This document shows, one piece after another, positions 1 to 49,480 of a stretch of 49,480 nt of DNA. The position numbers and the translations under genes are program-made. Every line of letters begins with the position of its first letter. Within the stretch, counting starts at the first letter, position 1. The notes under the pieces were generated by a model. It saw only the letters and a program-made list of their open reading frames with translations, had not been told where the DNA came from and made no database searches. Source of the DNA: Candidatus Bathyarchaeota archaeon (lineage in GTDB: Archaea; Thermoproteota; Bathyarchaeia; Bathyarchaeales; SOJC01); assembly GCA_004376645.1 (NCBI GenBank), contig SOJC01000060.1:1-49480 (forward strand), written 5' to 3'.

Positions 1-1
1 C

Positions 2-1591
2 CCATACCCCGACTACGCACCAGTTGGTATGCCCGACTTTGATCAGAGACAGTGGAATAGCTATTTCTGGAACATGTCTGGTGTTTGGACTCACTGTGGA
101 CCCACTGCAGTGGCAAATTCCATATGGTGGCTTGACTCAGAATTTGAACCCAACACAATTCCACCACCGACCATAATTGATAATTTCCCACTTGTTCAGG
201 CATATGGACAATGGGATGACCATGATCCGCTTAATGCCCCGTGGCTTATCGAGCACTTAGCCTATCTAATGGACACTGATGGACAGAGAACTGGCATCCT
301 TCACATGGGAACCGACGTCTTAGATATGCAAGCGGGAATCACTCACTATTTATCCTGGAGTGGAGTCAACCCGCTTGGAGATGTTGATGGCGACGGAAAC
401 GTCACAAATACCGACTACAACATAGTTATGGCAGCTATGGGCACAATGCCTGGAGTACTAGGTTGGGACCTCCGCGCAGACATATACCCAGTTACACAAC
501 TTGGACCCTACACCGCTGATAACGTTATCAGTTCCTTGGATTTGATGCTTGTCAGTCAAAACATGAATGCAACTGGAATGTTCTATGAACACACTGAGAT
601 GAGTCCTGAATGGGACCTCATTCAAACAGAACTAGAAAAATGCCAAGACGTTGTTCTCTTACTAATGCCATGGTACTGGGATGACTTCACCGGAGGATGG
701 TATCGATATGACGAAGGCGGACATTATGTTACAGTAGCTGGTTTGAACGGTTCCCATGCTGGAAGCCTCGCAGATCCTTGGGAGATAGTGTTCAGCGATC
801 CAATACGAGACAACGCAGAAGCAGGATTCCCTGGAAACGTACCTGTACCACACGCACACGCACCACCTGAACCACCATTCGTCACACACAACGATGCAAT
901 GTATGTCTCACATGACATGTACCACGTAATATTTGATCCATGCCCAGGTGGCCCACTAACAATAGTTGACTATCTAGGAGGAGCTATACCACCACCAGGA
1001 CCATATCCGGAATGGCGTATTCAAATCGAAGCCGCTGTCATAACCTCACCATACCTTGTTGGAGACCACGATGTGGCTGTCATTAACGTTACAACCTCAA
1101 AGACTGGCTGTCTTCCAATGGAAACGGTTGGTGAAGGAAAGAATGTAACCGTGTATGCAACTGTAGAAAACCAAGGCACATCCATCGAAACTTTCAACAC
1201 AACCGCTTACGCCAACGCCAATGTCTCTATTGTTATCGGAGAGCAACAAGTGACCCTGAATCCTGGTGAGAACCAAACTTTGTCATTCGTATGGGACACT
1301 ACAGGCGTTACTTACGGCAACTACACGATAGAAGCCATTGCAGACACAGTGCCAAGCGAGACAGATACAGCTGACAACACGTTTACCGATGGTACCGTCC
1401 TAGTCACCATAACTGGAGACATAGATGGGAACAGAATTGTAAACATCTTCGACATCGTTCGAATAACCACGAGATACATGATGACCTATCCTAATCCAAG
1501 CTGGGATCCCAACGCGGATATTATAGAAGATGGCATAATAAACATCTTCGATGTAGTAGCAGCTGCAACAAACTACATGCAGAGCTGGTAG
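2..1591 (+). CDS. Secreted cysteine-protease-like protein with CARDB and dockerin-like modules (5' partial)
   Basis: The frame is open to the left window edge, so the ATG at 29 is probably internal and the signal peptide lies outside. The N-terminal part looks like a papain/C39-type peptidase fold: a Cys in THCGPTAVAN (about residue 23 counting from the ATG), a His in GGHYVTVAG (about 230) and a following Asp. Between Cys and His sits a calcium-loop module beginning DVDGDGNVTNTD (about 117-180). A CARDB-like beta domain covers about 350-458. A C-terminal dockerin-like EF-hand pair (GDIDGNRIVNIFDIV, then IIEDGIINIFDVV) covers 462-520. Presumably extracellular and calcium-binding. Peptidase activity is inferred from motif order only and could be lost. 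A pyrimidine-rich terminator follows directly. Confidence 0.75.
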   Translation, partial: PYPDYAPVGMPDFDQRQWNSYFWNMSGVWTHCGPTAVANSIWWLDSEFEPNTIPPPTIIDNFPLVQAYGQWDDHDPLNAPWLIEHLAYLMDTDGQRTGILHMGTDVLDMQAGITHYLSWSGVNPLGDVDGDGNVTNTDYNIVMAAMGTMPGVLGWDLRADIYPVTQLGPYTADNVISSLDLMLVSQNMNATGMFYEHTEMSPEWDLIQTELEKCQDVVLLLMPWYWDDFTGGWYRYDEGGHYVTVAGLNGSHAGSLADPWEIVFSDPIRDNAEAGFPGNVPVPHAHAPPEPPFVTHNDAMYVSHDMYHVIFDPCPGGPLTIVDYLGGAIPPPGPYPEWRIQIEAAVITSPYLVGDHDVAVINVTTSKTGCLPMETVGEGKNVTVYATVENQGTSIETFNTTAYANANVSIVIGEQQVTLNPGENQTLSFVWDTTGVTYGNYTIEAIADTVPSETDTADNTFTDGTVLVTITGDIDGNRIVNIFDIVRITTRYMMTYPNPSWDPNADIIEDGIINIFDVVAAATNYMQSW

Positions 1592-1600
1592 CTCTTCAAC

Positions 1601-1616
1601 CCCTTTTCTTTTTTTT
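1601..1616 (+). terminator. T-rich archaeal terminator after the secreted protein gene
   Basis: A long pyrimidine run with four and then eight or more consecutive T starts about 10 nt after the stop codon, as expected for archaeal intrinsic termination. There is no strong stem. Confidence 0.5.
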
Positions 1617-1660
1617 CGTTCAATCCACAATTCTATATTTTTCAGCATTGGAGAAGAGTA

Positions 1661-1769
1661 GTGGGCTCACGCATTCTTGGTCTGCCGGAATAGCTGATTG
1701 CCTTAACCGACAGGCTCTCAAGATCCCAATCACACCCTTGGTCAGGGGGCCAGAGTCGTCATTGCCCAC
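1661..1769. ncRNA. Possible structured non-coding RNA
   Basis: The segment is closed by GTGGGC at 1661 pairing with GCCCAC at 1764-1769. Inside is a long imperfect hairpin (TCTTG-GTCTGCCGG paired with CCGACAGGC-TCT-CAAGA), followed by a smaller CCCT/AGGG hairpin. It is GC-richer than its flanks. A TATA-like CTATATTTT lies about 26 nt upstream on the plus strand. A reverse-orientation TATA-like CTTTTATG lies at a similar distance on the minus strand, although that one may serve the next gene. Strand is therefore undecided. It is not a tRNA (no T-arm), and no family is recognised. The 64-aa ORF across it is not convincing. Confidence 0.35.
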
Positions 1770-1831
1770 CGAGAAGAAAATTCGACATCCTAACATAAAA
1801 GTGTATACTTCTAATTCAAATGGGAAAGCCT

Positions 1832-2812
1832 ATGCTCTCTAGGATTAAGGTGCTTCCATTAGCTGCGGAAAGTCTTGGTGTAAGATCTATGTGTACATTT
1901 GTGGAAACACCTAGTCTTCGACTTCTGTTGGATGCTGGTGTATCGCTGGCTCCTAACCGTTTTGGATTGCCACCCCACCCTCAAGAGTTTGGAGCTATAA
2001 TTAGAGCTAGGAACAAAATTACTGAGTTTTCAGAGAAAGCGGATGTAGTCACCATTAGCCACTATCATTTCGACCATCACACTCCTTCCTTTGAGGACTG
2101 GTTGTGCAATTGGACAGATGCTGAGACTGCATGTCAGGTTTATGAAGGAAAGACCGTTCTAGCTAAAAGTCCACTTGTCGACGTTAATGCAAGCCAACGA
2201 CGAAGAGGATGGATTTTCGAAAAAACGGGAGGCAAACATGCTAGAAAGCTAGAATATGCAGATGGTAAGATCTTCCAATTCGGGGACACAAAGCTGAAGT
2301 TCTCTGAACCAGTTTTTCATGGTTTACAAAACACTCCACTTGGATGGATCATCATGATTGCTGTTGAATACCAAACTGAAAAGTTGCTGTTTGCCTCTGA
2401 TGTACAAGGTCCAATGTACAATGACACAATGCAGCAGATCCTAAATGATCACCCACAACTCCTGATTATCAGCGGACCACCGACCTATCTGGAGGGCATA
2501 TACGTTAATGATCAGCAGATTCGTCAAGGTTTGAAAAACTTGGAAACTCTAGCGGAGAACATCCCAGTTACTATAATCGACCACCACCTTCTACGAAGTA
2601 CTCGATGGCGAGAATCAGCAGAGGACATTCTTGAATCAGCTAGAAAAGCAGGAAACAAAGCGGTTACAGCAGCTGAATACTTGGACAGAGACAATAAATT
2701 GCTGGAGGCAAACAGAAAACAACTATATGAAGAGGATCCGCCCAGCCGCGAGTTTGAGAAGTGGTCAAAACTTCCACAGGTTAAACGCAGGAAGATCAAA
2801 CCTCCAATCTGA
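1832..2812 (+). CDS. UPF0282-family metallo-beta-lactamase-fold hydrolase
   Basis: A metallo-beta-lactamase-fold protein of about 326 aa. The metal motif SHYHFDHH is at about 76-83, with further ligand candidates in VFHGLQN, ASDVQGP and IIDHHLLR. The N-terminus (LPLAAESLGVRSMCTFVET) matches the archaeal UPF0282 family, whose substrate is unknown. The ATG at 1832 is preferred over 1820 because the TATA-like TAAAAGTG at about 1795 would put the transcription start near 1822, and family members begin close to this point. The C-terminal 70 residues are charged and probably helical. The next gene is convergent. Confidence 0.85.
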   Translation: MLSRIKVLPLAAESLGVRSMCTFVETPSLRLLLDAGVSLAPNRFGLPPHPQEFGAIIRARNKITEFSEKADVVTISHYHFDHHTPSFEDWLCNWTDAETACQVYEGKTVLAKSPLVDVNASQRRRGWIFEKTGGKHARKLEYADGKIFQFGDTKLKFSEPVFHGLQNTPLGWIIMIAVEYQTEKLLFASDVQGPMYNDTMQQILNDHPQLLIISGPPTYLEGIYVNDQQIRQGLKNLETLAENIPVTIIDHHLLRSTRWRESAEDILESARKAGNKAVTAAEYLDRDNKLLEANRKQLYEEDPPSREFEKWSKLPQVKRRKIKPPI

Positions 2813-2881
2813 CTCTAGCGTGCACACATCCGAACAGGTGAATCTCAAGCTCAGTCTAACCTGATTAGCAGGGATAGATCG

Positions 2882-3373
2882 CTACTTCATAGCTGTCTCT
2901 AGCCATTTAATGGTGTCTGAAATCCTCTTCACACTTAAGCTGTGGTTCGGGATTGTAATGCCTTTCTTTTTCATGGCAAACATGAGCTCTTCCATTAATA
3001 TCCCTACTTCAGTGGTCGAGTTCTCTGTTTCACATGTTGGACTGTTTTTGATTCCGAGAATGGCAATAATTTTCACGTTTTCCTTCAGTAGCTCTTCAAG
3101 CTGTTTGACTGCCGAAGCTGCTATTCGTCTGCAACACTGCCTATATTCTTTAGTGTCATATTCTTCTCTAGTCTTACGGGAGCGGTTAGCTCCACAGTAA
3201 ATCAGTTCAGGGCAAGGGAGTTGAAACAATGCAACATTGTGTTTCTGCAAAGTTTCGACGATTTCCGGAATCGTTGCTGGGCAGTGGGCCAATCCAGAGA
3301 CACGTGAGTTTTGATTCAGTATACAGTGGGCAACAACAGTCAGTTTTTTAGACCGTTTGTCTATAGACGTCAA
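2882..3373 (-). CDS. TudS-related putative desulfidase (DUF523-like)
   Basis: 163 aa with the Cys pattern of the TudS/DUF523 relatives: HCILNQNSR near the N-terminus (C17), then LPCPELIYCG (C54, C60), and a later Cys in PTCETENS. In thiouracil desulfidases such cysteines hold a 4Fe-4S cluster that removes sulfur from thiolated substrates; here the substrate is unknown. The NSTTEVGILMEEL stretch is typical of the small CD3072-like subgroup. The start codon is TTG; there is no nearby ATG in frame. It is convergent with the UPF0282 gene and lies just downstream of tRNA-Gly(TCC) on the same strand. Confidence 0.7.
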   Translation of the reverse strand: MTSIDKRSKKLTVVAHCILNQNSRVSGLAHCPATIPEIVETLQKHNVALFQLPCPELIYCGANRSRKTREEYDTKEYRQCCRRIAASAVKQLEELLKENVKIIAILGIKNSPTCETENSTTEVGILMEELMFAMKKKGITIPNHSLSVKRISDTIKWLETAMK

Positions 3374-3419
3374 GAGAATTATCCCAACTCTGAGTTATCC
3401 AGCTCTTAGCAGATTAAGG

Positions 3420-3494
3420 TGCGGCCGCCGGGATTTGGACCCGGGTTAACGGCTTGGAAGGCCGACGTCCTAAACCAGGCTAGACCACGGCCGC
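3420..3494 (-). tRNA. tRNA-Gly (anticodon TCC)
   Basis: The cloverleaf folds with acceptor GCGGCCG/CGGCCGC, D-stem GTCT/GGAC, anticodon loop CTTCCAA and T-stem CCGGG/CCCGG. The discriminator is A and CCA is not encoded. Position 27-43 is a T-T mismatch. The T-loop reads TCCAAAT, so position 55, almost always U, is C. A TATA-like TTTAATTTAAAG lies about 28 nt upstream on the minus strand. Confidence 0.93.
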
Positions 3495-3638
3495 TTGGCG
3501 TAATATTAGCATTGCGCCTTTAAATTAAAATTTCCTTAGATGGCGCATAGACTTGGACATTTTAACCTGTTTTGTGAGAGCCCTCAACTGCTTAAATCTT
3601 TGGGCGACCACATCTATGTATCTTGAGGCTCTGATTCG

Positions 3639-4364
3639 ATGATGAATCTTGGTGCTGTGATCTTTGATTTCATAGGCACTCTAGCGAAAGTCGAGAATTA
3701 TTCACTTGAAGACTCTGAAGAGAAGCTCTTCGAAAGTCTTGTGGCGGATGGCTTTGTTGTTGATCATGGGCGTTTTATGGATGCGTATGATAAGGCCTAC
3801 CGGAAATATCGTGATGTCCGCTATAGGCAGCTGGTTGAAGTTGACAACGCTGTTTGGATATCTGATGCTTTGAATCTTCTAGATTTCACCACTACACCCG
3901 AAGACAAGTGTGTGAAGAAAGCTGTAAGCGTTTTCTTTGAGGGTTATCTCTCTGCTTTGAAACTTCGACGGTTCGCAAGGTCGACTTTGCGTAAGCTTTC
4001 TAGACTCTGCTATATTGGACTTGTTTCCAACTTCACTCACGCACCAGTTGTCTACGCAGGCTTGAGAGAACTCAAAATTAATGACTATTTCAACATAGTT
4101 CTTGTTTCACAGACCATTGGATGGCGTAAGCCCAGCCCTGAGATTTTCAAGGAGATCTTGAGGAGCCTAGATGTGAAAGCTGACGAAGTTTTCTTTGTGG
4201 GTGATACTCCACGTGAAGATATTCAAGGTGCAAAAAATGTTGGCATGAAAACAGTGTTCATCCCATCGCAATTCAACACGTTAACTGACATGCAAAAAGC
4301 AGACACTCCCCCAGATCATTACATCGAAGACCTTGGAGACCTTTTTAAAATTCTAGATATTTAA
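3639..4364 (+). CDS. HAD-superfamily hydrolase
   Basis: 241 aa with HAD motifs in order: FDFIGTL (nucleophile D10), LVSNFTH (about 127), GWRKPSPE (Lys at about 163) and VGDTPREDIQGA (about 187-197). The residue two after the nucleophile, normally Asp in phosphatases, is Ile. The general acid/base is therefore missing or replaced, and a simple phosphatase label is unsafe. A helical cap lies between motifs I and II. Two ATG codons stand in tandem at the start. A TATA-like CTTAAATC lies at about 3590. Substrate unknown. Confidence 0.8.
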   Translation: MMNLGAVIFDFIGTLAKVENYSLEDSEEKLFESLVADGFVVDHGRFMDAYDKAYRKYRDVRYRQLVEVDNAVWISDALNLLDFTTTPEDKCVKKAVSVFFEGYLSALKLRRFARSTLRKLSRLCYIGLVSNFTHAPVVYAGLRELKINDYFNIVLVSQTIGWRKPSPEIFKEILRSLDVKADEVFFVGDTPREDIQGAKNVGMKTVFIPSQFNTLTDMQKADTPPDHYIEDLGDLFKILDI

Positions 4365-4463
4365 TATGTATAAAATGTAGATATCGCTGCGTCTACCCAT
4401 TCTGGTCTTCATCTACAATCTTGGCTTTATATGAAGCCCCTCAAAGCCAAGATGCACTCTAAA

Positions 4464-4676
4464 CTACTCATATCGTCTTAGATACAATAATTTGCCGGCT
4501 TCTCTTATTTTCTCTTCTCGAGTTATATCCTTTAGGCTCATCTTGACTACTAGCTCCATTGGGACCATATGTTCTTCTTCAACTCTGAGGACCCGTTCAT
4601 TCTCTTCTACTGCTAAGGAGCGCATCGGTTTCTTGCTCAATTTAGACTTCCTCGATTGCATAGTTATATACGGCAT
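4464..4676 (-). CDS. Small highly charged hypothetical protein
   Basis: 70 aa, Lys/Arg-rich at the N-terminus and Glu-rich in the middle (VEENERVLRVEEEH), then an amphipathic stretch ending KLLYLRRYE. No family recognised. The balanced charged composition looks coding, while the antisense ORF here looks like its shadow. The TATA-like GTATATAACT lies inside the annotated start region, so the true start may be an internal ATG such as that of MRSLAVEEN. Confidence 0.45.
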   Translation of the reverse strand: MPYITMQSRKSKLSKKPMRSLAVEENERVLRVEEEHMVPMELVVKMSLKDITREEKIREAGKLLYLRRYE

Positions 4677-4858
4677 TTAAAAGCTTTTGTGAATTGAAAG
4701 TGCAACAGTCAACTAAGCAGTGCATCAAAATCCAGATATTCTACATACAACTTGTGTAACAATAATGTGTGTGCCAAATCAAAGACAGCTTGATGACATA
4801 GAATCTTATTTTCTTCGAATAATTCTATAGGTTAGCAGTTGTTGCTAAGCATGAGAAT

Positions 4859-4878
4859 ATAAAAAAAAAGAGGGAGAG
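4859..4878 (-). terminator. Poly-T terminator of the GYD-protein gene
   Basis: A run of nine A on the plus strand (T on the gene strand) lies about 20-35 nt past the stop codon of the minus-strand GYD gene. Confidence 0.5.
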
Positions 4879-4896
4879 GAGTTCTCTGGTTGCAGG

Positions 4897-5184
4897 TTAC
4901 TTGGTGATTGAGCTGATGAACTCATCTATGGGAAAAGCTGGCATTGTGGATATCTGTATGGTTCCTCGAGAGCCTAGTTCTATTGAAACTTTCGCTACTG
5001 TTTTGTTATCTGGAGCTTCTACGATGTTGACGAAGTCGTATGCGCCTAAAGTTGCATATTGTTTAAGCACCTTGACTCCGAAGGCTTCTAGTTCCTTGTT
5101 TACTTCTTTGATCCTTTCAGGTCTTGATCTTATGGTTTTCCAGCCCTCATCGGTGAGGTTTGATAGTAGAATATAGAGGGGCAT
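4897..5184 (-). CDS. GYD domain protein
   Basis: 95 aa with the ferredoxin-like fold pattern of the GYD family: N-terminal MPLYILLSNLTDEGWKTI, central GAYDFVNIVEAPD and a C-terminal IQISTMPAF strand. These small dimeric alpha-beta-barrel-like proteins have no settled function. The ATG at 5184 has a GGAGAT Shine-Dalgarno-like element about 10 nt upstream. Monocistronic, with its own poly-T terminator; tRNA-Gly(CCC) lies upstream on the same strand. Confidence 0.8.
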   Translation of the reverse strand: MPLYILLSNLTDEGWKTIRSRPERIKEVNKELEAFGVKVLKQYATLGAYDFVNIVEAPDNKTVAKVSIELGSRGTIQISTMPAFPIDEFISSITK

Positions 5185-5251
5185 CGGTTCTTTATCTCCA
5201 AAAATCTATTCGCGGTTTATGGATTTGTGTTTTATGGCGAGGTATTATTGG

Positions 5252-5325
5252 TGCGGTCACCGGGATTTGGACCCGGGTTGCCGGCTTGGGAAGCCAGTGT
5301 CCTAACCATGCTAGACTACGACCGC
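5252..5325 (-). tRNA. tRNA-Gly (anticodon CCC)
   Basis: Acceptor GCGGTCG pairs with TGACCGC with one wobble. D-stem GTCT/GGAC; anticodon stem CTGGC/GCCGG around the loop TTCCCAA; T-stem CCGGG/CCCGG. The discriminator is A and no CCA is encoded. As in the other tRNA-Gly, the T-loop is TCCAAAT with C at position 55. Confidence 0.93.
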
Positions 5326-5543
5326 TCACAAATCATCACTCATATAACTATGGAAATAAAAACCTTCAACTATAATCTCGATTGCGCTTAAACGCTCGCG
5401 CCTCTCAAGGTGCTCTGATTCTCAAGCACAAAGCTGCACCAGCTATTGATTCACCACCAGCATCAAATACCATTTGGAAGTATGAGTGTGGACCCTGACG
5501 AAAGGTTAAAAGTCCTAATAGTGTGCAATTAGGCGTGGGAACG

Positions 5544-6461
5544 ATGTTCAGTACTAAACTTGATTCTAACATTTTCTTGATTGACCTCAAGCCAGCAGGT
5601 TTCCCCAATTTCATTGCTTCCTACGTGATAAAGGCAGAGAAAATTGCAATTGTTGAAACGGGACCCATAGTTACCGTCCCAAATCTGCTTGCTGGACTGA
5701 AGGAGATAGAAGTCGCGGTTGAAGATGTTGATTACGTATTTGTCTCGCACATTCATCTTGACCACAGTGGGGGTGCAGGCTTACTTCTAAGCAGACTACC
5801 AAGGGCGAAGCTCGTTGTGCACAGAAGAGGTGCCCCACACCTTGAGAAGCCAGAGAAGCTGTGGAAACAAGCAAACCAAGCGCTAGGAGAAGTAGCTGAG
5901 CTCTATGGTGAGCCTGTTCCAGTTCCTATGGAGCGAATAATCGTTGCTGAGGATGAGATGTCATTTGATTTGGGAGAAGGCGTTGAGCTTATGGTGATAG
6001 AAACCTTGGGTCATGCCTCTCATCATCAAAGCTTCTACGAAAGAAGCGGCAAGAGAGTGTTCCCAGGGGATACTGCGGGGATTTACATACCTGAACTTGA
6101 CGTTATAATTCCCACAACACCTCCGCCTTTACGGTTAGAAACGCTGCTGGCTTCTATCGAGAAGTTGAAGCAGTTAGAGCCTGAATTACTATATTACTCT
6201 CATTTTGGACGACAGGCTGACGCTTTGGAAAAACTACAGAGATATATAGATCAGCTAAGGCTTTGGGCAAACATCATCGTTGAAATGATGAAGGACGCCG
6301 CTACTATCTCAGAGATTAAGGAAGAAATAGAAAAGAGAGACCCAGCTGTGCACAAAGCCAAAGACTACATTAAGACTAACCCAGCCTTGAAAAGAGACAC
6401 CCTCTCACAGAATATTGAAGCTTTCAAAGAATACTTAGAGCGTGCAGAAGAAAAACAGTAG
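5544..6461 (+). CDS. Metallo-beta-lactamase-fold hydrolase (glyoxalase II-like)
   Basis: About 305 aa with a complete MBL metal set: SHIHLDHSGG (about 68-77), a His in LGHASHH (about 156), an Asp in FPGDTAG (about 176) and a His in YYSHFG (about 219). The C-terminal 80 residues are helical. The substrate cannot be read from sequence; hydroxyacylglutathione-hydrolase-like or lactonase-like activity is possible. The ATG at 5544 is preferred over the upstream GTG because the TATA-like GTTAAAAGT at about 5504 places the transcription start near 5533. Confidence 0.85.
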   Translation: MFSTKLDSNIFLIDLKPAGFPNFIASYVIKAEKIAIVETGPIVTVPNLLAGLKEIEVAVEDVDYVFVSHIHLDHSGGAGLLLSRLPRAKLVVHRRGAPHLEKPEKLWKQANQALGEVAELYGEPVPVPMERIIVAEDEMSFDLGEGVELMVIETLGHASHHQSFYERSGKRVFPGDTAGIYIPELDVIIPTTPPPLRLETLLASIEKLKQLEPELLYYSHFGRQADALEKLQRYIDQLRLWANIIVEMMKDAATISEIKEEIEKRDPAVHKAKDYIKTNPALKRDTLSQNIEAFKEYLERAEEKQ

Positions 6462-6550
6462 CTGCTGCAACGTTGCTTATGCAATAATTGGCCTCATGAT
6501 GAAAACTACTTATATCTCCCATTCAGCAAACATCTCAGAGGGTAAACTGA

Positions 6551-8035
6551 TTGAGTAGAAGAAGATCTAGCAGACCCATGAGACCTAACGTGCCACTTGA
6601 GAAAATTGATGATTACTCTTGGCGCATCCCACAAAAATTCAAACATGGCATGCAGGTGCCGGGTATCGTCTTCGCTGACAAAGATCTCCTAGATAAGATG
6701 AAAACCGATCGAACTTTGCTACAATGTGCCAATGTCGCTCACCTTCCCGGCATATACAAATACGCCATTACCTTGCCAGACGGGCACGAGGGATATGGCT
6801 TCCCCATTGGAGGAGTTGCAGCAACAGACCGTTCTGAAGGCGTAATCAGTCCAGGCGGGGTAGGATACGACATAAACTGTGGCGTAAGACTGCTTACAAC
6901 TAATCTGACGGAGCAAGACGTAAGGTCGAAACTGAAGGAATTGATAGAGGTAATCTTCAACAAAGTTCCTTCCGGTCTCGGCAGTCGCAGAAAAGACTTC
7001 AGAGTTGCCCCAAGGGAACTTGACAGACTTACATCGGAAGGAGTTCCATGGTTGCTAGAACGGGGAATGGGATGGAAAGGTGACGTGGAACATTGCGAAG
7101 AGAAAGGCCATATGAAAACAGCTAATCCAGACAAGGTCTCACCCACAGCTAAGAAACGGGGAGCAACCCAGATCGGAACCCTGGGATCAGGCAATCACTT
7201 CATTGAGATTCAAAAAGTCGACAAAATCTTCGAACCCAAAGTTGCCAAAGCCTTTGGCATAAGCGAAGAAGGACAAGTCACAGTAATGATTCATACTGGC
7301 TCCCGCGGTTACGGTCATCAAATCTGCTCTGACTATCTGCGGGTGATGGAAAGAGCCATACACAAGTACAAAATTGATTTACCAGATCGAGAACTTGCAT
7401 GCGCCCCTGGAAATACTTCTGAAGCAGACGCGTACTTCCAAGCAATGTCATGCGCAGTGAACTACGCCTTCGCCAACCGTCAAGCAATAACACATTCCGT
7501 ACGACAGAGCTTTGAGAAGGTGTATGGACAACAAGCGGAATCATTTGGCTTGCAGCTCGTGTACGATGTGGCACATAACATCGCCAAGATTGAAGAACAC
7601 AGAATAGATGGACAACGGAAAGAAGTTTGGATCCATCGCAAAGGAGCCACAAGAGCGTTTCCACCAAATAGTCCTGAAATACCATTAGACTATCGTGATC
7701 ATGGGCAACCCGTGATTATCCCGGGCAGTATGGGTTCAAGCTCATGGCTTCTTGTCGGCGCTGAGAGAGCTATGGAAGTCACCTTTGGTTCGACAGCCCA
7801 TGGAGCCGGCAGAATGATGAGTCGATCTGCAGCGAAACGTAGATTTTGGGGTGGAGAAATTAAGAAGTCTCTGGAAAAAAGGGGAATCATTGTCAGGTCC
7901 GCGAGCACCGTTATTCTCGCTGAGGAAGCTGACCCAGCCTACAAAAACGTGGACAAAGTTGTAGAGGTTAGCAATAGAATAGGGATCGCCACACATGTCG
8001 CTCGGCTGTTGCCAATGGCAGTGGTGAAGGGCTGA
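6551..8035 (+). CDS. rtcB: RNA-splicing ligase RtcB
   Basis: 494 aa, intein-free and close to the usual family length. RtcB joins RNA 2',3'-cyclic phosphate or 3'-phosphate ends to 5'-OH ends using GTP and Mn2+; in archaea it ligates tRNA exons. Visible metal and active-site residues: Cys in YDINCGVRLL, His in LGSGNHFIEI, His in HTGSRGYGH, His in YDVAHNIAK, and the guanylylated His in STAHGAGR. The start is TTG with GAGGG upstream; an ATG ten codons later is possible. A TATA-like CTTATATC lies at about 6508. The substrates are evident nearby: at least two tRNAs in this window contain introns. Confidence 0.97.
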   Translation: MSRRRSSRPMRPNVPLEKIDDYSWRIPQKFKHGMQVPGIVFADKDLLDKMKTDRTLLQCANVAHLPGIYKYAITLPDGHEGYGFPIGGVAATDRSEGVISPGGVGYDINCGVRLLTTNLTEQDVRSKLKELIEVIFNKVPSGLGSRRKDFRVAPRELDRLTSEGVPWLLERGMGWKGDVEHCEEKGHMKTANPDKVSPTAKKRGATQIGTLGSGNHFIEIQKVDKIFEPKVAKAFGISEEGQVTVMIHTGSRGYGHQICSDYLRVMERAIHKYKIDLPDRELACAPGNTSEADAYFQAMSCAVNYAFANRQAITHSVRQSFEKVYGQQAESFGLQLVYDVAHNIAKIEEHRIDGQRKEVWIHRKGATRAFPPNSPEIPLDYRDHGQPVIIPGSMGSSSWLLVGAERAMEVTFGSTAHGAGRMMSRSAAKRRFWGGEIKKSLEKRGIIVRSASTVILAEEADPAYKNVDKVVEVSNRIGIATHVARLLPMAVVKG

Positions 8036-8129
8036 AAACCTGAAGCTTTCTTTGAGAAGAAGGCATTCATCAAGTCTGCATAGACAGCTATCTTTATTGG
8101 TTTGGGGTCAGGATTAGATTCTGTCTTTG

Positions 8130-9026
8130 TCAGGTTAAACCTTGTAAGGATTCACGAGTCCTGATGAAGTGAAACAAATATTCTTGAGCGTACCCAGCGT
8201 ATCTGCCAAAGTAGCTTTGAGCAAAGGAGCTTATTCTGTCATATTCCTTAGCAGAAATAGAACGCCCTTGAGAAAGTCTACTGATAAACATTTTGCTGAA
8301 GTGGTTGGAGTAGTACTTGCAGATTGCGCGCGTCATCCAGACATCAACTGGAAATGCTTCAAGTTTCCCAAGTGAAAACAGTAGAACGCAGTCAGCCACT
8401 TTGTGCCCGACACCTGGAAGATCCATCAACGTGCTTTTTGCCTGGGCGTAATCAGTGTTCTTCAATGAATTCAAATCGACTTGGTTCCTATAAACCAATT
8501 TTGCGGTTTTTAGAACTCGTTTCGCTCGGAAGCCTAACTTGCATTCTCTGAGCTCGTCCACTGTGGCGGCTGCCAAAGCTTTAGGCTCTGGGAACGCGTA
8601 GAACTTGTCCCCTTTGAAGATGAGTTCAGCGCCAAACTTTCTTGACAGTTCAAAGATCATCTCTCTGATTGCTGGTATGTTTTTGTAGGTGGCACAGATG
8701 AATGAGATTAGGCATTCCCATGGTGATTGTCTGACTATTCGTAGACCTGGAAATGCTTGGGTGGCTTTCTTCATTAGAGAGTCTCGACTGATCTCAGAAG
8801 TTATTCTTGGAAGGTTATCATCCAAGCGAAAATAGTTCTTGGCGAATTCATTGTTGACCCCTTCAAATTGAAGAACTCCAGATAGTTGTCTAGCCTTGAG
8901 GACTTTCGAGTCAGTTACTCCAAACCACCAGTCGTTGACTTTCTTCCATCGAAATAGCTGACCACATTTGAGAGTTGTTTCCAAATCGAAGGGTATTGAA
9001 TCATTGCCTAGTCTCAGTTTTAGCAT
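8130..9026 (-). CDS. ogg: 8-oxoguanine DNA glycosylase/AP lyase (OGG1-type)
   Basis: 298 aa. The N-terminal OGG domain starts with LETTLKCGQLFRWKK. The helix-hairpin-helix-GPD motif LPGVGHKVADCVLL lies at about 203-216, with the Schiff-base Lys in GHKVAD and the catalytic Asp in FPVDVWM. It removes 8-oxoguanine from DNA and nicks the strand. The length fits OGG1 rather than the shorter Ogg2 or AGOG types. Divergent from cofE across about 90 bp of AT-rich DNA. A second oxidised-base glycosylase, Fpg-like, lies at 46115-46936. Confidence 0.9.
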   Translation of the reverse strand: MLKLRLGNDSIPFDLETTLKCGQLFRWKKVNDWWFGVTDSKVLKARQLSGVLQFEGVNNEFAKNYFRLDDNLPRITSEISRDSLMKKATQAFPGLRIVRQSPWECLISFICATYKNIPAIREMIFELSRKFGAELIFKGDKFYAFPEPKALAAATVDELRECKLGFRAKRVLKTAKLVYRNQVDLNSLKNTDYAQAKSTLMDLPGVGHKVADCVLLFSLGKLEAFPVDVWMTRAICKYYSNHFSKMFISRLSQGRSISAKEYDRISSFAQSYFGRYAGYAQEYLFHFIRTRESLQGLT

Positions 9027-9122
9027 CTTTCAGAGTGGATGAATGAGATAAACTAATAAATCTATTATTGTTCCTTTGCCTCTTCTTGTCAACATCATCA
9101 TACGCGCCTAGGGTTGTCTGAG

Positions 9123-9896
9123 ATGGTAAAGAGAGTATGTATTTTTGGACTCGAAGGAATCCCTCTAGTGAAGGCGGGGGACGATCTTGCCAGCTTGATC
9201 ATTGCAGCCGCTAAGAGCAACGAGGTTGACATTGAGGATGGAGACATTCTTGTGGTTGCTCAGAAAGTTGTGTCAAAAGCTGAAGGTCGTATAGTCAGAC
9301 TGGACTTAGTCAAGCCTTCAAAGAAAGCTATGGAAATCGCTAAAGAGACGGAAAGAGACCCGAAGATTGTGGAGTTAGTAATGCGTGAATCAAAACGATT
9401 TCTAAAAGCTTCACCGCAGATTCTTATTGTAGAAGACAAACGAGATATAGTAAACATAAACGCCGGGATAGACAAATCAAATGTAAAAGGAGCGAATCGA
9501 TACACTCTCTTGCCAGTAGACCCGGATGAATCGGCTCGAAATCTGCGTTCCCGTATTGCAAAGTTAACCGGTAGAAATGTGGGTGTGATAATATCTGACA
9601 GTTACAGTCGAGCATTCAGAAGAGGGCAGGTTAATTTTGCAATTGGTTTGGCAGGAGTTGATCCTTTTATTGACTATCGGGGAGCAACGGATTTGTTTGG
9701 GTATGTTATGCGAATTAAATTTAGCGCAGTCGTTGATGAATTGGCTAGTGCTGGGGAGCTAGTTATGGGACAGGGAAAAGAAGCTATACCAGTAGCTGTA
9801 GTCAGAGGATTGAAGCGTAAGAGCCTAGACACACGTTCATCCGTTAAGGACTTAATTATCACTGAAGAAGAAGATTTGTTTAAAGATGTTTGGTAA
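9123..9896 (+). CDS. cofE: Coenzyme F420-0:L-glutamate ligase
   Basis: About 257 aa; GTP-dependent addition of glutamate to F420-0. Family motifs visible: GLEGIPLVKAGDDL at the N-terminus, ILVVAQKVVSKAEGR, NAGIDKSNV, ISDSYSRAFRRGQVNFAIG and GELVMGQGK. The usual DTFGRPWR-like core is relaxed (SRAF), which is worth noting but within family variation. ATG 9123 is preferred over the TTG at 9114 because homologues begin just before the IFGLEGIP segment. It implies that the organism makes or modifies F420. Confidence 0.9.
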   Translation: MVKRVCIFGLEGIPLVKAGDDLASLIIAAAKSNEVDIEDGDILVVAQKVVSKAEGRIVRLDLVKPSKKAMEIAKETERDPKIVELVMRESKRFLKASPQILIVEDKRDIVNINAGIDKSNVKGANRYTLLPVDPDESARNLRSRIAKLTGRNVGVIISDSYSRAFRRGQVNFAIGLAGVDPFIDYRGATDLFGYVMRIKFSAVVDELASAGELVMGQGKEAIPVAVVRGLKRKSLDTRSSVKDLIITEEEDLFKDVW

Positions 9897-9940
9897 CTAT
9901 TTAGAAGACAATATACATATAACCATAGATTTGACGGAAG

Positions 9941-10771
9941 GTGTCAAGCCAAGTGAAATGTCAACAGTGCAACGTTGAAACTTACATGCCTTTTAAGTGT
10001 CCATATTGCGGTCAATACTTCTGCGTTAAACACCGTTTACCTGAGAATCACAACTGCCCGAGACACTGGCTCGCCAAAGCGCCTCGAAGTCAGCCACCGA
10101 GAAAAGCGAGAACTCCAGAAACGCAGCCTTCCTACCAATACAAAGTGACTATGCTACCACGACAAAACCAAGGGAAAGTCATCGGGTTCAGCATAACTGA
10201 GCTGAAACATTTGTTGCTGGGAGCCATACTCACTCTTGCAATAGGATTGTCGATGCCTCTGTATAGCAACCCCGGCCTCTACAATTATCCTGAATTCTTC
10301 GTAACCGTATCGATTGTGTTCGCAATATCATTCATAGCTCATGAGTTCGCTCACAAGATAGTAGCTCAACATTACGGTTTGTGGGCGGAGTTTCGTGTAA
10401 CGATGTTTGGAGCCTTGATAACAATGCTGTCAATTATATCGCCCTTCAAGATTATTTCGCCGGGGGCCGTGATGATTGCAGGCAAGCCGGACAGGGAGAC
10501 TATTGGAAAGACTTCGATTGCAGGCCCACTCACAAATATCTCTCTGGCTCTACTCTTCCTAGTTTCTACGCAGCTATTGAGTGGCCTTAGCCTTAGGATC
10601 GCCGAGTTCGGTCTGCTAATTAACTCCGTGATAGCACTGTTTAACTTGATTCCCTTCGGGATTCTTGATGGTTTCAAAATATTTCTCTGGAGCAAGACAA
10701 TATGGGCTGCTGCCTTTCTCTTATCATTAGCTTTGACCATCTACTCGTATGCAGGATACCCCCCACTCTAA
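9941..10771 (+). CDS. AN1-type zinc finger fused to site-2 protease (M50)
   Basis: 276 aa. The N-terminal 45 residues form an AN1-like zinc finger (KCQQCNVETY, FKCPYCGQYFCVKHR, NHNCPRH). A basic Pro-rich linker runs to about 75. Then come roughly five or six membrane segments with the zinc-protease motif FIAHEFAHKI at about 129-138 and the second-site NLIPFGILDG at about 231-240. This is an intramembrane metalloprotease with a cytosolic zinc finger that could bind a partner. The substrate is unknown. The start is a GTG about 45 nt after the cofE stop, perhaps co-transcribed. Confidence 0.88.
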   Translation: MSSQVKCQQCNVETYMPFKCPYCGQYFCVKHRLPENHNCPRHWLAKAPRSQPPRKARTPETQPSYQYKVTMLPRQNQGKVIGFSITELKHLLLGAILTLAIGLSMPLYSNPGLYNYPEFFVTVSIVFAISFIAHEFAHKIVAQHYGLWAEFRVTMFGALITMLSIISPFKIISPGAVMIAGKPDRETIGKTSIAGPLTNISLALLFLVSTQLLSGLSLRIAEFGLLINSVIALFNLIPFGILDGFKIFLWSKTIWAAAFLLSLALTIYSYAGYPPL

Positions 10772-10825
10772 TACTTGCATGACTGAAGAAAGGATAATGT
10801 TGTTCAAAACAGTTTTGAGGGGGGG

Positions 10826-11449
10826 TTAGTCCCATTCTAATTCATAGTTTGCTGTTACCTTCACAACGTCATTGATATTAATTATTCCGTAAGGCTCAGC
10901 AATGTCGCATTGCACGTTCCACGTAGAATTAGACGGAGTAGCCTCGTAAGCACTGCAGACAATCACAACATCATAGAGGTCAACTACCAAGTCGTTATTG
11001 ATGTCTGCAAGAATCCAGCGGACGTCAAACAGTAGCGTGTCAACAGCAGGCGCTCCAGCGATGTTTACTGAGGCAAGCACTCTCCAAGTACCAAACGTCT
11101 CGGTTGGGTCGGGGGAAGAAGGAAAAGCAAATTTCGCAGTTGCGATACCGAACGTATTCGTTCGTTCAACGAAAATAAATATGCCCCCGTTTGGGTCAAA
11201 GAGTTGGAAAACAACATCTTTATTCATCTCAGGCCACCCGCCATAAGTCACATTCGCACAGAGAATCACTTCTTCCTCTGACGCAAACGGCGGGCATGGC
11301 ACAGCCTGTCCTCTACCTCCTTTCTGAGTGAAGAGATCTATATTTGGCTCCGCAGAAACTTGGTAAGCTTGCACTGCTGCAAATATGTTAGCATAGAGCA
11401 AGACAAGTATTATCCAGCAGATTATTCTCCTTAGCAACGCCCTTCTCAT
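10826..11449 (-). CDS. Secreted protein with C-terminal dockerin-like EF-hand pair
   Basis: 207 aa. A typical signal peptide (RRALLRRII, then a hydrophobic core ending at AVQAYQVSA) is followed by a beta-rich domain (about 40-145), possibly Ig-like, with two Cys (CPPF, ILCANV). The C-terminus has two calcium-loop repeats, ADINNDLVVDLYDVV and CDIAEPYGIININDVV, each followed by a helix as in dockerins. Extracellular or surface-attached by inference. It resembles the other dockerin-like proteins of this window (1-1591 and 20743-21393). Partner and substrate unknown. Confidence 0.8.
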   Translation of the reverse strand: MRRALLRRIICWIILVLLYANIFAAVQAYQVSAEPNIDLFTQKGGRGQAVPCPPFASEEEVILCANVTYGGWPEMNKDVVFQLFDPNGGIFIFVERTNTFGIATAKFAFPSSPDPTETFGTWRVLASVNIAGAPAVDTLLFDVRWILADINNDLVVDLYDVVIVCSAYEATPSNSTWNVQCDIAEPYGIININDVVKVTANYELEWD

Positions 11450-11545
11450 GAAGCCTTAACACAGCGTAATTATTATCTCTTTTCTAAAAACTCTTAGTTC
11501 ACAATGGAACCTTGCATGCATAGGTCTGTTCTAAGCTATTGACCT

Positions 11546-11854
11546 TTAGAGGAGTTCGATGCTTATGTATACTTCTTCAGGCACCCGTATTCTCATGATT
11601 CGCCGCATAACCCGTTCTTCTGCATCGATGTCAATGAGCCTTTTGTGGATGCGCATCTCCCAACGATCCCAAGTAGGAGTACCCTCCCCAGAAGGAGCTT
11701 TCAAGACGGGAACTCTAAGTCGCTTCGTCGGCAGAGGGATTGGCCCAGTCATCTTCACTCCTGTCTTCTCGGCAATCGCACTCAGTTCGCCACAAACAGT
11801 TTCTAATCGTTTGTAGTCGGTGCTTGTAAGTCTTATCCGAGCTTTCCGAACCAT
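11546..11854 (-). CDS. rps10: Ribosomal protein uS10
   Basis: 102 aa, full length for archaeal S10: [14 protein letters not shown], the conserved [21 protein letters not shown] loop and the C-terminal [13 protein letters not shown]. Part of the 30S head. It is detached from the usual EF-1A partner gene. A TATA-like GTATTTAAAACA lies about 40-50 nt upstream of the ATG. Confidence 0.97.
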
Positions 11855-11963
11855 TGCTGTAGCTTCTCCAGATATCTCACTTAACGACTCTCATATGTTT
11901 TAAATACTTTTTCATTAACGCCCAGATTTAATACACGTGCACACATATTCATGTTACCACACA

Positions 11964-13031
11964 CTAGACGTAATCTTCATCGCATCGTTTAATCACATGT
12001 ACAGCTGTTGCTTTGAATGAAGCATACACTTTTAGCCCAACATTCAATCCAAGTTCTTCTATTGCTTGTTTTGTCACTAGAGCCGAGAGACTGTTATCCA
12101 TGTATATCCTGAACGTTGCCCCGAATTGGGTAATACGTGTAATCTTTCCACTGATGCTGTTTCGTGCGCTGCTTTCTAACTTAACCTTGGATAAAACGAC
12201 GTTTTCTGGTCTAATGAACACGTTCACTTCTCCTTCTGTAAGACTTGAAAGTGCGCGTATATCGTAGTTTCCAATTTCAACTAGGGCCACACCATCTTCA
12301 CTCGATACTACTTTTCCTTCGACCACATTTTCCACACCAACAAAAGCCGCCATCTCCTCACTTGCAGGCTCATTGAAAACCTTGTAAGGCGTGTCAACTT
12401 GAATTACTTCACCATTCATCATCACGCCTATCCGGTCAGCCAACGCCAAAGCCTCGTCTTGATTATGGGTAATGTGGATTGTCGTCGCGCCTCGCACCTT
12501 ATGGATTCTCTTTAATTCTTCTCTCAGCGATTCTTGGGTCCTTGGATCCAAAGCACTTAATGGTTCATCCAAGAGTAGAATGTCAGGATCTATTACGAGG
12601 GCGCGGGCTAGTGCCACCCGCTGTTGTTCTCCGCCGGAAAGGGTGGAGGGAAACCTATCCTTCAAGTGAGAGATGTCTATGGAGTCCATGATGCTCTGGA
12701 CTTTAATTTCAACGTCTCTTTTGGGAACCTTACGCATTTTCAGGCCGAAGGCTACGTTTTTTTCTACACTCATATGGGGAAATAAGGAATAGTCTTGGTA
12801 GACGAACCCAATGTTGCGCTTCTCTGGTGGGATATGTGTAACGTTCTTTCCATTCAGCAGGATGTTTCCTTGACGGGGGATGTGAAACCCAGCAATGGTC
12901 TCGAGGATTAGGGTTTTCCCTGCAGCTGTAGGCCCGAGGATAACGAAGTACTCCCCTTGGGCCACGTTGAAGGACACGTTTTTGAGGGAGAAATCGCTCC
13001 ATTCGTGACTAACTTTTTCGAGAGTGATCAT
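11964..13031 (-). CDS. wtpC: Tungstate/molybdate ABC transporter ATP-binding protein
   Basis: About 355 aa. Walker A GPTAAGKT (about 37-44), signature LSGGEQQRVALARAL (about 130), Walker B DILLLDEP (about 152), switch His in HITHNQDEA, and a C-terminal TOBE domain (about 290-350) that in ModC-type proteins can bind oxyanion. The ORF-track start at 13088 is too early: the ATG at 13031 overlaps the permease stop as ATGA and begins the conserved MITLEKVSHEW. Last gene of the wtpABC operon. Specificity for tungstate rather than molybdate is inferred from the WtpA partner. Confidence 0.93.
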   Translation of the reverse strand: MITLEKVSHEWSDFSLKNVSFNVAQGEYFVILGPTAAGKTLILETIAGFHIPRQGNILLNGKNVTHIPPEKRNIGFVYQDYSLFPHMSVEKNVAFGLKMRKVPKRDVEIKVQSIMDSIDISHLKDRFPSTLSGGEQQRVALARALVIDPDILLLDEPLSALDPRTQESLREELKRIHKVRGATTIHITHNQDEALALADRIGVMMNGEVIQVDTPYKVFNEPASEEMAAFVGVENVVEGKVVSSEDGVALVEIGNYDIRALSSLTEGEVNVFIRPENVVLSKVKLESSARNSISGKITRITQFGATFRIYMDNSLSALVTKQAIEELGLNVGLKVYASFKATAVHVIKRCDEDYV

Positions 13032-13846
13032 TTTCGTCGCTCCCAGTACTTCGCAGACATACGTAGAACGATGAAAATGCCAAGGCAAACGAGTATTAAG
13101 AGGACGGCTATGGGTTGAGAACCTTTTAGACCATGTGTGGTGAATTCATAGTATATTAAAATGGGAGCAATCATAGGATAGAAGGCTATTATCATTATGG
13201 CACCAAACTCGCTTACACCTCTAGCCCACGCCATCACCGCCCCTGAAAAAAGGTGGCGAATAGCTAAGGGTAATGTGATTCGGTAGAAGGCTTTCCACTG
13301 ACTAGCACCTAGAGTTCTGGCGACACGTTCGAGACGTGGATTGATGCTTTGAAAACCTTCCCTTGCAGCGTTTACATAGAATGGGGTGCTTACAAAAAGC
13401 ATCGCTACTACAATACCCCACAAAGAATCTTCAAAGATGATGCCGAGGTTGTAGAAAGCTTCTCCTACGGCGCTTCTGCGCATAAACAGTGCATATAGAG
13501 CTATTCCTGCGACGCTGTGCGGTATTATTACTGGTATATCTATGATGGATTCCACCATACTCTTTCCAAGAAAATCATGTCTGGCAAGGACATATGCCAG
13601 GGGCGTTCCTAGAATCATTGCGATCAAGGTTGCCAGAAAGGAAGCGTACAAAGTTAACAGAATTGACTTTATCACTGTTGGATCATTAGCCGCTTCAAGA
13701 AGGCTCTTTGGATCGAGCACGATTTGACGGAAGATCATGTTGAAGAGGGTGAGTATTGTGAAGAGTATTAAAATCGAACCTACAAATGAAAAAATCAGTG
13801 AAACGGGTTGACGTTTGGCACCTCTTAGAATTTTTCTGATGGACAT
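13028..13846 (-). CDS. wtpB: Tungstate/molybdate ABC transporter permease
   Basis: 272 aa with about six membrane segments and the EAA-loop motif REGFQSINPRLERVARTLGA that contacts the ATPase. It begins 4 nt after the wtpA stop and overlaps wtpC by four bases, so the three genes are translationally coupled. Family: binding-protein-dependent transport inner-membrane component of the ModB/WtpB/CysTW type. Confidence 0.93.
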   Translation of the reverse strand: MSIRKILRGAKRQPVSLIFSFVGSILILFTILTLFNMIFRQIVLDPKSLLEAANDPTVIKSILLTLYASFLATLIAMILGTPLAYVLARHDFLGKSMVESIIDIPVIIPHSVAGIALYALFMRRSAVGEAFYNLGIIFEDSLWGIVVAMLFVSTPFYVNAAREGFQSINPRLERVARTLGASQWKAFYRITLPLAIRHLFSGAVMAWARGVSEFGAIMIIAFYPMIAPILIYYEFTTHGLKGSQPIAVLLILVCLGIFIVLRMSAKYWERRK

Positions 13847-13850
13847 TGTC

Positions 13851-14918
13851 TCACTGTTGCACTACATATGTTTCAAGGCTTTTAGGAATCTTATCTATGT
13901 CATTTGTTATCCCCGGTACGACAGGTGGTTGCGCATTGTCGCGTAAGACACTTTGACCGAATTCGTTGATGATATACTTGATGAACTCTGCGGCAAGAGT
14001 TGGATTCTTAGCGTTATTGGGTATGGTCAAACCGTAGACAATTGGCTTCCCTGTACTGGTTTTTGTGGTTTTTTGAACCTTTACCTTCTTGTAGGTATCT
14101 CTATTGTCCTCAGAGCTCAAATCGATGGATTCAGGTAGTTCTAGAAACTTTAGTCCGTGTTGCTTTGCTACACTTGAGTACTCAAAGGCGTAGTCTAGTC
14201 CACCTTCCTGCACAAATGTCACAAGCTCAACAGACTTTTCTCTAATCATCAACCTATTCGTGTTGGGATTCAAATCTGTCATATTCGTGTCTATAGTATA
14301 TATCCCGTCGGCTTCAGACACTGTGATATCTGAATTAGCTTCAACTAGATCTTCAAAGATCATGTCGTCTCCATATTCAAATTCAGCAAGCTGTATAACC
14401 ATGGGCGCTCTATATCCGCAAGGATCCATGTTGGGGTTGGAGAAACCCCATTTCACGTCGTTTCTTCGAAGAATTTGGTACCAGTTGGTTGAGTTTATCT
14501 CGTCAGCGTATCTACTGTTGTTCGCATAGGCTAGGGTCATCTTGTTAACAGCGAATATTATGTACCAGTCTGTGTAGTTGGAATCAGAAGTCATCATCAT
14601 ACTCGGTATTAAAGTGTAATCTGCAGAGGCCAGTACATCACACTCTTCGCAAAGTTCAGTGATCTTTTGGACACGGGTGATGCTACCGCCAGGCTCTAAT
14701 TGCACTTCAACGTTTTTATGGTCAGCCTCGAACTGGGCTTTAATATCTTCAAAAGGAAGTGTCAGACTGCCTGCGCAGAAAATTTTTAGTACGATCCTCT
14801 GTGACCCAGTTGACCAATAGTAGAAAAGGCTACCTATTGTTGCAATGGTAAGAATAAAAATGGTTACACCTACTTGTATTGTGGTTAATCCACTTTTGGA
14901 TAGTATAATCTTATCCAT
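13851..14918 (-). CDS. wtpA: Tungstate/molybdate-binding protein
   Basis: 355 aa. An N-terminal membrane anchor (about 14-34) is followed by a periplasmic-binding-protein fold that starts LKIFCAGSLTLPFEDI; the oxyanion-binding AGSLT and the YRAPMVIQLAE motif are typical of WtpA. The residue before AGSLT is Cys, where many relatives have His. There is no lipobox cysteine, so the protein is probably held by an uncleaved anchor. First gene of the operon. Its promoter region contains the palindromes at 14949-14985. Confidence 0.92.
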   Translation of the reverse strand: MDKIILSKSGLTTIQVGVTIFILTIATIGSLFYYWSTGSQRIVLKIFCAGSLTLPFEDIKAQFEADHKNVEVQLEPGGSITRVQKITELCEECDVLASADYTLIPSMMMTSDSNYTDWYIIFAVNKMTLAYANNSRYADEINSTNWYQILRRNDVKWGFSNPNMDPCGYRAPMVIQLAEFEYGDDMIFEDLVEANSDITVSEADGIYTIDTNMTDLNPNTNRLMIREKSVELVTFVQEGGLDYAFEYSSVAKQHGLKFLELPESIDLSSEDNRDTYKKVKVQKTTKTSTGKPIVYGLTIPNNAKNPTLAAEFIKYIINEFGQSVLRDNAQPPVVPGITNDIDKIPKSLETYVVQQ

Positions 14919-14948
14919 TTTTAAGTCACATTGTTATGTTTGGCTAAA

Positions 14949-14985
14949 CATATCGCCGATATGATCTTATATGCATATCGGCATA
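14949..14985. promoter_or_regulatory. Candidate operator between wtpABC and the ModE-like regulator
   Basis: CATATCGCCGATATG (14949-14963) is a near-perfect palindrome of two 7-nt arms around one central base. It is followed by TATGC-ATATCG-GCATA (14972-14985 region), which repeats the CATATCG half. The first lies where the TATA/BRE of wtpA is expected. The second overlaps or follows the TATA-like CTTATATG used by the rightward regulator gene. Likely the binding sites through which the regulator controls transport and itself; inferred from position. Confidence 0.6.
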
Positions 14986-15001
14986 ATACTACTTGAAATC
15001 C

Positions 15002-15571
15002 ATGCTCATCCACAATAAACATAAGCTCCTGTGCAAAGTCTGGCTTGAATACAAGGGAAAACCTCTCTTAGGAAAAGGCGGAGCACAAATCCTAGGAGCT
15101 ATAAAAGAAGAAAAATCCATCTCCAAAGCAGCAAAAAAAGTTGGCATGTCATATCGATATGTGTGGAACTACCTAGCAAAGATTAGGAAAACTCTACATG
15201 AGCCAGTGGTACAAACCTACAAGGGTGGAAGAAAAGGCGGCGGAGGAGCCCACCTCACCCATCTTGGAGAAAGCCTGCTAAAAGAGTACAAGAGAGTTGA
15301 AGACTACGTGGGTGAGATTCTGGAGGATGAAGAATATTGGGAGGCGGTTGGATTAAAAATTAGTGCACGAAACCGACTGAAGGGAATAGTCCAAGAAGTT
15401 GACAAAGGCGTAGTCACCGCAAAAGTTAAGATTAAATTAGAAAAGCCTGTCGTCGTAACCGCAATCATATCCAAAGAAGCTGTTGAAGAATTAGACATAA
15501 AGGCTGGAGACAAAGTCGAAGCAGTAATCAAAGCAACAGAAGTTATGATTGCAAAAGAAAAACAAGCCTGA
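15002..15571 (+). CDS. ModE-like molybdate/tungstate-responsive regulator (HTH + TOBE)
   Basis: About 189 aa. The N-terminal LysR/ModE-type winged helix (about 15-105; SISKAAKKVGMSYRYVWNYL recognition region, GGRKGGGGAHLT wing) is followed by one Mop/TOBE oxyanion-binding domain (about 125-185, ISARNRLKGIVQEV). It is divergent from wtpABC and separated by palindromes, so it is probably the dedicated regulator. ATG 15002 is preferred over the TTG at 14993 because the TATA-like element at about 14968 puts the transcript start near 14995. A hairpin plus T-run follows. Confidence 0.9.
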   Translation: MLIHNKHKLLCKVWLEYKGKPLLGKGGAQILGAIKEEKSISKAAKKVGMSYRYVWNYLAKIRKTLHEPVVQTYKGGRKGGGGAHLTHLGESLLKEYKRVEDYVGEILEDEEYWEAVGLKISARNRLKGIVQEVDKGVVTAKVKIKLEKPVVVTAIISKEAVEELDIKAGDKVEAVIKATEVMIAKEKQA

Positions 15572-15610
15572 ATCAAGCTCTCAACTACACACCATATTAT
15601 AACCCCGTAA

Positions 15611-15634
15611 TTTCCCTTCTCTTTTTTAAAGGGA
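15611..15634 (+). terminator. Terminator after the ModE-like gene
   Basis: A short inverted repeat TCCCTT/AAAGGGA encloses a run of six T, about 40 nt after the stop codon. Confidence 0.5.
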
Positions 15635-15994
15635 TTCCAAAAAGAATAGAGTGAAGCATATACCGTGTGTGCATTTGGTGATGCTCACGCAGTGGATTCA
15701 ACCTAGCGCGTCTTAAGGATAAAATCGACAGTTGTTTTCTAAGATCTACCTAACTCCAGGGATTTAATTATGTCCTTGTATGGATATGCATGCATACAAA
15801 GTCTCCACGAGCCCGCAACCATTTGCGCTCGATAATCTAGATTGTTTCAACTGAGTTCTATTGTTAGAAAAAAGAGTTTGAGAGCGTCGCACGCGCAACT
15901 TCTGGTAGCTTGACTCGAGGAGATAAAGTGCTTCTCTCTGGTTGGCGGAGTCACACGGTATACTGATGGGGTCTGTGATTATCTCTTTGGATAC
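15635..15994. other. Intergenic stretch without recognised gene
   Basis: No convincing ORF or known RNA seen. It contains a small hairpin near 15813 (CGCAA-CCAT-TTGCG with flanking GAG/CTC) and a TGCATGCA-type palindrome near 15787. Confidence 0.4.
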
Positions 15995-16378
15995 CTAGAA
16001 GAACCTTCGTTTCTTCTTGGGCTCCCGCTGTTCAGGAGTTTGCTTCTGCTCGGGGACCATTTCTGGTTCCATCACTACCATTTCTTGTTGCGAAGATTGC
16101 TGATCTTGGGGTTCTGCAGGACTTTCCTTTTTTGGAGGTTCGTCCAGCTTCTTCTCAAGTTCCTTCACCTTGGTTTCAAGTTGGCCGATAGCGCCACGTT
16201 TAGCATTAATTTTCTCTTCTAATGCTCGTATCGCTGTATTCTCAGCATGCAAAGTAACCCTCTTTTCGAGTGTCTTGATGCTGTCGCCTAGGGTTTTCTC
16301 CTTCTCTTCCAATGACTGCAGTTCATTCTCAAGTTCAGCTTTCTTACTGTGTAACTCTTCAAGCTCAGGTTGACTCAT
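15995..16378 (-). CDS. Coiled-coil protein with basic C-terminal tail
   Basis: 127 aa. Residues about 1-80 form a clear heptad coiled coil (ELENELQSLEEKEKTL, QLETKVKELEKKL). A disordered Pro/Gln/Glu-rich segment follows, ending in a strongly basic aromatic tail KKKRRFF. No membrane segment or signal peptide. No family recognised; it could be a scaffold or nucleic-acid-associated protein, but nothing in the sequence decides this. Confidence 0.6.
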   Translation of the reverse strand: MSQPELEELHSKKAELENELQSLEEKEKTLGDSIKTLEKRVTLHAENTAIRALEEKINAKRGAIGQLETKVKELEKKLDEPPKKESPAEPQDQQSSQQEMVVMEPEMVPEQKQTPEQREPKKKRRFF

Positions 16379-16667
16379 GACTGTTTCACTAGTAAAGCAC
16401 CATAGCAGACTGGAAATAAGTAGATTATGAAACCGGAATAGTTATTGAAAATTCAACTTTGGCAGAAGCGAAGAAAATCTTTGAACGGGGCTCCAAGGAG
16501 AAGAATAATGGTTGCTTAGCCACGCCATAGGCCCTCACAGCGTTGGCTCTTCGCATGTCGAGATTAAGAATAGTTCTCAAAAAATGTTATAGAAGATATC
16601 ATAAATAACGCTTAATTAAGGCGCTCGCACGAGTATTTGTTGGAGAAGGCTCTGGGAAGAAACACCA

Positions 16668-17282
16668 ATGAACTTTCTTGAGCTATTGCTTTCGCAATGC
16701 TTGAAGGATAAGAACCCACTGCTCGATCTTCAAGGCGCAGATCGACGGGTTTTGCAGATAGCCTCAGAGGATTTACTCAACTTTCTGAAGGTTCATTGGG
16801 GCTTAGCCTGCCAAGAGAATGGTGGTTACGACTTGGTTGAGAAGGTTCACAAATACTTCGAAGACAACCCTGAGGAATTTTCGGAGTTTGTGAGCATATG
16901 GGCAGGTCTGTGGATTAAGAAATGGAATGAGAGAGTCAAGCTCCTCATAGGAAAAGAAGGTTCTTCCCAATGGTCAAGAATCAACACCCGCTTAAAAACA
17001 GCTGAGTCTTTATGGCGGCAGATAAAGAAACGCGAAGAAGCTAAAGACATCATAGTCGAATCTCTAATAAAGAATGGTGAAATCTGCGGAACAACCATAA
17101 TGGCTGAAAACCTACTTAAACTGGAGATCGGAGTAATCGAATCCAGAAATTGCTGGAAAGATGAGAAGGAAAAACTCGTTAACCTTATAAATACCACATT
17201 GAAGAAGGCGCGACAACTATCTTGCAGTAAAGGCCCTCTTATTTTCGTGAAGATTGACAAGAAATACTTCGCATTGCACTAA
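16668..17282 (+). CDS. Hypothetical helical protein
   Basis: 204 aa, mostly alpha-helical and charged, with no signal peptide, membrane segment or recognised motif. Trp-rich middle (IWAGLWIKKWNERV, ESLWRQIKKREEAKD). It begins with an ATG 10-20 nt after a GGAGAAGG-like element. The flanks give no functional hint: a coiled-coil gene diverges upstream and the Lsm-eL37 pair converges downstream. Confidence 0.55.
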   Translation: MNFLELLLSQCLKDKNPLLDLQGADRRVLQIASEDLLNFLKVHWGLACQENGGYDLVEKVHKYFEDNPEEFSEFVSIWAGLWIKKWNERVKLLIGKEGSSQWSRINTRLKTAESLWRQIKKREEAKDIIVESLIKNGEICGTTIMAENLLKLEIGVIESRNCWKDEKEKLVNLINTTLKKARQLSCSKGPLIFVKIDKKYFALH

Positions 17283-17318
17283 CTTGGCTATTCTTGATTC
17301 TAGACCCAGAAAACTAGT

Positions 17319-17516
17319 CTACCTAGTTCTTTCACCTTGAAGAGTTCTAGTTCGCCACGAATAACTGTTTAGTGTTGATTTTGCACCGTATCCACACGCA
17401 GCGCATCTCTTCTTCCTCATGTGGTAGGCTCTTCTGCCACATCTCCTACATTTGATGTGTACAAGTTTCTTTGAATGTTTTCCGAAAGATGTTGTCCCTT
17501 TTACCACGTTTGTCAC
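17319..17516 (-). CDS. rpl37e: Ribosomal protein eL37
   Basis: 65 aa with the C4 zinc finger CRRCGRRAYHMRKKRCAACG and the basic ends typical of eL37, a 50S protein shared by archaea and eukaryotes. Its start overlaps the Lsm stop by four bases, the standard archaeal Lsm-L37e arrangement. Confidence 0.97.
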   Translation of the reverse strand: MTNVVKGTTSFGKHSKKLVHIKCRRCGRRAYHMRKKRCAACGYGAKSTLNSYSWRTRTLQGERTR

Positions 17517-17740
17517 CGGGGAGGAGGTGAGATAATTACAACATTATCGCCGCGGACGATGAGAGTGCCTAGTTTTTTTATCTGCTCTGGATCAGTTGTA
17601 TCTTCAGTCTCGTCGAGCACCAAATTCAGATGCTGGTCGAACCCTTTCAGCTTTGCTCGCAGGCTCTTGCCGCCTTTCAAACGTATAAGCACTATCTTTC
17701 CCAAGCTTTCCTGAAGGATTTGGGTTGTCATCTCGCTCAT
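17513..17740 (-). CDS. Sm-like (Lsm) RNA-binding protein
   Basis: About 75 aa with both Sm motifs: Sm1 GKIVLIRLKGGKSLRAKLKGFDQHLNLVLD and Sm2 LIVRGDNVVIISP. It forms rings that bind U-rich RNA. ATG 17740 has GGTGG about 8 nt upstream and is preferred over the TTG at 17755. A TATA-like CATTTAAATG lies about 50 nt upstream. Co-transcribed with eL37. Confidence 0.95.
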   Translation of the reverse strand: MSEMTTQILQESLGKIVLIRLKGGKSLRAKLKGFDQHLNLVLDETEDTTDPEQIKKLGTLIVRGDNVVIISPPPR

Positions 17741-17986
17741 TTTGACATCCACCAATGTGTGCGTTATTTAGGTGAAAGCACTAATCATTTAAATGTATCT
17801 ATATTGGATTTTTCCGTATCTTTAGGCTATTTCCGTTTTCGAAAGAAGTTAACACCTTCCATCATGCATGCAGCTTCATGTTTACCGTTGTGAGCAAAGC
17901 ACATATGGATGAATGGCTAAAGGGATTTAATTCTATATTGGCGTCAGTGCTTGAATTCTATAGAAGCACACAAACGTCTCCAGCCC

Positions 17987-18000
17987 GTGCATCTATGCAT
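17987..18000. repeat. Copy 1 of a dispersed palindrome RTGCRTSTATGCRY
   Basis: GTGCATCTATGCAT. Similar 14-mers occur at 24317, 25700 and 37526, all between genes or in decayed sequence. Confidence 0.3.
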
Positions 18001-18027
18001 GTGACATTTAAGGGGTTATTTGAATCT

Positions 18028-18480
18028 TCACTTATCCACGGTCACAATTTTAGGTCGAATAAACTTCGCACATTTCGAGCATTTTCGTCGGGAAAGCGTT
18101 CGCACCTTAGGATACCCCATGTGTTCCAATTGAGCTTTCGATATATGCTCTCGCCATTGGTTCTTGCAGTAGGGGCAACTCAACGTAACTGCCACCTCTT
18201 CAGCTACTCTAATCTTCTCCCTTCTAATCACCAAGATGACCACGCCAACAATCAGAAATACAACGCCCACAGTGACGTAATGCACAATCATCAATCCAAC
18301 TCCAAAGGCTATTTCAGGGTACTCTGCCCAAAGACTCTCGCTTACGGCGAGCATAATATCAGGAGATGTTAGTACTCCTATATCCCACCATTTCCAGAGT
18401 GTTACAAGGAGCAGTAATACTCCAAAGGCAGAGAGTAGAAGACCCAACGCATACCCGGTTTTCTTCTTAAGAACAGTCAT
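18028..18480 (-). CDS. Two-TM membrane protein with C-terminal zinc ribbon
   Basis: About 150 aa. Two hydrophobic segments (about 8-30 and 65-90) with a short, presumably external loop between them, then a cytosolic tail with two Cys pairs, SCPYCKNQW and KCSKCAKFI, that probably bind zinc. No family recognised. ATG 18480 is preferred over the TTG two codons earlier. The long antisense ORF is its shadow. Divergent from the 18649 gene. Confidence 0.65.
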   Translation of the reverse strand: MTVLKKKTGYALGLLLSAFGVLLLLVTLWKWWDIGVLTSPDIMLAVSESLWAEYPEIAFGVGLMIVHYVTVGVVFLIVGVVILVIRREKIRVAEEVAVTLSCPYCKNQWREHISKAQLEHMGYPKVRTLSRRKCSKCAKFIRPKIVTVDK

Positions 18481-18648
18481 CCCCAACCAATATACACCAG
18501 CGGTCTTGAGTTGTAGTATTTTGTTTATTTGTTTTGTGTGAGTCTGTCAATCGAAGAACTATCTCGAACTCATATGTATGAAACGTAGTTTGTAGAACGA
18601 CCCTGAAAGCTAATATCCTACAGAGAAACATTAGAGGAACGATGTTAG

Positions 18649-19077
18649 ATGGTAAGGCTTCTGTCTCCACTAGAAGCCAGCAACTTGAAAGAGAGGCTTC
18701 TCACAAAACTTAACCTGCCCTACTGCAAGATAGCGAATTCTCTCTATGAGGTAAATGGAAAGAGAGTGAACGTTAGAGTCACTTCTCGAAGATCTTCAGG
18801 TCGGTACTGGTTTAACATTCAAAGGAAGAATGTGGATTCCTACATTTGGATATGCTATGACCCGCAGATTGAAGATTGGGAATCATATTATTGGATACCG
18901 TCAGAGGAAATGTGGAACATTGTTAGTCACGGTTCTTATAGAGATAGAACTTGGGAGAGAAGTGGACGCTCGATCCCGAATTTTGAGATCGACCCACAAA
19001 AAGATCTATATGTTGGAGGCGGAAGGACAAAGACGTCAATTGGCAGGTTTCGAAACCTGAGAAGACTACCACAGTAG
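18649..19077 (+). CDS. Hypothetical protein, possibly nuclease-like fold
   Basis: 142 aa, soluble. A helical N-terminus (ASNLKERLLTKLNLPY) is followed by alternating strands (NGKRVNVRVTSRR, RYWFNIQRK, SYIWICYDP, YYWIPSEEMWNIV). The pattern of a fact-like hydrophobic ICYDP strand and then YYWIPS resembles PD-(D/E)XK-fold proteins, but no catalytic signature can be assigned with confidence. A basic Arg/Gly-rich C-terminus could touch nucleic acid. Confidence 0.5.
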   Translation: MVRLLSPLEASNLKERLLTKLNLPYCKIANSLYEVNGKRVNVRVTSRRSSGRYWFNIQRKNVDSYIWICYDPQIEDWESYYWIPSEEMWNIVSHGSYRDRTWERSGRSIPNFEIDPQKDLYVGGGRTKTSIGRFRNLRRLPQ

Positions 19078-19199
19078 ACCGTTCACAGAGACTTCAAGGA
19101 ACCAAAAGAAAATGCGTGAAAACGCATGGAGATAGATTTGCTGAGCAAAAACAATATGAATCTCGCCATTCACCTTCTCTCACCTACTCTTTGGTGACA

Positions 19200-20627
19200 A
19201 TGATGTCTGCTAAGAGATGTGCGATCAATTGGATTGTGAATAACAAGGCTCGAGTCATCGAGGTAAGTGATAAGGTGTGGGATCTCGCTGAGCTGGGTCT
19301 AGTAGAGTTCAAATCTTCCAAACTTATAGGAGACGAATTGGAGAAGCATGGGTTTCGAGTTAAACGAGAGAGCGCAGGGATGCCTACAGCATTCATTGCA
19401 GCTTGGGGTGAAGGAGCTCCCGTAATCGGGATTATGGGGGAGTATGATGCGTTACCTGGATTATCCCAGAAAAAGATTCCGAGACAGGAACCATTGGAGG
19501 CGGGAAAGCCAGGTCATGGATGCGGACACAACATTCACGGAGCCAGCGGCATGGCTGCAGCAATAGCCGTCAAAGACGCTATGGAGAGATTTGGGATTGA
19601 AGGTGTGATCAAATTCTTCGGGTGTCCTGCTGAAGAGAACTTCTCCGGCAAAGTCTTCATGGTGAGAGATGGATATTTTGACGGAGTTGACGCAGTAATC
19701 AGCCATCATCCAAACAGTATGAATGAAGTACCTCTGAGGAGTAATTTAGCTGTAAATTCAGTCAAGTTCCATTTCTACGGAAAAGCTTCACACGCTGCAG
19801 CTTCACCAGAACAAGGCAGAAGTGCATTAGATGCTGTTGAGTTAATGAACACAGGGGTGAACTATTTGAGAGAACACATAATTCAAGATGCACGGATCCA
19901 CTACGTAGTTGAGAAGGGTGGAGACCAGCCCAATATTGTACCATCTTATGCCAGAAGCTGGTATTATGTGAGAGCCCCGGAAAGAGAACAAACTGAATTT
20001 ATCCACAACTGGGTTCTTGACATTGCAAAGGGAGCAGCCATGATGACGAGGACACAATTGAAAGTGGAGTTCTTGGAAGGAAGCTACAACCTAATCCCAA
20101 ACAGAACAATCTCAGAGTTGATCGTAGAGAATATGCGAGAGATAGGCCCCCCAAAACGAAGTATGCAAGATTTAGAGTTCGCCAAGGAGATCGCGAAGAC
20201 CATCACAGCGGAAACGAAAACTGCTCAACTGAAGAAATCAAAGCGACCAGGATGGGAAAGACTGGTGGATAAACTGATAGACGGCGAGATTCCTGATCCG
20301 TGGGGTGAAGGGGAGATAAATCATGGCAGCACTGATGTGGCTGACGTAAGTTGGAAAGCACCCACCGTAGAATTCGGGACTGCCACTTGGGTTCTGGGAA
20401 CCCCTGCACATTCTTGGCAGGCCGTAGCCCAAAGCGGAGCTGGACTTGGACACGTCTCACTAATCTTCGCCGCCAAAGTTATGGCCGCCACAGCTATCAG
20501 CCTCCTGACGAACAAGGAGGGTCTAGGCAAGGCTAAAGAAGAGCATAGAAGAAGGATCAACGCCAAGAAATATCAATCTCCAATACCTCCTGAGCACAAG
20601 CCTCCCCTCAACATATGGAACAGATAA
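19200..20627 (+). CDS. M20-family amidohydrolase (AbgB-like)
   Basis: About 475 aa from ATG 19200. Zinc-binding pieces of the M20 family: GIMGEYDALPGL, GHGCGHNIHGASG, CPAEENFSGK, ISHHPNS and a C-terminal GTPAHSWQ. A dimerisation domain lies between (KASHAAASPEQGRSALDAVELMN). The closest recognisable type is the aminobenzoyl-glutamate hydrolase subunit B/aminoacylase group, which cleaves N-acyl amino acids. The ORF-track start at 19116 adds 28 unlikely residues; GGTGA sits just before ATG 19200. Physiological substrate not evident. Confidence 0.85.
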   Translation: MMSAKRCAINWIVNNKARVIEVSDKVWDLAELGLVEFKSSKLIGDELEKHGFRVKRESAGMPTAFIAAWGEGAPVIGIMGEYDALPGLSQKKIPRQEPLEAGKPGHGCGHNIHGASGMAAAIAVKDAMERFGIEGVIKFFGCPAEENFSGKVFMVRDGYFDGVDAVISHHPNSMNEVPLRSNLAVNSVKFHFYGKASHAAASPEQGRSALDAVELMNTGVNYLREHIIQDARIHYVVEKGGDQPNIVPSYARSWYYVRAPEREQTEFIHNWVLDIAKGAAMMTRTQLKVEFLEGSYNLIPNRTISELIVENMREIGPPKRSMQDLEFAKEIAKTITAETKTAQLKKSKRPGWERLVDKLIDGEIPDPWGEGEINHGSTDVADVSWKAPTVEFGTATWVLGTPAHSWQAVAQSGAGLGHVSLIFAAKVMAATAISLLTNKEGLGKAKEEHRRRINAKKYQSPIPPEHKPPLNIWNR

Positions 20628-20742
20628 TACAATCTGCGCGCGCATTTGCCTTATCAGAGTGCCAACTGTAAGTCTGTAATATGTCGACTATTGAAATGAG
20701 ATTAATATCCTGCAATGTTGACATTCTTCATGGAGAAGGCAT

Positions 20743-21393
20743 ATGCAACGATTTCCACGTGTGTTATCAGTGTGTTGTCTAGCCACGATCGTGCTACTAT
20801 CCGTTGGACTTCGATCTTCCCAAGCCGGCTATTGTGATATCTTGCTAGAGGATCTAAACGGTGATGGCAAAGTAGACATTTACGATGTTACCATCGTCGC
20901 TAGAGCCTATGGCTCTTTTCCAGGTCACGAAAGTTGGGAGCCAAGTGCTGATATTGTTCCCGACGGAAAGATCAACATTTTCGATGTAGTAAGAGTTGCT
21001 GTCAAGCTTGGTCTGAGTCTGGGGCCATCTGAAATATCGACGCATGTTCAAGTTAAGCCTAGAACCCTCAATATGAAAAGCAATGGCCGATGGATCACAG
21101 TAATAATTAAGCTTCCAAATATGGTCGATGCACATAGTATTGATGTTTCGTCAATAGTGCTAAACGAGACTGTCTTTGCGGAGTTAAGACCTTTCTCCTT
21201 TGAAGAAAGAAAAGAGAGCGAACTAGATTTAACAATTAAGTTTGACCGTCAAAGAGTAATAGGTCTAGTTTTGGAGAAATACTCGTTAACAAACACGTTT
21301 GACGATGTTACTTTGACTGTAACTGGAAGCTTGAATAATGGTACATTGTTTAGAGGAAGCGACACAATCAGAGTAATCAATCTTCAAGGATGA
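20743..21393 (+). CDS. Secreted protein with N-terminal dockerin-like module
   Basis: 216 aa. Signal peptide (VLSVCCLATIVLLSVGLRSSQA). Directly after it comes a dockerin-like pair, EDLNGDGKVDIYDVTIVARAYG and ADIVPDGKINIFDVVRVA. A beta domain (about 98-216) begins VQVKPRTLNMKSNGRWITVI, a pattern seen next to dockerin-like repeats in archaeal secreted proteins. GGAGAAGG lies before the ATG. The dockerin-like pair is N-terminal here, unlike in the other two proteins of the window. Confidence 0.8.
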   Translation: MQRFPRVLSVCCLATIVLLSVGLRSSQAGYCDILLEDLNGDGKVDIYDVTIVARAYGSFPGHESWEPSADIVPDGKINIFDVVRVAVKLGLSLGPSEISTHVQVKPRTLNMKSNGRWITVIIKLPNMVDAHSIDVSSIVLNETVFAELRPFSFEERKESELDLTIKFDRQRVIGLVLEKYSLTNTFDDVTLTVTGSLNNGTLFRGSDTIRVINLQG

Positions 21394-21513
21394 AACCTAC
21401 ATCTTCCAATGGAAGCGCGAAAACATCTATTCCGAAAGGATAGCAGTATAATCAAGAAACGATCGTATCCTGCCAAACTAAATTGCGCGCAGGTTTCCCT
21501 GTATCGGTGTGTT

Positions 21514-22227
21514 CTATTTGGCTATACATTCAACGGTGCTTTCTGCTGCAGATGGAGAGTTGCTTTCGACTACTCTTAGCTTGCTGTTTCTTCCGATTCT
21601 CAGTTGCTTTTCGCCTCGAAACATTATGACCTTTGCGTTATCGATTTGAACTTTGTCATTGACAGAGACGCTGTGAATTCGTTGGTTCCACAAAGGCAGT
21701 TTGATTGTGCCGTTTTTGTCGGAAAGGGTTGCATTGGCGAAAAGGGCATACCCGTTGAGTCTGGTGAGAACTAGTTTTGGGCTTGAAATTTCGGTGACTC
21801 GTCCTCTTAGGCTGACCGCTTTCATTCCAACTTGCAAATCTTTAATGTGTACAGGACCCGTGCGGGGTGCTTTTATGTCTTTCATCACAGAGATGCGGTT
21901 GATGCTCTCACGTAGAAAGTTGAATCGGTCTAATGGATTAGGTTCCTTGAAGACTTCTTCTTGTATCGGGAATTGTGCGACTACATTATGGTTCTCAGTT
22001 ACAAGAAAGACGCATCGACCATTTTTCTTTGTGCGATATTGAATGGTCAATCCTCGACACAGGGTTTTTCCGTTTTTCCATGCATCTACAAATGCGTTGA
22101 AAAACTCGGTTGAGTCGATTTGGTGTTTCGTGGACAATCTAATAAGGTATTCGAGAGCCCTGGCGTCAGGTCGAAGGTGATAGTTACCCCTGGGACGCCC
22201 CCTTGCACGCCATATTCTATTTCTCAC
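21514..22227 (-). CDS. OB-fold nucleic-acid-binding protein
   Basis: 237 aa. The C-terminal third (about 135-225) is an RPA-like OB fold: VGMKAVSLRGRVTEIS, FANATLSDKNGTIKLPLW and VNDKVQIDNAKVIMFRGEKQLRI. The N-terminal part (about 1-110) is a basic mixed domain with no clear family. The start is a GTG seven bases after the helicase stop, with GGTGA upstream, so the two are co-transcribed. The pairing suggests RNA or ssDNA binding together with the helicase; this is inferred. Confidence 0.75.
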   Translation of the reverse strand: MRNRIWRARGRPRGNYHLRPDARALEYLIRLSTKHQIDSTEFFNAFVDAWKNGKTLCRGLTIQYRTKKNGRCVFLVTENHNVVAQFPIQEEVFKEPNPLDRFNFLRESINRISVMKDIKAPRTGPVHIKDLQVGMKAVSLRGRVTEISSPKLVLTRLNGYALFANATLSDKNGTIKLPLWNQRIHSVSVNDKVQIDNAKVIMFRGEKQLRIGRNSKLRVVESNSPSAAESTVECIAK

Positions 22228-22234
22228 CCATGGT

Positions 22235-23374
22235 TCACCACAGTTGGGCAGATGTTTCCAATTCCTTTATCGTAGTCTTGGTTAGAGCTTTTATGCTGTT
22301 GAACTGTGCAAGTTCTCCATAACCAACGAATGTTATTGCTGTTCCATCGAGTCCCATTCTTGCTGTTCGTCCGATTCGATGAAAATAAACTAATGCATCA
22401 ACTGGAACGTCGTAATTTATTATATGTGTTATTCCCTGGATGTCTAAGCCTCTTGCAGCAACATCAGTTGCTACGAGCAATTTTAGTCTGCCTTTTCTGA
22501 ACAGATTTATGACGAATTCTCTCTGTGGTTGAGTGAACCCAGCGTGTAGAGGTTTCGCGTCATATCCCAGCGCCTTTAATCTATCTGACAGCATAGTTGT
22601 GTACTTGCGTGTTCTACAGAATATTATAGCTCGTTCTATGGGATTTTTATCCAAAATATCTCGTAAGACTTTAAACTTGTTCGCCCGGTTTACTACCATG
22701 TAATACTGGTCTATCTGTGTAAGGGCTATCTCATCTTTGCTCACGAGTATCTTTTCAGGGTTCGTCATGTATCTGTTGCACAAGCTCATTACTGACTGAT
22801 CTATCGTCGCCGAAAAGAGATTTGTTTGCCTTCGCGCTGGCACCTTCGAGAGTATGTATTCCACGTCATCTAGGAACCCCATATCAAGCATTCTATCAGC
22901 TTCATCGAGAACAACAATTTTCACTGATGTCAGACTTAACGTTCCTCGTTTTAGATGGTCAATTATGCGACCTGGCGTTCCCACTATAATGTGGACCCCT
23001 CTTTCCAACGCTGATATCTGCCGTCGAATAGACGCTCCACCGTAGATGGGTAAGACTCTAAACGGTGCATACTTACCAAGTAGACCTACGTGTTCTGCAA
23101 CCTGTATTGCGAGTTCTCGCGTTGGCTCTAACACTAATCCTTGAACCTTGTTAAGTCTTGGATTTAGGCATTCAATTATCGGAATTCCAAAAGCTGCAGT
23201 CTTGCCTGTTCCTGTCTGAGCCTGCCCGATTACATCTCTGCCTTTTAACAACGGGATTATTGCTTGAGCCTGAATCGGGAAAAGGTTATCAAATCCAAGA
23301 TCTTCAACGCCTTTCATCACTTCTTGACTCAGCGGCAGATCCTTAAAGTATTGCATTTGCATATGTTTCATCAT
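22235..23374 (-). CDS. DEAD-box ATP-dependent RNA helicase
   Basis: About 379 aa, a minimal helicase core. Q motif region FDNLFPIQAQAI, motif I AQTGTGKT, Ia PTRELA, Ib TPGRI, II DEAD, III SAT, and VI HRIGRTAR with preceding ATDVAARGLDI. ATP-driven RNA unwinding or remodelling. Several ATG codons cluster at the start; the one at 23374 follows GTGAT. A TATA-like CTTTATAAG lies at about 23478. There is no long C-terminal RNA-binding tail; the downstream OB-fold gene may supply that role. Confidence 0.93.
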   Translation of the reverse strand: MMKHMQMQYFKDLPLSQEVMKGVEDLGFDNLFPIQAQAIIPLLKGRDVIGQAQTGTGKTAAFGIPIIECLNPRLNKVQGLVLEPTRELAIQVAEHVGLLGKYAPFRVLPIYGGASIRRQISALERGVHIIVGTPGRIIDHLKRGTLSLTSVKIVVLDEADRMLDMGFLDDVEYILSKVPARRQTNLFSATIDQSVMSLCNRYMTNPEKILVSKDEIALTQIDQYYMVVNRANKFKVLRDILDKNPIERAIIFCRTRKYTTMLSDRLKALGYDAKPLHAGFTQPQREFVINLFRKGRLKLLVATDVAARGLDIQGITHIINYDVPVDALVYFHRIGRTARMGLDGTAITFVGYGELAQFNSIKALTKTTIKELETSAQLW

Positions 23375-23440
23375 TTCTATCACAAAAAATTCACACACAG
23401 CTCTCAAAAGCCTTCAGAAGCTTCCTCAATTAGGCATGAG

Positions 23441-23584
23441 TTAATGTGACATCCTCACTAAAATGCACCCTCCCTTATAAAGGAGTTTGCCAAGTGCGAA
23501 GTAACTTGAACCAGCGACCAATGGAGATATCACCTGCATTCCCCCTTTCTTTACAGGTGTATCCATGCACTTTTTCTTAATCAT
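23441..23584 (-). CDS. Possible small protein between tbp and the helicase
   Basis: 47 aa from an ATG, and the same frame stays open upstream to the tbp stop without another canonical start. The sequence (PVKKGGMQVISPLVAGSSYF, then ALGKLLYK) has a believable amphipathic composition. The DNA also contains a hairpin, CACCTG/CAGGTG, and the candidate helicase TATA box lies within it, so it may equally be a leader region. No family recognised. Confidence 0.28.
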   Translation of the reverse strand: MIKKKCMDTPVKKGGMQVISPLVAGSSYFALGKLLYKGGCILVRMSH

Positions 23585-23658
23585 AGTATAGAAAAAGAAA
23601 CTGCCAATCCTAATGCTGTAAATTGCAGCTTCAATAACTGATGTTACGCGCGCAGAGA

Positions 23659-24219
23659 CTACTCGTAGAATATCAGTTGTTGTTCTTCAAGTATTATGTG
23701 GAGCTTATGCACGGCGTCATAGACGTCCTGTTCTTTTGTGCCTCCAGTGCACACAAGGTTCCCGCTTGCGAATATCAGTATAACTACTTTGGGTTCGTCC
23801 ATCCTGTAGATCAAGCCTGGAAACTGCTCTGGCTCATACATCGTTTTTCCAAGTGTAAAAACTGCCTTCTCCAAATCTACCTTTCCGCCTAACTTTGCAG
23901 AAGCAACGATGTTCACAATCTTCAAGTCCGGCTTGCCACTGATGATTATTCCGCCCTTTTTCAGTTCTTTAACAACTGTCATAACAGCTCTCCGAGATTC
24001 CTTCGCCGACTTTGCTCCTGTACAAACCATTTTGCCAGTGCTAAAAATCAACGTAGCCGTCTTCGGTTTCTTAAGTCTAAACACAAGCCCCGGAAATCGT
24101 TCTGGACGGAATTCTACACCTGGAAAACCCTTCACAACAGCGTTTAAGTCAATCTTCTGGTTTAAAGCAGCAGAAGCAACAACGTTTTCAATGTTTATTA
24201 TGGATTTAGTCTTCGGCAT
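23659..24219 (-). CDS. tbp: TATA-box-binding protein
   Basis: About 186 aa made of two imperfect repeats of roughly 90 residues. Compare RFPGLVFRLKKPKTATLIFS and QFPGLIYRMDEPKVVILIFA, each followed by a VCTG motif. It forms the saddle that binds TATA boxes and recruits TFB and RNA polymerase. ATG 24219 is preferred; the TATA-like CTTTATAATA at about 24256 places the transcript start about 12 nt upstream. It has the short acidic C-terminus common in archaeal TBPs. Confidence 0.98.
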   Translation of the reverse strand: MPKTKSIINIENVVASAALNQKIDLNAVVKGFPGVEFRPERFPGLVFRLKKPKTATLIFSTGKMVCTGAKSAKESRRAVMTVVKELKKGGIIISGKPDLKIVNIVASAKLGGKVDLEKAVFTLGKTMYEPEQFPGLIYRMDEPKVVILIFASGNLVCTGGTKEQDVYDAVHKLHIILEEQQLIFYE

Positions 24220-24316
24220 TAAACACAACTTCGTATAGTGAATTGTTTAGATATCTATTATAAAGCCTTAGATTGAAGAGAGGAAATTTCTCCTGTGAAA
24301 CCATAGTATTAAGCTC

Positions 24317-24330
24317 GTGCATCTATGCGT
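24317..24330. repeat. Copy 2 of the dispersed palindrome
   Basis: GTGCATCTATGCGT, in the gap between tbp and the zinc-ribbon gene. It matches copy 1 over 12 of 14 bases or better. Confidence 0.3.
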
Positions 24331-24381
24331 TATTTCGAATCTCATGGAATAGCGTGCATTCTGCTTATTATCATTATTGAT

Positions 24382-24404
24382 AAAAAAAATAAAAAAAAAG
24401 GGCG
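24382..24404 (-). terminator. Poly-T terminator of the small zinc-ribbon gene
   Basis: Two A-runs of eight and nine on the plus strand (T-runs on the gene strand) lie about 30 nt after the zinc-ribbon stop codon. Confidence 0.6.
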
Positions 24405-24435
24405 TAAAACGGATCGAAGATTTTGGCTAATTAGC

Positions 24436-24582
24436 TTAATATCTTCTCGGTGGTCTTCGTTTAGCATAGCATTCTCGGCAATATACGGGTCTGCTTCCGT
24501 CAGGTTTGAAGGGAACTTCACATTCCTGACCACACTCTGCGCATACTACCTTGTGCATTTCTCGCTTTTCTCCATACGACAA
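24436..24582 (-). CDS. Small CxxC-x17-CxxC zinc-ribbon protein (not in ORF track)
   Basis: 48 aa. Core VVCAECGQECEVPFKPDG followed by VYCRECYAKRRPPRRY: two CxxC pairs about 17 residues apart with a basic tail. This is a widespread short zinc-ribbon family of unknown role, common in archaea. The start is TTG with a strong GGAGGTG eight bases upstream; an ATG eight codons later is an alternative. It lies upstream of tbp in the same orientation and ends in a clear poly-T terminator. Confidence 0.85.
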   Translation of the reverse strand: MSYGEKREMHKVVCAECGQECEVPFKPDGSRPVYCRECYAKRRPPRRY

Positions 24583-24726
24583 TTGATTTACACCTCCATG
24601 AGATAGTCAACGGAAAACTAGCATTCTAATAGAATTCTAATTCTCGCCTATCCAACCAGTTGGCGTATTAATCTATTAAACTTTTACGCGCGCAAAAGTG
24701 TCGATAGTTCATCTAATTGATGGTGG

Positions 24727-24832
24727 TGGCGCCGCCGGTAGGAATCGAACCTACGACCAGCTGGTTAACAGCATCAGCCCCTGATACAGGATTATCAGAG
24801 TCAGCTGCTCTACCTAACTGAGCTACAGCGGC
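24727..24832 (-). tRNA. tRNA-Asn (anticodon GTT) with 29-nt intron at 30/31
   Basis: Acceptor GCCGCTG/CGGCGGC, D-arm GCTC...GAGC, T-arm GTAGG-TTCGATT-CCTAC, discriminator G and an encoded CCA. Removing 24773-24801 restores anticodon stem GCTGG/CCAGC around CTGTTAA. The junction folds as a 3-4-3 bulge-helix-bulge: bulge TGA, helix CAGC/GCTG, bulge ATG, and an 8-bp inner helix CTCTGATA/TATCAGGG. Cutting each bulge after its second base gives exactly the expected exons. The intron lies in the anticodon stem, not at the canonical 37/38 site. Confidence 0.92.
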
Positions 24833-25011
24833 AATAAACGATAGTTCTCACAAGATTAGAAATATTTAAACCTTCATACCTTAGAGCAGAAACACTCCTA
24901 GCAAGATTGTGAGACCTCTTCGCCCTTTTGTATTTCATCTAGGCACTCTGCGCCTGTCTGGTTATGCTGGAAAACTTTTATTCGCTGTTACTCTACAGAA
25001 TACGGAAGCAG

Positions 25012-25104
25012 GGGCCCGTAGCTCAGCACGGCCAGAGCGCCAGGCTCATAATCAAACGAAGAGAAACCTGTTGGTCAAGGGTTCAAATCCCTTCGGGCCC
25101 ACCA
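25012..25104 (+). tRNA. Elongator tRNA-Met (anticodon CAT) with a very short intron
   Basis: Acceptor GGGCCCG/CGGGCCC, discriminator A, encoded CCA, D-arm GCTC...GAGC, T-arm AAGGG-TTCAAAT-CCCTT. The anticodon arm CCAGG-CTCATA is interrupted before ACCTG by about 15 nt (25051-25065), at the canonical 37/38 position. A full bulge-helix-bulge is not formed: only CTC/GAG pairs inside, next to an AAA bulge. Position 27-43 is C-T. Acceptor and discriminator fit elongator Met rather than initiator. A TATA-like CTTTTAT lies at about 24976. Confidence 0.9.
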
Positions 25105-25115
25105 CCCTTTGTATC

Positions 25116-25586
25116 ATGCGCGTTAGGATGGATTGTTTGAGGCGTGAATACCCCACTAAGCCTATTGTAGGAGTAGGTGCAGTCATAATATCCAGTGGCA
25201 AGATGCTTCTAGCTAAACGAGGTTCTGAGCCTGGAAAAGGTAAATGGAGCATTCCAGGTGGCCTCGTCGAACTCGGTGAAATGGTGCGGCACACTGTGGT
25301 TCGGGAAGTTAAAGAGGAGTGCGACTTGGACGTAGAGGTTCATAGTCTAATAGATGTGGTTGACAACCTAATCCCAGATGAAGCAGGTAATTGGCGCTAC
25401 CATTTTATCATCTTGGACTTCTTTGCACGAGTGAAGGGAGAATGTAAGCCGGTTGCAGGGAGTGACGTGCTGGCGCTACGATGGGTCTCTTTAGATGAAG
25501 CAGGGAAGATGAACCTTACTGAAACTTTCAGAGAATTCTTGCAGAGAAACCGGGAAATTCTTCAGCAATTCAACTCTAAACGATGA
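25116..25586 (+). CDS. Nudix hydrolase
   Basis: About 156 aa. The Nudix box runs GGLVELGEMVRHTVVREVKEECDL, with the G-x5-E, RE and EE residues present; the final conserved Gly is Asp. It hydrolyses nucleoside-diphosphate-linked compounds; the substrate is not predictable, although ADP-ribose or mutagenic nucleotides are common for this size. The ORF-track version wrongly reads through tRNA-Met. Starts at 25116 or 25128 are both possible. The gene begins about 12 nt after the tRNA, so it may share its promoter. A decayed partial copy follows. Confidence 0.88.
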   Translation: MRVRMDCLRREYPTKPIVGVGAVIISSGKMLLAKRGSEPGKGKWSIPGGLVELGEMVRHTVVREVKEECDLDVEVHSLIDVVDNLIPDEAGNWRYHFIILDFFARVKGECKPVAGSDVLALRWVSLDEAGKMNLTETFREFLQRNREILQQFNSKR

Positions 25587-25622
25587 TCGCCTTCTGATGG
25601 TGGATCCCGTGCTGGAAGCGGT

Positions 25623-25748
25623 ATGCTCGCCGTAAGAGAGGCTCTCTTAGATGAGGCAGGAGAATTAGAGTTAACCGGATCATTCAGAGAGTTCCTTGCA
25701 TGCGTGTATGCACGCATTCGAAAACTTCAACGATTTAATTCTTGTTGA
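25623..25748 (+). pseudogene. Decayed duplicate of the Nudix C-terminus
   Basis: In frame this reads MLAVREALLDEAGELELTG, then SFREFLA...RFNSC, clearly similar to the end of the neighbouring Nudix protein (LALRWVSLDEAGKMNLTE, TFREFL...QFNSKR). Nothing upstream carries the Nudix box. The copy therefore looks like a remnant of a tandem duplication or a recombined end, with a 3-residue insertion that contains a GTGTATGCAC-type palindrome. Expression is unlikely. Confidence 0.65.
25700..25713. repeat. Copy 3 of the dispersed palindrome
   Basis: ATGCGTGTATGCAC, inside the decayed Nudix copy at the point where it is longer than the intact gene. Confidence 0.3.
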
Positions 25749-25831
25749 GATAAGCGCATGAGACATCAACCAAAATCCTTAATTTCAGTCTATTCTTCAT
25801 AGGATAGTCTTTATGGAGTGTAGGGAAAAAT

Positions 25832-26626
25832 TTGCCTAGGATTATTGTTTGCCTCAAGCAAGCCATAGATGTTAGTCAGTTGAAAGCGGATCCTGCAACA
25901 GGGAAGTTGATAATGACAAGCGTACCGCAGAAAATTAGTGATTTCGACAAAAACGCGTTAGAAGAAGCAGTACGTCTCAAGGAAAAGTTTGGGGGAGAAA
26001 TTTTAACGGTTACGGTGAGTGTGGAAGACGCGAAGACATCTGTTAGAGAAGCTTTGGCAATGGGAGCTGACAGAGGATATTTAATCACCGACAAAGCCTT
26101 AGAATTCTCCGACACATTAGCAACTTCAATTGTGTTAGCTGAAGCGGTTAAGAAAGTAGGACAGTGTGACCTTATACTTTGTGGCGAAGCTTCAATTGAC
26201 GGTTTTTCAGCGCAAGTTGGACCACGTATGGCTGAACTACTGAACATTCCCGTGATTACATATGCTAGAAAGATCACGTTGGAAAACAACACAGTTATTG
26301 CAGAGAGAGTTCTAGAAGATCGTTATGAGACAGTGAAAACCAAAACGCCAGCAATAATAACAGTTACTAAGGAGATCAATGAACCAAGAATTCCTTCTCT
26401 AATGTCAATAATGAAAGCTTCCAAGAAGGAGATAATATACTGGACCTTGGAAGATCTCGACATTCCAGTGAATAAAGTTGGAGAACTAGGTTCTGGCATT
26501 AAAATCATAGACATTTTGGCGCCAAAGACGGAACGCAAGAAGATTGTGATTGAAGGAGAGAGCCCAGTTGAGGTCGCAGAGAAACTAGTGAAGGCATTAA
26601 TTCAGGAAGGTGTGGTTGGGAGGTAG
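25832..26626 (+). CDS. etfB: Electron transfer flavoprotein beta subunit
   Basis: 264 aa, usual length. N-terminal RIIVCLKQAID, central DLILCGEASIDGFSAQVGPRMAELL (family signature region) and the TKTPAIITVTKEINEPRIPSL loop. With EtfA it forms the AMP/FAD heterodimer that takes electrons from acyl-CoA dehydrogenases. The start is TTG at the position where the TATA-like AGTCTTTATGG predicts transcription to begin, so probably leaderless. EtfA follows after 5 nt. Confidence 0.95.
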   Translation: MPRIIVCLKQAIDVSQLKADPATGKLIMTSVPQKISDFDKNALEEAVRLKEKFGGEILTVTVSVEDAKTSVREALAMGADRGYLITDKALEFSDTLATSIVLAEAVKKVGQCDLILCGEASIDGFSAQVGPRMAELLNIPVITYARKITLENNTVIAERVLEDRYETVKTKTPAIITVTKEINEPRIPSLMSIMKASKKEIIYWTLEDLDIPVNKVGELGSGIKIIDILAPKTERKKIVIEGESPVEVAEKLVKALIQEGVVGR

Positions 26627-26631
26627 AAAAG

Positions 26632-27600
26632 ATGAGTGAACATCGGGATGTCTGGGTTTTCTCTGAAAACTATGATCTAATGCTCGAATTATTAACTGCT
26701 GGAAACCCACTTGCAGCTGATCGCAGCTCGAAATTAGTAGCTGTACTAATTGGAAGTGAGATAGAAGAAAAAGCACATGAACTTCTCAAGTATGGTGCTG
26801 ACAAGGTTCTTGTAGCCGACTATCCAAAATTGAAAGACTTTCAAATAGAAAAGTACTTGGGTATTTTAACGAGTCTCACTAAAAAGAATAAACCTGAAAT
26901 ACTTCTCATCGGATCTACAAAAAACGGGAAGGAGCTTGCTTCCCGTCTAGCTACAAGACTTGAGACCGGATGTACACCAGACTGCAGCACAATAACCATT
27001 GACGAAAGAGGACAACTACTGACAAAAAGAATCGTATATAGCGGCAACGCAGTAGTCACAGCCACTTATCTTAAAAAGCCTCAGATAGCCACCATCCCAC
27101 ATAGGGCATTTGAAAAGCTGGAGCCGAGAGAAAGGGAAGGCGAGATTACAAAAGTGGAAGTGACAGTGGAAGAGCCACAAGTGGAACTCGTGGGAACCAA
27201 CAGGATGGAAGTAGCTAATGTGAGAATCGAGGACGCTCGCATCGTTGTCTGCGGAGGACGAGGAATCGAAAAGAAAGAAGATTTTAAACCACTTCAAGAG
27301 CTCGCACAACTTCTCGGTGGTCAAACCAGCAATACTCGACCATTAGCTGAAGATAGAAAATGGTTCACCGGATGGGTTGGCTTATCTGGAAAGAAGATCA
27401 AACCAACGGTTTACATAGGATGTGGCATCAGCGGAATGATTCAACATATTGCTGGGATGCGAGATTCTCAGGTGGTCGTTGCAGTCAATAAAGATCCTGA
27501 AGCAGCGATCTTTGAGGTTGCTGACTATATTATAGTCGGGAATCTATATGAGATAGTTCCCGCGATCGTTGAAGCGCTAAAGAAAGCATTGAAGAATTAA
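26632..27600 (+). CDS. etfA: Electron transfer flavoprotein alpha subunit
   Basis: 322 aa. The C-terminal FAD-binding domain carries VCGGRGIEKKEDF, SGKKIKPTVYIGCGISGMIQH and VAVNKDPEAAIFEVADY. The N-terminal domain pairs with EtfB. ATG start with GGAGGT eight bases upstream, five bases after etfB. No ferredoxin-like extension, so nothing indicates the bifurcating EtfAB-Bcd form directly. Convergent with the acyl-CoA dehydrogenase gene, its likely electron donor. Confidence 0.95.
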   Translation: MSEHRDVWVFSENYDLMLELLTAGNPLAADRSSKLVAVLIGSEIEEKAHELLKYGADKVLVADYPKLKDFQIEKYLGILTSLTKKNKPEILLIGSTKNGKELASRLATRLETGCTPDCSTITIDERGQLLTKRIVYSGNAVVTATYLKKPQIATIPHRAFEKLEPREREGEITKVEVTVEEPQVELVGTNRMEVANVRIEDARIVVCGGRGIEKKEDFKPLQELAQLLGGQTSNTRPLAEDRKWFTGWVGLSGKKIKPTVYIGCGISGMIQHIAGMRDSQVVVAVNKDPEAAIFEVADYIIVGNLYEIVPAIVEALKKALKN

Positions 27601-27607
27601 CAGTACC

Positions 27608-28825
27608 TTACTTATAGGCTATGTAGTCCTTTCCTAACAATTCTCTCGCTATTACTACTCGCTGAATATTCGTTGCCCCTTCCGCACCTATGCAATAAGA
27701 CATTATCCCTCTCAATCCCATTTCCACTGGACACTCTTTTGTGTAGCCGTATGCACCAAACCAAAGCATAACATGTTTACAGACATCAAATGCAAAGTGT
27801 GGAGTCTTTAGTTTGCATGCTGAAATCATCTGAGCAACCTCAAGGGGAGTAAAACGTTTCTCCTTATAGCGTTTGTCCATCATCCAAGCAGTTCTGAAAG
27901 TGAGAGATCTTAATGCTTCTAGTTCTGCCCAATCATCTGCCAACTCGAATTGTAAACCTTCAAACTTCCCAATTGGACGTCCAAATGCTCGACGCTCTTT
28001 TAAATAGTCCATACCTAACTCCAGAACTCGTTTTGCAGTGCCTAAACATACAGCAGCGATAAGGATGCGCGCGCAATCGAATCCTTCCATCGTCAAGTAG
28101 AAACCCTTGTCAACCTCGCCAAGAAGGTAATCTTCTGGCAATTCCACGTTTTTCATTACAAAACCACCAGTAGAGATAGCCATTCTACCCATGTCATCAA
28201 AGCGTTTGTTAATTTCTACTCCTGCTGAATTCATAGGTAAGTAGAACCCTGTCAATCCTCGATGCGGAGCACCTGGCGGCGGAGGTGATGTTCTTGCATT
28301 AACGAAATATCCCCCACCCCAATTCTTAGCCTCTTCAGTACCGCTTATGTACATCTTCTCGCCGTTGAGTATCCATTTGTCTCCTTCTTTTCTCGCTGTA
28401 GACCGAAATCCTGCAACGTCAGAGCCTCCACTAGACTCTGTGGAAGCTATACCGATGAAAGCATCGCCTTTGATGGCTTTTCGAATAACGTCTTCTCTAA
28501 CTCTCTCACTGCAGTGCTTATCAACAGCGTACCCCCAAGATGATTCGACAAGCCAGAGCACTGGAAGGGCTATACTAATGTCTGCATAGCCTAACTCTTC
28601 AGCTACTATACAAGCAGTAACCCAATCTGCGCCTAAGCCACCATGTTCTTCCGGAGCAGTCATGATCAGCAAACCAAGATTAGCCATACCTTTTACTATA
28701 CTTTGAGGAATCTCACCTTTAGTGTCCCATTCTCTAATTTTTTCTAAGGGAAGATTCTTGTTACACCATTCACGCAATGTACTGCGAATTATTTCTTGTT
28801 CTTCCGTGAAACTGAAATCCACCAT
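27608..28825 (-). CDS. Acyl-CoA dehydrogenase
   Basis: 405 aa with the three-domain acyl-CoA dehydrogenase layout: N-terminal helices (FTEEQEIIRSTLREWCNKN), the beta domain with GIASTESSGGSDVAGFRST and the flavin-contact segment KWILNGEKMYISGT, and C-terminal helices ending in GAEGATNIQRVVIARELLG. The Glu in that last motif is a candidate catalytic base. It oxidises an acyl-CoA to enoyl-CoA with FAD; chain specificity unknown. Seven bases separate its stop from that of etfA on the other strand. Confidence 0.93.
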   Translation of the reverse strand: MVDFSFTEEQEIIRSTLREWCNKNLPLEKIREWDTKGEIPQSIVKGMANLGLLIMTAPEEHGGLGADWVTACIVAEELGYADISIALPVLWLVESSWGYAVDKHCSERVREDVIRKAIKGDAFIGIASTESSGGSDVAGFRSTARKEGDKWILNGEKMYISGTEEAKNWGGGYFVNARTSPPPPGAPHRGLTGFYLPMNSAGVEINKRFDDMGRMAISTGGFVMKNVELPEDYLLGEVDKGFYLTMEGFDCARILIAAVCLGTAKRVLELGMDYLKERRAFGRPIGKFEGLQFELADDWAELEALRSLTFRTAWMMDKRYKEKRFTPLEVAQMISACKLKTPHFAFDVCKHVMLWFGAYGYTKECPVEMGLRGIMSYCIGAEGATNIQRVVIARELLGKDYIAYK

Positions 28826-29068
28826 TTATATTCCCCTTAAAGAAGGAATAGTTTCTGCATGACGCATATAAGGGTTACCAGAGTGTCTGCAACGGAACAA
28901 ATGCGACTCATACAAAATCCACTCGTGTATGGAAGTTTCATCCAAGCATGCATGAAATAGTTTTCTTCAATAGATACCAAATCATTATTTCGAATCCTAC
29001 CTGACCTTTTAAAAATCAGAATTTTTATAGTCTTAGAGTTCAATTCAACTGTTAGACTGGGAATTACA

Positions 29069-30379
29069 TTGAAACAAGCCGACGAAATCATCGATAAAGC
29101 AAGCAAGTTCCTTATAACTAGCATGGTAAACAAATTAGAGCCTATCGTGGTAAGCGAAGCAAAGGGTGCAGTCATAAAGGATGTTGTGGGCAAAGAATAC
29201 ATAGACTGTTTTGCTGGAATATCTGTTGTTAACGTTGGCCATGGCCAACCGGAAATACTTGAAGCCGCAATCAACCAAGCGAAGATTTTAGTGCACGCAG
29301 GCAGCTATGTCTACTACGTTCTTCCCACCGTGAAGCTAGCCGAGAAAATTGCAGAAATCACCCCAGCACCCTTGCAGAAGAGCTTCTTCGGCACAAGTGG
29401 AGCTGAAGCTGTGGAATGCGCAATGAAACTTGCTCGGAAGTACACCAAGAAACCCGAGTTTATAGCGTTGATGGGTTCTTTTCATGGCAGAACCTTGGGC
29501 ACTATGAGCATAACAGGATTAGCTGGACGAAGGAAATACGATATGGGACCTTACCTCCCTGGAATTTCATTCGCACCTTCACCATATTGCTACCGTTGTC
29601 CGTTTAGAAAGGAGTATCCAGAATGCGACATACTCTGCGCAAAAACGTTGCAAAACGTTATTGCCTATTCCACCAGCAAAGGTGTTGCAGCCTTCATTGC
29701 TGAGCCAGTCATGGGAGAAGGAGGAATAATCCCACCACCACCAGAGTATTTTCAGATCATAAAAGAAACATTAGACGAGCACGGCATACTCTTCATAGTT
29801 GACGAGGTTCAAAGCGGATTCGGACGGACAGGCAAACTCTTCGCCATCGAACACTACGGAGTAGAAGCAGATATCATGACTATGGCGAAGGGCATAGCAA
29901 ATGGCTTCCCGATCGGAGCATGCACAACTAGAGTAGACATTGGCAACTCATTTGAGCCTGGCGATCACTTATCAACTTTTGGAGGGAACCCTGTCTCCGC
30001 TGCTGCAGCACTCGCAAGCATTAGGGTGATTCTTAGGGATAAGCTTCCAGAGCACGCATCTGAGAAAGGAATCTACTTCATGAAACGGCTCAATGAGATG
30101 AAAGAGGAATGCCCCCTCATTGGAGATGTCCGAGGGAAAGGATTGATGATAGGAATCGAACTCGTAAGAGACAGAGAGAAGAAGACGCCAGCGGAAGAAG
30201 AAACCAGAAAAGTCAGAGACATCGTCAGAGAGAAAGGATTGTTGATTGGCTCCGGCGGAGCTAAAGGATGTGTGCTTAGAATTCAACCACCATTAATCAT
30301 CGAGAAGGAACAGATAGGGAAGGCATTAAGCATCCTAGAATTCGCAATAAGAAAGGTAGGCTCTAAACTACAAAGCTAG
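29069..30379 (+). CDS. Class III PLP aminotransferase (GabT-like)
   Basis: 436 aa. KSFFGTSGAEAVECAMKLAR, FHGRTLGTMSITG, the PLP-contact IVDEVQSGFGRTGK and the Schiff-base Lys in MTMAKGIANGFPIG. A Cys-rich insertion (SPYCYRCPFRKEYPECDILC) is typical of the archaeal subgroup. Several archaeal members annotated as 4-aminobutyrate aminotransferases turned out to be ornithine aminotransferases or amino-acid racemases, so the substrate is open. TTG start; a TATA-like TTTTATAG lies at about 29023. First gene of a run leading into the archaeosortase. Confidence 0.92.
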   Translation: MKQADEIIDKASKFLITSMVNKLEPIVVSEAKGAVIKDVVGKEYIDCFAGISVVNVGHGQPEILEAAINQAKILVHAGSYVYYVLPTVKLAEKIAEITPAPLQKSFFGTSGAEAVECAMKLARKYTKKPEFIALMGSFHGRTLGTMSITGLAGRRKYDMGPYLPGISFAPSPYCYRCPFRKEYPECDILCAKTLQNVIAYSTSKGVAAFIAEPVMGEGGIIPPPPEYFQIIKETLDEHGILFIVDEVQSGFGRTGKLFAIEHYGVEADIMTMAKGIANGFPIGACTTRVDIGNSFEPGDHLSTFGGNPVSAAAALASIRVILRDKLPEHASEKGIYFMKRLNEMKEECPLIGDVRGKGLMIGIELVRDREKKTPAEEETRKVRDIVREKGLLIGSGGAKGCVLRIQPPLIIEKEQIGKALSILEFAIRKVGSKLQS

Positions 30380-30382
30380 AAG

Positions 30383-31783
30383 ATGACAATGCTGCGTCAG
30401 GTGGATGAAGTGAGCGCCAAGAAGAAGAGTGTTCGCTACGTTCTCCCACTAATACACCAATCAGCTCTCAATCTTGGTGCATTGACAGGACAGACTACCT
30501 ACGCAAACTTTGTAAGCAGGATACGCCAAAAGCAAATCAAGATACCTATGAAAACCGCAGTGTTGAGATATTGTGAAAGATTGAAGACGAAGGTAAGTTA
30601 TCTCTTACCTACTATACTCATTTTCACCTTAATCCTAGCGCCTTTCTGCTTACTCTTCCTATTTGATGCTGATTCCTTCTCCAGAACTTGGAAGGGTAGA
30701 ACTTTCTATCTATTCTTCCTATGGTTGGTCTTCCTAGAGATTCTGTTGGAGTGGGAGACAGTCAAAGAAAGAAGACTGTCGATAAAGTCTCCTAGATTCC
30801 TGTGCTTTGCAGCAGCTTCCACGCTCCCTGCTTTCTACGCTGTTGCTGTCCACTTTCTTGGACTGAACTCTGTTCTATTTGAGATGGTTGACTGGTTAGG
30901 AATCCCATTTATCCCAGACCAGACTGGGGGATTTAGAGCTCAAGCCTATAGCTCATGGGTTCTTTCAGTTGAATACTTGGTTTTCACTGTCCTCTTTGCG
31001 ATGATTTTCTGGCTCGCATATCACAAGGATGGACTAAAAATTTTCTCCGTCTCATTATTTTTCATAGGGGCGATTGGCACAATCTATATGATAGACACCA
31101 TTTATCCCTATGGTTACTTCACTCCTCTCCAAGCCTTCGTACCATTAACCGCTTCGATGGCCGCAAACATCTTAAACTGGTTAGGCTACCAAACCGTATT
31201 CATAGGTCAAGTACTAGGAGTGCCCATTCTACAAGTATCAGACGCATCAGGCAACTTCTTAGTTCGCTACGGAATAGGTTGGCCATGCGCAGGGGTCCAA
31301 AGCCTTCTAATTTATACCTTCGTCATTCTGATATTCTTCAAAAAGACAACTATACCGCTCCTGCACAAAATAGCCTATTTTGCCTTCGGCGCACTCATTA
31401 CATACTGTATTAACATCCTCAGAATAGTTGCCATCTACTTAACATACATATATAATCTAAGTCAAGGCAAAGCAGCCGCTCAACAAGCTGCCAGCCTCTT
31501 CCACGACTACTATGGAGGCTTGCTGTCAATGACTTGGATAATGATATATCCTCTCCTGATTATAGGAACCCGCATACTCTGGAACAAAATCAGAACGCCA
31601 CCACCACATCTCAAAGTCTACGAGAAGAGCACAATCGAAGACTATGATACTCCTACAACCGTGTTAGGGACAAACCCCAAAACCACCAACACCTATAGAG
31701 GAAAAACAAGTCATAACCAGATTCCTTCGAATGAAAATACTCAAACTCACAAGGGAGAACCAGACCAAATCGGTGGCGTTTGA
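30383..31783 (+). CDS. Archaeosortase/exosortase-family membrane protein
   Basis: 466 aa with about eight membrane segments between residues 70 and 405. The transpeptidase triad is visible in the last third: Cys in GIGWPCAGVQSL (about 302), Arg in NILRIVAIY (about 346) and His in LFHDYYGG (about 373). Archaeosortases cut a C-terminal tripartite signal and attach surface proteins to lipid. The 65-residue N-terminal cytosolic extension and the 60-residue polar C-terminal tail (Thr/Asn/Pro-rich) are unusual. It starts 3 nt after the aminotransferase stop and overlaps the next gene (TGATG). Confidence 0.88.
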   Translation: MTMLRQVDEVSAKKKSVRYVLPLIHQSALNLGALTGQTTYANFVSRIRQKQIKIPMKTAVLRYCERLKTKVSYLLPTILIFTLILAPFCLLFLFDADSFSRTWKGRTFYLFFLWLVFLEILLEWETVKERRLSIKSPRFLCFAAASTLPAFYAVAVHFLGLNSVLFEMVDWLGIPFIPDQTGGFRAQAYSSWVLSVEYLVFTVLFAMIFWLAYHKDGLKIFSVSLFFIGAIGTIYMIDTIYPYGYFTPLQAFVPLTASMAANILNWLGYQTVFIGQVLGVPILQVSDASGNFLVRYGIGWPCAGVQSLLIYTFVILIFFKKTTIPLLHKIAYFAFGALITYCINILRIVAIYLTYIYNLSQGKAAAQQAASLFHDYYGGLLSMTWIMIYPLLIIGTRILWNKIRTPPPHLKVYEKSTIEDYDTPTTVLGTNPKTTNTYRGKTSHNQIPSNENTQTHKGEPDQIGGV

Positions 31784-32292
31784 TGACGATTATAGTGGAT
31801 GATGCAGGCAGTGGCGATCTCCTCTTCGGAGTGGTTATCGGCGCATATCGTGTCGAAGACCGCGAATTCAAGTACGGAGTAGTAGATGTCAAATATTTTC
31901 AGCGACCCAGCTTTCGACGGAAGGAATATCTTAAACAGACCTCAAGACTCGTACTACAGTTGCTAGAGGAGCTTGAGCTTAAAACGGATGAAACTGTCAA
32001 GATTTGTCGAGGTTCAATCTTTGATCAAGCCCTGGAAGATTTGAGGAAGAAACTCGGTGAAGCTCGTATCCAGAGAGTCAAAGTCACAGGAGAACCCCAA
32101 TACCTTATAGAGACCGCCTACTTGGATGAAATAAGAAATCTTGGCTACGAACCACTCAAAGAACGGGAACTAAAGCGGGCTAAAAGTTTCTTCCACATGA
32201 TGAGATGGCTGAAGAAGAACCCAGATAAGATGAAACATGCCAAGACGGGTTGGCCTCGTCTCTCCAAATACCGTCTGTTTCGATCAACCTAA
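31783..32292 (+). CDS. RNase H-fold-like conserved unknown
   Basis: 169 aa. The start TIIVDDAGSGDLLFGVVIGA resembles the catalytic start of RNase HII/HIII (DEAGRG-type), with a second Asp in place of Glu. Later, TDETVKICRGSIFDQALEDL fits the next strand-helix unit. The remaining acidic ligands of RNase HII are not obvious, so activity is doubtful. The basic C-terminus could bind nucleic acid. The ATG overlaps the archaeosortase stop as TGATG; pelA follows about 80 bp later in the same direction. Confidence 0.6.
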   Translation: MTIIVDDAGSGDLLFGVVIGAYRVEDREFKYGVVDVKYFQRPSFRRKEYLKQTSRLVLQLLEELELKTDETVKICRGSIFDQALEDLRKKLGEARIQRVKVTGEPQYLIETAYLDEIRNLGYEPLKERELKRAKSFFHMMRWLKKNPDKMKHAKTGWPRLSKYRLFRST

Positions 32293-32369
32293 GTAAGTAA
32301 TCACCTAAAACGATACTTAAGCGCGAACCATCGTTTCTAACTCTTTAATAGCGGGCTTTTTTCTATTAG

Positions 32370-33473
32370 GTGAAACATGCAGGTGCAGGATTCTTGAAGG
32401 TTCTGGAGAAGAATTTCAAGAAAGGCTTCGTTAAAGTTGTGCCTAAAACATTAGACGATCTGTGGCACCTTTACAACATTATCTATAAGGGAGATCTCAT
32501 TTACGCCCGGACAACCCGAGAGGTGAAGATGGACGTAGACTATTCCAGACCTCAAAAGGGTAAGCGGGTTTCAACCTTTCTTAGCGTAGGAGTTGAAGAT
32601 GTAATGTGGGATCGAAGCTTGAATAGACTCCGAGTTCACGGCAGAATTCGTGATGCTCCTGAAAACATAGCGGGAAGAGGATCCCATCATACTCTCAATA
32701 TCCAAGTCAACAGACCTTTAACGATTGTGAAGGATAGATGGTTGAAACACCACATTGACCGCCTTGAAAGAGCGGAACACTTTGAAGTTCCCCCTATCAT
32801 CGTCGTATCTATCGACAGTGAAGAATTCTGCATAGCCCTCATAAGACAATACGGATTAGATATAAAAGTCGGAGGTAAAGCAGAACTTCCAAGAAAACAC
32901 GAAGCGGATAAGAGAGCAGACGCTTTGCAGAGATTCTTCAAAGAGGTCTTAGATACATTACGTGAGATTTGGAAGAGCCGTAAATGTTCAATCGTGATAA
33001 TTGGAGTCGGCTTCGTCAAGACACAATTCTTCAAGTACCTAAAGAAGGAAACTTCGGACATCGCACAGTCCTTGGCTGATTTGAAGAGCGTAAACAGCAG
33101 CGGCGTAGCAGGAATTGAAGAAGCTTTACGTTCAGGCATCCTAGAGAAAACATTGAAAAACCTGCGCATCGCGGAAGAGGCTAAGCTTGTAGAGGAAGTA
33201 CTTGAAAGACTTGGAAAAGAGAACATCAAAGTAGCTTATGGCTCAGTACAGACTAGAGCAGCGAACTCATTAGGAGCAATTGAAAAACTGCTGGTCTTGG
33301 ATTTTACAATAAGAGACGCCTCAAACGAAGAGCGACTAGAACTAGAAGGGCTAATGATTGATGTTGAAAGGAAGAAGGGAAGTGTCATGATAGTGAGTGT
33401 TGAACACGAAGCGGGTCAGAAACTCCTTGCGCTGGGTGGAGTCGCAGCACTACTTCGATTCCCAGCCACCTGA
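32370..33473 (+). CDS. pelA: Pelota (Dom34) ribosome-rescue factor
   Basis: 367 aa with three eRF1-like domains: Sm-like N-terminal (about 1-130; VVPKTLDDLWHLYNIIYKGDLIYARTTR), central (about 135-260; IIVVSIDSEEFCIALIRQYG) and C-terminal (about 265-365; VAYGSVQTRAANSLGAIEKLLVLD). No GGQ is present, as expected for Pelota. It works with aEF1A/ABCE1 to split stalled ribosomes. GTG start inside TTAGGTGAAAC; TATA-like TTTAATAG at about 32344. Confidence 0.95.
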   Translation: MKHAGAGFLKVLEKNFKKGFVKVVPKTLDDLWHLYNIIYKGDLIYARTTREVKMDVDYSRPQKGKRVSTFLSVGVEDVMWDRSLNRLRVHGRIRDAPENIAGRGSHHTLNIQVNRPLTIVKDRWLKHHIDRLERAEHFEVPPIIVVSIDSEEFCIALIRQYGLDIKVGGKAELPRKHEADKRADALQRFFKEVLDTLREIWKSRKCSIVIIGVGFVKTQFFKYLKKETSDIAQSLADLKSVNSSGVAGIEEALRSGILEKTLKNLRIAEEAKLVEEVLERLGKENIKVAYGSVQTRAANSLGAIEKLLVLDFTIRDASNEERLELEGLMIDVERKKGSVMIVSVEHEAGQKLLALGGVAALLRFPAT

Positions 33474-33482
33474 AGATTTTCA

Positions 33483-34193
33483 CTACCTGTAATACCTAAG
33501 TCGCCGCCTGACTTCAGGTTTAGTTTCAGCAAGTCTTTTCAGAGCCATTTCAAAGGTTTCTTCAGAATGTAACATCCTCTTGATAAACACCCCTGTTCTT
33601 CCAAGTTTATCCCTTCTGAGTAATGCACGTACTCTGTCAAACACAGTCTCCGCAGAAATCTCTAAGAGTCTTGCTACTTCTTCTTCTCTGCCAACAATAT
33701 TGCTCTCAACATGTCCCTTCGCCGTTGGCACAATCAACATGAGCCTCTTATCAACACCGACTACCCTTAGATCGCTTCTCAATCCCTTAAGATATATTTC
33801 TCCTCCGAAACGATAGAAACCCCTTTCTATCTGGGTCATCTTTGCAAGCGGAAAAGAAATTGTCTTTCGATCGCCAATCTCGATGTAGCCCTTCAAGACA
33901 TGGTGAGGAGTCGCCTGAATGATCACCCTCTTGCTGATTTGAACACCTGCTCTATCAAGAGCAGTTTCAATAGCGAAGGATGAAGGGGAATTCGACACGA
34001 ACACATCTATATCGCTCTTCACTGTTACATCTCCCCTCGCTATGCTGCCATGCGTTACCGCAGGTAAGTTGGAGACGTCAAGTATCTTCATCAATTCAAC
34101 AGCTTCGCATCGTAGCCTTCTCAGCAATTGCCAATGCTTTTTACTGTAAGCAACATCCACATGTCCCAAGTGTCTAGTTGGCTTTCTAATCAT
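33483..34193 (-). CDS. Nucleotidyltransferase-fold protein
   Basis: About 236 aa. Pol beta-superfamily signature THGSIARGDVTVKSDIDVF (GS motif plus DxD), then a mixed domain and a basic helical C-terminus (KPEVRRRLRYYR). It is a conserved archaeal type, often annotated only as a nucleotidyltransferase; substrate unknown. ATG 34193 is preferred over the TTG at 34232 because of a TATA-like TCATATGC near 34245. Convergent with pelA, divergent from the thiolation gene. Confidence 0.82.
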   Translation of the reverse strand: MIRKPTRHLGHVDVAYSKKHWQLLRRLRCEAVELMKILDVSNLPAVTHGSIARGDVTVKSDIDVFVSNSPSSFAIETALDRAGVQISKRVIIQATPHHVLKGYIEIGDRKTISFPLAKMTQIERGFYRFGGEIYLKGLRSDLRVVGVDKRLMLIVPTAKGHVESNIVGREEEVARLLEISAETVFDRVRALLRRDKLGRTGVFIKRMLHSEETFEMALKRLAETKPEVRRRLRYYR

Positions 34194-34355
34194 AGCGTTC
34201 AATCCTTCAACATGTTCTTTCCATAATTGCAATTCTCGGCTGATGCATATGATTCGAGTACACTCATCAGCAAATCCCTGTCCTTCTCGAATGGGATTTT
34301 ACGCATCATTTATAGATTGCGACAGTCTGTCTTAACAGGCAAACATTTAGGGTTT

Positions 34356-35324
34356 ATGTCATTGAAGTCGTTCTCCTCCTGTACATCCTGTAACCGTAGA
34401 GACGCGATTTACACGCGAAGATATTCAGGAGAAAGATTATGTGCTAGATGTTTTTGCCGTTCAATTGAGAGCAAAATTAGGGCAACAATATCGAAGCATA
34501 GCATGCTCCGTTTTGATGATAGGATAGCTATCGGTGTTTCAGGCGGCAAAGATAGTATGACACTTCTCAGTATCTTAACGAAGCTTGAAGAGTCGTTCCC
34601 CCAAGCTGAGCTAGTAGCCATCACAATCGATGAAGGCATCGATGGTTACAGAGAAGAGGCTTTGAGAATTGCTGAAATGGGATGCCAAAAACTCGGCGTC
34701 AAACATCTTGTTGTATCCTTCAAGGAAGTGTTTGGCTACAAACTGGATGAGTTGGTTGAGAAACTATGTGGGAAAACTGTATTCAACGGTAGTTTAACGC
34801 CTTGTGCGTACTGCGGTGTGCTTCGACGACAGGCTCTCAACTCAGCAGCTCGAAATTGGGGGGCAACGAAGCTCGCGACTGCTCACAACCTAGATGACGA
34901 AGCCCAGACAATCTTACTGAATATCTTGCATGGTAGCCCTCTAAGGATTAGAAGCGCTACACTAACCCCATCTTTTACTCATCCTTACTTTGTAAGCCGG
35001 ATCAAACCTCTCAGTGATATCCTTGAAAAAGAAACTGTTTTGTATGCTTATCTTAAGAGAATTAAGTTTCAAAACATTCCTTGTCCATATGCAACAGAAG
35101 CCCTGAGAAACGATATTCGCTCGATGTTGAATAGGATGGAAGAAAGACACCCAGGAATAAAATACACCCTTTACCGGTCAGCTGAAAAACTCCAACCTTA
35201 CATAGAAATCGCTTTGAAATCAGAAAGATTGGAGAACTGTAAGATTTGTGGAGAGCCTACAGCAAACACGATATGTCAACCATGCAAAATACTAGAAAAT
35301 TTTCAGCGTTCCAAGATTCAATGA
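34356..35324 (+). CDS. tRNA 2-thiolation enzyme, TtuA/Ncs6 family
   Basis: About 322 aa. N-terminal zinc finger (CTSCNRRDAIYTRR, LCARCF), PP-loop ATPase motif IGVSGGKDSMTLL, catalytic/Fe-S cysteines in CAYCGVLRR and QNIPCPYA, DDEAQT, and a C-terminal zinc finger (CKICGEPT, CQPCK). It adenylates a uridine and replaces oxygen with sulfur at tRNA position 34 or 54. ATG 34356 fits the family start; the ORF-track start adds 43 unlikely residues. TATA-like ATTTATAG at about 34307. Confidence 0.92.
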   Translation: MSLKSFSSCTSCNRRDAIYTRRYSGERLCARCFCRSIESKIRATISKHSMLRFDDRIAIGVSGGKDSMTLLSILTKLEESFPQAELVAITIDEGIDGYREEALRIAEMGCQKLGVKHLVVSFKEVFGYKLDELVEKLCGKTVFNGSLTPCAYCGVLRRQALNSAARNWGATKLATAHNLDDEAQTILLNILHGSPLRIRSATLTPSFTHPYFVSRIKPLSDILEKETVLYAYLKRIKFQNIPCPYATEALRNDIRSMLNRMEERHPGIKYTLYRSAEKLQPYIEIALKSERLENCKICGEPTANTICQPCKILENFQRSKIQ

Positions 35325-35336
35325 AGCGATAGCATA

Positions 35337-35668
35337 GGCAGTGGGTCACAGAGGTTTGGCGCCTAGTTTTCGTTGAGCCCACAGCTTATTCTTGTCTCGT
35401 ATCCGCACCCCTTTGAGCGCTAAACGTCTAGACTTAGGTTGCTCCCTCCCGGGCCTGGCCAGATTCGCCTAATAGACACGGAAACTGTCACCTTACGGAG
35501 ACAGCTCCATGACCGTCAGCCCCAAAGGACGGACATTCACTGCAAGTATGAGCGGAGCTCAACGCTCTTTGACGCCTCAATCTCAGCTGTCAGCCCGTCA
35601 TATAGAGGATTTACGGTCAAGGCAAAGCCTTTCAGAGGACCCCTAGCCCCCCGCCTAAGACCCACCGC
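35337..35668 (-). ncRNA. ffs: Signal recognition particle RNA (7S RNA)
   Basis: The diagnostic domain IV (helix 8) element GCCAGGCCCGGGAGGGAGCA is present on the minus strand at 35438-35460. The ends pair: GGCGGTGGGTC at the 5' end with GACCCACTGCC at the 3' end, giving an archaeal-type closed helix 1/5 and a length near 330 nt. A TATA-like GTTTTAATG lies about 28 nt upstream of the predicted 5' end. It is the scaffold for SRP19 and SRP54 in protein export, relevant to the many secreted proteins here. The 80-aa plus-strand ORF across it is spurious. Confidence 0.95.
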
Positions 35669-35786
35669 CCAAACTTCATAGGTTCATCCGAACATTAAAA
35701 CTTTTTCAACAATCAAATAGATGACCCACCAACATCTATCGTATAAGTAAGGATTAGGAAGAAGTGTGTAAGAAGGGACATGCAGT

Positions 35787-37019
35787 TTGAGAAGAAAACT
35801 CATGGTCTTCGACATCGAAGGAGTGTTGTTACCTAGGAACCGCTATCTGATCTTTGAAGTGGGGAGAAAACTGAGTGCCTTCCAGTTTATCAAGTTGCTC
35901 TTTCTAGGTCTCCTTTATGAAGTGAGACTGCTTTCACTGGAACTGACATTTAAAGAAGTCTACAAATTATTTCAGGGTATCAGCATAGAAGAACTTTCAG
36001 ATGCTTTCAAAGAAATACCCTTCCTGCCCCATGTAGAAATGCTCTTCGCAAAGTTGAGAGAGATGGGTTTGAAGACTGCAGTCATAAGCTCAGGTCTTCC
36101 ACAAATCTTGGTTGAACAGTTAGCTTCCCAGTTAAGCATTGACTATGCCTTTGGATTAGAACTGGAAGTGGACAACAACGCCATGACGGGAAGCATCAAA
36201 GGGGAGGTCATAAAGAAAGACGGTAAAGCTCTCATATTAAGGAGGATCTTGAGGCAAGAGAATCTATCGCCCAAGGAATGTGTAGTAGTAGCCGACGATC
36301 GGAACAACTCTTCAATCTTCTATCAGGACGCTCTGAAGATAGGCTATCGACCAGACTCCGCGATAATTCAGAAGTCTGATCACGTGATAACAGGGGATCT
36401 GTTAGAGATCTTGCCGATTATAAAGGGAACATACGGAAGCAGATGTAGATTACCATCGCGCAATGAATCCATTCGAGAAATTATACATTCAATTGGATTC
36501 CTAGCAGCCTTTGCTTCGGTGTACATGGGAGTTGTCGAGATTGCTTCTCTTCTGCTGTTGATGGCAGTGATTTACGCAGCATCTGAGTTTGTAAGAATCC
36601 AATGGAAGAGTATCCCTCTAATATCATATGTTACTTTGAATGCATCAACTTCTTCGGAGCGTCATGAGTTTGTCGCAACTCCAATATTCCTCGCTCTCGG
36701 AGTGGTCCTCTCGCTTCTGCTGTTTCCAGTTCCAGTCAATTACGCGTCGATAGCTATAGTCACTCTTGGTGACAGCGCAGCCTCGATTTTTGGCAGATTA
36801 TTTGGAAATACACTTATTCCCTTTAACAAAGGCAAGAGTCTGGAGGGTTCACTAGGAGGATTTATCTTCGCTTTCCTAGGCGCTGCATGTTTCCTGAATC
36901 CTATACAAGCCTTAATTGGTGCTGCTGCTGGCATGCTTGTGGAACTGCTGCCGTTACCGATTAATGATAATCTGTCAATTCCTTTGGTAACTGGTGTATT
37001 GTTAACTCTGCTCGCATGA
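35787..37019 (+). CDS. HAD phosphatase fused to dolichol-kinase-like membrane domain
   Basis: 410 aa. Residues 1-215 form a SerB-like HAD domain: VFDIEGVLL (nucleophile D9, with Glu instead of the second Asp), AVISSGLPQ, a Lys in KKDGKALI and VVVADDRNN. Residues about 225-410 are hydrophobic with 6-7 helices and the CTP-dependent dolichol/phytol/diacylglycerol kinase signature: TLGDSAASIFGRLFG, KGKSLEGSLGGFIFAF and the terminal INDNLSIPLV. This suggests opposite reactions (phosphorylation and dephosphorylation) on a lipid or its precursor in one polypeptide. TTG start; ATG 35802 is an alternative. Confidence 0.82.
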   Translation: MRRKLMVFDIEGVLLPRNRYLIFEVGRKLSAFQFIKLLFLGLLYEVRLLSLELTFKEVYKLFQGISIEELSDAFKEIPFLPHVEMLFAKLREMGLKTAVISSGLPQILVEQLASQLSIDYAFGLELEVDNNAMTGSIKGEVIKKDGKALILRRILRQENLSPKECVVVADDRNNSSIFYQDALKIGYRPDSAIIQKSDHVITGDLLEILPIIKGTYGSRCRLPSRNESIREIIHSIGFLAAFASVYMGVVEIASLLLLMAVIYAASEFVRIQWKSIPLISYVTLNASTSSERHEFVATPIFLALGVVLSLLLFPVPVNYASIAIVTLGDSAASIFGRLFGNTLIPFNKGKSLEGSLGGFIFAFLGAACFLNPIQALIGAAAGMLVELLPLPINDNLSIPLVTGVLLTLLA

Positions 37020-37158
37020 GCTCTTCATGTTGACAGCTAAAGTGTAGATCGAAGCTGGATTGCGAAGATTTTTTAGAATCATGTGACCTTAACTAGCACT
37101 CACCACATACTAGTATGCTTCCAACATTCAACTCGTTGAGAAGAGCAGAGGGATAAGA

Positions 37159-37488
37159 GTGAGAGAAGGTAAATTCACAAAATCCTTGGCGGAAACAATC
37201 GACACGCGACTCAAGCACATTTTTGGGGAAACTGCAACGTCAGTGATCTACAATTACCTGCAAACATCTTATTCGTTGCCCCAAGAGAAGATTCCTGAAA
37301 GACTAGATACCTTCGCAGATGGACTAAACGAGTTCCTTAGCTCAGGAGCAAAAGTTGTGGAAAAAGTAATCCTAGAGGATCTCTACTGCAACTATGGGCA
37401 GAAGTTCCAAGTCAAGGAAGGCTACAGATTCACTGATTACATAGCCGAATTAAGAACGAAAATAGAGGAAGATGAATCTCCACAATAG
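37159..37488 (+). CDS. Small helical conserved-type archaeal protein of unknown function
   Basis: 109 aa, soluble and helical: LAETIDTRLKHIFGETATSVIYNYL, then EKIPERLDTFADGLNEFLSSGAKVVEKVIL. The layout resembles archaeal DUF3227/NitrOD5-like small regulators, but this is tentative. GTG start preceded by GAGGGA. It sits just outside the integrated-element region. Confidence 0.6.
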   Translation: MREGKFTKSLAETIDTRLKHIFGETATSVIYNYLQTSYSLPQEKIPERLDTFADGLNEFLSSGAKVVEKVILEDLYCNYGQKFQVKEGYRFTDYIAELRTKIEEDESPQ

Positions 37489-37525
37489 CTAGAAAAATTT
37501 AGCTTTTGAGGTTTGTATTAATCGA

Positions 37526-37539
37526 GTGCATGTATGCAC
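37526..37539. repeat. Copy 4 of the dispersed palindrome
   Basis: GTGCATGTATGCAC, symmetrical except for its two central bases, about 40 nt after the 37159 gene. Confidence 0.35.
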
Positions 37540-37722
37540 CCAAGAGTACTAAACAAAAAACCAACTAACGTCTCTAACCAACGGTTTTGTAGTGAAATGG
37601 GGATTTCCTAGAGTGTTTGATGCATCAATTTTTCAGAAGGTAGGGGGATGTAGTAGGGTTTTTATGGTTTTAAGCCTCAATTGATGGAAAAATAATGGTT
37701 CTACGTAGTTCCTAATCTGGAG

Positions 37723-37741
37723 CATACGGTTTAACCGTATG
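37723..37741. promoter_or_regulatory. 19-bp palindromic operator candidate
   Basis: CATACGGTT-T-AACCGTATG, a perfect inverted repeat of nine-base arms around a single base. It lies directly upstream of a TATA-like CTATTAAAAAC and the small ORFs beginning at 37788. A likely repressor site for the small integrated element; the repressor is not seen in this window. The roughly 230 bp to its left hold no recognisable gene. Confidence 0.55.
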
Positions 37742-37787
37742 TTAACCTATTAAAAACGCACAAGTATATAGGAGAGAGACATAAGAG

Positions 37788-37883
37788 ATGCACGCGAAGG
37801 CCCAGGCTGAGAGATGGAGAATAAAACGAGAAAGAGAACTTGAAGGAGAAATTAGTAATGCCAATAAAAGTATCCCACGGTAA
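37788..37883 (+). CDS. Possible 31-aa basic peptide of the integrated element
   Basis: Strongly charged and helical (AERWRIKRERELEGEI), starting 47 nt after the palindrome and 20 nt after TATATAGGAGAG. It overlaps the next ORF in another frame, so only one may be real, or the two may be coupled. Confidence 0.3.
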   Translation: MHAKAQAERWRIKRERELEGEISNANKSIPR

Positions 37884-38010
37884 GCCCCGATTCACAATCT
37901 ACATATATGACAATGAACACCGAGGCAAAAAACACATCATGCAAGTACATGCAGACGATAAAACTGAGCTTGTAGATGTCGCAAGAATGATAGAGGATGC
38001 ACTAGCATGA
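37858..38010 (+). CDS. 50-aa small protein of the integrated element
   Basis: Too short for the ORF track. It reads IKVSHGKPRFTIYIYDNEHRG followed by an amphipathic helix (ELVDVARMIEDALA), a compact beta-beta-alpha-like pattern. GAAGGAG lies about 10 nt before the ATG. Its stop overlaps a further 23-codon ORF (38007-38078, ATGA) that may not be expressed. Unknown function; the location between the operator palindrome and the integrase suggests an element gene. Confidence 0.45.
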   Translation: MPIKVSHGKPRFTIYIYDNEHRGKKHIMQVHADDKTELVDVARMIEDALA

Positions 38011-38100
38011 AAACCACTGAGTATTTCTTGTTAGATAGGCAAGGAAAAATCAGCGCAGTATGCATGCAAGCTATTTGAATAAATACTTTTATGACTTGTG

Positions 38101-38120
38101 GAAAAAAGGGAAAAAGAGAG
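38101..38120 (-). terminator. T-rich terminator of the integrase gene
   Basis: Runs of six and five A on the plus strand (T on the gene strand) directly after the integrase stop. Confidence 0.45.
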
Positions 38121-38122
38121 GG

Positions 38123-38947
38123 TTATTTGCGTTTTCTGAATAGTTTGGCGAAGTCCATCTCTGTAACATATTCGACGCCAGCTTCAATCAACTGACAAGC
38201 CTCGTCAACCGTTTTAGCTACTCGAACAGTGAACTCGTCATCCTTGAAGTCTATCAAATACGTATAGACTAGCGTGTTGATTAAGTTTCTATGGGCAAGT
38301 TTCTCCTTTACGTAGAGAATGTCTTTCGTTTTATGGTAGAGCATTGTAGCAAAGTAGTGACGAAGGTCGTAGAGCCGAAATTTAAGAATTGTTGGGTCTT
38401 GTAGTTTCTGTGCAGCACGTTTCTTGGCTCTTATCCACTGTTCACCCATTCTCTTAGGGTTCATACTTGAGAACAGCCTCTCATTCAACCCACGTTTGTG
38501 TATAGCAAGATAGGTTTTCAGCATAGCCAATGTTGAAGGATTCATTCGTTCTGTTAGTCTGAGTAAACCCCATTTGGCAGTCTGTATGCTATTGATTCCT
38601 CTTTCTAAATCTACATCTCTAACTCTCGTTTCGTAAAGCTCTACTGGACGACACCCCCACTCTTCCAACAAGCTGAAAACCAAAGCATCTCTAGGATTTG
38701 CTTCTCCCTTTACTAACGCTATTTGTTCCCTAGACAAGATATTGGGAAGTCTCCGTCTTCTCTGAAAAATAGGGTGATTCCATGATAATCCACTTATATC
38801 AAGGTAGTGCTGGTAAGCATCGCAAACGGCTTCTTTGAATGTGTTTTTCCAGCGTTTATGTTCAACAATGTAATCTCTGACTTGTTCGGAGTTGTCCAAG
38901 TTTACGCTACAGGATAACATTAAGAGTCTTGAACCAATTTTTTTCAA
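38123..38947 (-). CDS. Tyrosine recombinase/integrase with unclear 5' end
   Basis: 274 aa from a TTG. Catalytic residues: Arg in EEWGCRPVELYE, Lys in QTAKWGLLRL, RLYDLRHYFATML (Arg-His, with Tyr where HxxR usually has His), His in LAHRNLINT, and nucleophile Tyr in LVYTYL. The frame stays open upstream. It reads NVVWTLKKTGYD, then YAESTLKKIGSRL, typical of integrase N-termini, and continues through the 3' half of tRNA-Leu to a stop in the anticodon region, with no ATG, GTG or TTG before 38947. The true start is lost, uses a rare codon, or was altered by integration at the tRNA. Confidence 0.85.
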   Translation of the reverse strand: MKKIGSRLLMLSCSVNLDNSEQVRDYIVEHKRWKNTFKEAVCDAYQHYLDISGLSWNHPIFQRRRRLPNILSREQIALVKGEANPRDALVFSLLEEWGCRPVELYETRVRDVDLERGINSIQTAKWGLLRLTERMNPSTLAMLKTYLAIHKRGLNERLFSSMNPKRMGEQWIRAKKRAAQKLQDPTILKFRLYDLRHYFATMLYHKTKDILYVKEKLAHRNLINTLVYTYLIDFKDDEFTVRVAKTVDEACQLIEAGVEYVTEMDFAKLFRKRK

Positions 38948-39054
38948 TGTAGATTCAGCGTAGACGATGTGTTTTCTTCTCCCTCTGTCGTAGCCAGTTT
39001 TCTTTAGAGTCCAAACTACATTGAAAATCTTAGATGCAGCGGAATTATGAGAGG

Positions 39055-39164
39055 TGCGGGGGGCGGGATTCGAACCCGCGAAGGCCTTCGCCAGAGGATC
39101 TTAAGTCCTCCCCCTTATCCTAGGGGTTTAACACCCGATTTAGACCTGGCTTGGGAACCCCCGC
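39055..39164 (-). tRNA. tRNA-Leu (anticodon TAA) with D-loop insertion
   Basis: Acceptor GCGGGGG/CCCCCGC, anticodon arm GAGGA-CTTAAGA-TCCTC, a long variable arm as in Leu, T-arm GCGGG-TTCGAAT-CCCGC, discriminator A, no CCA. Between D-stem halves CCC and GGG there are 38 nt where about 13 are normal. The extra 22-25 nt (about 39115-39140) include GGG-TGTTAAA-CCC and a weak TCTA/TAGG helix, consistent with a relaxed bulge-helix-bulge intron. The exact splice points cannot be fixed. The 3' end abuts the integrase, suggesting an attachment site. Confidence 0.88.
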
Positions 39165-39197
39165 CGTCTCAAGCCTCCCTGCAGTTGTCTGGGAAGT

Positions 39198-39845
39198 TTA
39201 AGCTTCAGGATACTTAAGAATGTAAGGGAGTACGCTTCGCAGGTCATTACCCTTAACTACGATATCCGCGTGTCTTTCCACTTCGCTACTTGTTGGATTG
39301 AAGGCGATTCCGAGGGCTACTTTTTTGAAGAGAGGAATGAGAGTTGGGTCATCTCCAACCGCTGCACAATCTTGTTGAGTTAAATTGTACTTTTGGAGAA
39401 TTGAACTCAGCAGCTTACCCTTTTGATGGAAGGAAACATTTACGTGAACATCACCTGTGAGAAAACCATCTCTAACGCCGAGGCTGTTAGCGGTGTAGCC
39501 ATTGACCTGAGCTTCACTTCGAATCCTCTCGCCAACTAATGTTAAACCAGCACTTAGCAGATGCACGTAAATGCCTCTGCGGTTAAGGGTTGCGAGAGTT
39601 TCTTCAGCTCCTTTCATGTAAGGCATCTGATTAACTATTTGATTAATTCTCGACATAGACTGATCTTTCCAGAGGCCAGCATCAAGCCGTGCCCAATCTT
39701 CATAGGTGATTCTGCCAGTTAAGAACCGCTTCCGGTTTTCTTGGGCTTGAGACCATGTACCAAGGCTTTCATGAATATATTGCCAGCTGTAAGTTTGGAG
39801 TAATGTGCCATCGATGTCGAAGACTACAAGCTTTATTGTCATCAA
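39198..39845 (-). CDS. HAD-family phosphatase (SerB-like)
   Basis: 215 aa. VVFDIDGTLLQTYSW (full DxD), HLLSAGLTL (motif II), a Lys in FHQKGKLL and AAVGDDPTLIP (motif IV) followed by ALGIAFNPT. A phosphoserine-phosphatase-like small hydrolase with a helical cap; substrate unknown. The start lies in the MM pair at the end of the ORF. Divergent from the zinc-ribbon gene to its right. Confidence 0.85.
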   Translation of the reverse strand: MMTIKLVVFDIDGTLLQTYSWQYIHESLGTWSQAQENRKRFLTGRITYEDWARLDAGLWKDQSMSRINQIVNQMPYMKGAEETLATLNRRGIYVHLLSAGLTLVGERIRSEAQVNGYTANSLGVRDGFLTGDVHVNVSFHQKGKLLSSILQKYNLTQQDCAAVGDDPTLIPLFKKVALGIAFNPTSSEVERHADIVVKGNDLRSVLPYILKYPEA

Positions 39846-39985
39846 GGTTCTTCTCCACTAAGCTCTTGAAAAAGGTTCCTAAGCAGGAACATAGTCCACT
39901 GAACATTTCTCAGTTACCCTTCATGATGCTCAGGTGTGGAATCTCTTATATTACGCAAGAAGGATTTGATAAGCGAGGATATCTC

Positions 39986-40192
39986 ATGGCCAGCGGTTTT
40001 AGCGGAGAGGAGCAGCGAAAGCACAGAGGCAAGTGCATCGATTGTGGAATGACTCTGGAGTTGTATATGTTGGACCTAAAGAAGAATAAGCGGATTTTAC
40101 AGTGCAGGCGATGCGGCTTGTTTCACTCTTACAGTAAGGATTTATTGGGAAAATGGAAGTTGGCGAAAGCAGCAAAAGTTCTAGATCTGTAA
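39986..40192 (+). CDS. Small zinc-ribbon protein
   Basis: 68 aa from ATG 39986. Two Cys pairs, GKCIDCGMTLELYML and ILQCRRCGLFHSY, then a basic helix (KDLLGKWKLAKAAKVLDL). The upstream 77 codons of the ORF-track entry overlap the HAD gene antisense and are not credible. GAGGAT lies about 8 nt before the ATG and a TATA-like CTTATATT about 40 nt before. Unknown function, possibly nucleic-acid binding. Confidence 0.75.
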   Translation: MASGFSGEEQRKHRGKCIDCGMTLELYMLDLKKNKRILQCRRCGLFHSYSKDLLGKWKLAKAAKVLDL

Positions 40193-40229
40193 GAAACTGT
40201 GTGGAGATGCGCCCGTCCTCGAATTTATC

Positions 40230-40772
40230 TTAAAAGACGGGTTTTACTCGAGCCATACTCTCGAGCACCCACCCAAGAGCGATCGCCACCACCCCCAAGC
40301 CAAGAGTTATGAAGCTGTCCAATACGAAAATCCATTCAAGACCACTTGCGGCTTGGAAGTAGACAGTGAGTGCATTGTATTGGAAGAAAGATAGAATGAT
40401 TAAGGCAGTTCCAATTATGTAGAAACAGATTCTGGCCATAACTTGGCCGCTCGTCAGCCTATGTGTGTAGGCCATATATTTCTTTATACTCTCAATTTCT
40501 TCAGCACGATTTCGCATGGATAACCTCAACTCGTCTAACTCTCTTTCAAGGTCGCCAATACGCCGCTCTGCTAATATTTTCGCCTCTTCAGTGAACGGAA
40601 TCTGTCTCATCTTCTCTTCATAAAGTCCAGCAATCGCCTTTTTCCTACCTAATCCTTCACTTCTCAGCTTCTCGATGTCAAAGTTAAGTGATAACTTGGG
40701 ATTCTTATATCCACTCTCTTTGTATAGCTGCAGGAGCTTATCATACATCTCTTCTGTGTTTGCTGATGGCAT
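40230..40772 (-). CDS. Coiled-coil membrane protein of unknown function
   Basis: About 180 aa. A helical/coiled-coil cytosolic part (about 1-105; AERRIGDLERELDELRLSMRNRAEEIESI) is followed by two membrane helices (about 112-135 and 145-170) and a short basic end. No family recognised. ATG 40772 is preferred because a TATA-like CTTTAAATGC near 40806 places transcription just upstream. Divergent from the cohesin-like protein gene, sharing about 120 bp of promoter DNA. Confidence 0.65.
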   Translation of the reverse strand: MPSANTEEMYDKLLQLYKESGYKNPKLSLNFDIEKLRSEGLGRKKAIAGLYEEKMRQIPFTEEAKILAERRIGDLERELDELRLSMRNRAEEIESIKKYMAYTHRLTSGQVMARICFYIIGTALIILSFFQYNALTVYFQAASGLEWIFVLDSFITLGLGVVAIALGWVLESMARVKPVF

Positions 40773-40898
40773 CGAGTTCACAAAAAATACAAATGCTTCA
40801 ATTGCATTTAAAGGTTCGAAAAGCGATATCAACCTTAACGGATATCAAGAAGCGAAACTACATAAAGAATGGAGGATATCGTGCCAGAGGTGAAGCTA

Positions 40899-42302
40899 AT
40901 GATCAAAACTGCGCAACTGATGGCTCTCATACTAGTCGCTAATGTTGCAGTGACGTTGGCCCAGATCAAAGTGTCAGCCTCTGAGTTGCCTAACGATATG
41001 CCCGTTGTCTACGTAGACCCGCAACAAGCATTTGGCGCAGAAGGAACAACCTTCACTGTTAGCGTTAAAATCTTCAATCTTACAAACAGTTTCTACCCGA
41101 CAGACAGCAAATGGGAGACTGGTGAACCGTTACCACCTCCTGGTACCCTTTTCAATTATTCTCTTGGCAATATGTACGGATTTGACATCGTCTTCAGCTG
41201 GGACCCTGCAGTTTTAGAGTATGTAGATCGATCCGTAATGACCCCTGTGGAAGAATTTCCAGAAGGTGTTCTTCATGCACCAATTGTGGAAATGCAGGAC
41301 GAAGTGGATTCTTTAGCTGGCAACTATTCTCTTTCACAAAGTTCATGGCCTCCTGTAATATCCTTCAACTGCCCTAATGACAACGCCACAATATTTACAA
41401 TAACTTTTAGGGTAAAAGAGGAGAGAACGGGCTCTTTACATCTTGAAAGTGTTGAACTCATGCTCGACCCGCTTCTTGCCATTCAACAAGGTGTCCCCGA
41501 CATAATTCCGCATCGAACTGTAGATGGCGAATTCAGCCGTGTTAGAACTACACGTATTATCAGTATGAATGTTGGAGCTTTAATTGGAACTCAATGGCAT
41601 AACCCGTTGATTGCAGGAGAAGACGCTATTGTAAGTGTCTTTGTTTTCAATGAAGGGGAAATAGCAAACTCTTACAATCTAAGCCTATACGATGGTGACA
41701 CTCTTTTAGTTTGGTGGAAGGGTGAAAGCTTAGGTCGACATAAGAGTAGAGTCCACGACTACACGCTGAAGACCAACCTCCTAGGGAGAGGGATCCATAG
41801 AGTTACAGCCGAACTCTCTGTTTTGCATTATGAAACCATAATCGTGGACTTATTCACTGGAAACTTCACGTTGATCTATGGACCATTACTCAGCATCAGT
41901 AAGACACCGACTGAGATAGAGCAGAACGAGACGATGACGCTAAGTGCGGAATCAAGCTTTCACCAAGATCCAAGTAGCTTCATTTCAACCTACACGTGGC
42001 TTCTCTACGAACCCGAAGCTGAGATCCCGGCATACGAGTTCAAAGGAGTAACTGTGACTCACAGATTCTCCAAGAACGGAACATGGACAGCTGTACTTAC
42101 TGTTGAAGATAATTGGGGCATAACCTTGGATCCACTTCGCACAGCAACTGCACCATATCGAAAAGAAATACAAATCAACGTTGGCTTGGTCAGCATACCA
42201 GACCCAATTCTTACACAAGAGCAAGTGACAGCTATCATAGTCTTTATCCTCATGGCGATTGCCACCATTGTCGGCTATACCCTCGGTAAGTGGCGCCGCT
42301 AG
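40899..42302 (+). CDS. Surface protein with cohesin-like domain, PKD-like domain and C-terminal anchor
   Basis: About 467 aa from ATG 40899 (GAGGTGA five bases upstream). Signal peptide IKTAQLMALILVANVAVTLAQ. A cohesin-like beta domain (about 35-210) begins VVYVDPQQAFGAEGTTFTVS and has MYGFDIVFSWDPAVLEYV, then FNCPNDNATIFTITFRVKEE. A CARDB-like domain (about 220-330) and a PKD-like domain (about 335-425) follow. The C-terminus is PDP-rich turn, hydrophobic helix, KWRR: a membrane anchor that resembles sortase-type tripartite signals without matching a named one. Many N-glycosylation sequons. A plausible scaffold for the dockerin-like proteins of the same window. Confidence 0.8.
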   Translation: MIKTAQLMALILVANVAVTLAQIKVSASELPNDMPVVYVDPQQAFGAEGTTFTVSVKIFNLTNSFYPTDSKWETGEPLPPPGTLFNYSLGNMYGFDIVFSWDPAVLEYVDRSVMTPVEEFPEGVLHAPIVEMQDEVDSLAGNYSLSQSSWPPVISFNCPNDNATIFTITFRVKEERTGSLHLESVELMLDPLLAIQQGVPDIIPHRTVDGEFSRVRTTRIISMNVGALIGTQWHNPLIAGEDAIVSVFVFNEGEIANSYNLSLYDGDTLLVWWKGESLGRHKSRVHDYTLKTNLLGRGIHRVTAELSVLHYETIIVDLFTGNFTLIYGPLLSISKTPTEIEQNETMTLSAESSFHQDPSSFISTYTWLLYEPEAEIPAYEFKGVTVTHRFSKNGTWTAVLTVEDNWGITLDPLRTATAPYRKEIQINVGLVSIPDPILTQEQVTAIIVFILMAIATIVGYTLGKWRR

Positions 42303-42400
42303 CCTCGAAATTGTGTCTTACCTTATCATAAGCAACGTGTACATTTGAAACAGTATAATTACCCTAGCTGCGCAGGAATTCCACTTTCAAACGGTAGAAC

Positions 42401-42697
42401 TTATTTCGGTTGAATATGTAGACGTAGATCTTCAAGACCCTTTAAAAACGTTGAACCTTTATCAGTAACCTCATACTTCTTTCCAAAAGATTCAGTAATC
42501 TCACGGAGATAACCCCTATTCGTGAGAAAGAGCAAGTATTTATTCAATTGATCATAACTCAAACTCGCATTCTTCATAATCATGTATTTTCTGCCACCCC
42601 TATCAGAACGCTTGATAGTCTTCAACACATCCCTAAAAATCGTAACTCTATCCCTATACTTGAAGGAACATAGATTTATAGGATCGAAATTGTACAT
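42401..42697 (-). CDS. Winged-helix DNA-binding protein
   Basis: About 98 aa. YRDRVTIFRDVLKTIKRSD, then SLSYDQLNKYLLFLTNRGYL and EVTDKGSTFLKGLEDL: the archaeal small winged-helix type in which the second helix pair binds DNA and the TDKG turn forms the wing. Probably a transcription regulator; target unknown. ATG 42697 fits a TATA-like CTTATTATG near 42716; the ORF-track start 11 codons upstream is less likely. Confidence 0.82.
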   Translation of the reverse strand: MYNFDPINLCSFKYRDRVTIFRDVLKTIKRSDRGGRKYMIMKNASLSYDQLNKYLLFLTNRGYLREITESFGKKYEVTDKGSTFLKGLEDLRLHIQPK

Positions 42698-42840
42698 TCC
42701 CAACACCCACATAATAAGATGTGCTTTCATGCATTTTAGGCTTTTGCTTAGCCAAACCGCATTCCAGATTCCGGAGAGGAAGAGGTACTCCTGAGAGAAG
42801 CCTTTATCTTACCTTTCGCCAATCTCTTCCAAGAACAGAA

Positions 42841-43068
42841 ATGACAGGTATCAGAGAAAAAGTTGAAGCAGCGTTAGAAGAGATCAGACCTAATCTGCAA
42901 GCAGATGGTGGAGACATTGAACTCGTTGACGTGGAAAAGGGAATTGCGAAGGTCAAGTTGAAGGGAGCATGCGCTGGTTGCCCCATGTCAACGATGACAA
43001 TAAAATGGGGAGTTGAGAACTTCCTAAAGAAGAAGATTCCAGAGATCGTTAAGGTTGAAGCAGTTTAG
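42841..43068 (+). CDS. NifU C-terminal-domain Fe-S scaffold/carrier
   Basis: 75 aa, the single NifU-C (Nfu) domain: ALEEIRPNLQADGGDIELVDV and the cluster-binding GACAGCPMSTMT. It carries a 4Fe-4S cluster to apo-proteins as a dimer. ATG 42841 is favoured by a TATA-like CCTTTATCTT at about 42806; the ORF-track start at 42721 overlaps the promoter. Possible clients nearby include the TudS-like and thiolation enzymes. Confidence 0.93.
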   Translation: MTGIREKVEAALEEIRPNLQADGGDIELVDVEKGIAKVKLKGACAGCPMSTMTIKWGVENFLKKKIPEIVKVEAV

Positions 43069-43160
43069 GTCAAGGTAGCTATACCAGCTAAAGCATGTGC
43101 TGTTATTCATGACAATGTAACATATCTGTGAGAGTGATACAGTGGATATACTGGTATCCA

Positions 43161-44534
43161 CTAATGCGCTGTTATTCCGGTGAAGCGTAGTTTCGCTAGT
43201 TTCATTGCAGGTGTTGTAACGTCTTCTAGAATTTCAAGATCTTTTCCAATCATTGGAATCGTCTTTAAGGCGGAAAGCATGCTGTCCGTATATCGCAGAT
43301 TTCTCACGGGGTTCGTGAGTTCACCATTTTCGATGAGAAATGTGCCGTCCCTAGTTAATCCTGTCAGGATTGCCTTTGATGGTTCAACTGGGTTAGTGTA
43401 GTGGAATCTTGTTATGAAAATGCCTCTTTTGGTTTCTTGAATCATCTCTTCTACAGAAGCGTTACCTGAAGTTACTAGAATGTTGAATGGCATGGGTCTA
43501 CTTATAAAACCGAATACTGGCGGGATCGCATGTCCTGTGCTCATTCTTTTCTCTTTTCCAGCGGTGAAAGAGTCATAGCAGATGCTCTTTTCGGAAACCC
43601 TACCCTCCTCAACTAACTGGACTTTCGCTTTTGGCACACCTTCACCGTCTATTGAAAACGAGTACAGCGTTTTGGGATCTCTTGGGTCGTCTCTTACGTT
43701 GAGCTTTTTGTCAAACACTCTTTTTCCTAGGTTATACTTCACAAAGGATTGACCGTCTTGGAAACTTGTTGCAGAGAAACCTATGTATCCAAGATACATG
43801 AAGAGCCCTGCCACAGCTCGAGGTGAGAGAACTACCTCATGTTCACCGATTGATATCTTGCTGGGGTTTATGCTCCTGATTGATCTATCTGCTGCTCGTC
43901 CACCTACTTGGGCGGCGTCGATATCTTTAATCCTTCTCGAGTGTTGCTCCTCTGAACTGAAGCCTTGGGAGCTTCCTGACTTTGAAATTACAGTGGTTTG
44001 AATTGAGGCTACTGCAATCTCTGTCCAAGCTGAAGTTCCCAGCGAGTTGACTACTGCGAAGGCTAAGGACTCTGTGGAGAAGGATCCTGCGACTGCTTTG
44101 ACAAGTTGCGATCTCGAGTGGGCCGCGTCGATTGCTTCCTTAACTCTTTCTGCTCTATAATCTGGCGTGCATTCTGCAGTTTCTTTATGGTAAACATCAT
44201 TTATAGGTATCCACTTCGCCGGTTTCGGCAGGCTCCTGAAATCCTTGTTTGGAGGCGTGACTCGCGCAATCTTAACTGCGTCAGTCACAGCGTCTTTAAT
44301 CTGCCCCTTTTCTAGGGAGTTCACAAGTAGAGTACCGATTCTTCCACCAGTCACTACTTTTATGGCTATTCCACCCTTGTTTGAGGCGACGTTTTGGTGG
44401 ATTTGTGAGTTGGCATATCTTGTTAGGGCTGAATTGACTTGAAATGCCGCAACTTGTACTTGATCGACCTCGTTACGTTCACGCGCTTGTTCCATCGTGT
44501 TCTTGGCGATTTCTAACAATCGTTTAGTTGTCAC
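43161..44534 (-). CDS. pmbA: TldE/PmbA-like metalloprotease subunit
   Basis: 457 aa. PmbA/TldE features: LVNSLEKGQIKDAVTDAVKIAR, SLGTSAWTE, VVLSPRAVAGLFMYLGYIGFSA and FNILVTSGNASVEEMIQETKRGIFITRF, and no zinc HExxxH, which belongs to the partner. With TldD it forms a heterodimeric protease that degrades unfolded peptides or matures peptide products. GTG start with GAGGTGA six bases upstream, 13 bases after the tldD stop. Confidence 0.93.
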   Translation of the reverse strand: MTTKRLLEIAKNTMEQARERNEVDQVQVAAFQVNSALTRYANSQIHQNVASNKGGIAIKVVTGGRIGTLLVNSLEKGQIKDAVTDAVKIARVTPPNKDFRSLPKPAKWIPINDVYHKETAECTPDYRAERVKEAIDAAHSRSQLVKAVAGSFSTESLAFAVVNSLGTSAWTEIAVASIQTTVISKSGSSQGFSSEEQHSRRIKDIDAAQVGGRAADRSIRSINPSKISIGEHEVVLSPRAVAGLFMYLGYIGFSATSFQDGQSFVKYNLGKRVFDKKLNVRDDPRDPKTLYSFSIDGEGVPKAKVQLVEEGRVSEKSICYDSFTAGKEKRMSTGHAIPPVFGFISRPMPFNILVTSGNASVEEMIQETKRGIFITRFHYTNPVEPSKAILTGLTRDGTFLIENGELTNPVRNLRYTDSMLSALKTIPMIGKDLEILEDVTTPAMKLAKLRFTGITAH

Positions 44535-44547
44535 AGTCTTTCACCTC

Positions 44548-45996
44548 TTACTTGAGTAAGCCCACCTGTACTTCTTTGAAGCGAGCAGTGCCACAACCGT
44601 GGCCAACGTACATGACTTGCCCTGGAACCCCCTTTCCACAGTTTGGTGTACCCCACATCATCCAGTCGTCTCTGCTTATGGCGTCGCATGAACCCCAGAA
44701 TTGTGGTGTAATGCCTGTGTATGTAGGGTTTTTGATCATTTCTTCCCTGCTCCCTCCTTTGATTCTCCATCCGATTTCAGCGCCGAATTGGAAGTTCAAT
44801 CGTCGGTCATCTATGCTCCATGACCGATTTGTCTGCATCAGAATCCCATCTCGCGTGTCTTCGATCAGTTCTTCAGCTTTCCAGTCGCCTTCGAGCAGGT
44901 TGATGTTTGTCATTCGAATGAGAGGTATCTTCAAGGGTGAGTCAGCTCGCATGCCACCGCTACTTTCTTTCAACTCTAAGAGAGCCGCTGTCTCTCGCGA
45001 AGATTGGTAACCCACAAAGACCCCTTCCTTCACTAAGTATGTCTTTTTGGCGGGGATCCCTTCGTCATCGTAACCAAATGTGCCTAATCCCCCCAGTACT
45101 GTTGAATCAGCAATTATGTTGACTTTCTTTGATCCATATTTGAATGTGTTCAGTTTGTCAGGTGTTAGAAAGCTTGTTCCTGCGTAGTCTGCTTCCATGC
45201 CTAGGGCTCTGTCAAGTTCCGTCGGATGTCCACAACTTTCGTGGATTTGAAGGGCAAGCTGATCGCCTGTGATGATTAAATTCTTGGTTGTGGATGGACA
45301 TTTTTCTGCGTTAAGTAGCTGCAGGGCGTCTTGTCCAACTTTCTTGGCTTCTTGGATTAGCCTTAGAGATTCGAAGAACTCGAACCCACTTGTCGAGAAG
45401 TTCCCTCGAAAAGAACTAGGATAAGACCGTCGTTGAACCTCCCCATTTTTTATGGCTACCCCCATTAAGCCCCCGCCGCACCACACTATCTGTTGGTTGA
45501 TTTCAGCGCCTTCGGTGCTCATGAATAATTTCTTTTCTTGCTTTGCTCTAAAGAATGAGTAGGAGACCTTTATGAGAGGAGATTGCTTTGCCACAGTGCT
45601 TTCTGCTTCCATCAGTATGTCCATCTTCTCTTCGAGAGATATTTTGAATGGGTCTTTCTTCACTGGTGTTGAATACTTCGCCCTTTCAGTTTTGGCATCT
45701 CTTAATGAGACGGGATCCTTATTGACCTTGGCGCTTGCTCTTGCGATGGCGACGGCTTCTCGAGCTACTTTCACAACTTCGCTTTTTGTCACATCGACGG
45801 ACGCTGCGAATCCCCATGAGCCTCTCGCCAAGACTCGGAGACCGAAACCCTTCATCTTTGACTGATTTACTTCTTCCGGTACACCATTCTTCACAGTTAG
45901 GTTCTCGTTGAGAATTTCTCCAATTCTGATATCAGCATATGTGGCACCTGCTTCTAATGCTTCTTCTAAGCCTTTTCTACCAAGATCTAAGGACAT
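44548..45996 (-). CDS. tldD: TldD metalloprotease
   Basis: 482 aa. Zinc-binding motif IHESCGHPTELDRALG (HExxxH), then FGYDDEGIPAKKTYLV, SSGGMRADSPLKIPLIRMTN and C-terminal CGTARFKEVQVGLL. The catalytic subunit of the TldD/TldE pair. First gene of the two-gene operon. No precursor peptide gene was seen next to it, so a general proteolytic role is more likely than maturation of a local peptide. Confidence 0.95.
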   Translation of the reverse strand: MSLDLGRKGLEEALEAGATYADIRIGEILNENLTVKNGVPEEVNQSKMKGFGLRVLARGSWGFAASVDVTKSEVVKVAREAVAIARASAKVNKDPVSLRDAKTERAKYSTPVKKDPFKISLEEKMDILMEAESTVAKQSPLIKVSYSFFRAKQEKKLFMSTEGAEINQQIVWCGGGLMGVAIKNGEVQRRSYPSSFRGNFSTSGFEFFESLRLIQEAKKVGQDALQLLNAEKCPSTTKNLIITGDQLALQIHESCGHPTELDRALGMEADYAGTSFLTPDKLNTFKYGSKKVNIIADSTVLGGLGTFGYDDEGIPAKKTYLVKEGVFVGYQSSRETAALLELKESSGGMRADSPLKIPLIRMTNINLLEGDWKAEELIEDTRDGILMQTNRSWSIDDRRLNFQFGAEIGWRIKGGSREEMIKNPTYTGITPQFWGSCDAISRDDWMMWGTPNCGKGVPGQVMYVGHGCGTARFKEVQVGLLK

Positions 45997-46114
45997 TTAA
46001 ATCTCTCTTCAATTTGTTGATTGTTGTTTAAAACCTTTGGAAGGGGCTATTTGAGTTTTGTCTACTCTCTGTTTGTTGCTGTTGATTTGTAGATGGGTAA
46101 ACTGTTTGTGTACA

Positions 46115-46936
46115 TTAATTATCTAGTGGCTGGCAGTTTGGGCAGATGAAGCTGCTAGTTGCCCCTGTCTTTATCTTCTCGATTTTTGTTCCGCAGACGG
46201 GGCAAGGTTGTCCAGGTTTGTATGCGATTTTAAATTCTTTCGTGCCATAGCCACCCTTGTTGCCGTAGAAGTTTCTTTCGTATGCTAACCCGCCATGATC
46301 TATGCTTTCTTCTAGTACAGATTTCATAGAGTTATAAAGGTCTGTTATTTCTATCTCAGTGAGTGAAGGAATTTTCCTCTTCGGGTGTATTTTGGAGCTG
46401 AAGAGGGTGTCTTGAACATAGACGTTGCCTATGCCAGCGATGTTCTTTTGATCAAGAAGGAAATTCTTTATGCTCCCGCGCCTTTTGTAAAGTAATCCTT
46501 TGAAGTAGTCTAATGTAAACTCTTCATCTAAAGGTGTCTTCCCCAGTCTTGCAGTTAATTTGTGGCTATTGAGTTTATCGGTTAGCAGGAGATGCAAGTA
46601 GCAGAACCACCAGACGCGGATTGTGAAGCCCGATCCATCATTCAGAGTTAGCTTTATCTGGAATTTTTCGGGAAGCTTGGCTCCTTCCCTGAAGTGGATT
46701 ACGTCTGCACCCATCCCTGGATTAAACAGTAAAGTATGGTCATGGCTGATCCCGATGAAGAGCCATTTGCCTCTGCTCTCGATGGAATTGATGGTTTTAC
46801 CAATAATGGTCTTTCTGAACGGACCTAAAGGCATGTTTAAGCATTTGGGGTTAGCCACTTCAACGGCTGAAATTCGTTTTCCCATGATTTCCTTCTTCAT
46901 CTGCTTAGCTAGAATGGTCAGTTCAGGGAACTCCAT
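46115..46936 (-). CDS. Fpg/Nei-family protein lacking the N-terminal catalytic proline
   Basis: 273 aa. The C-terminal H2TH region (NFLLDQKNIAGIGNVYVQDTLF) and zinc finger (CPVCGTKIEKIKTGA, FICPNCQ) are intact, and ARLGKTPLDEEF is typical. The N-terminus is MEFPELTILAKQ instead of (M)PELPEVE, so the Pro nucleophile that opens damaged bases is absent. The start is well fixed by GAGGTG five bases before the ATG. A related subgroup beginning MxELPE exists in bacteria. Activity may differ or be lost. Fpg-type proteins are uncommon in archaea, so transfer is possible. Confidence 0.88.
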   Translation of the reverse strand: MEFPELTILAKQMKKEIMGKRISAVEVANPKCLNMPLGPFRKTIIGKTINSIESRGKWLFIGISHDHTLLFNPGMGADVIHFREGAKLPEKFQIKLTLNDGSGFTIRVWWFCYLHLLLTDKLNSHKLTARLGKTPLDEEFTLDYFKGLLYKRRGSIKNFLLDQKNIAGIGNVYVQDTLFSSKIHPKRKIPSLTEIEITDLYNSMKSVLEESIDHGGLAYERNFYGNKGGYGTKEFKIAYKPGQPCPVCGTKIEKIKTGATSSFICPNCQPLDN

Positions 46937-47117
46937 TACGACACCTCATTCGATGTTTCTTGGCATGTTATGAGGGAGGATTCTTCTTTAATTGTTTCCG
47001 TTGTTCAGCTAAGAGAAGAATGAGTGCATTAGGGATTGATGTTGTTACTTGTTTACTTCTGTTTCATAATATATTTCCCTATCTTCTCTGCAACTAGGTG
47101 AGTACTGTTGAACGCGT

Positions 47118-47615
47118 ATGGTTTCTTTACGGAATGGAGAAATCGTTGACATGTATCGCAGAATTAGCGAATCTCTCACAGATCCTTCTATGTTGGCTCA
47201 ACTTGGAGAATTCTTTGATGAGAAGCAGAGTCTGCCTGAACTGCTTGACTGGATACACTCAAAAGTGAAATTCAACAAAGCCACCACTGCTAGGCACAAT
47301 GATCCTCTAAAGATAGTTGAGTATGGCCAAGGGAAGTGTAGGGAGTTCAGTGTGTTGTTCAATGCGATCTGCCTAGCCAACGGTTATCGCGCCAGACTGA
47401 TTCTCGACTTGTCGGATCATACATGGGTGGAGGTTTGGGACGCGAAATTAGGCAGGTGGATTCACGTCGACCCTTCTGAGAAGAGGATTGATGATCCTGA
47501 GATGTATGAGAGAGATTGGAAGAAGAACTTGAAAGAAGTGTATGCCTTCGAGAAGGGTAGACGCCGAGATGTGACAGATAACTACAAGCGACGAAAACAG
47601 ACGACTGAAAGTTAG
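47118..47615 (+). CDS. Transglutaminase-like (PNGase-like) cysteine protein
   Basis: 165 aa, a compact transglutaminase-fold core with a full Cys-His-Asp order: YGQGKCREFSVLFNAI (Cys), LSDHTWVEVWD (His) and WIHVDPSEKRID (Asp). The arrangement is closest to peptide:N-glycanase and related archaeal transglutaminase-like proteins. No signal peptide, so cytosolic. Possible role in peptide or glycopeptide processing; not proven. TATA-like ATAATATATTT at about 47068. Confidence 0.85.
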   Translation: MVSLRNGEIVDMYRRISESLTDPSMLAQLGEFFDEKQSLPELLDWIHSKVKFNKATTARHNDPLKIVEYGQGKCREFSVLFNAICLANGYRARLILDLSDHTWVEVWDAKLGRWIHVDPSEKRIDDPEMYERDWKKNLKEVYAFEKGRRRDVTDNYKRRKQTTES

Positions 47616-47643
47616 CAGATCCACAAGGTTGCTTAAATCTTCT

Positions 47644-48972
47644 TTATAGGTTTCGGTATCTTTTCAGTTCCCAATCTGTGACTGCTCGTTGGAATTCATT
47701 CCATTCTGTTGTTTTGACTTCTAGATATTGGTTGAAGGTGTGAGAACCTAATGTCTCCTTCGCTAATTCGCTTCTCTTGAACTCTTCTATGGCTTCCTTA
47801 AGGTTTGAAGGCAAGGTTTTGATGTAGAACTTGGCGAGTCTTCGATCATCAAATCCGTATACGTCTTCCTCTACGGCAGCTGGTGGTTCGATCTGTTCTT
47901 CTATGCCTTTTAGACCTGCGGCCAGCATTATTGCAAAGGCTAAGTAGGGATTGCAGCTTGGATCTGAGCATCTGAGCTCAAGTCTTGTTGATTTCTCTCT
48001 TCCTTCACTATGCCTGGGAACTCTGATCAACGCAGAGCGGTTTCTCTGGCCCCAGCAAACGTAGACGGGTGCTTCGTATCCTCGAACAAGACGTTTGTAG
48101 CTGTTGACTGTGGGGCATAGGATAGCGGCGATTTCTCGGATGTATTTGAGTTGGCCTCCCATGAAATGGTATGCCAATGGAGATAAGCGGTATTTGTCGG
48201 CTTTTTTGTGGAAGAGGTTGCGACCTTTCTTGTCGAAGATAGATTGGTGTGTGTGCATCCCGCTTCCGTTGACGCCGTAGATTGGCTTTGGCATGAAAGT
48301 TGCATGCAGGTCTTTGTCGCCTGCAACGGTTTTGATGCATTGCTTAAGAATCATAACGTTGTCTGCGCTCTTCAACGCTTCGGAGTATTGGATGTCTATT
48401 TCGTGCTGGCTAGGAGCACATTCATGGTGGGTCATTTCAACTCTTATGTCTAGTTTCTCTAGGGTAGATACCATCAGAGCGCGTATGTTGGTTATATAAT
48501 CTTGAGGAGAGAAGTCGAAATACCCTGCAGTGTCATGGTAAGTTGTGTTCTCCTTTGACCTGAACAGGAAAAATTCCATTTCTGGACCTACATTGTAGAA
48601 GTATCCTTTCTTCTCTGCTTTTTCCAAAATGCGTTTAAGGATGTAGCGGGGGTCGCCCACAAATGGGTTCTTGCTTGGCTCGTGAACATCGCAGATTATG
48701 CGCGCGACATTTCTGTCGTCACGTGACCATGGGAGTCGGATATATGTGGATGTGTCTGGGATTAGGAGCATGTCGCTTTCGTGTATTCTGGTGAATCCTT
48801 GCACGGAGGAGCCATCAAACCATTTTCCGTTGTCGAGGCAGTTTTCTAGTTCTCTGGGAGAGATTGTGACGCTTTTCAGATTACCGTAGAGATCACTAAA
48901 CATCAAGTCGATGAATTCGATTTGGTCGCATTCAACGGTTTTTAATATTTTCTCTTTCTCTTCTTTCTCCAC
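47644..48972 (-). CDS. glnA: Glutamine synthetase type I
   Basis: 442 aa, the length of GSI-alpha enzymes. IEFIDLMFSDLYGNLKSV, WFDGSSVQGFTRI, GPEMEFFLF, KPIYGVNGSGMHTHQSI (ATP/metal site), CWGQRNRSALIRVPR and RLELRCSDPSCNPYLAFA. It makes glutamine from glutamate and ammonia with ATP. The Tyr adenylylation loop of GSI-beta is not apparent. GTG start; a TATA-like AGTATTTAATC about 60 nt upstream. Confidence 0.97.
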   Translation of the reverse strand: MEKEEKEKILKTVECDQIEFIDLMFSDLYGNLKSVTISPRELENCLDNGKWFDGSSVQGFTRIHESDMLLIPDTSTYIRLPWSRDDRNVARIICDVHEPSKNPFVGDPRYILKRILEKAEKKGYFYNVGPEMEFFLFRSKENTTYHDTAGYFDFSPQDYITNIRALMVSTLEKLDIRVEMTHHECAPSQHEIDIQYSEALKSADNVMILKQCIKTVAGDKDLHATFMPKPIYGVNGSGMHTHQSIFDKKGRNLFHKKADKYRLSPLAYHFMGGQLKYIREIAAILCPTVNSYKRLVRGYEAPVYVCWGQRNRSALIRVPRHSEGREKSTRLELRCSDPSCNPYLAFAIMLAAGLKGIEEQIEPPAAVEEDVYGFDDRRLAKFYIKTLPSNLKEAIEEFKRSELAKETLGSHTFNQYLEVKTTEWNEFQRAVTDWELKRYRNL

Positions 48973-49095
48973 TGTCTCGCACCATTCTTTTAGAACTGTA
49001 AGGTTAATCGTATCTTGGTTTAAGAGGGAGATTAAATACTTTTTTGTTGTTTGATAAATAGATAAAAGTGTAAGGGTAGAAGGTGTTTGGCGAGT

Positions 49096-49427
49096 TTAGG
49101 CTGTTACTGTGAAGCTGAGGTCAATACTGAAGAGACTTGTTAGTTTTACTTCGGATGTGTTGCCAAGTGTGAAAGATCCTATAATGGTTGCGATTCCAGT
49201 TGTCAGGGGGGCGATATTGTTTTTCCTTCATGAAGAATTGCGAGCAGGTGGTTTACATATGCTTTGGTGATTTCGATGATTTCATCAGCTGTGTTCTTTA
49301 GAAATATGACGATGTGAGTTTGATTTACAGAGAAGTGGTCAAGGAGTAGGCTTTTCATTTGAGTGTTGAAAATTGTTTTCATCGAGTCTATGTTTCCTGT
49401 GACGAAGTTTAGGAAGATGAAGCCCAA
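49096..49427 (-). pseudogene. Frameshifted pilin-like or surface-fibre-like gene
   Basis: The 74-aa ORF (HIVIFLKNTADEIIEITKAYVNHLL) has the beta pattern of archaeal pilin-like domains but stops at 49203. The adjacent frame continues smoothly (NNIAPLTTGIATIIGSFTLG, then SEVKLTSLFSIDLSFTVTA, stop at 49096). The join lies at a run of six G (49206-49211). Upstream of 49427 the frame is again interrupted. Either a real pseudogene or a sequencing indel at the homopolymer. Classification as pilin-like is tentative. Confidence 0.4.
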
Positions 49428-49480
49428 ACCTCAGCTTCAAAAAGCGCTATAAAACAAAATTGAGTGTATATGCATCATGA

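Follow-up and report, generated by a model that had tools for sequence, protein, structure and literature searches.

A predicted membrane-anchored cohesin protein and dockerin-bearing proteins in a bathyarchaeal genome: a candidate non-cellulosomal surface assembly

How could secreted proteins without a membrane anchor be kept at the surface of an archaeal cell? The question is raised by a Candidatus Bathyarchaeota contig of 49,480 nucleotides (the window, i.e., the whole stretch of DNA analysed here, designated C110 in an assembly of 142 contigs and 1.25 Mb, 94.7% complete). The gene at 40899-42302 (+) encodes P0004, a predicted membrane-anchored cohesin receptor of 467 aa, and three other genes of the window encode proteins with dockerin-like modules, a combination that the first-pass annotation had proposed to be an archaeal cohesin-dockerin surface system. 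Our best reading is a non-cellulosomal surface assembly composed of a membrane receptor, a cohesin-dockerin adaptor and dockerin-tagged cargo, which we infer to bind one another. If they do bind, a single plug-and-socket device dependent on calcium would account for surface retention of secreted proteins in an uncultured class of archaea.

The membrane-anchored protein and its cohesin domain

The reading frame of P0004 is complete, and orthologues are found in at least six related genomes; the closest named records with an orthologue belong to Candidatus Bathyarchaeota (72% identity). The protein begins with a signal peptide (residues about 1-26, 40899-40976) and ends with a membrane helix followed by the basic tail KWRR (residues 443-467, 42225-42299; hydropathy 2.38 over 19 residues), both read from the sequence in agreement with the first-pass annotation. 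An in-frame ATG upstream at 40869 is a possible alternative start, the signal peptide being better from 40899, and the N-terminus is hydrophobic in every orthologue of A1. Between the two ends lie the cohesin domain (residues 30-215, 40986-41543), a CARDB-like region (residues about 218-325, 41550-41873) and a PKD domain (residues 331-407, 41889-42119), all on the forward strand. The PKD domain scores 27.9 bits with PF00801, above the cut-off, and PKD_4 is matched in all eight orthologues. The evidence for the CARDB-like region, from Pfam and BLAST, is weaker than that for PKD: Pfam CARDB is matched in 1 of 8 orthologues only, and the region resembles a cohesin-CARDB protein encoded on another contig of the assembly, C69. 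An NCBIfam search of P0004 found neither a family nor a sorting signal. The neighbouring genes at 40230-40832 (-) and 42721-45996, by inspection a coiled-coil membrane protein and NifU-like plus TldD/TldE-like genes, stay adjacent to the orthologues in L040-L042, and a protein of the phage integrase family (PF00589) is encoded 2 kb upstream at 38123-38947 (-).

Pfam annotation alone would miss the cohesin domain, because its PF00963 score (17.3 bits, E=0.0057) is below the cut-off of 24.1 bits; the same model matches three of the eight orthologues at E<=0.01, the best at 2e-6. In view of the fold and profile searches, this low score is a limit of sensitivity and not a defining trait of the domain. 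It probably arises in part because a conserved insert of ~30 residues (FYPTDSKWETGEPLPPPGTLFNYSLGN; 41088-41162), located between strands 2 and 3, splits the domain. Every orthologue has the insert, and W, G and Y residues within it are invariant; in the AF2 model it shows little order. Most other sampled cohesins lack it, and it distinguishes the P0004 domain from the cohesins of C69.

The single sequence of P0004 gave zero matches in the PDB, so that a profile of the eight orthologous domains was required, which led to type II cohesins of A. cellulolyticus ScaB (3l8q, E=2.1e-5). A Foldseek comparison of the AF2 model computed from the eight sequences (pLDDT 74.3, pTM 0.75) with known structures gave 46 PDB matches at E<=0.001, each of them a cohesin, with TM-scores of up to 0.77 (target-normalised). 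Residues 90-331 moreover match the C69 protein by BLAST (E=5e-14), and the cohesin of that protein passes the Pfam cut-off. The model thus assigns a cohesin jelly-roll fold to the beta domain, in accord with the cohesin-like domain described from the sequence; an Ig or CARDB fold, which had been named as the outcome that would speak against it, was rejected on the strength of the fold search, where only cohesins appear at E<=0.001.

Dockerin modules, their proteins and their cargo

Dockerin-like pairs had been described in three other proteins of the window, and all three are borne out by sequence comparison. P0001 (2-1591, +), which has lost its 5' end at the left end of the window (also the contig end) and whose signal peptide is hence outside view, consists of a weak C39-like domain, a CARDB domain and a C-terminal dockerin (1412-1588). 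P0003 (20743-21393, +) is predicted to be secreted and carries an N-terminal dockerin (20845-21024) ahead of a beta-rich domain. Both dockerins have two loop-helix repeats and exceed the PF00404 cut-off of 22.9 bits, with 37.6 bits in P0001 and 31.1 bits in P0003. P0002 (10826-11449, -), a predicted secreted beta-domain protein, is not matched by PF00404 in Pfam; its C-terminal dockerin (10829-11011, -) was recognised by BLAST from its similarity to the dockerins of P0003 (47% identity, E=7e-9) and P0001 (E=9e-7). In a shuffle test, paired calcium-loop-like 12-mers at dockerin spacing were obtained in 0 of 2000 shuffles for P0003 and in 22 of 2000 for P0001. An AF2 model of the P0003 dockerin built from four sequences reached a pLDDT of only 52.7, with the two helices expected of its secondary structure, and the identity of the window's dockerins rests on sequence.

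The first calcium loop retains five of five ligands in all three proteins. The second retains four of five in P0001 and P0003, where it reads DIIEDGIINIFDVV and DIVPDGKINIFDVV, respectively, and matches the pattern DxxxDGxxxIxDVV. This pattern had been ascribed to all three pairs; it does not extend to the degenerate second loop of P0002 (DIAEPYGIININDVV), which has one residue extra and no D ahead of the G. Many cellulosomal dockerins have a symmetric dual binding mode. Because the first and second loops are asymmetric, the dockerins of the window suggest a single mode instead. P0001 contains in addition an internal dockerin-like pair (374-577, +) that was missing from the earlier list; it sits within the C39-like domain and is conserved in all five aligned sequences. 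In two P0001 orthologues, L062 and L064, several repeats of ~60 residues of the type PCSWWEI..EFHVD..FHID occur upstream of the C39-like domain, and this repeat-bearing part falls beyond the contig end in the P0001 of the window.

What the dockerins might carry is less distinct. The idea of protease-like cargo is weakly upheld for P0001: Peptidase_C39_2 is matched in two of five orthologues, the best at E=0.018. Two residues, Cys31 and His240 in the numbering of the domain, do not vary. A PDB search with the C39-like domain returned EF-hands and dockerins, i.e., its own internal dockerin, and two chains titled as serine proteases, which likewise align in the dockerin stretch only. The statement that the dockerin partners carry no glycosidases agrees with Pfam, where none of the dockerin proteins, several of them fragments, is recognised as a glycoside hydrolase. 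Other cargo in the genome includes an InhA-type MAM domain on contig C43 (PF20773, 33.2 bits) as well as small proteins with beta domains, and in a relative (L035, G007:C14) one chain unites a C25 (gingipain-type) peptidase with a cohesin, CARDB and a dockerin.

Both modules were counted across the genome by profile searches, a check already put forward in the first-pass annotation; the profiles used (A3 and A4) include this genome's own modules, and their scores therefore serve for counting and not as independent proof of homology. The searches yielded three cohesins, namely P0004 and two at C69, and ten dockerin modules in nine proteins (P0001 with two, P0002, P0003, and one each on contigs C92, C69, C140, C5, C43 and C9), a system small enough for each pair of cohesin and dockerin to be tested. 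P0004 is the only one of the cohesin proteins with a membrane anchor, and it does not share an operon with its supposed dockerin partners. The first dockerin loops have five of five calcium ligands except in C9, where both loops are degenerate; in C140 the second loop is degenerate. The C9 dockerin (L142:3820-4317) is on a fragment that has no Pfam match and looks by eye like the end of a solute-binding protein of family 5 (GGYLMLKRNPFYPMETPPLGEVDF); solute-binding proteins of this kind carry dockerins in ANME archaea (PMC9012536).

The conserved three-gene locus on C69 (L009:2022-4546) encodes an adaptor with a cohesin, two CARDB domains and a dockerin. Its other two products are a small membrane protein and a secreted cohesin that stands by itself. 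The pair of adaptor and solitary cohesin is found again in three genomes (G001, G004 and G007), all of which have a P0004 orthologue. The adaptors of relatives combine as many as three cohesins with a dockerin in one protein, as in G003; G015 has a protein with three cohesins.

The modules of this system are, as judged from profile searches, nearest to the type II partners of cellulosomes. The top seven PDB matches of a family-wide dockerin profile, at 2.2e-12 to 2e-10, are all dockerins of type II, whereas the type I dockerin 1ohz scores 3e-4, and the top fifteen matches of the family-wide cohesin profile are type II cohesins; these labels come partly from PDB titles and partly, for 2b59, 3kcp, 2bm3 and 1tyj, from the type to which we take them to belong. 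The structural (Foldseek) ranking of the P0004 cohesin mixes types I and II without separating them. In cellulosomes it is the type II pair that fastens the complex at the cell envelope, its dockerin being stabilised by an adjoining X-module (PMC5141474). A CARDB domain directly precedes five of the ten dockerins here (those of P0001, C5 and C69, that of C92 by similarity and that of C43 by inspection), which may be seen as a parallel to the X-module in position only.

Association of the two modules across Bathyarchaeia

Among 257 Bathyarchaeia genomes both modules were found in 83, a cohesin only in 18, a dockerin only in 21 and neither in 135, an association (OR 29.6, p=2e-29) that is partly due to shared ancestry. 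The surface domain PKD, used as a control, is more weakly associated with cohesin (OR 9.5) and dockerin (OR 6.1), and among PKD-positive genomes the odds ratio of cohesin and dockerin is 34.9. Counting by genus (44/6/6/53, OR 65) lessens the effect of shared ancestry without removing it.

A second line of evidence is the way cohesin proteins end. The survey covered uncut cohesin proteins, with every ORF counted a single time and without the loci at which a neighbouring ORF had been picked. Six of these proteins have a C-terminal membrane helix, nine a dockerin, four neither and none both. The exchange is seen among homologues: L031 has an insert-bearing cohesin of the P0004 type, yet ends in a dockerin, and the beta domain of P0002 is joined to a membrane helix in L052. 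Such exchange of helix for dockerin is expected if the dockerin serves as an anchor.

A proposed surface receptor, its alternatives and its relatives

From the domain identities, the cohesin fold, the gene counts, the architectures, the co-occurrence and the exchange of helix and dockerin, we consider it probable that P0004 is a cell-surface cohesin receptor for dockerin-tagged secreted proteins, with the C69 adaptor as a possible extension. P0004 would be exported, its C-terminal helix would keep it in the membrane, and its one cohesin would be displayed outward on a stalk of about two domains (CARDB-like and PKD). Secreted proteins that have no anchor of their own could then be retained at the surface when their calcium-loop dockerins dock into this cohesin, and the C69 adaptor together with the free secreted cohesin could lengthen the chain by one step. 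Against this reading speak the near-complete genomes in which cohesins but not dockerins were detected (G018, G137 and G015), the reverse cases, the imperfect second calcium loops of the three window dockerins, the location of P0004 and its supposed partners outside a common operon, and the share of the co-occurrence that is due to common descent. Because every cohesin protein of this genome has one cohesin, the genome cannot build a large scaffold, so that retention at the surface is likelier than a large complex of many enzymes. Given these single-cohesin proteins and the absence of a Pfam glycoside hydrolase from the dockerin proteins (several of which are fragments), the system does not classify as a cellulosome. 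The type of system that had been proposed for the window thus stands by fold, profiles, co-occurrence and architecture, with the docking itself a prediction, as is the pairing of this cohesin with the three dockerins of the window in preference to others of the ten.

It is unlikely, in our estimate, that the P0004 cohesin is genuine but has something else as its target, be it another cohesin, a glycan, the S-layer or a partner organism, with the C69 cohesins serving the dockerins of this genome. The conserved insert sets the P0004 cohesin apart from those of C69, and some cohesin-bearing genomes lack a detected dockerin. Yet the L031 chain combines the same insert-bearing cohesin with a terminal dockerin, and the C69 cohesins, having no membrane anchor, could not by themselves fix cargo to the cell.

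We give even less credence to the view that cohesin and dockerin no longer pair and have been retained by inheritance as modules with a structural or adhesive role in large surface proteins. The degenerate second loops of P0002 and C140 and both loops of C9 would fit this view, as would the genomes with one module only, but the first loops outside C9 keep their full set of calcium ligands, cohesin and dockerin co-occur more strongly than either does with PKD, and a membrane helix is exchanged for a dockerin among homologues. About as improbable is attachment of P0004 by an archaeosortase with the C-terminal helix as its sorting signal, which we dropped: an exosortase/archaeosortase family protein is encoded in the window at 30383-31783 (+) (TIGR04178, 46.4 bits, cut-off 23; 49.7 against 250 for the thaumarchaeosortase model), and the C-terminus of the homologue L046 consists of IPEFQW, a helix and a basic tail, an order that recalls PEF-CTERM, but NCBIfam finds a sorting signal in neither P0004 nor L046, the gene of the archaeosortase family protein is 9 kb away from that of P0004, and such attachment would alter the chemistry of the anchor and not the receptor role.

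The receptor reading can be extended from this genome to the class. Whether Bathyarchaeia have a widespread cellulosome-like, non-cellulolytic surface assembly, built of type II-like pairs, insert-modified receptors, adaptors, and peptidase-like and other cargo, is in our judgement evenly balanced. If so, the assembly would elaborate on the cohesin-dockerin principle in a class of uncultured archaea for which no description of it was found.

Several known systems are comparable. As in C. thermocellum (ScaF/SdbA with the X-dockerin of ScaA/CipA) and A. cellulolyticus (ScaB), the receptor would be at the cell and the dockerin on the attached protein, and where the anchoring scaffoldins of cellulosomes have an Ig-like X-module before the dockerin, many dockerins here directly follow CARDB. 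In contrast to those type II systems, a large primary scaffoldin is missing, the dockerin proteins have no glycoside hydrolase that was recognised, anchoring would be by a membrane helix where cellulosomes use SLH or sortase attachment, and the cohesin has a conserved insert. The cohesin-like modules of Clostridium perfringens (2jh2, 2o4e and 2vo8), which were matched in the structure search, are also non-cellulosomal; they occur on a secreted glycoside hydrolase, whereas the P0004 cohesin is on a membrane-anchored non-enzyme.

That archaeal examples are little studied, as the first-pass annotation remarked, is a fair description, yet they are known in Archaeoglobus and ANME (PMC9012536). The Archaeoglobus fulgidus pair (Bayer et al. 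1999, via PMC9012536), likened here by description only, is archaeal and non-cellulosomal, and binding of archaeal cohesin-dockerin pairs, this one included, is cited in Chadwick et al. 2022 (PMC9012536). In ANME, scaffoldin-like proteins and dockerin-tagged transporter subunits have been reported (PMC9012536; Timmers et al. 2017, PMC5244752). These proteins are likewise archaeal and non-cellulosomal, with many dockerin proteins, with cohesin-plus-dockerin proteins, and with CARDB and similar surface domains, a likeness drawn from description; they belong to another archaeal class and have up to five cohesins per protein compared to one in this genome. A full-text literature search, which covered few subscription papers, found no cohesin-dockerin system for Bathyarchaeia. 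What is new is accordingly another archaeal lineage and a receptor subfamily with an insert, archaeal cohesin-dockerin systems as such being already known.

Elsewhere in the window, the genes at 11964-15571 encode, as judged by inspection, the ATPase, permease and binding protein of a molybdate/tungstate-type ABC transporter, and a ModE-like regulator faces them.
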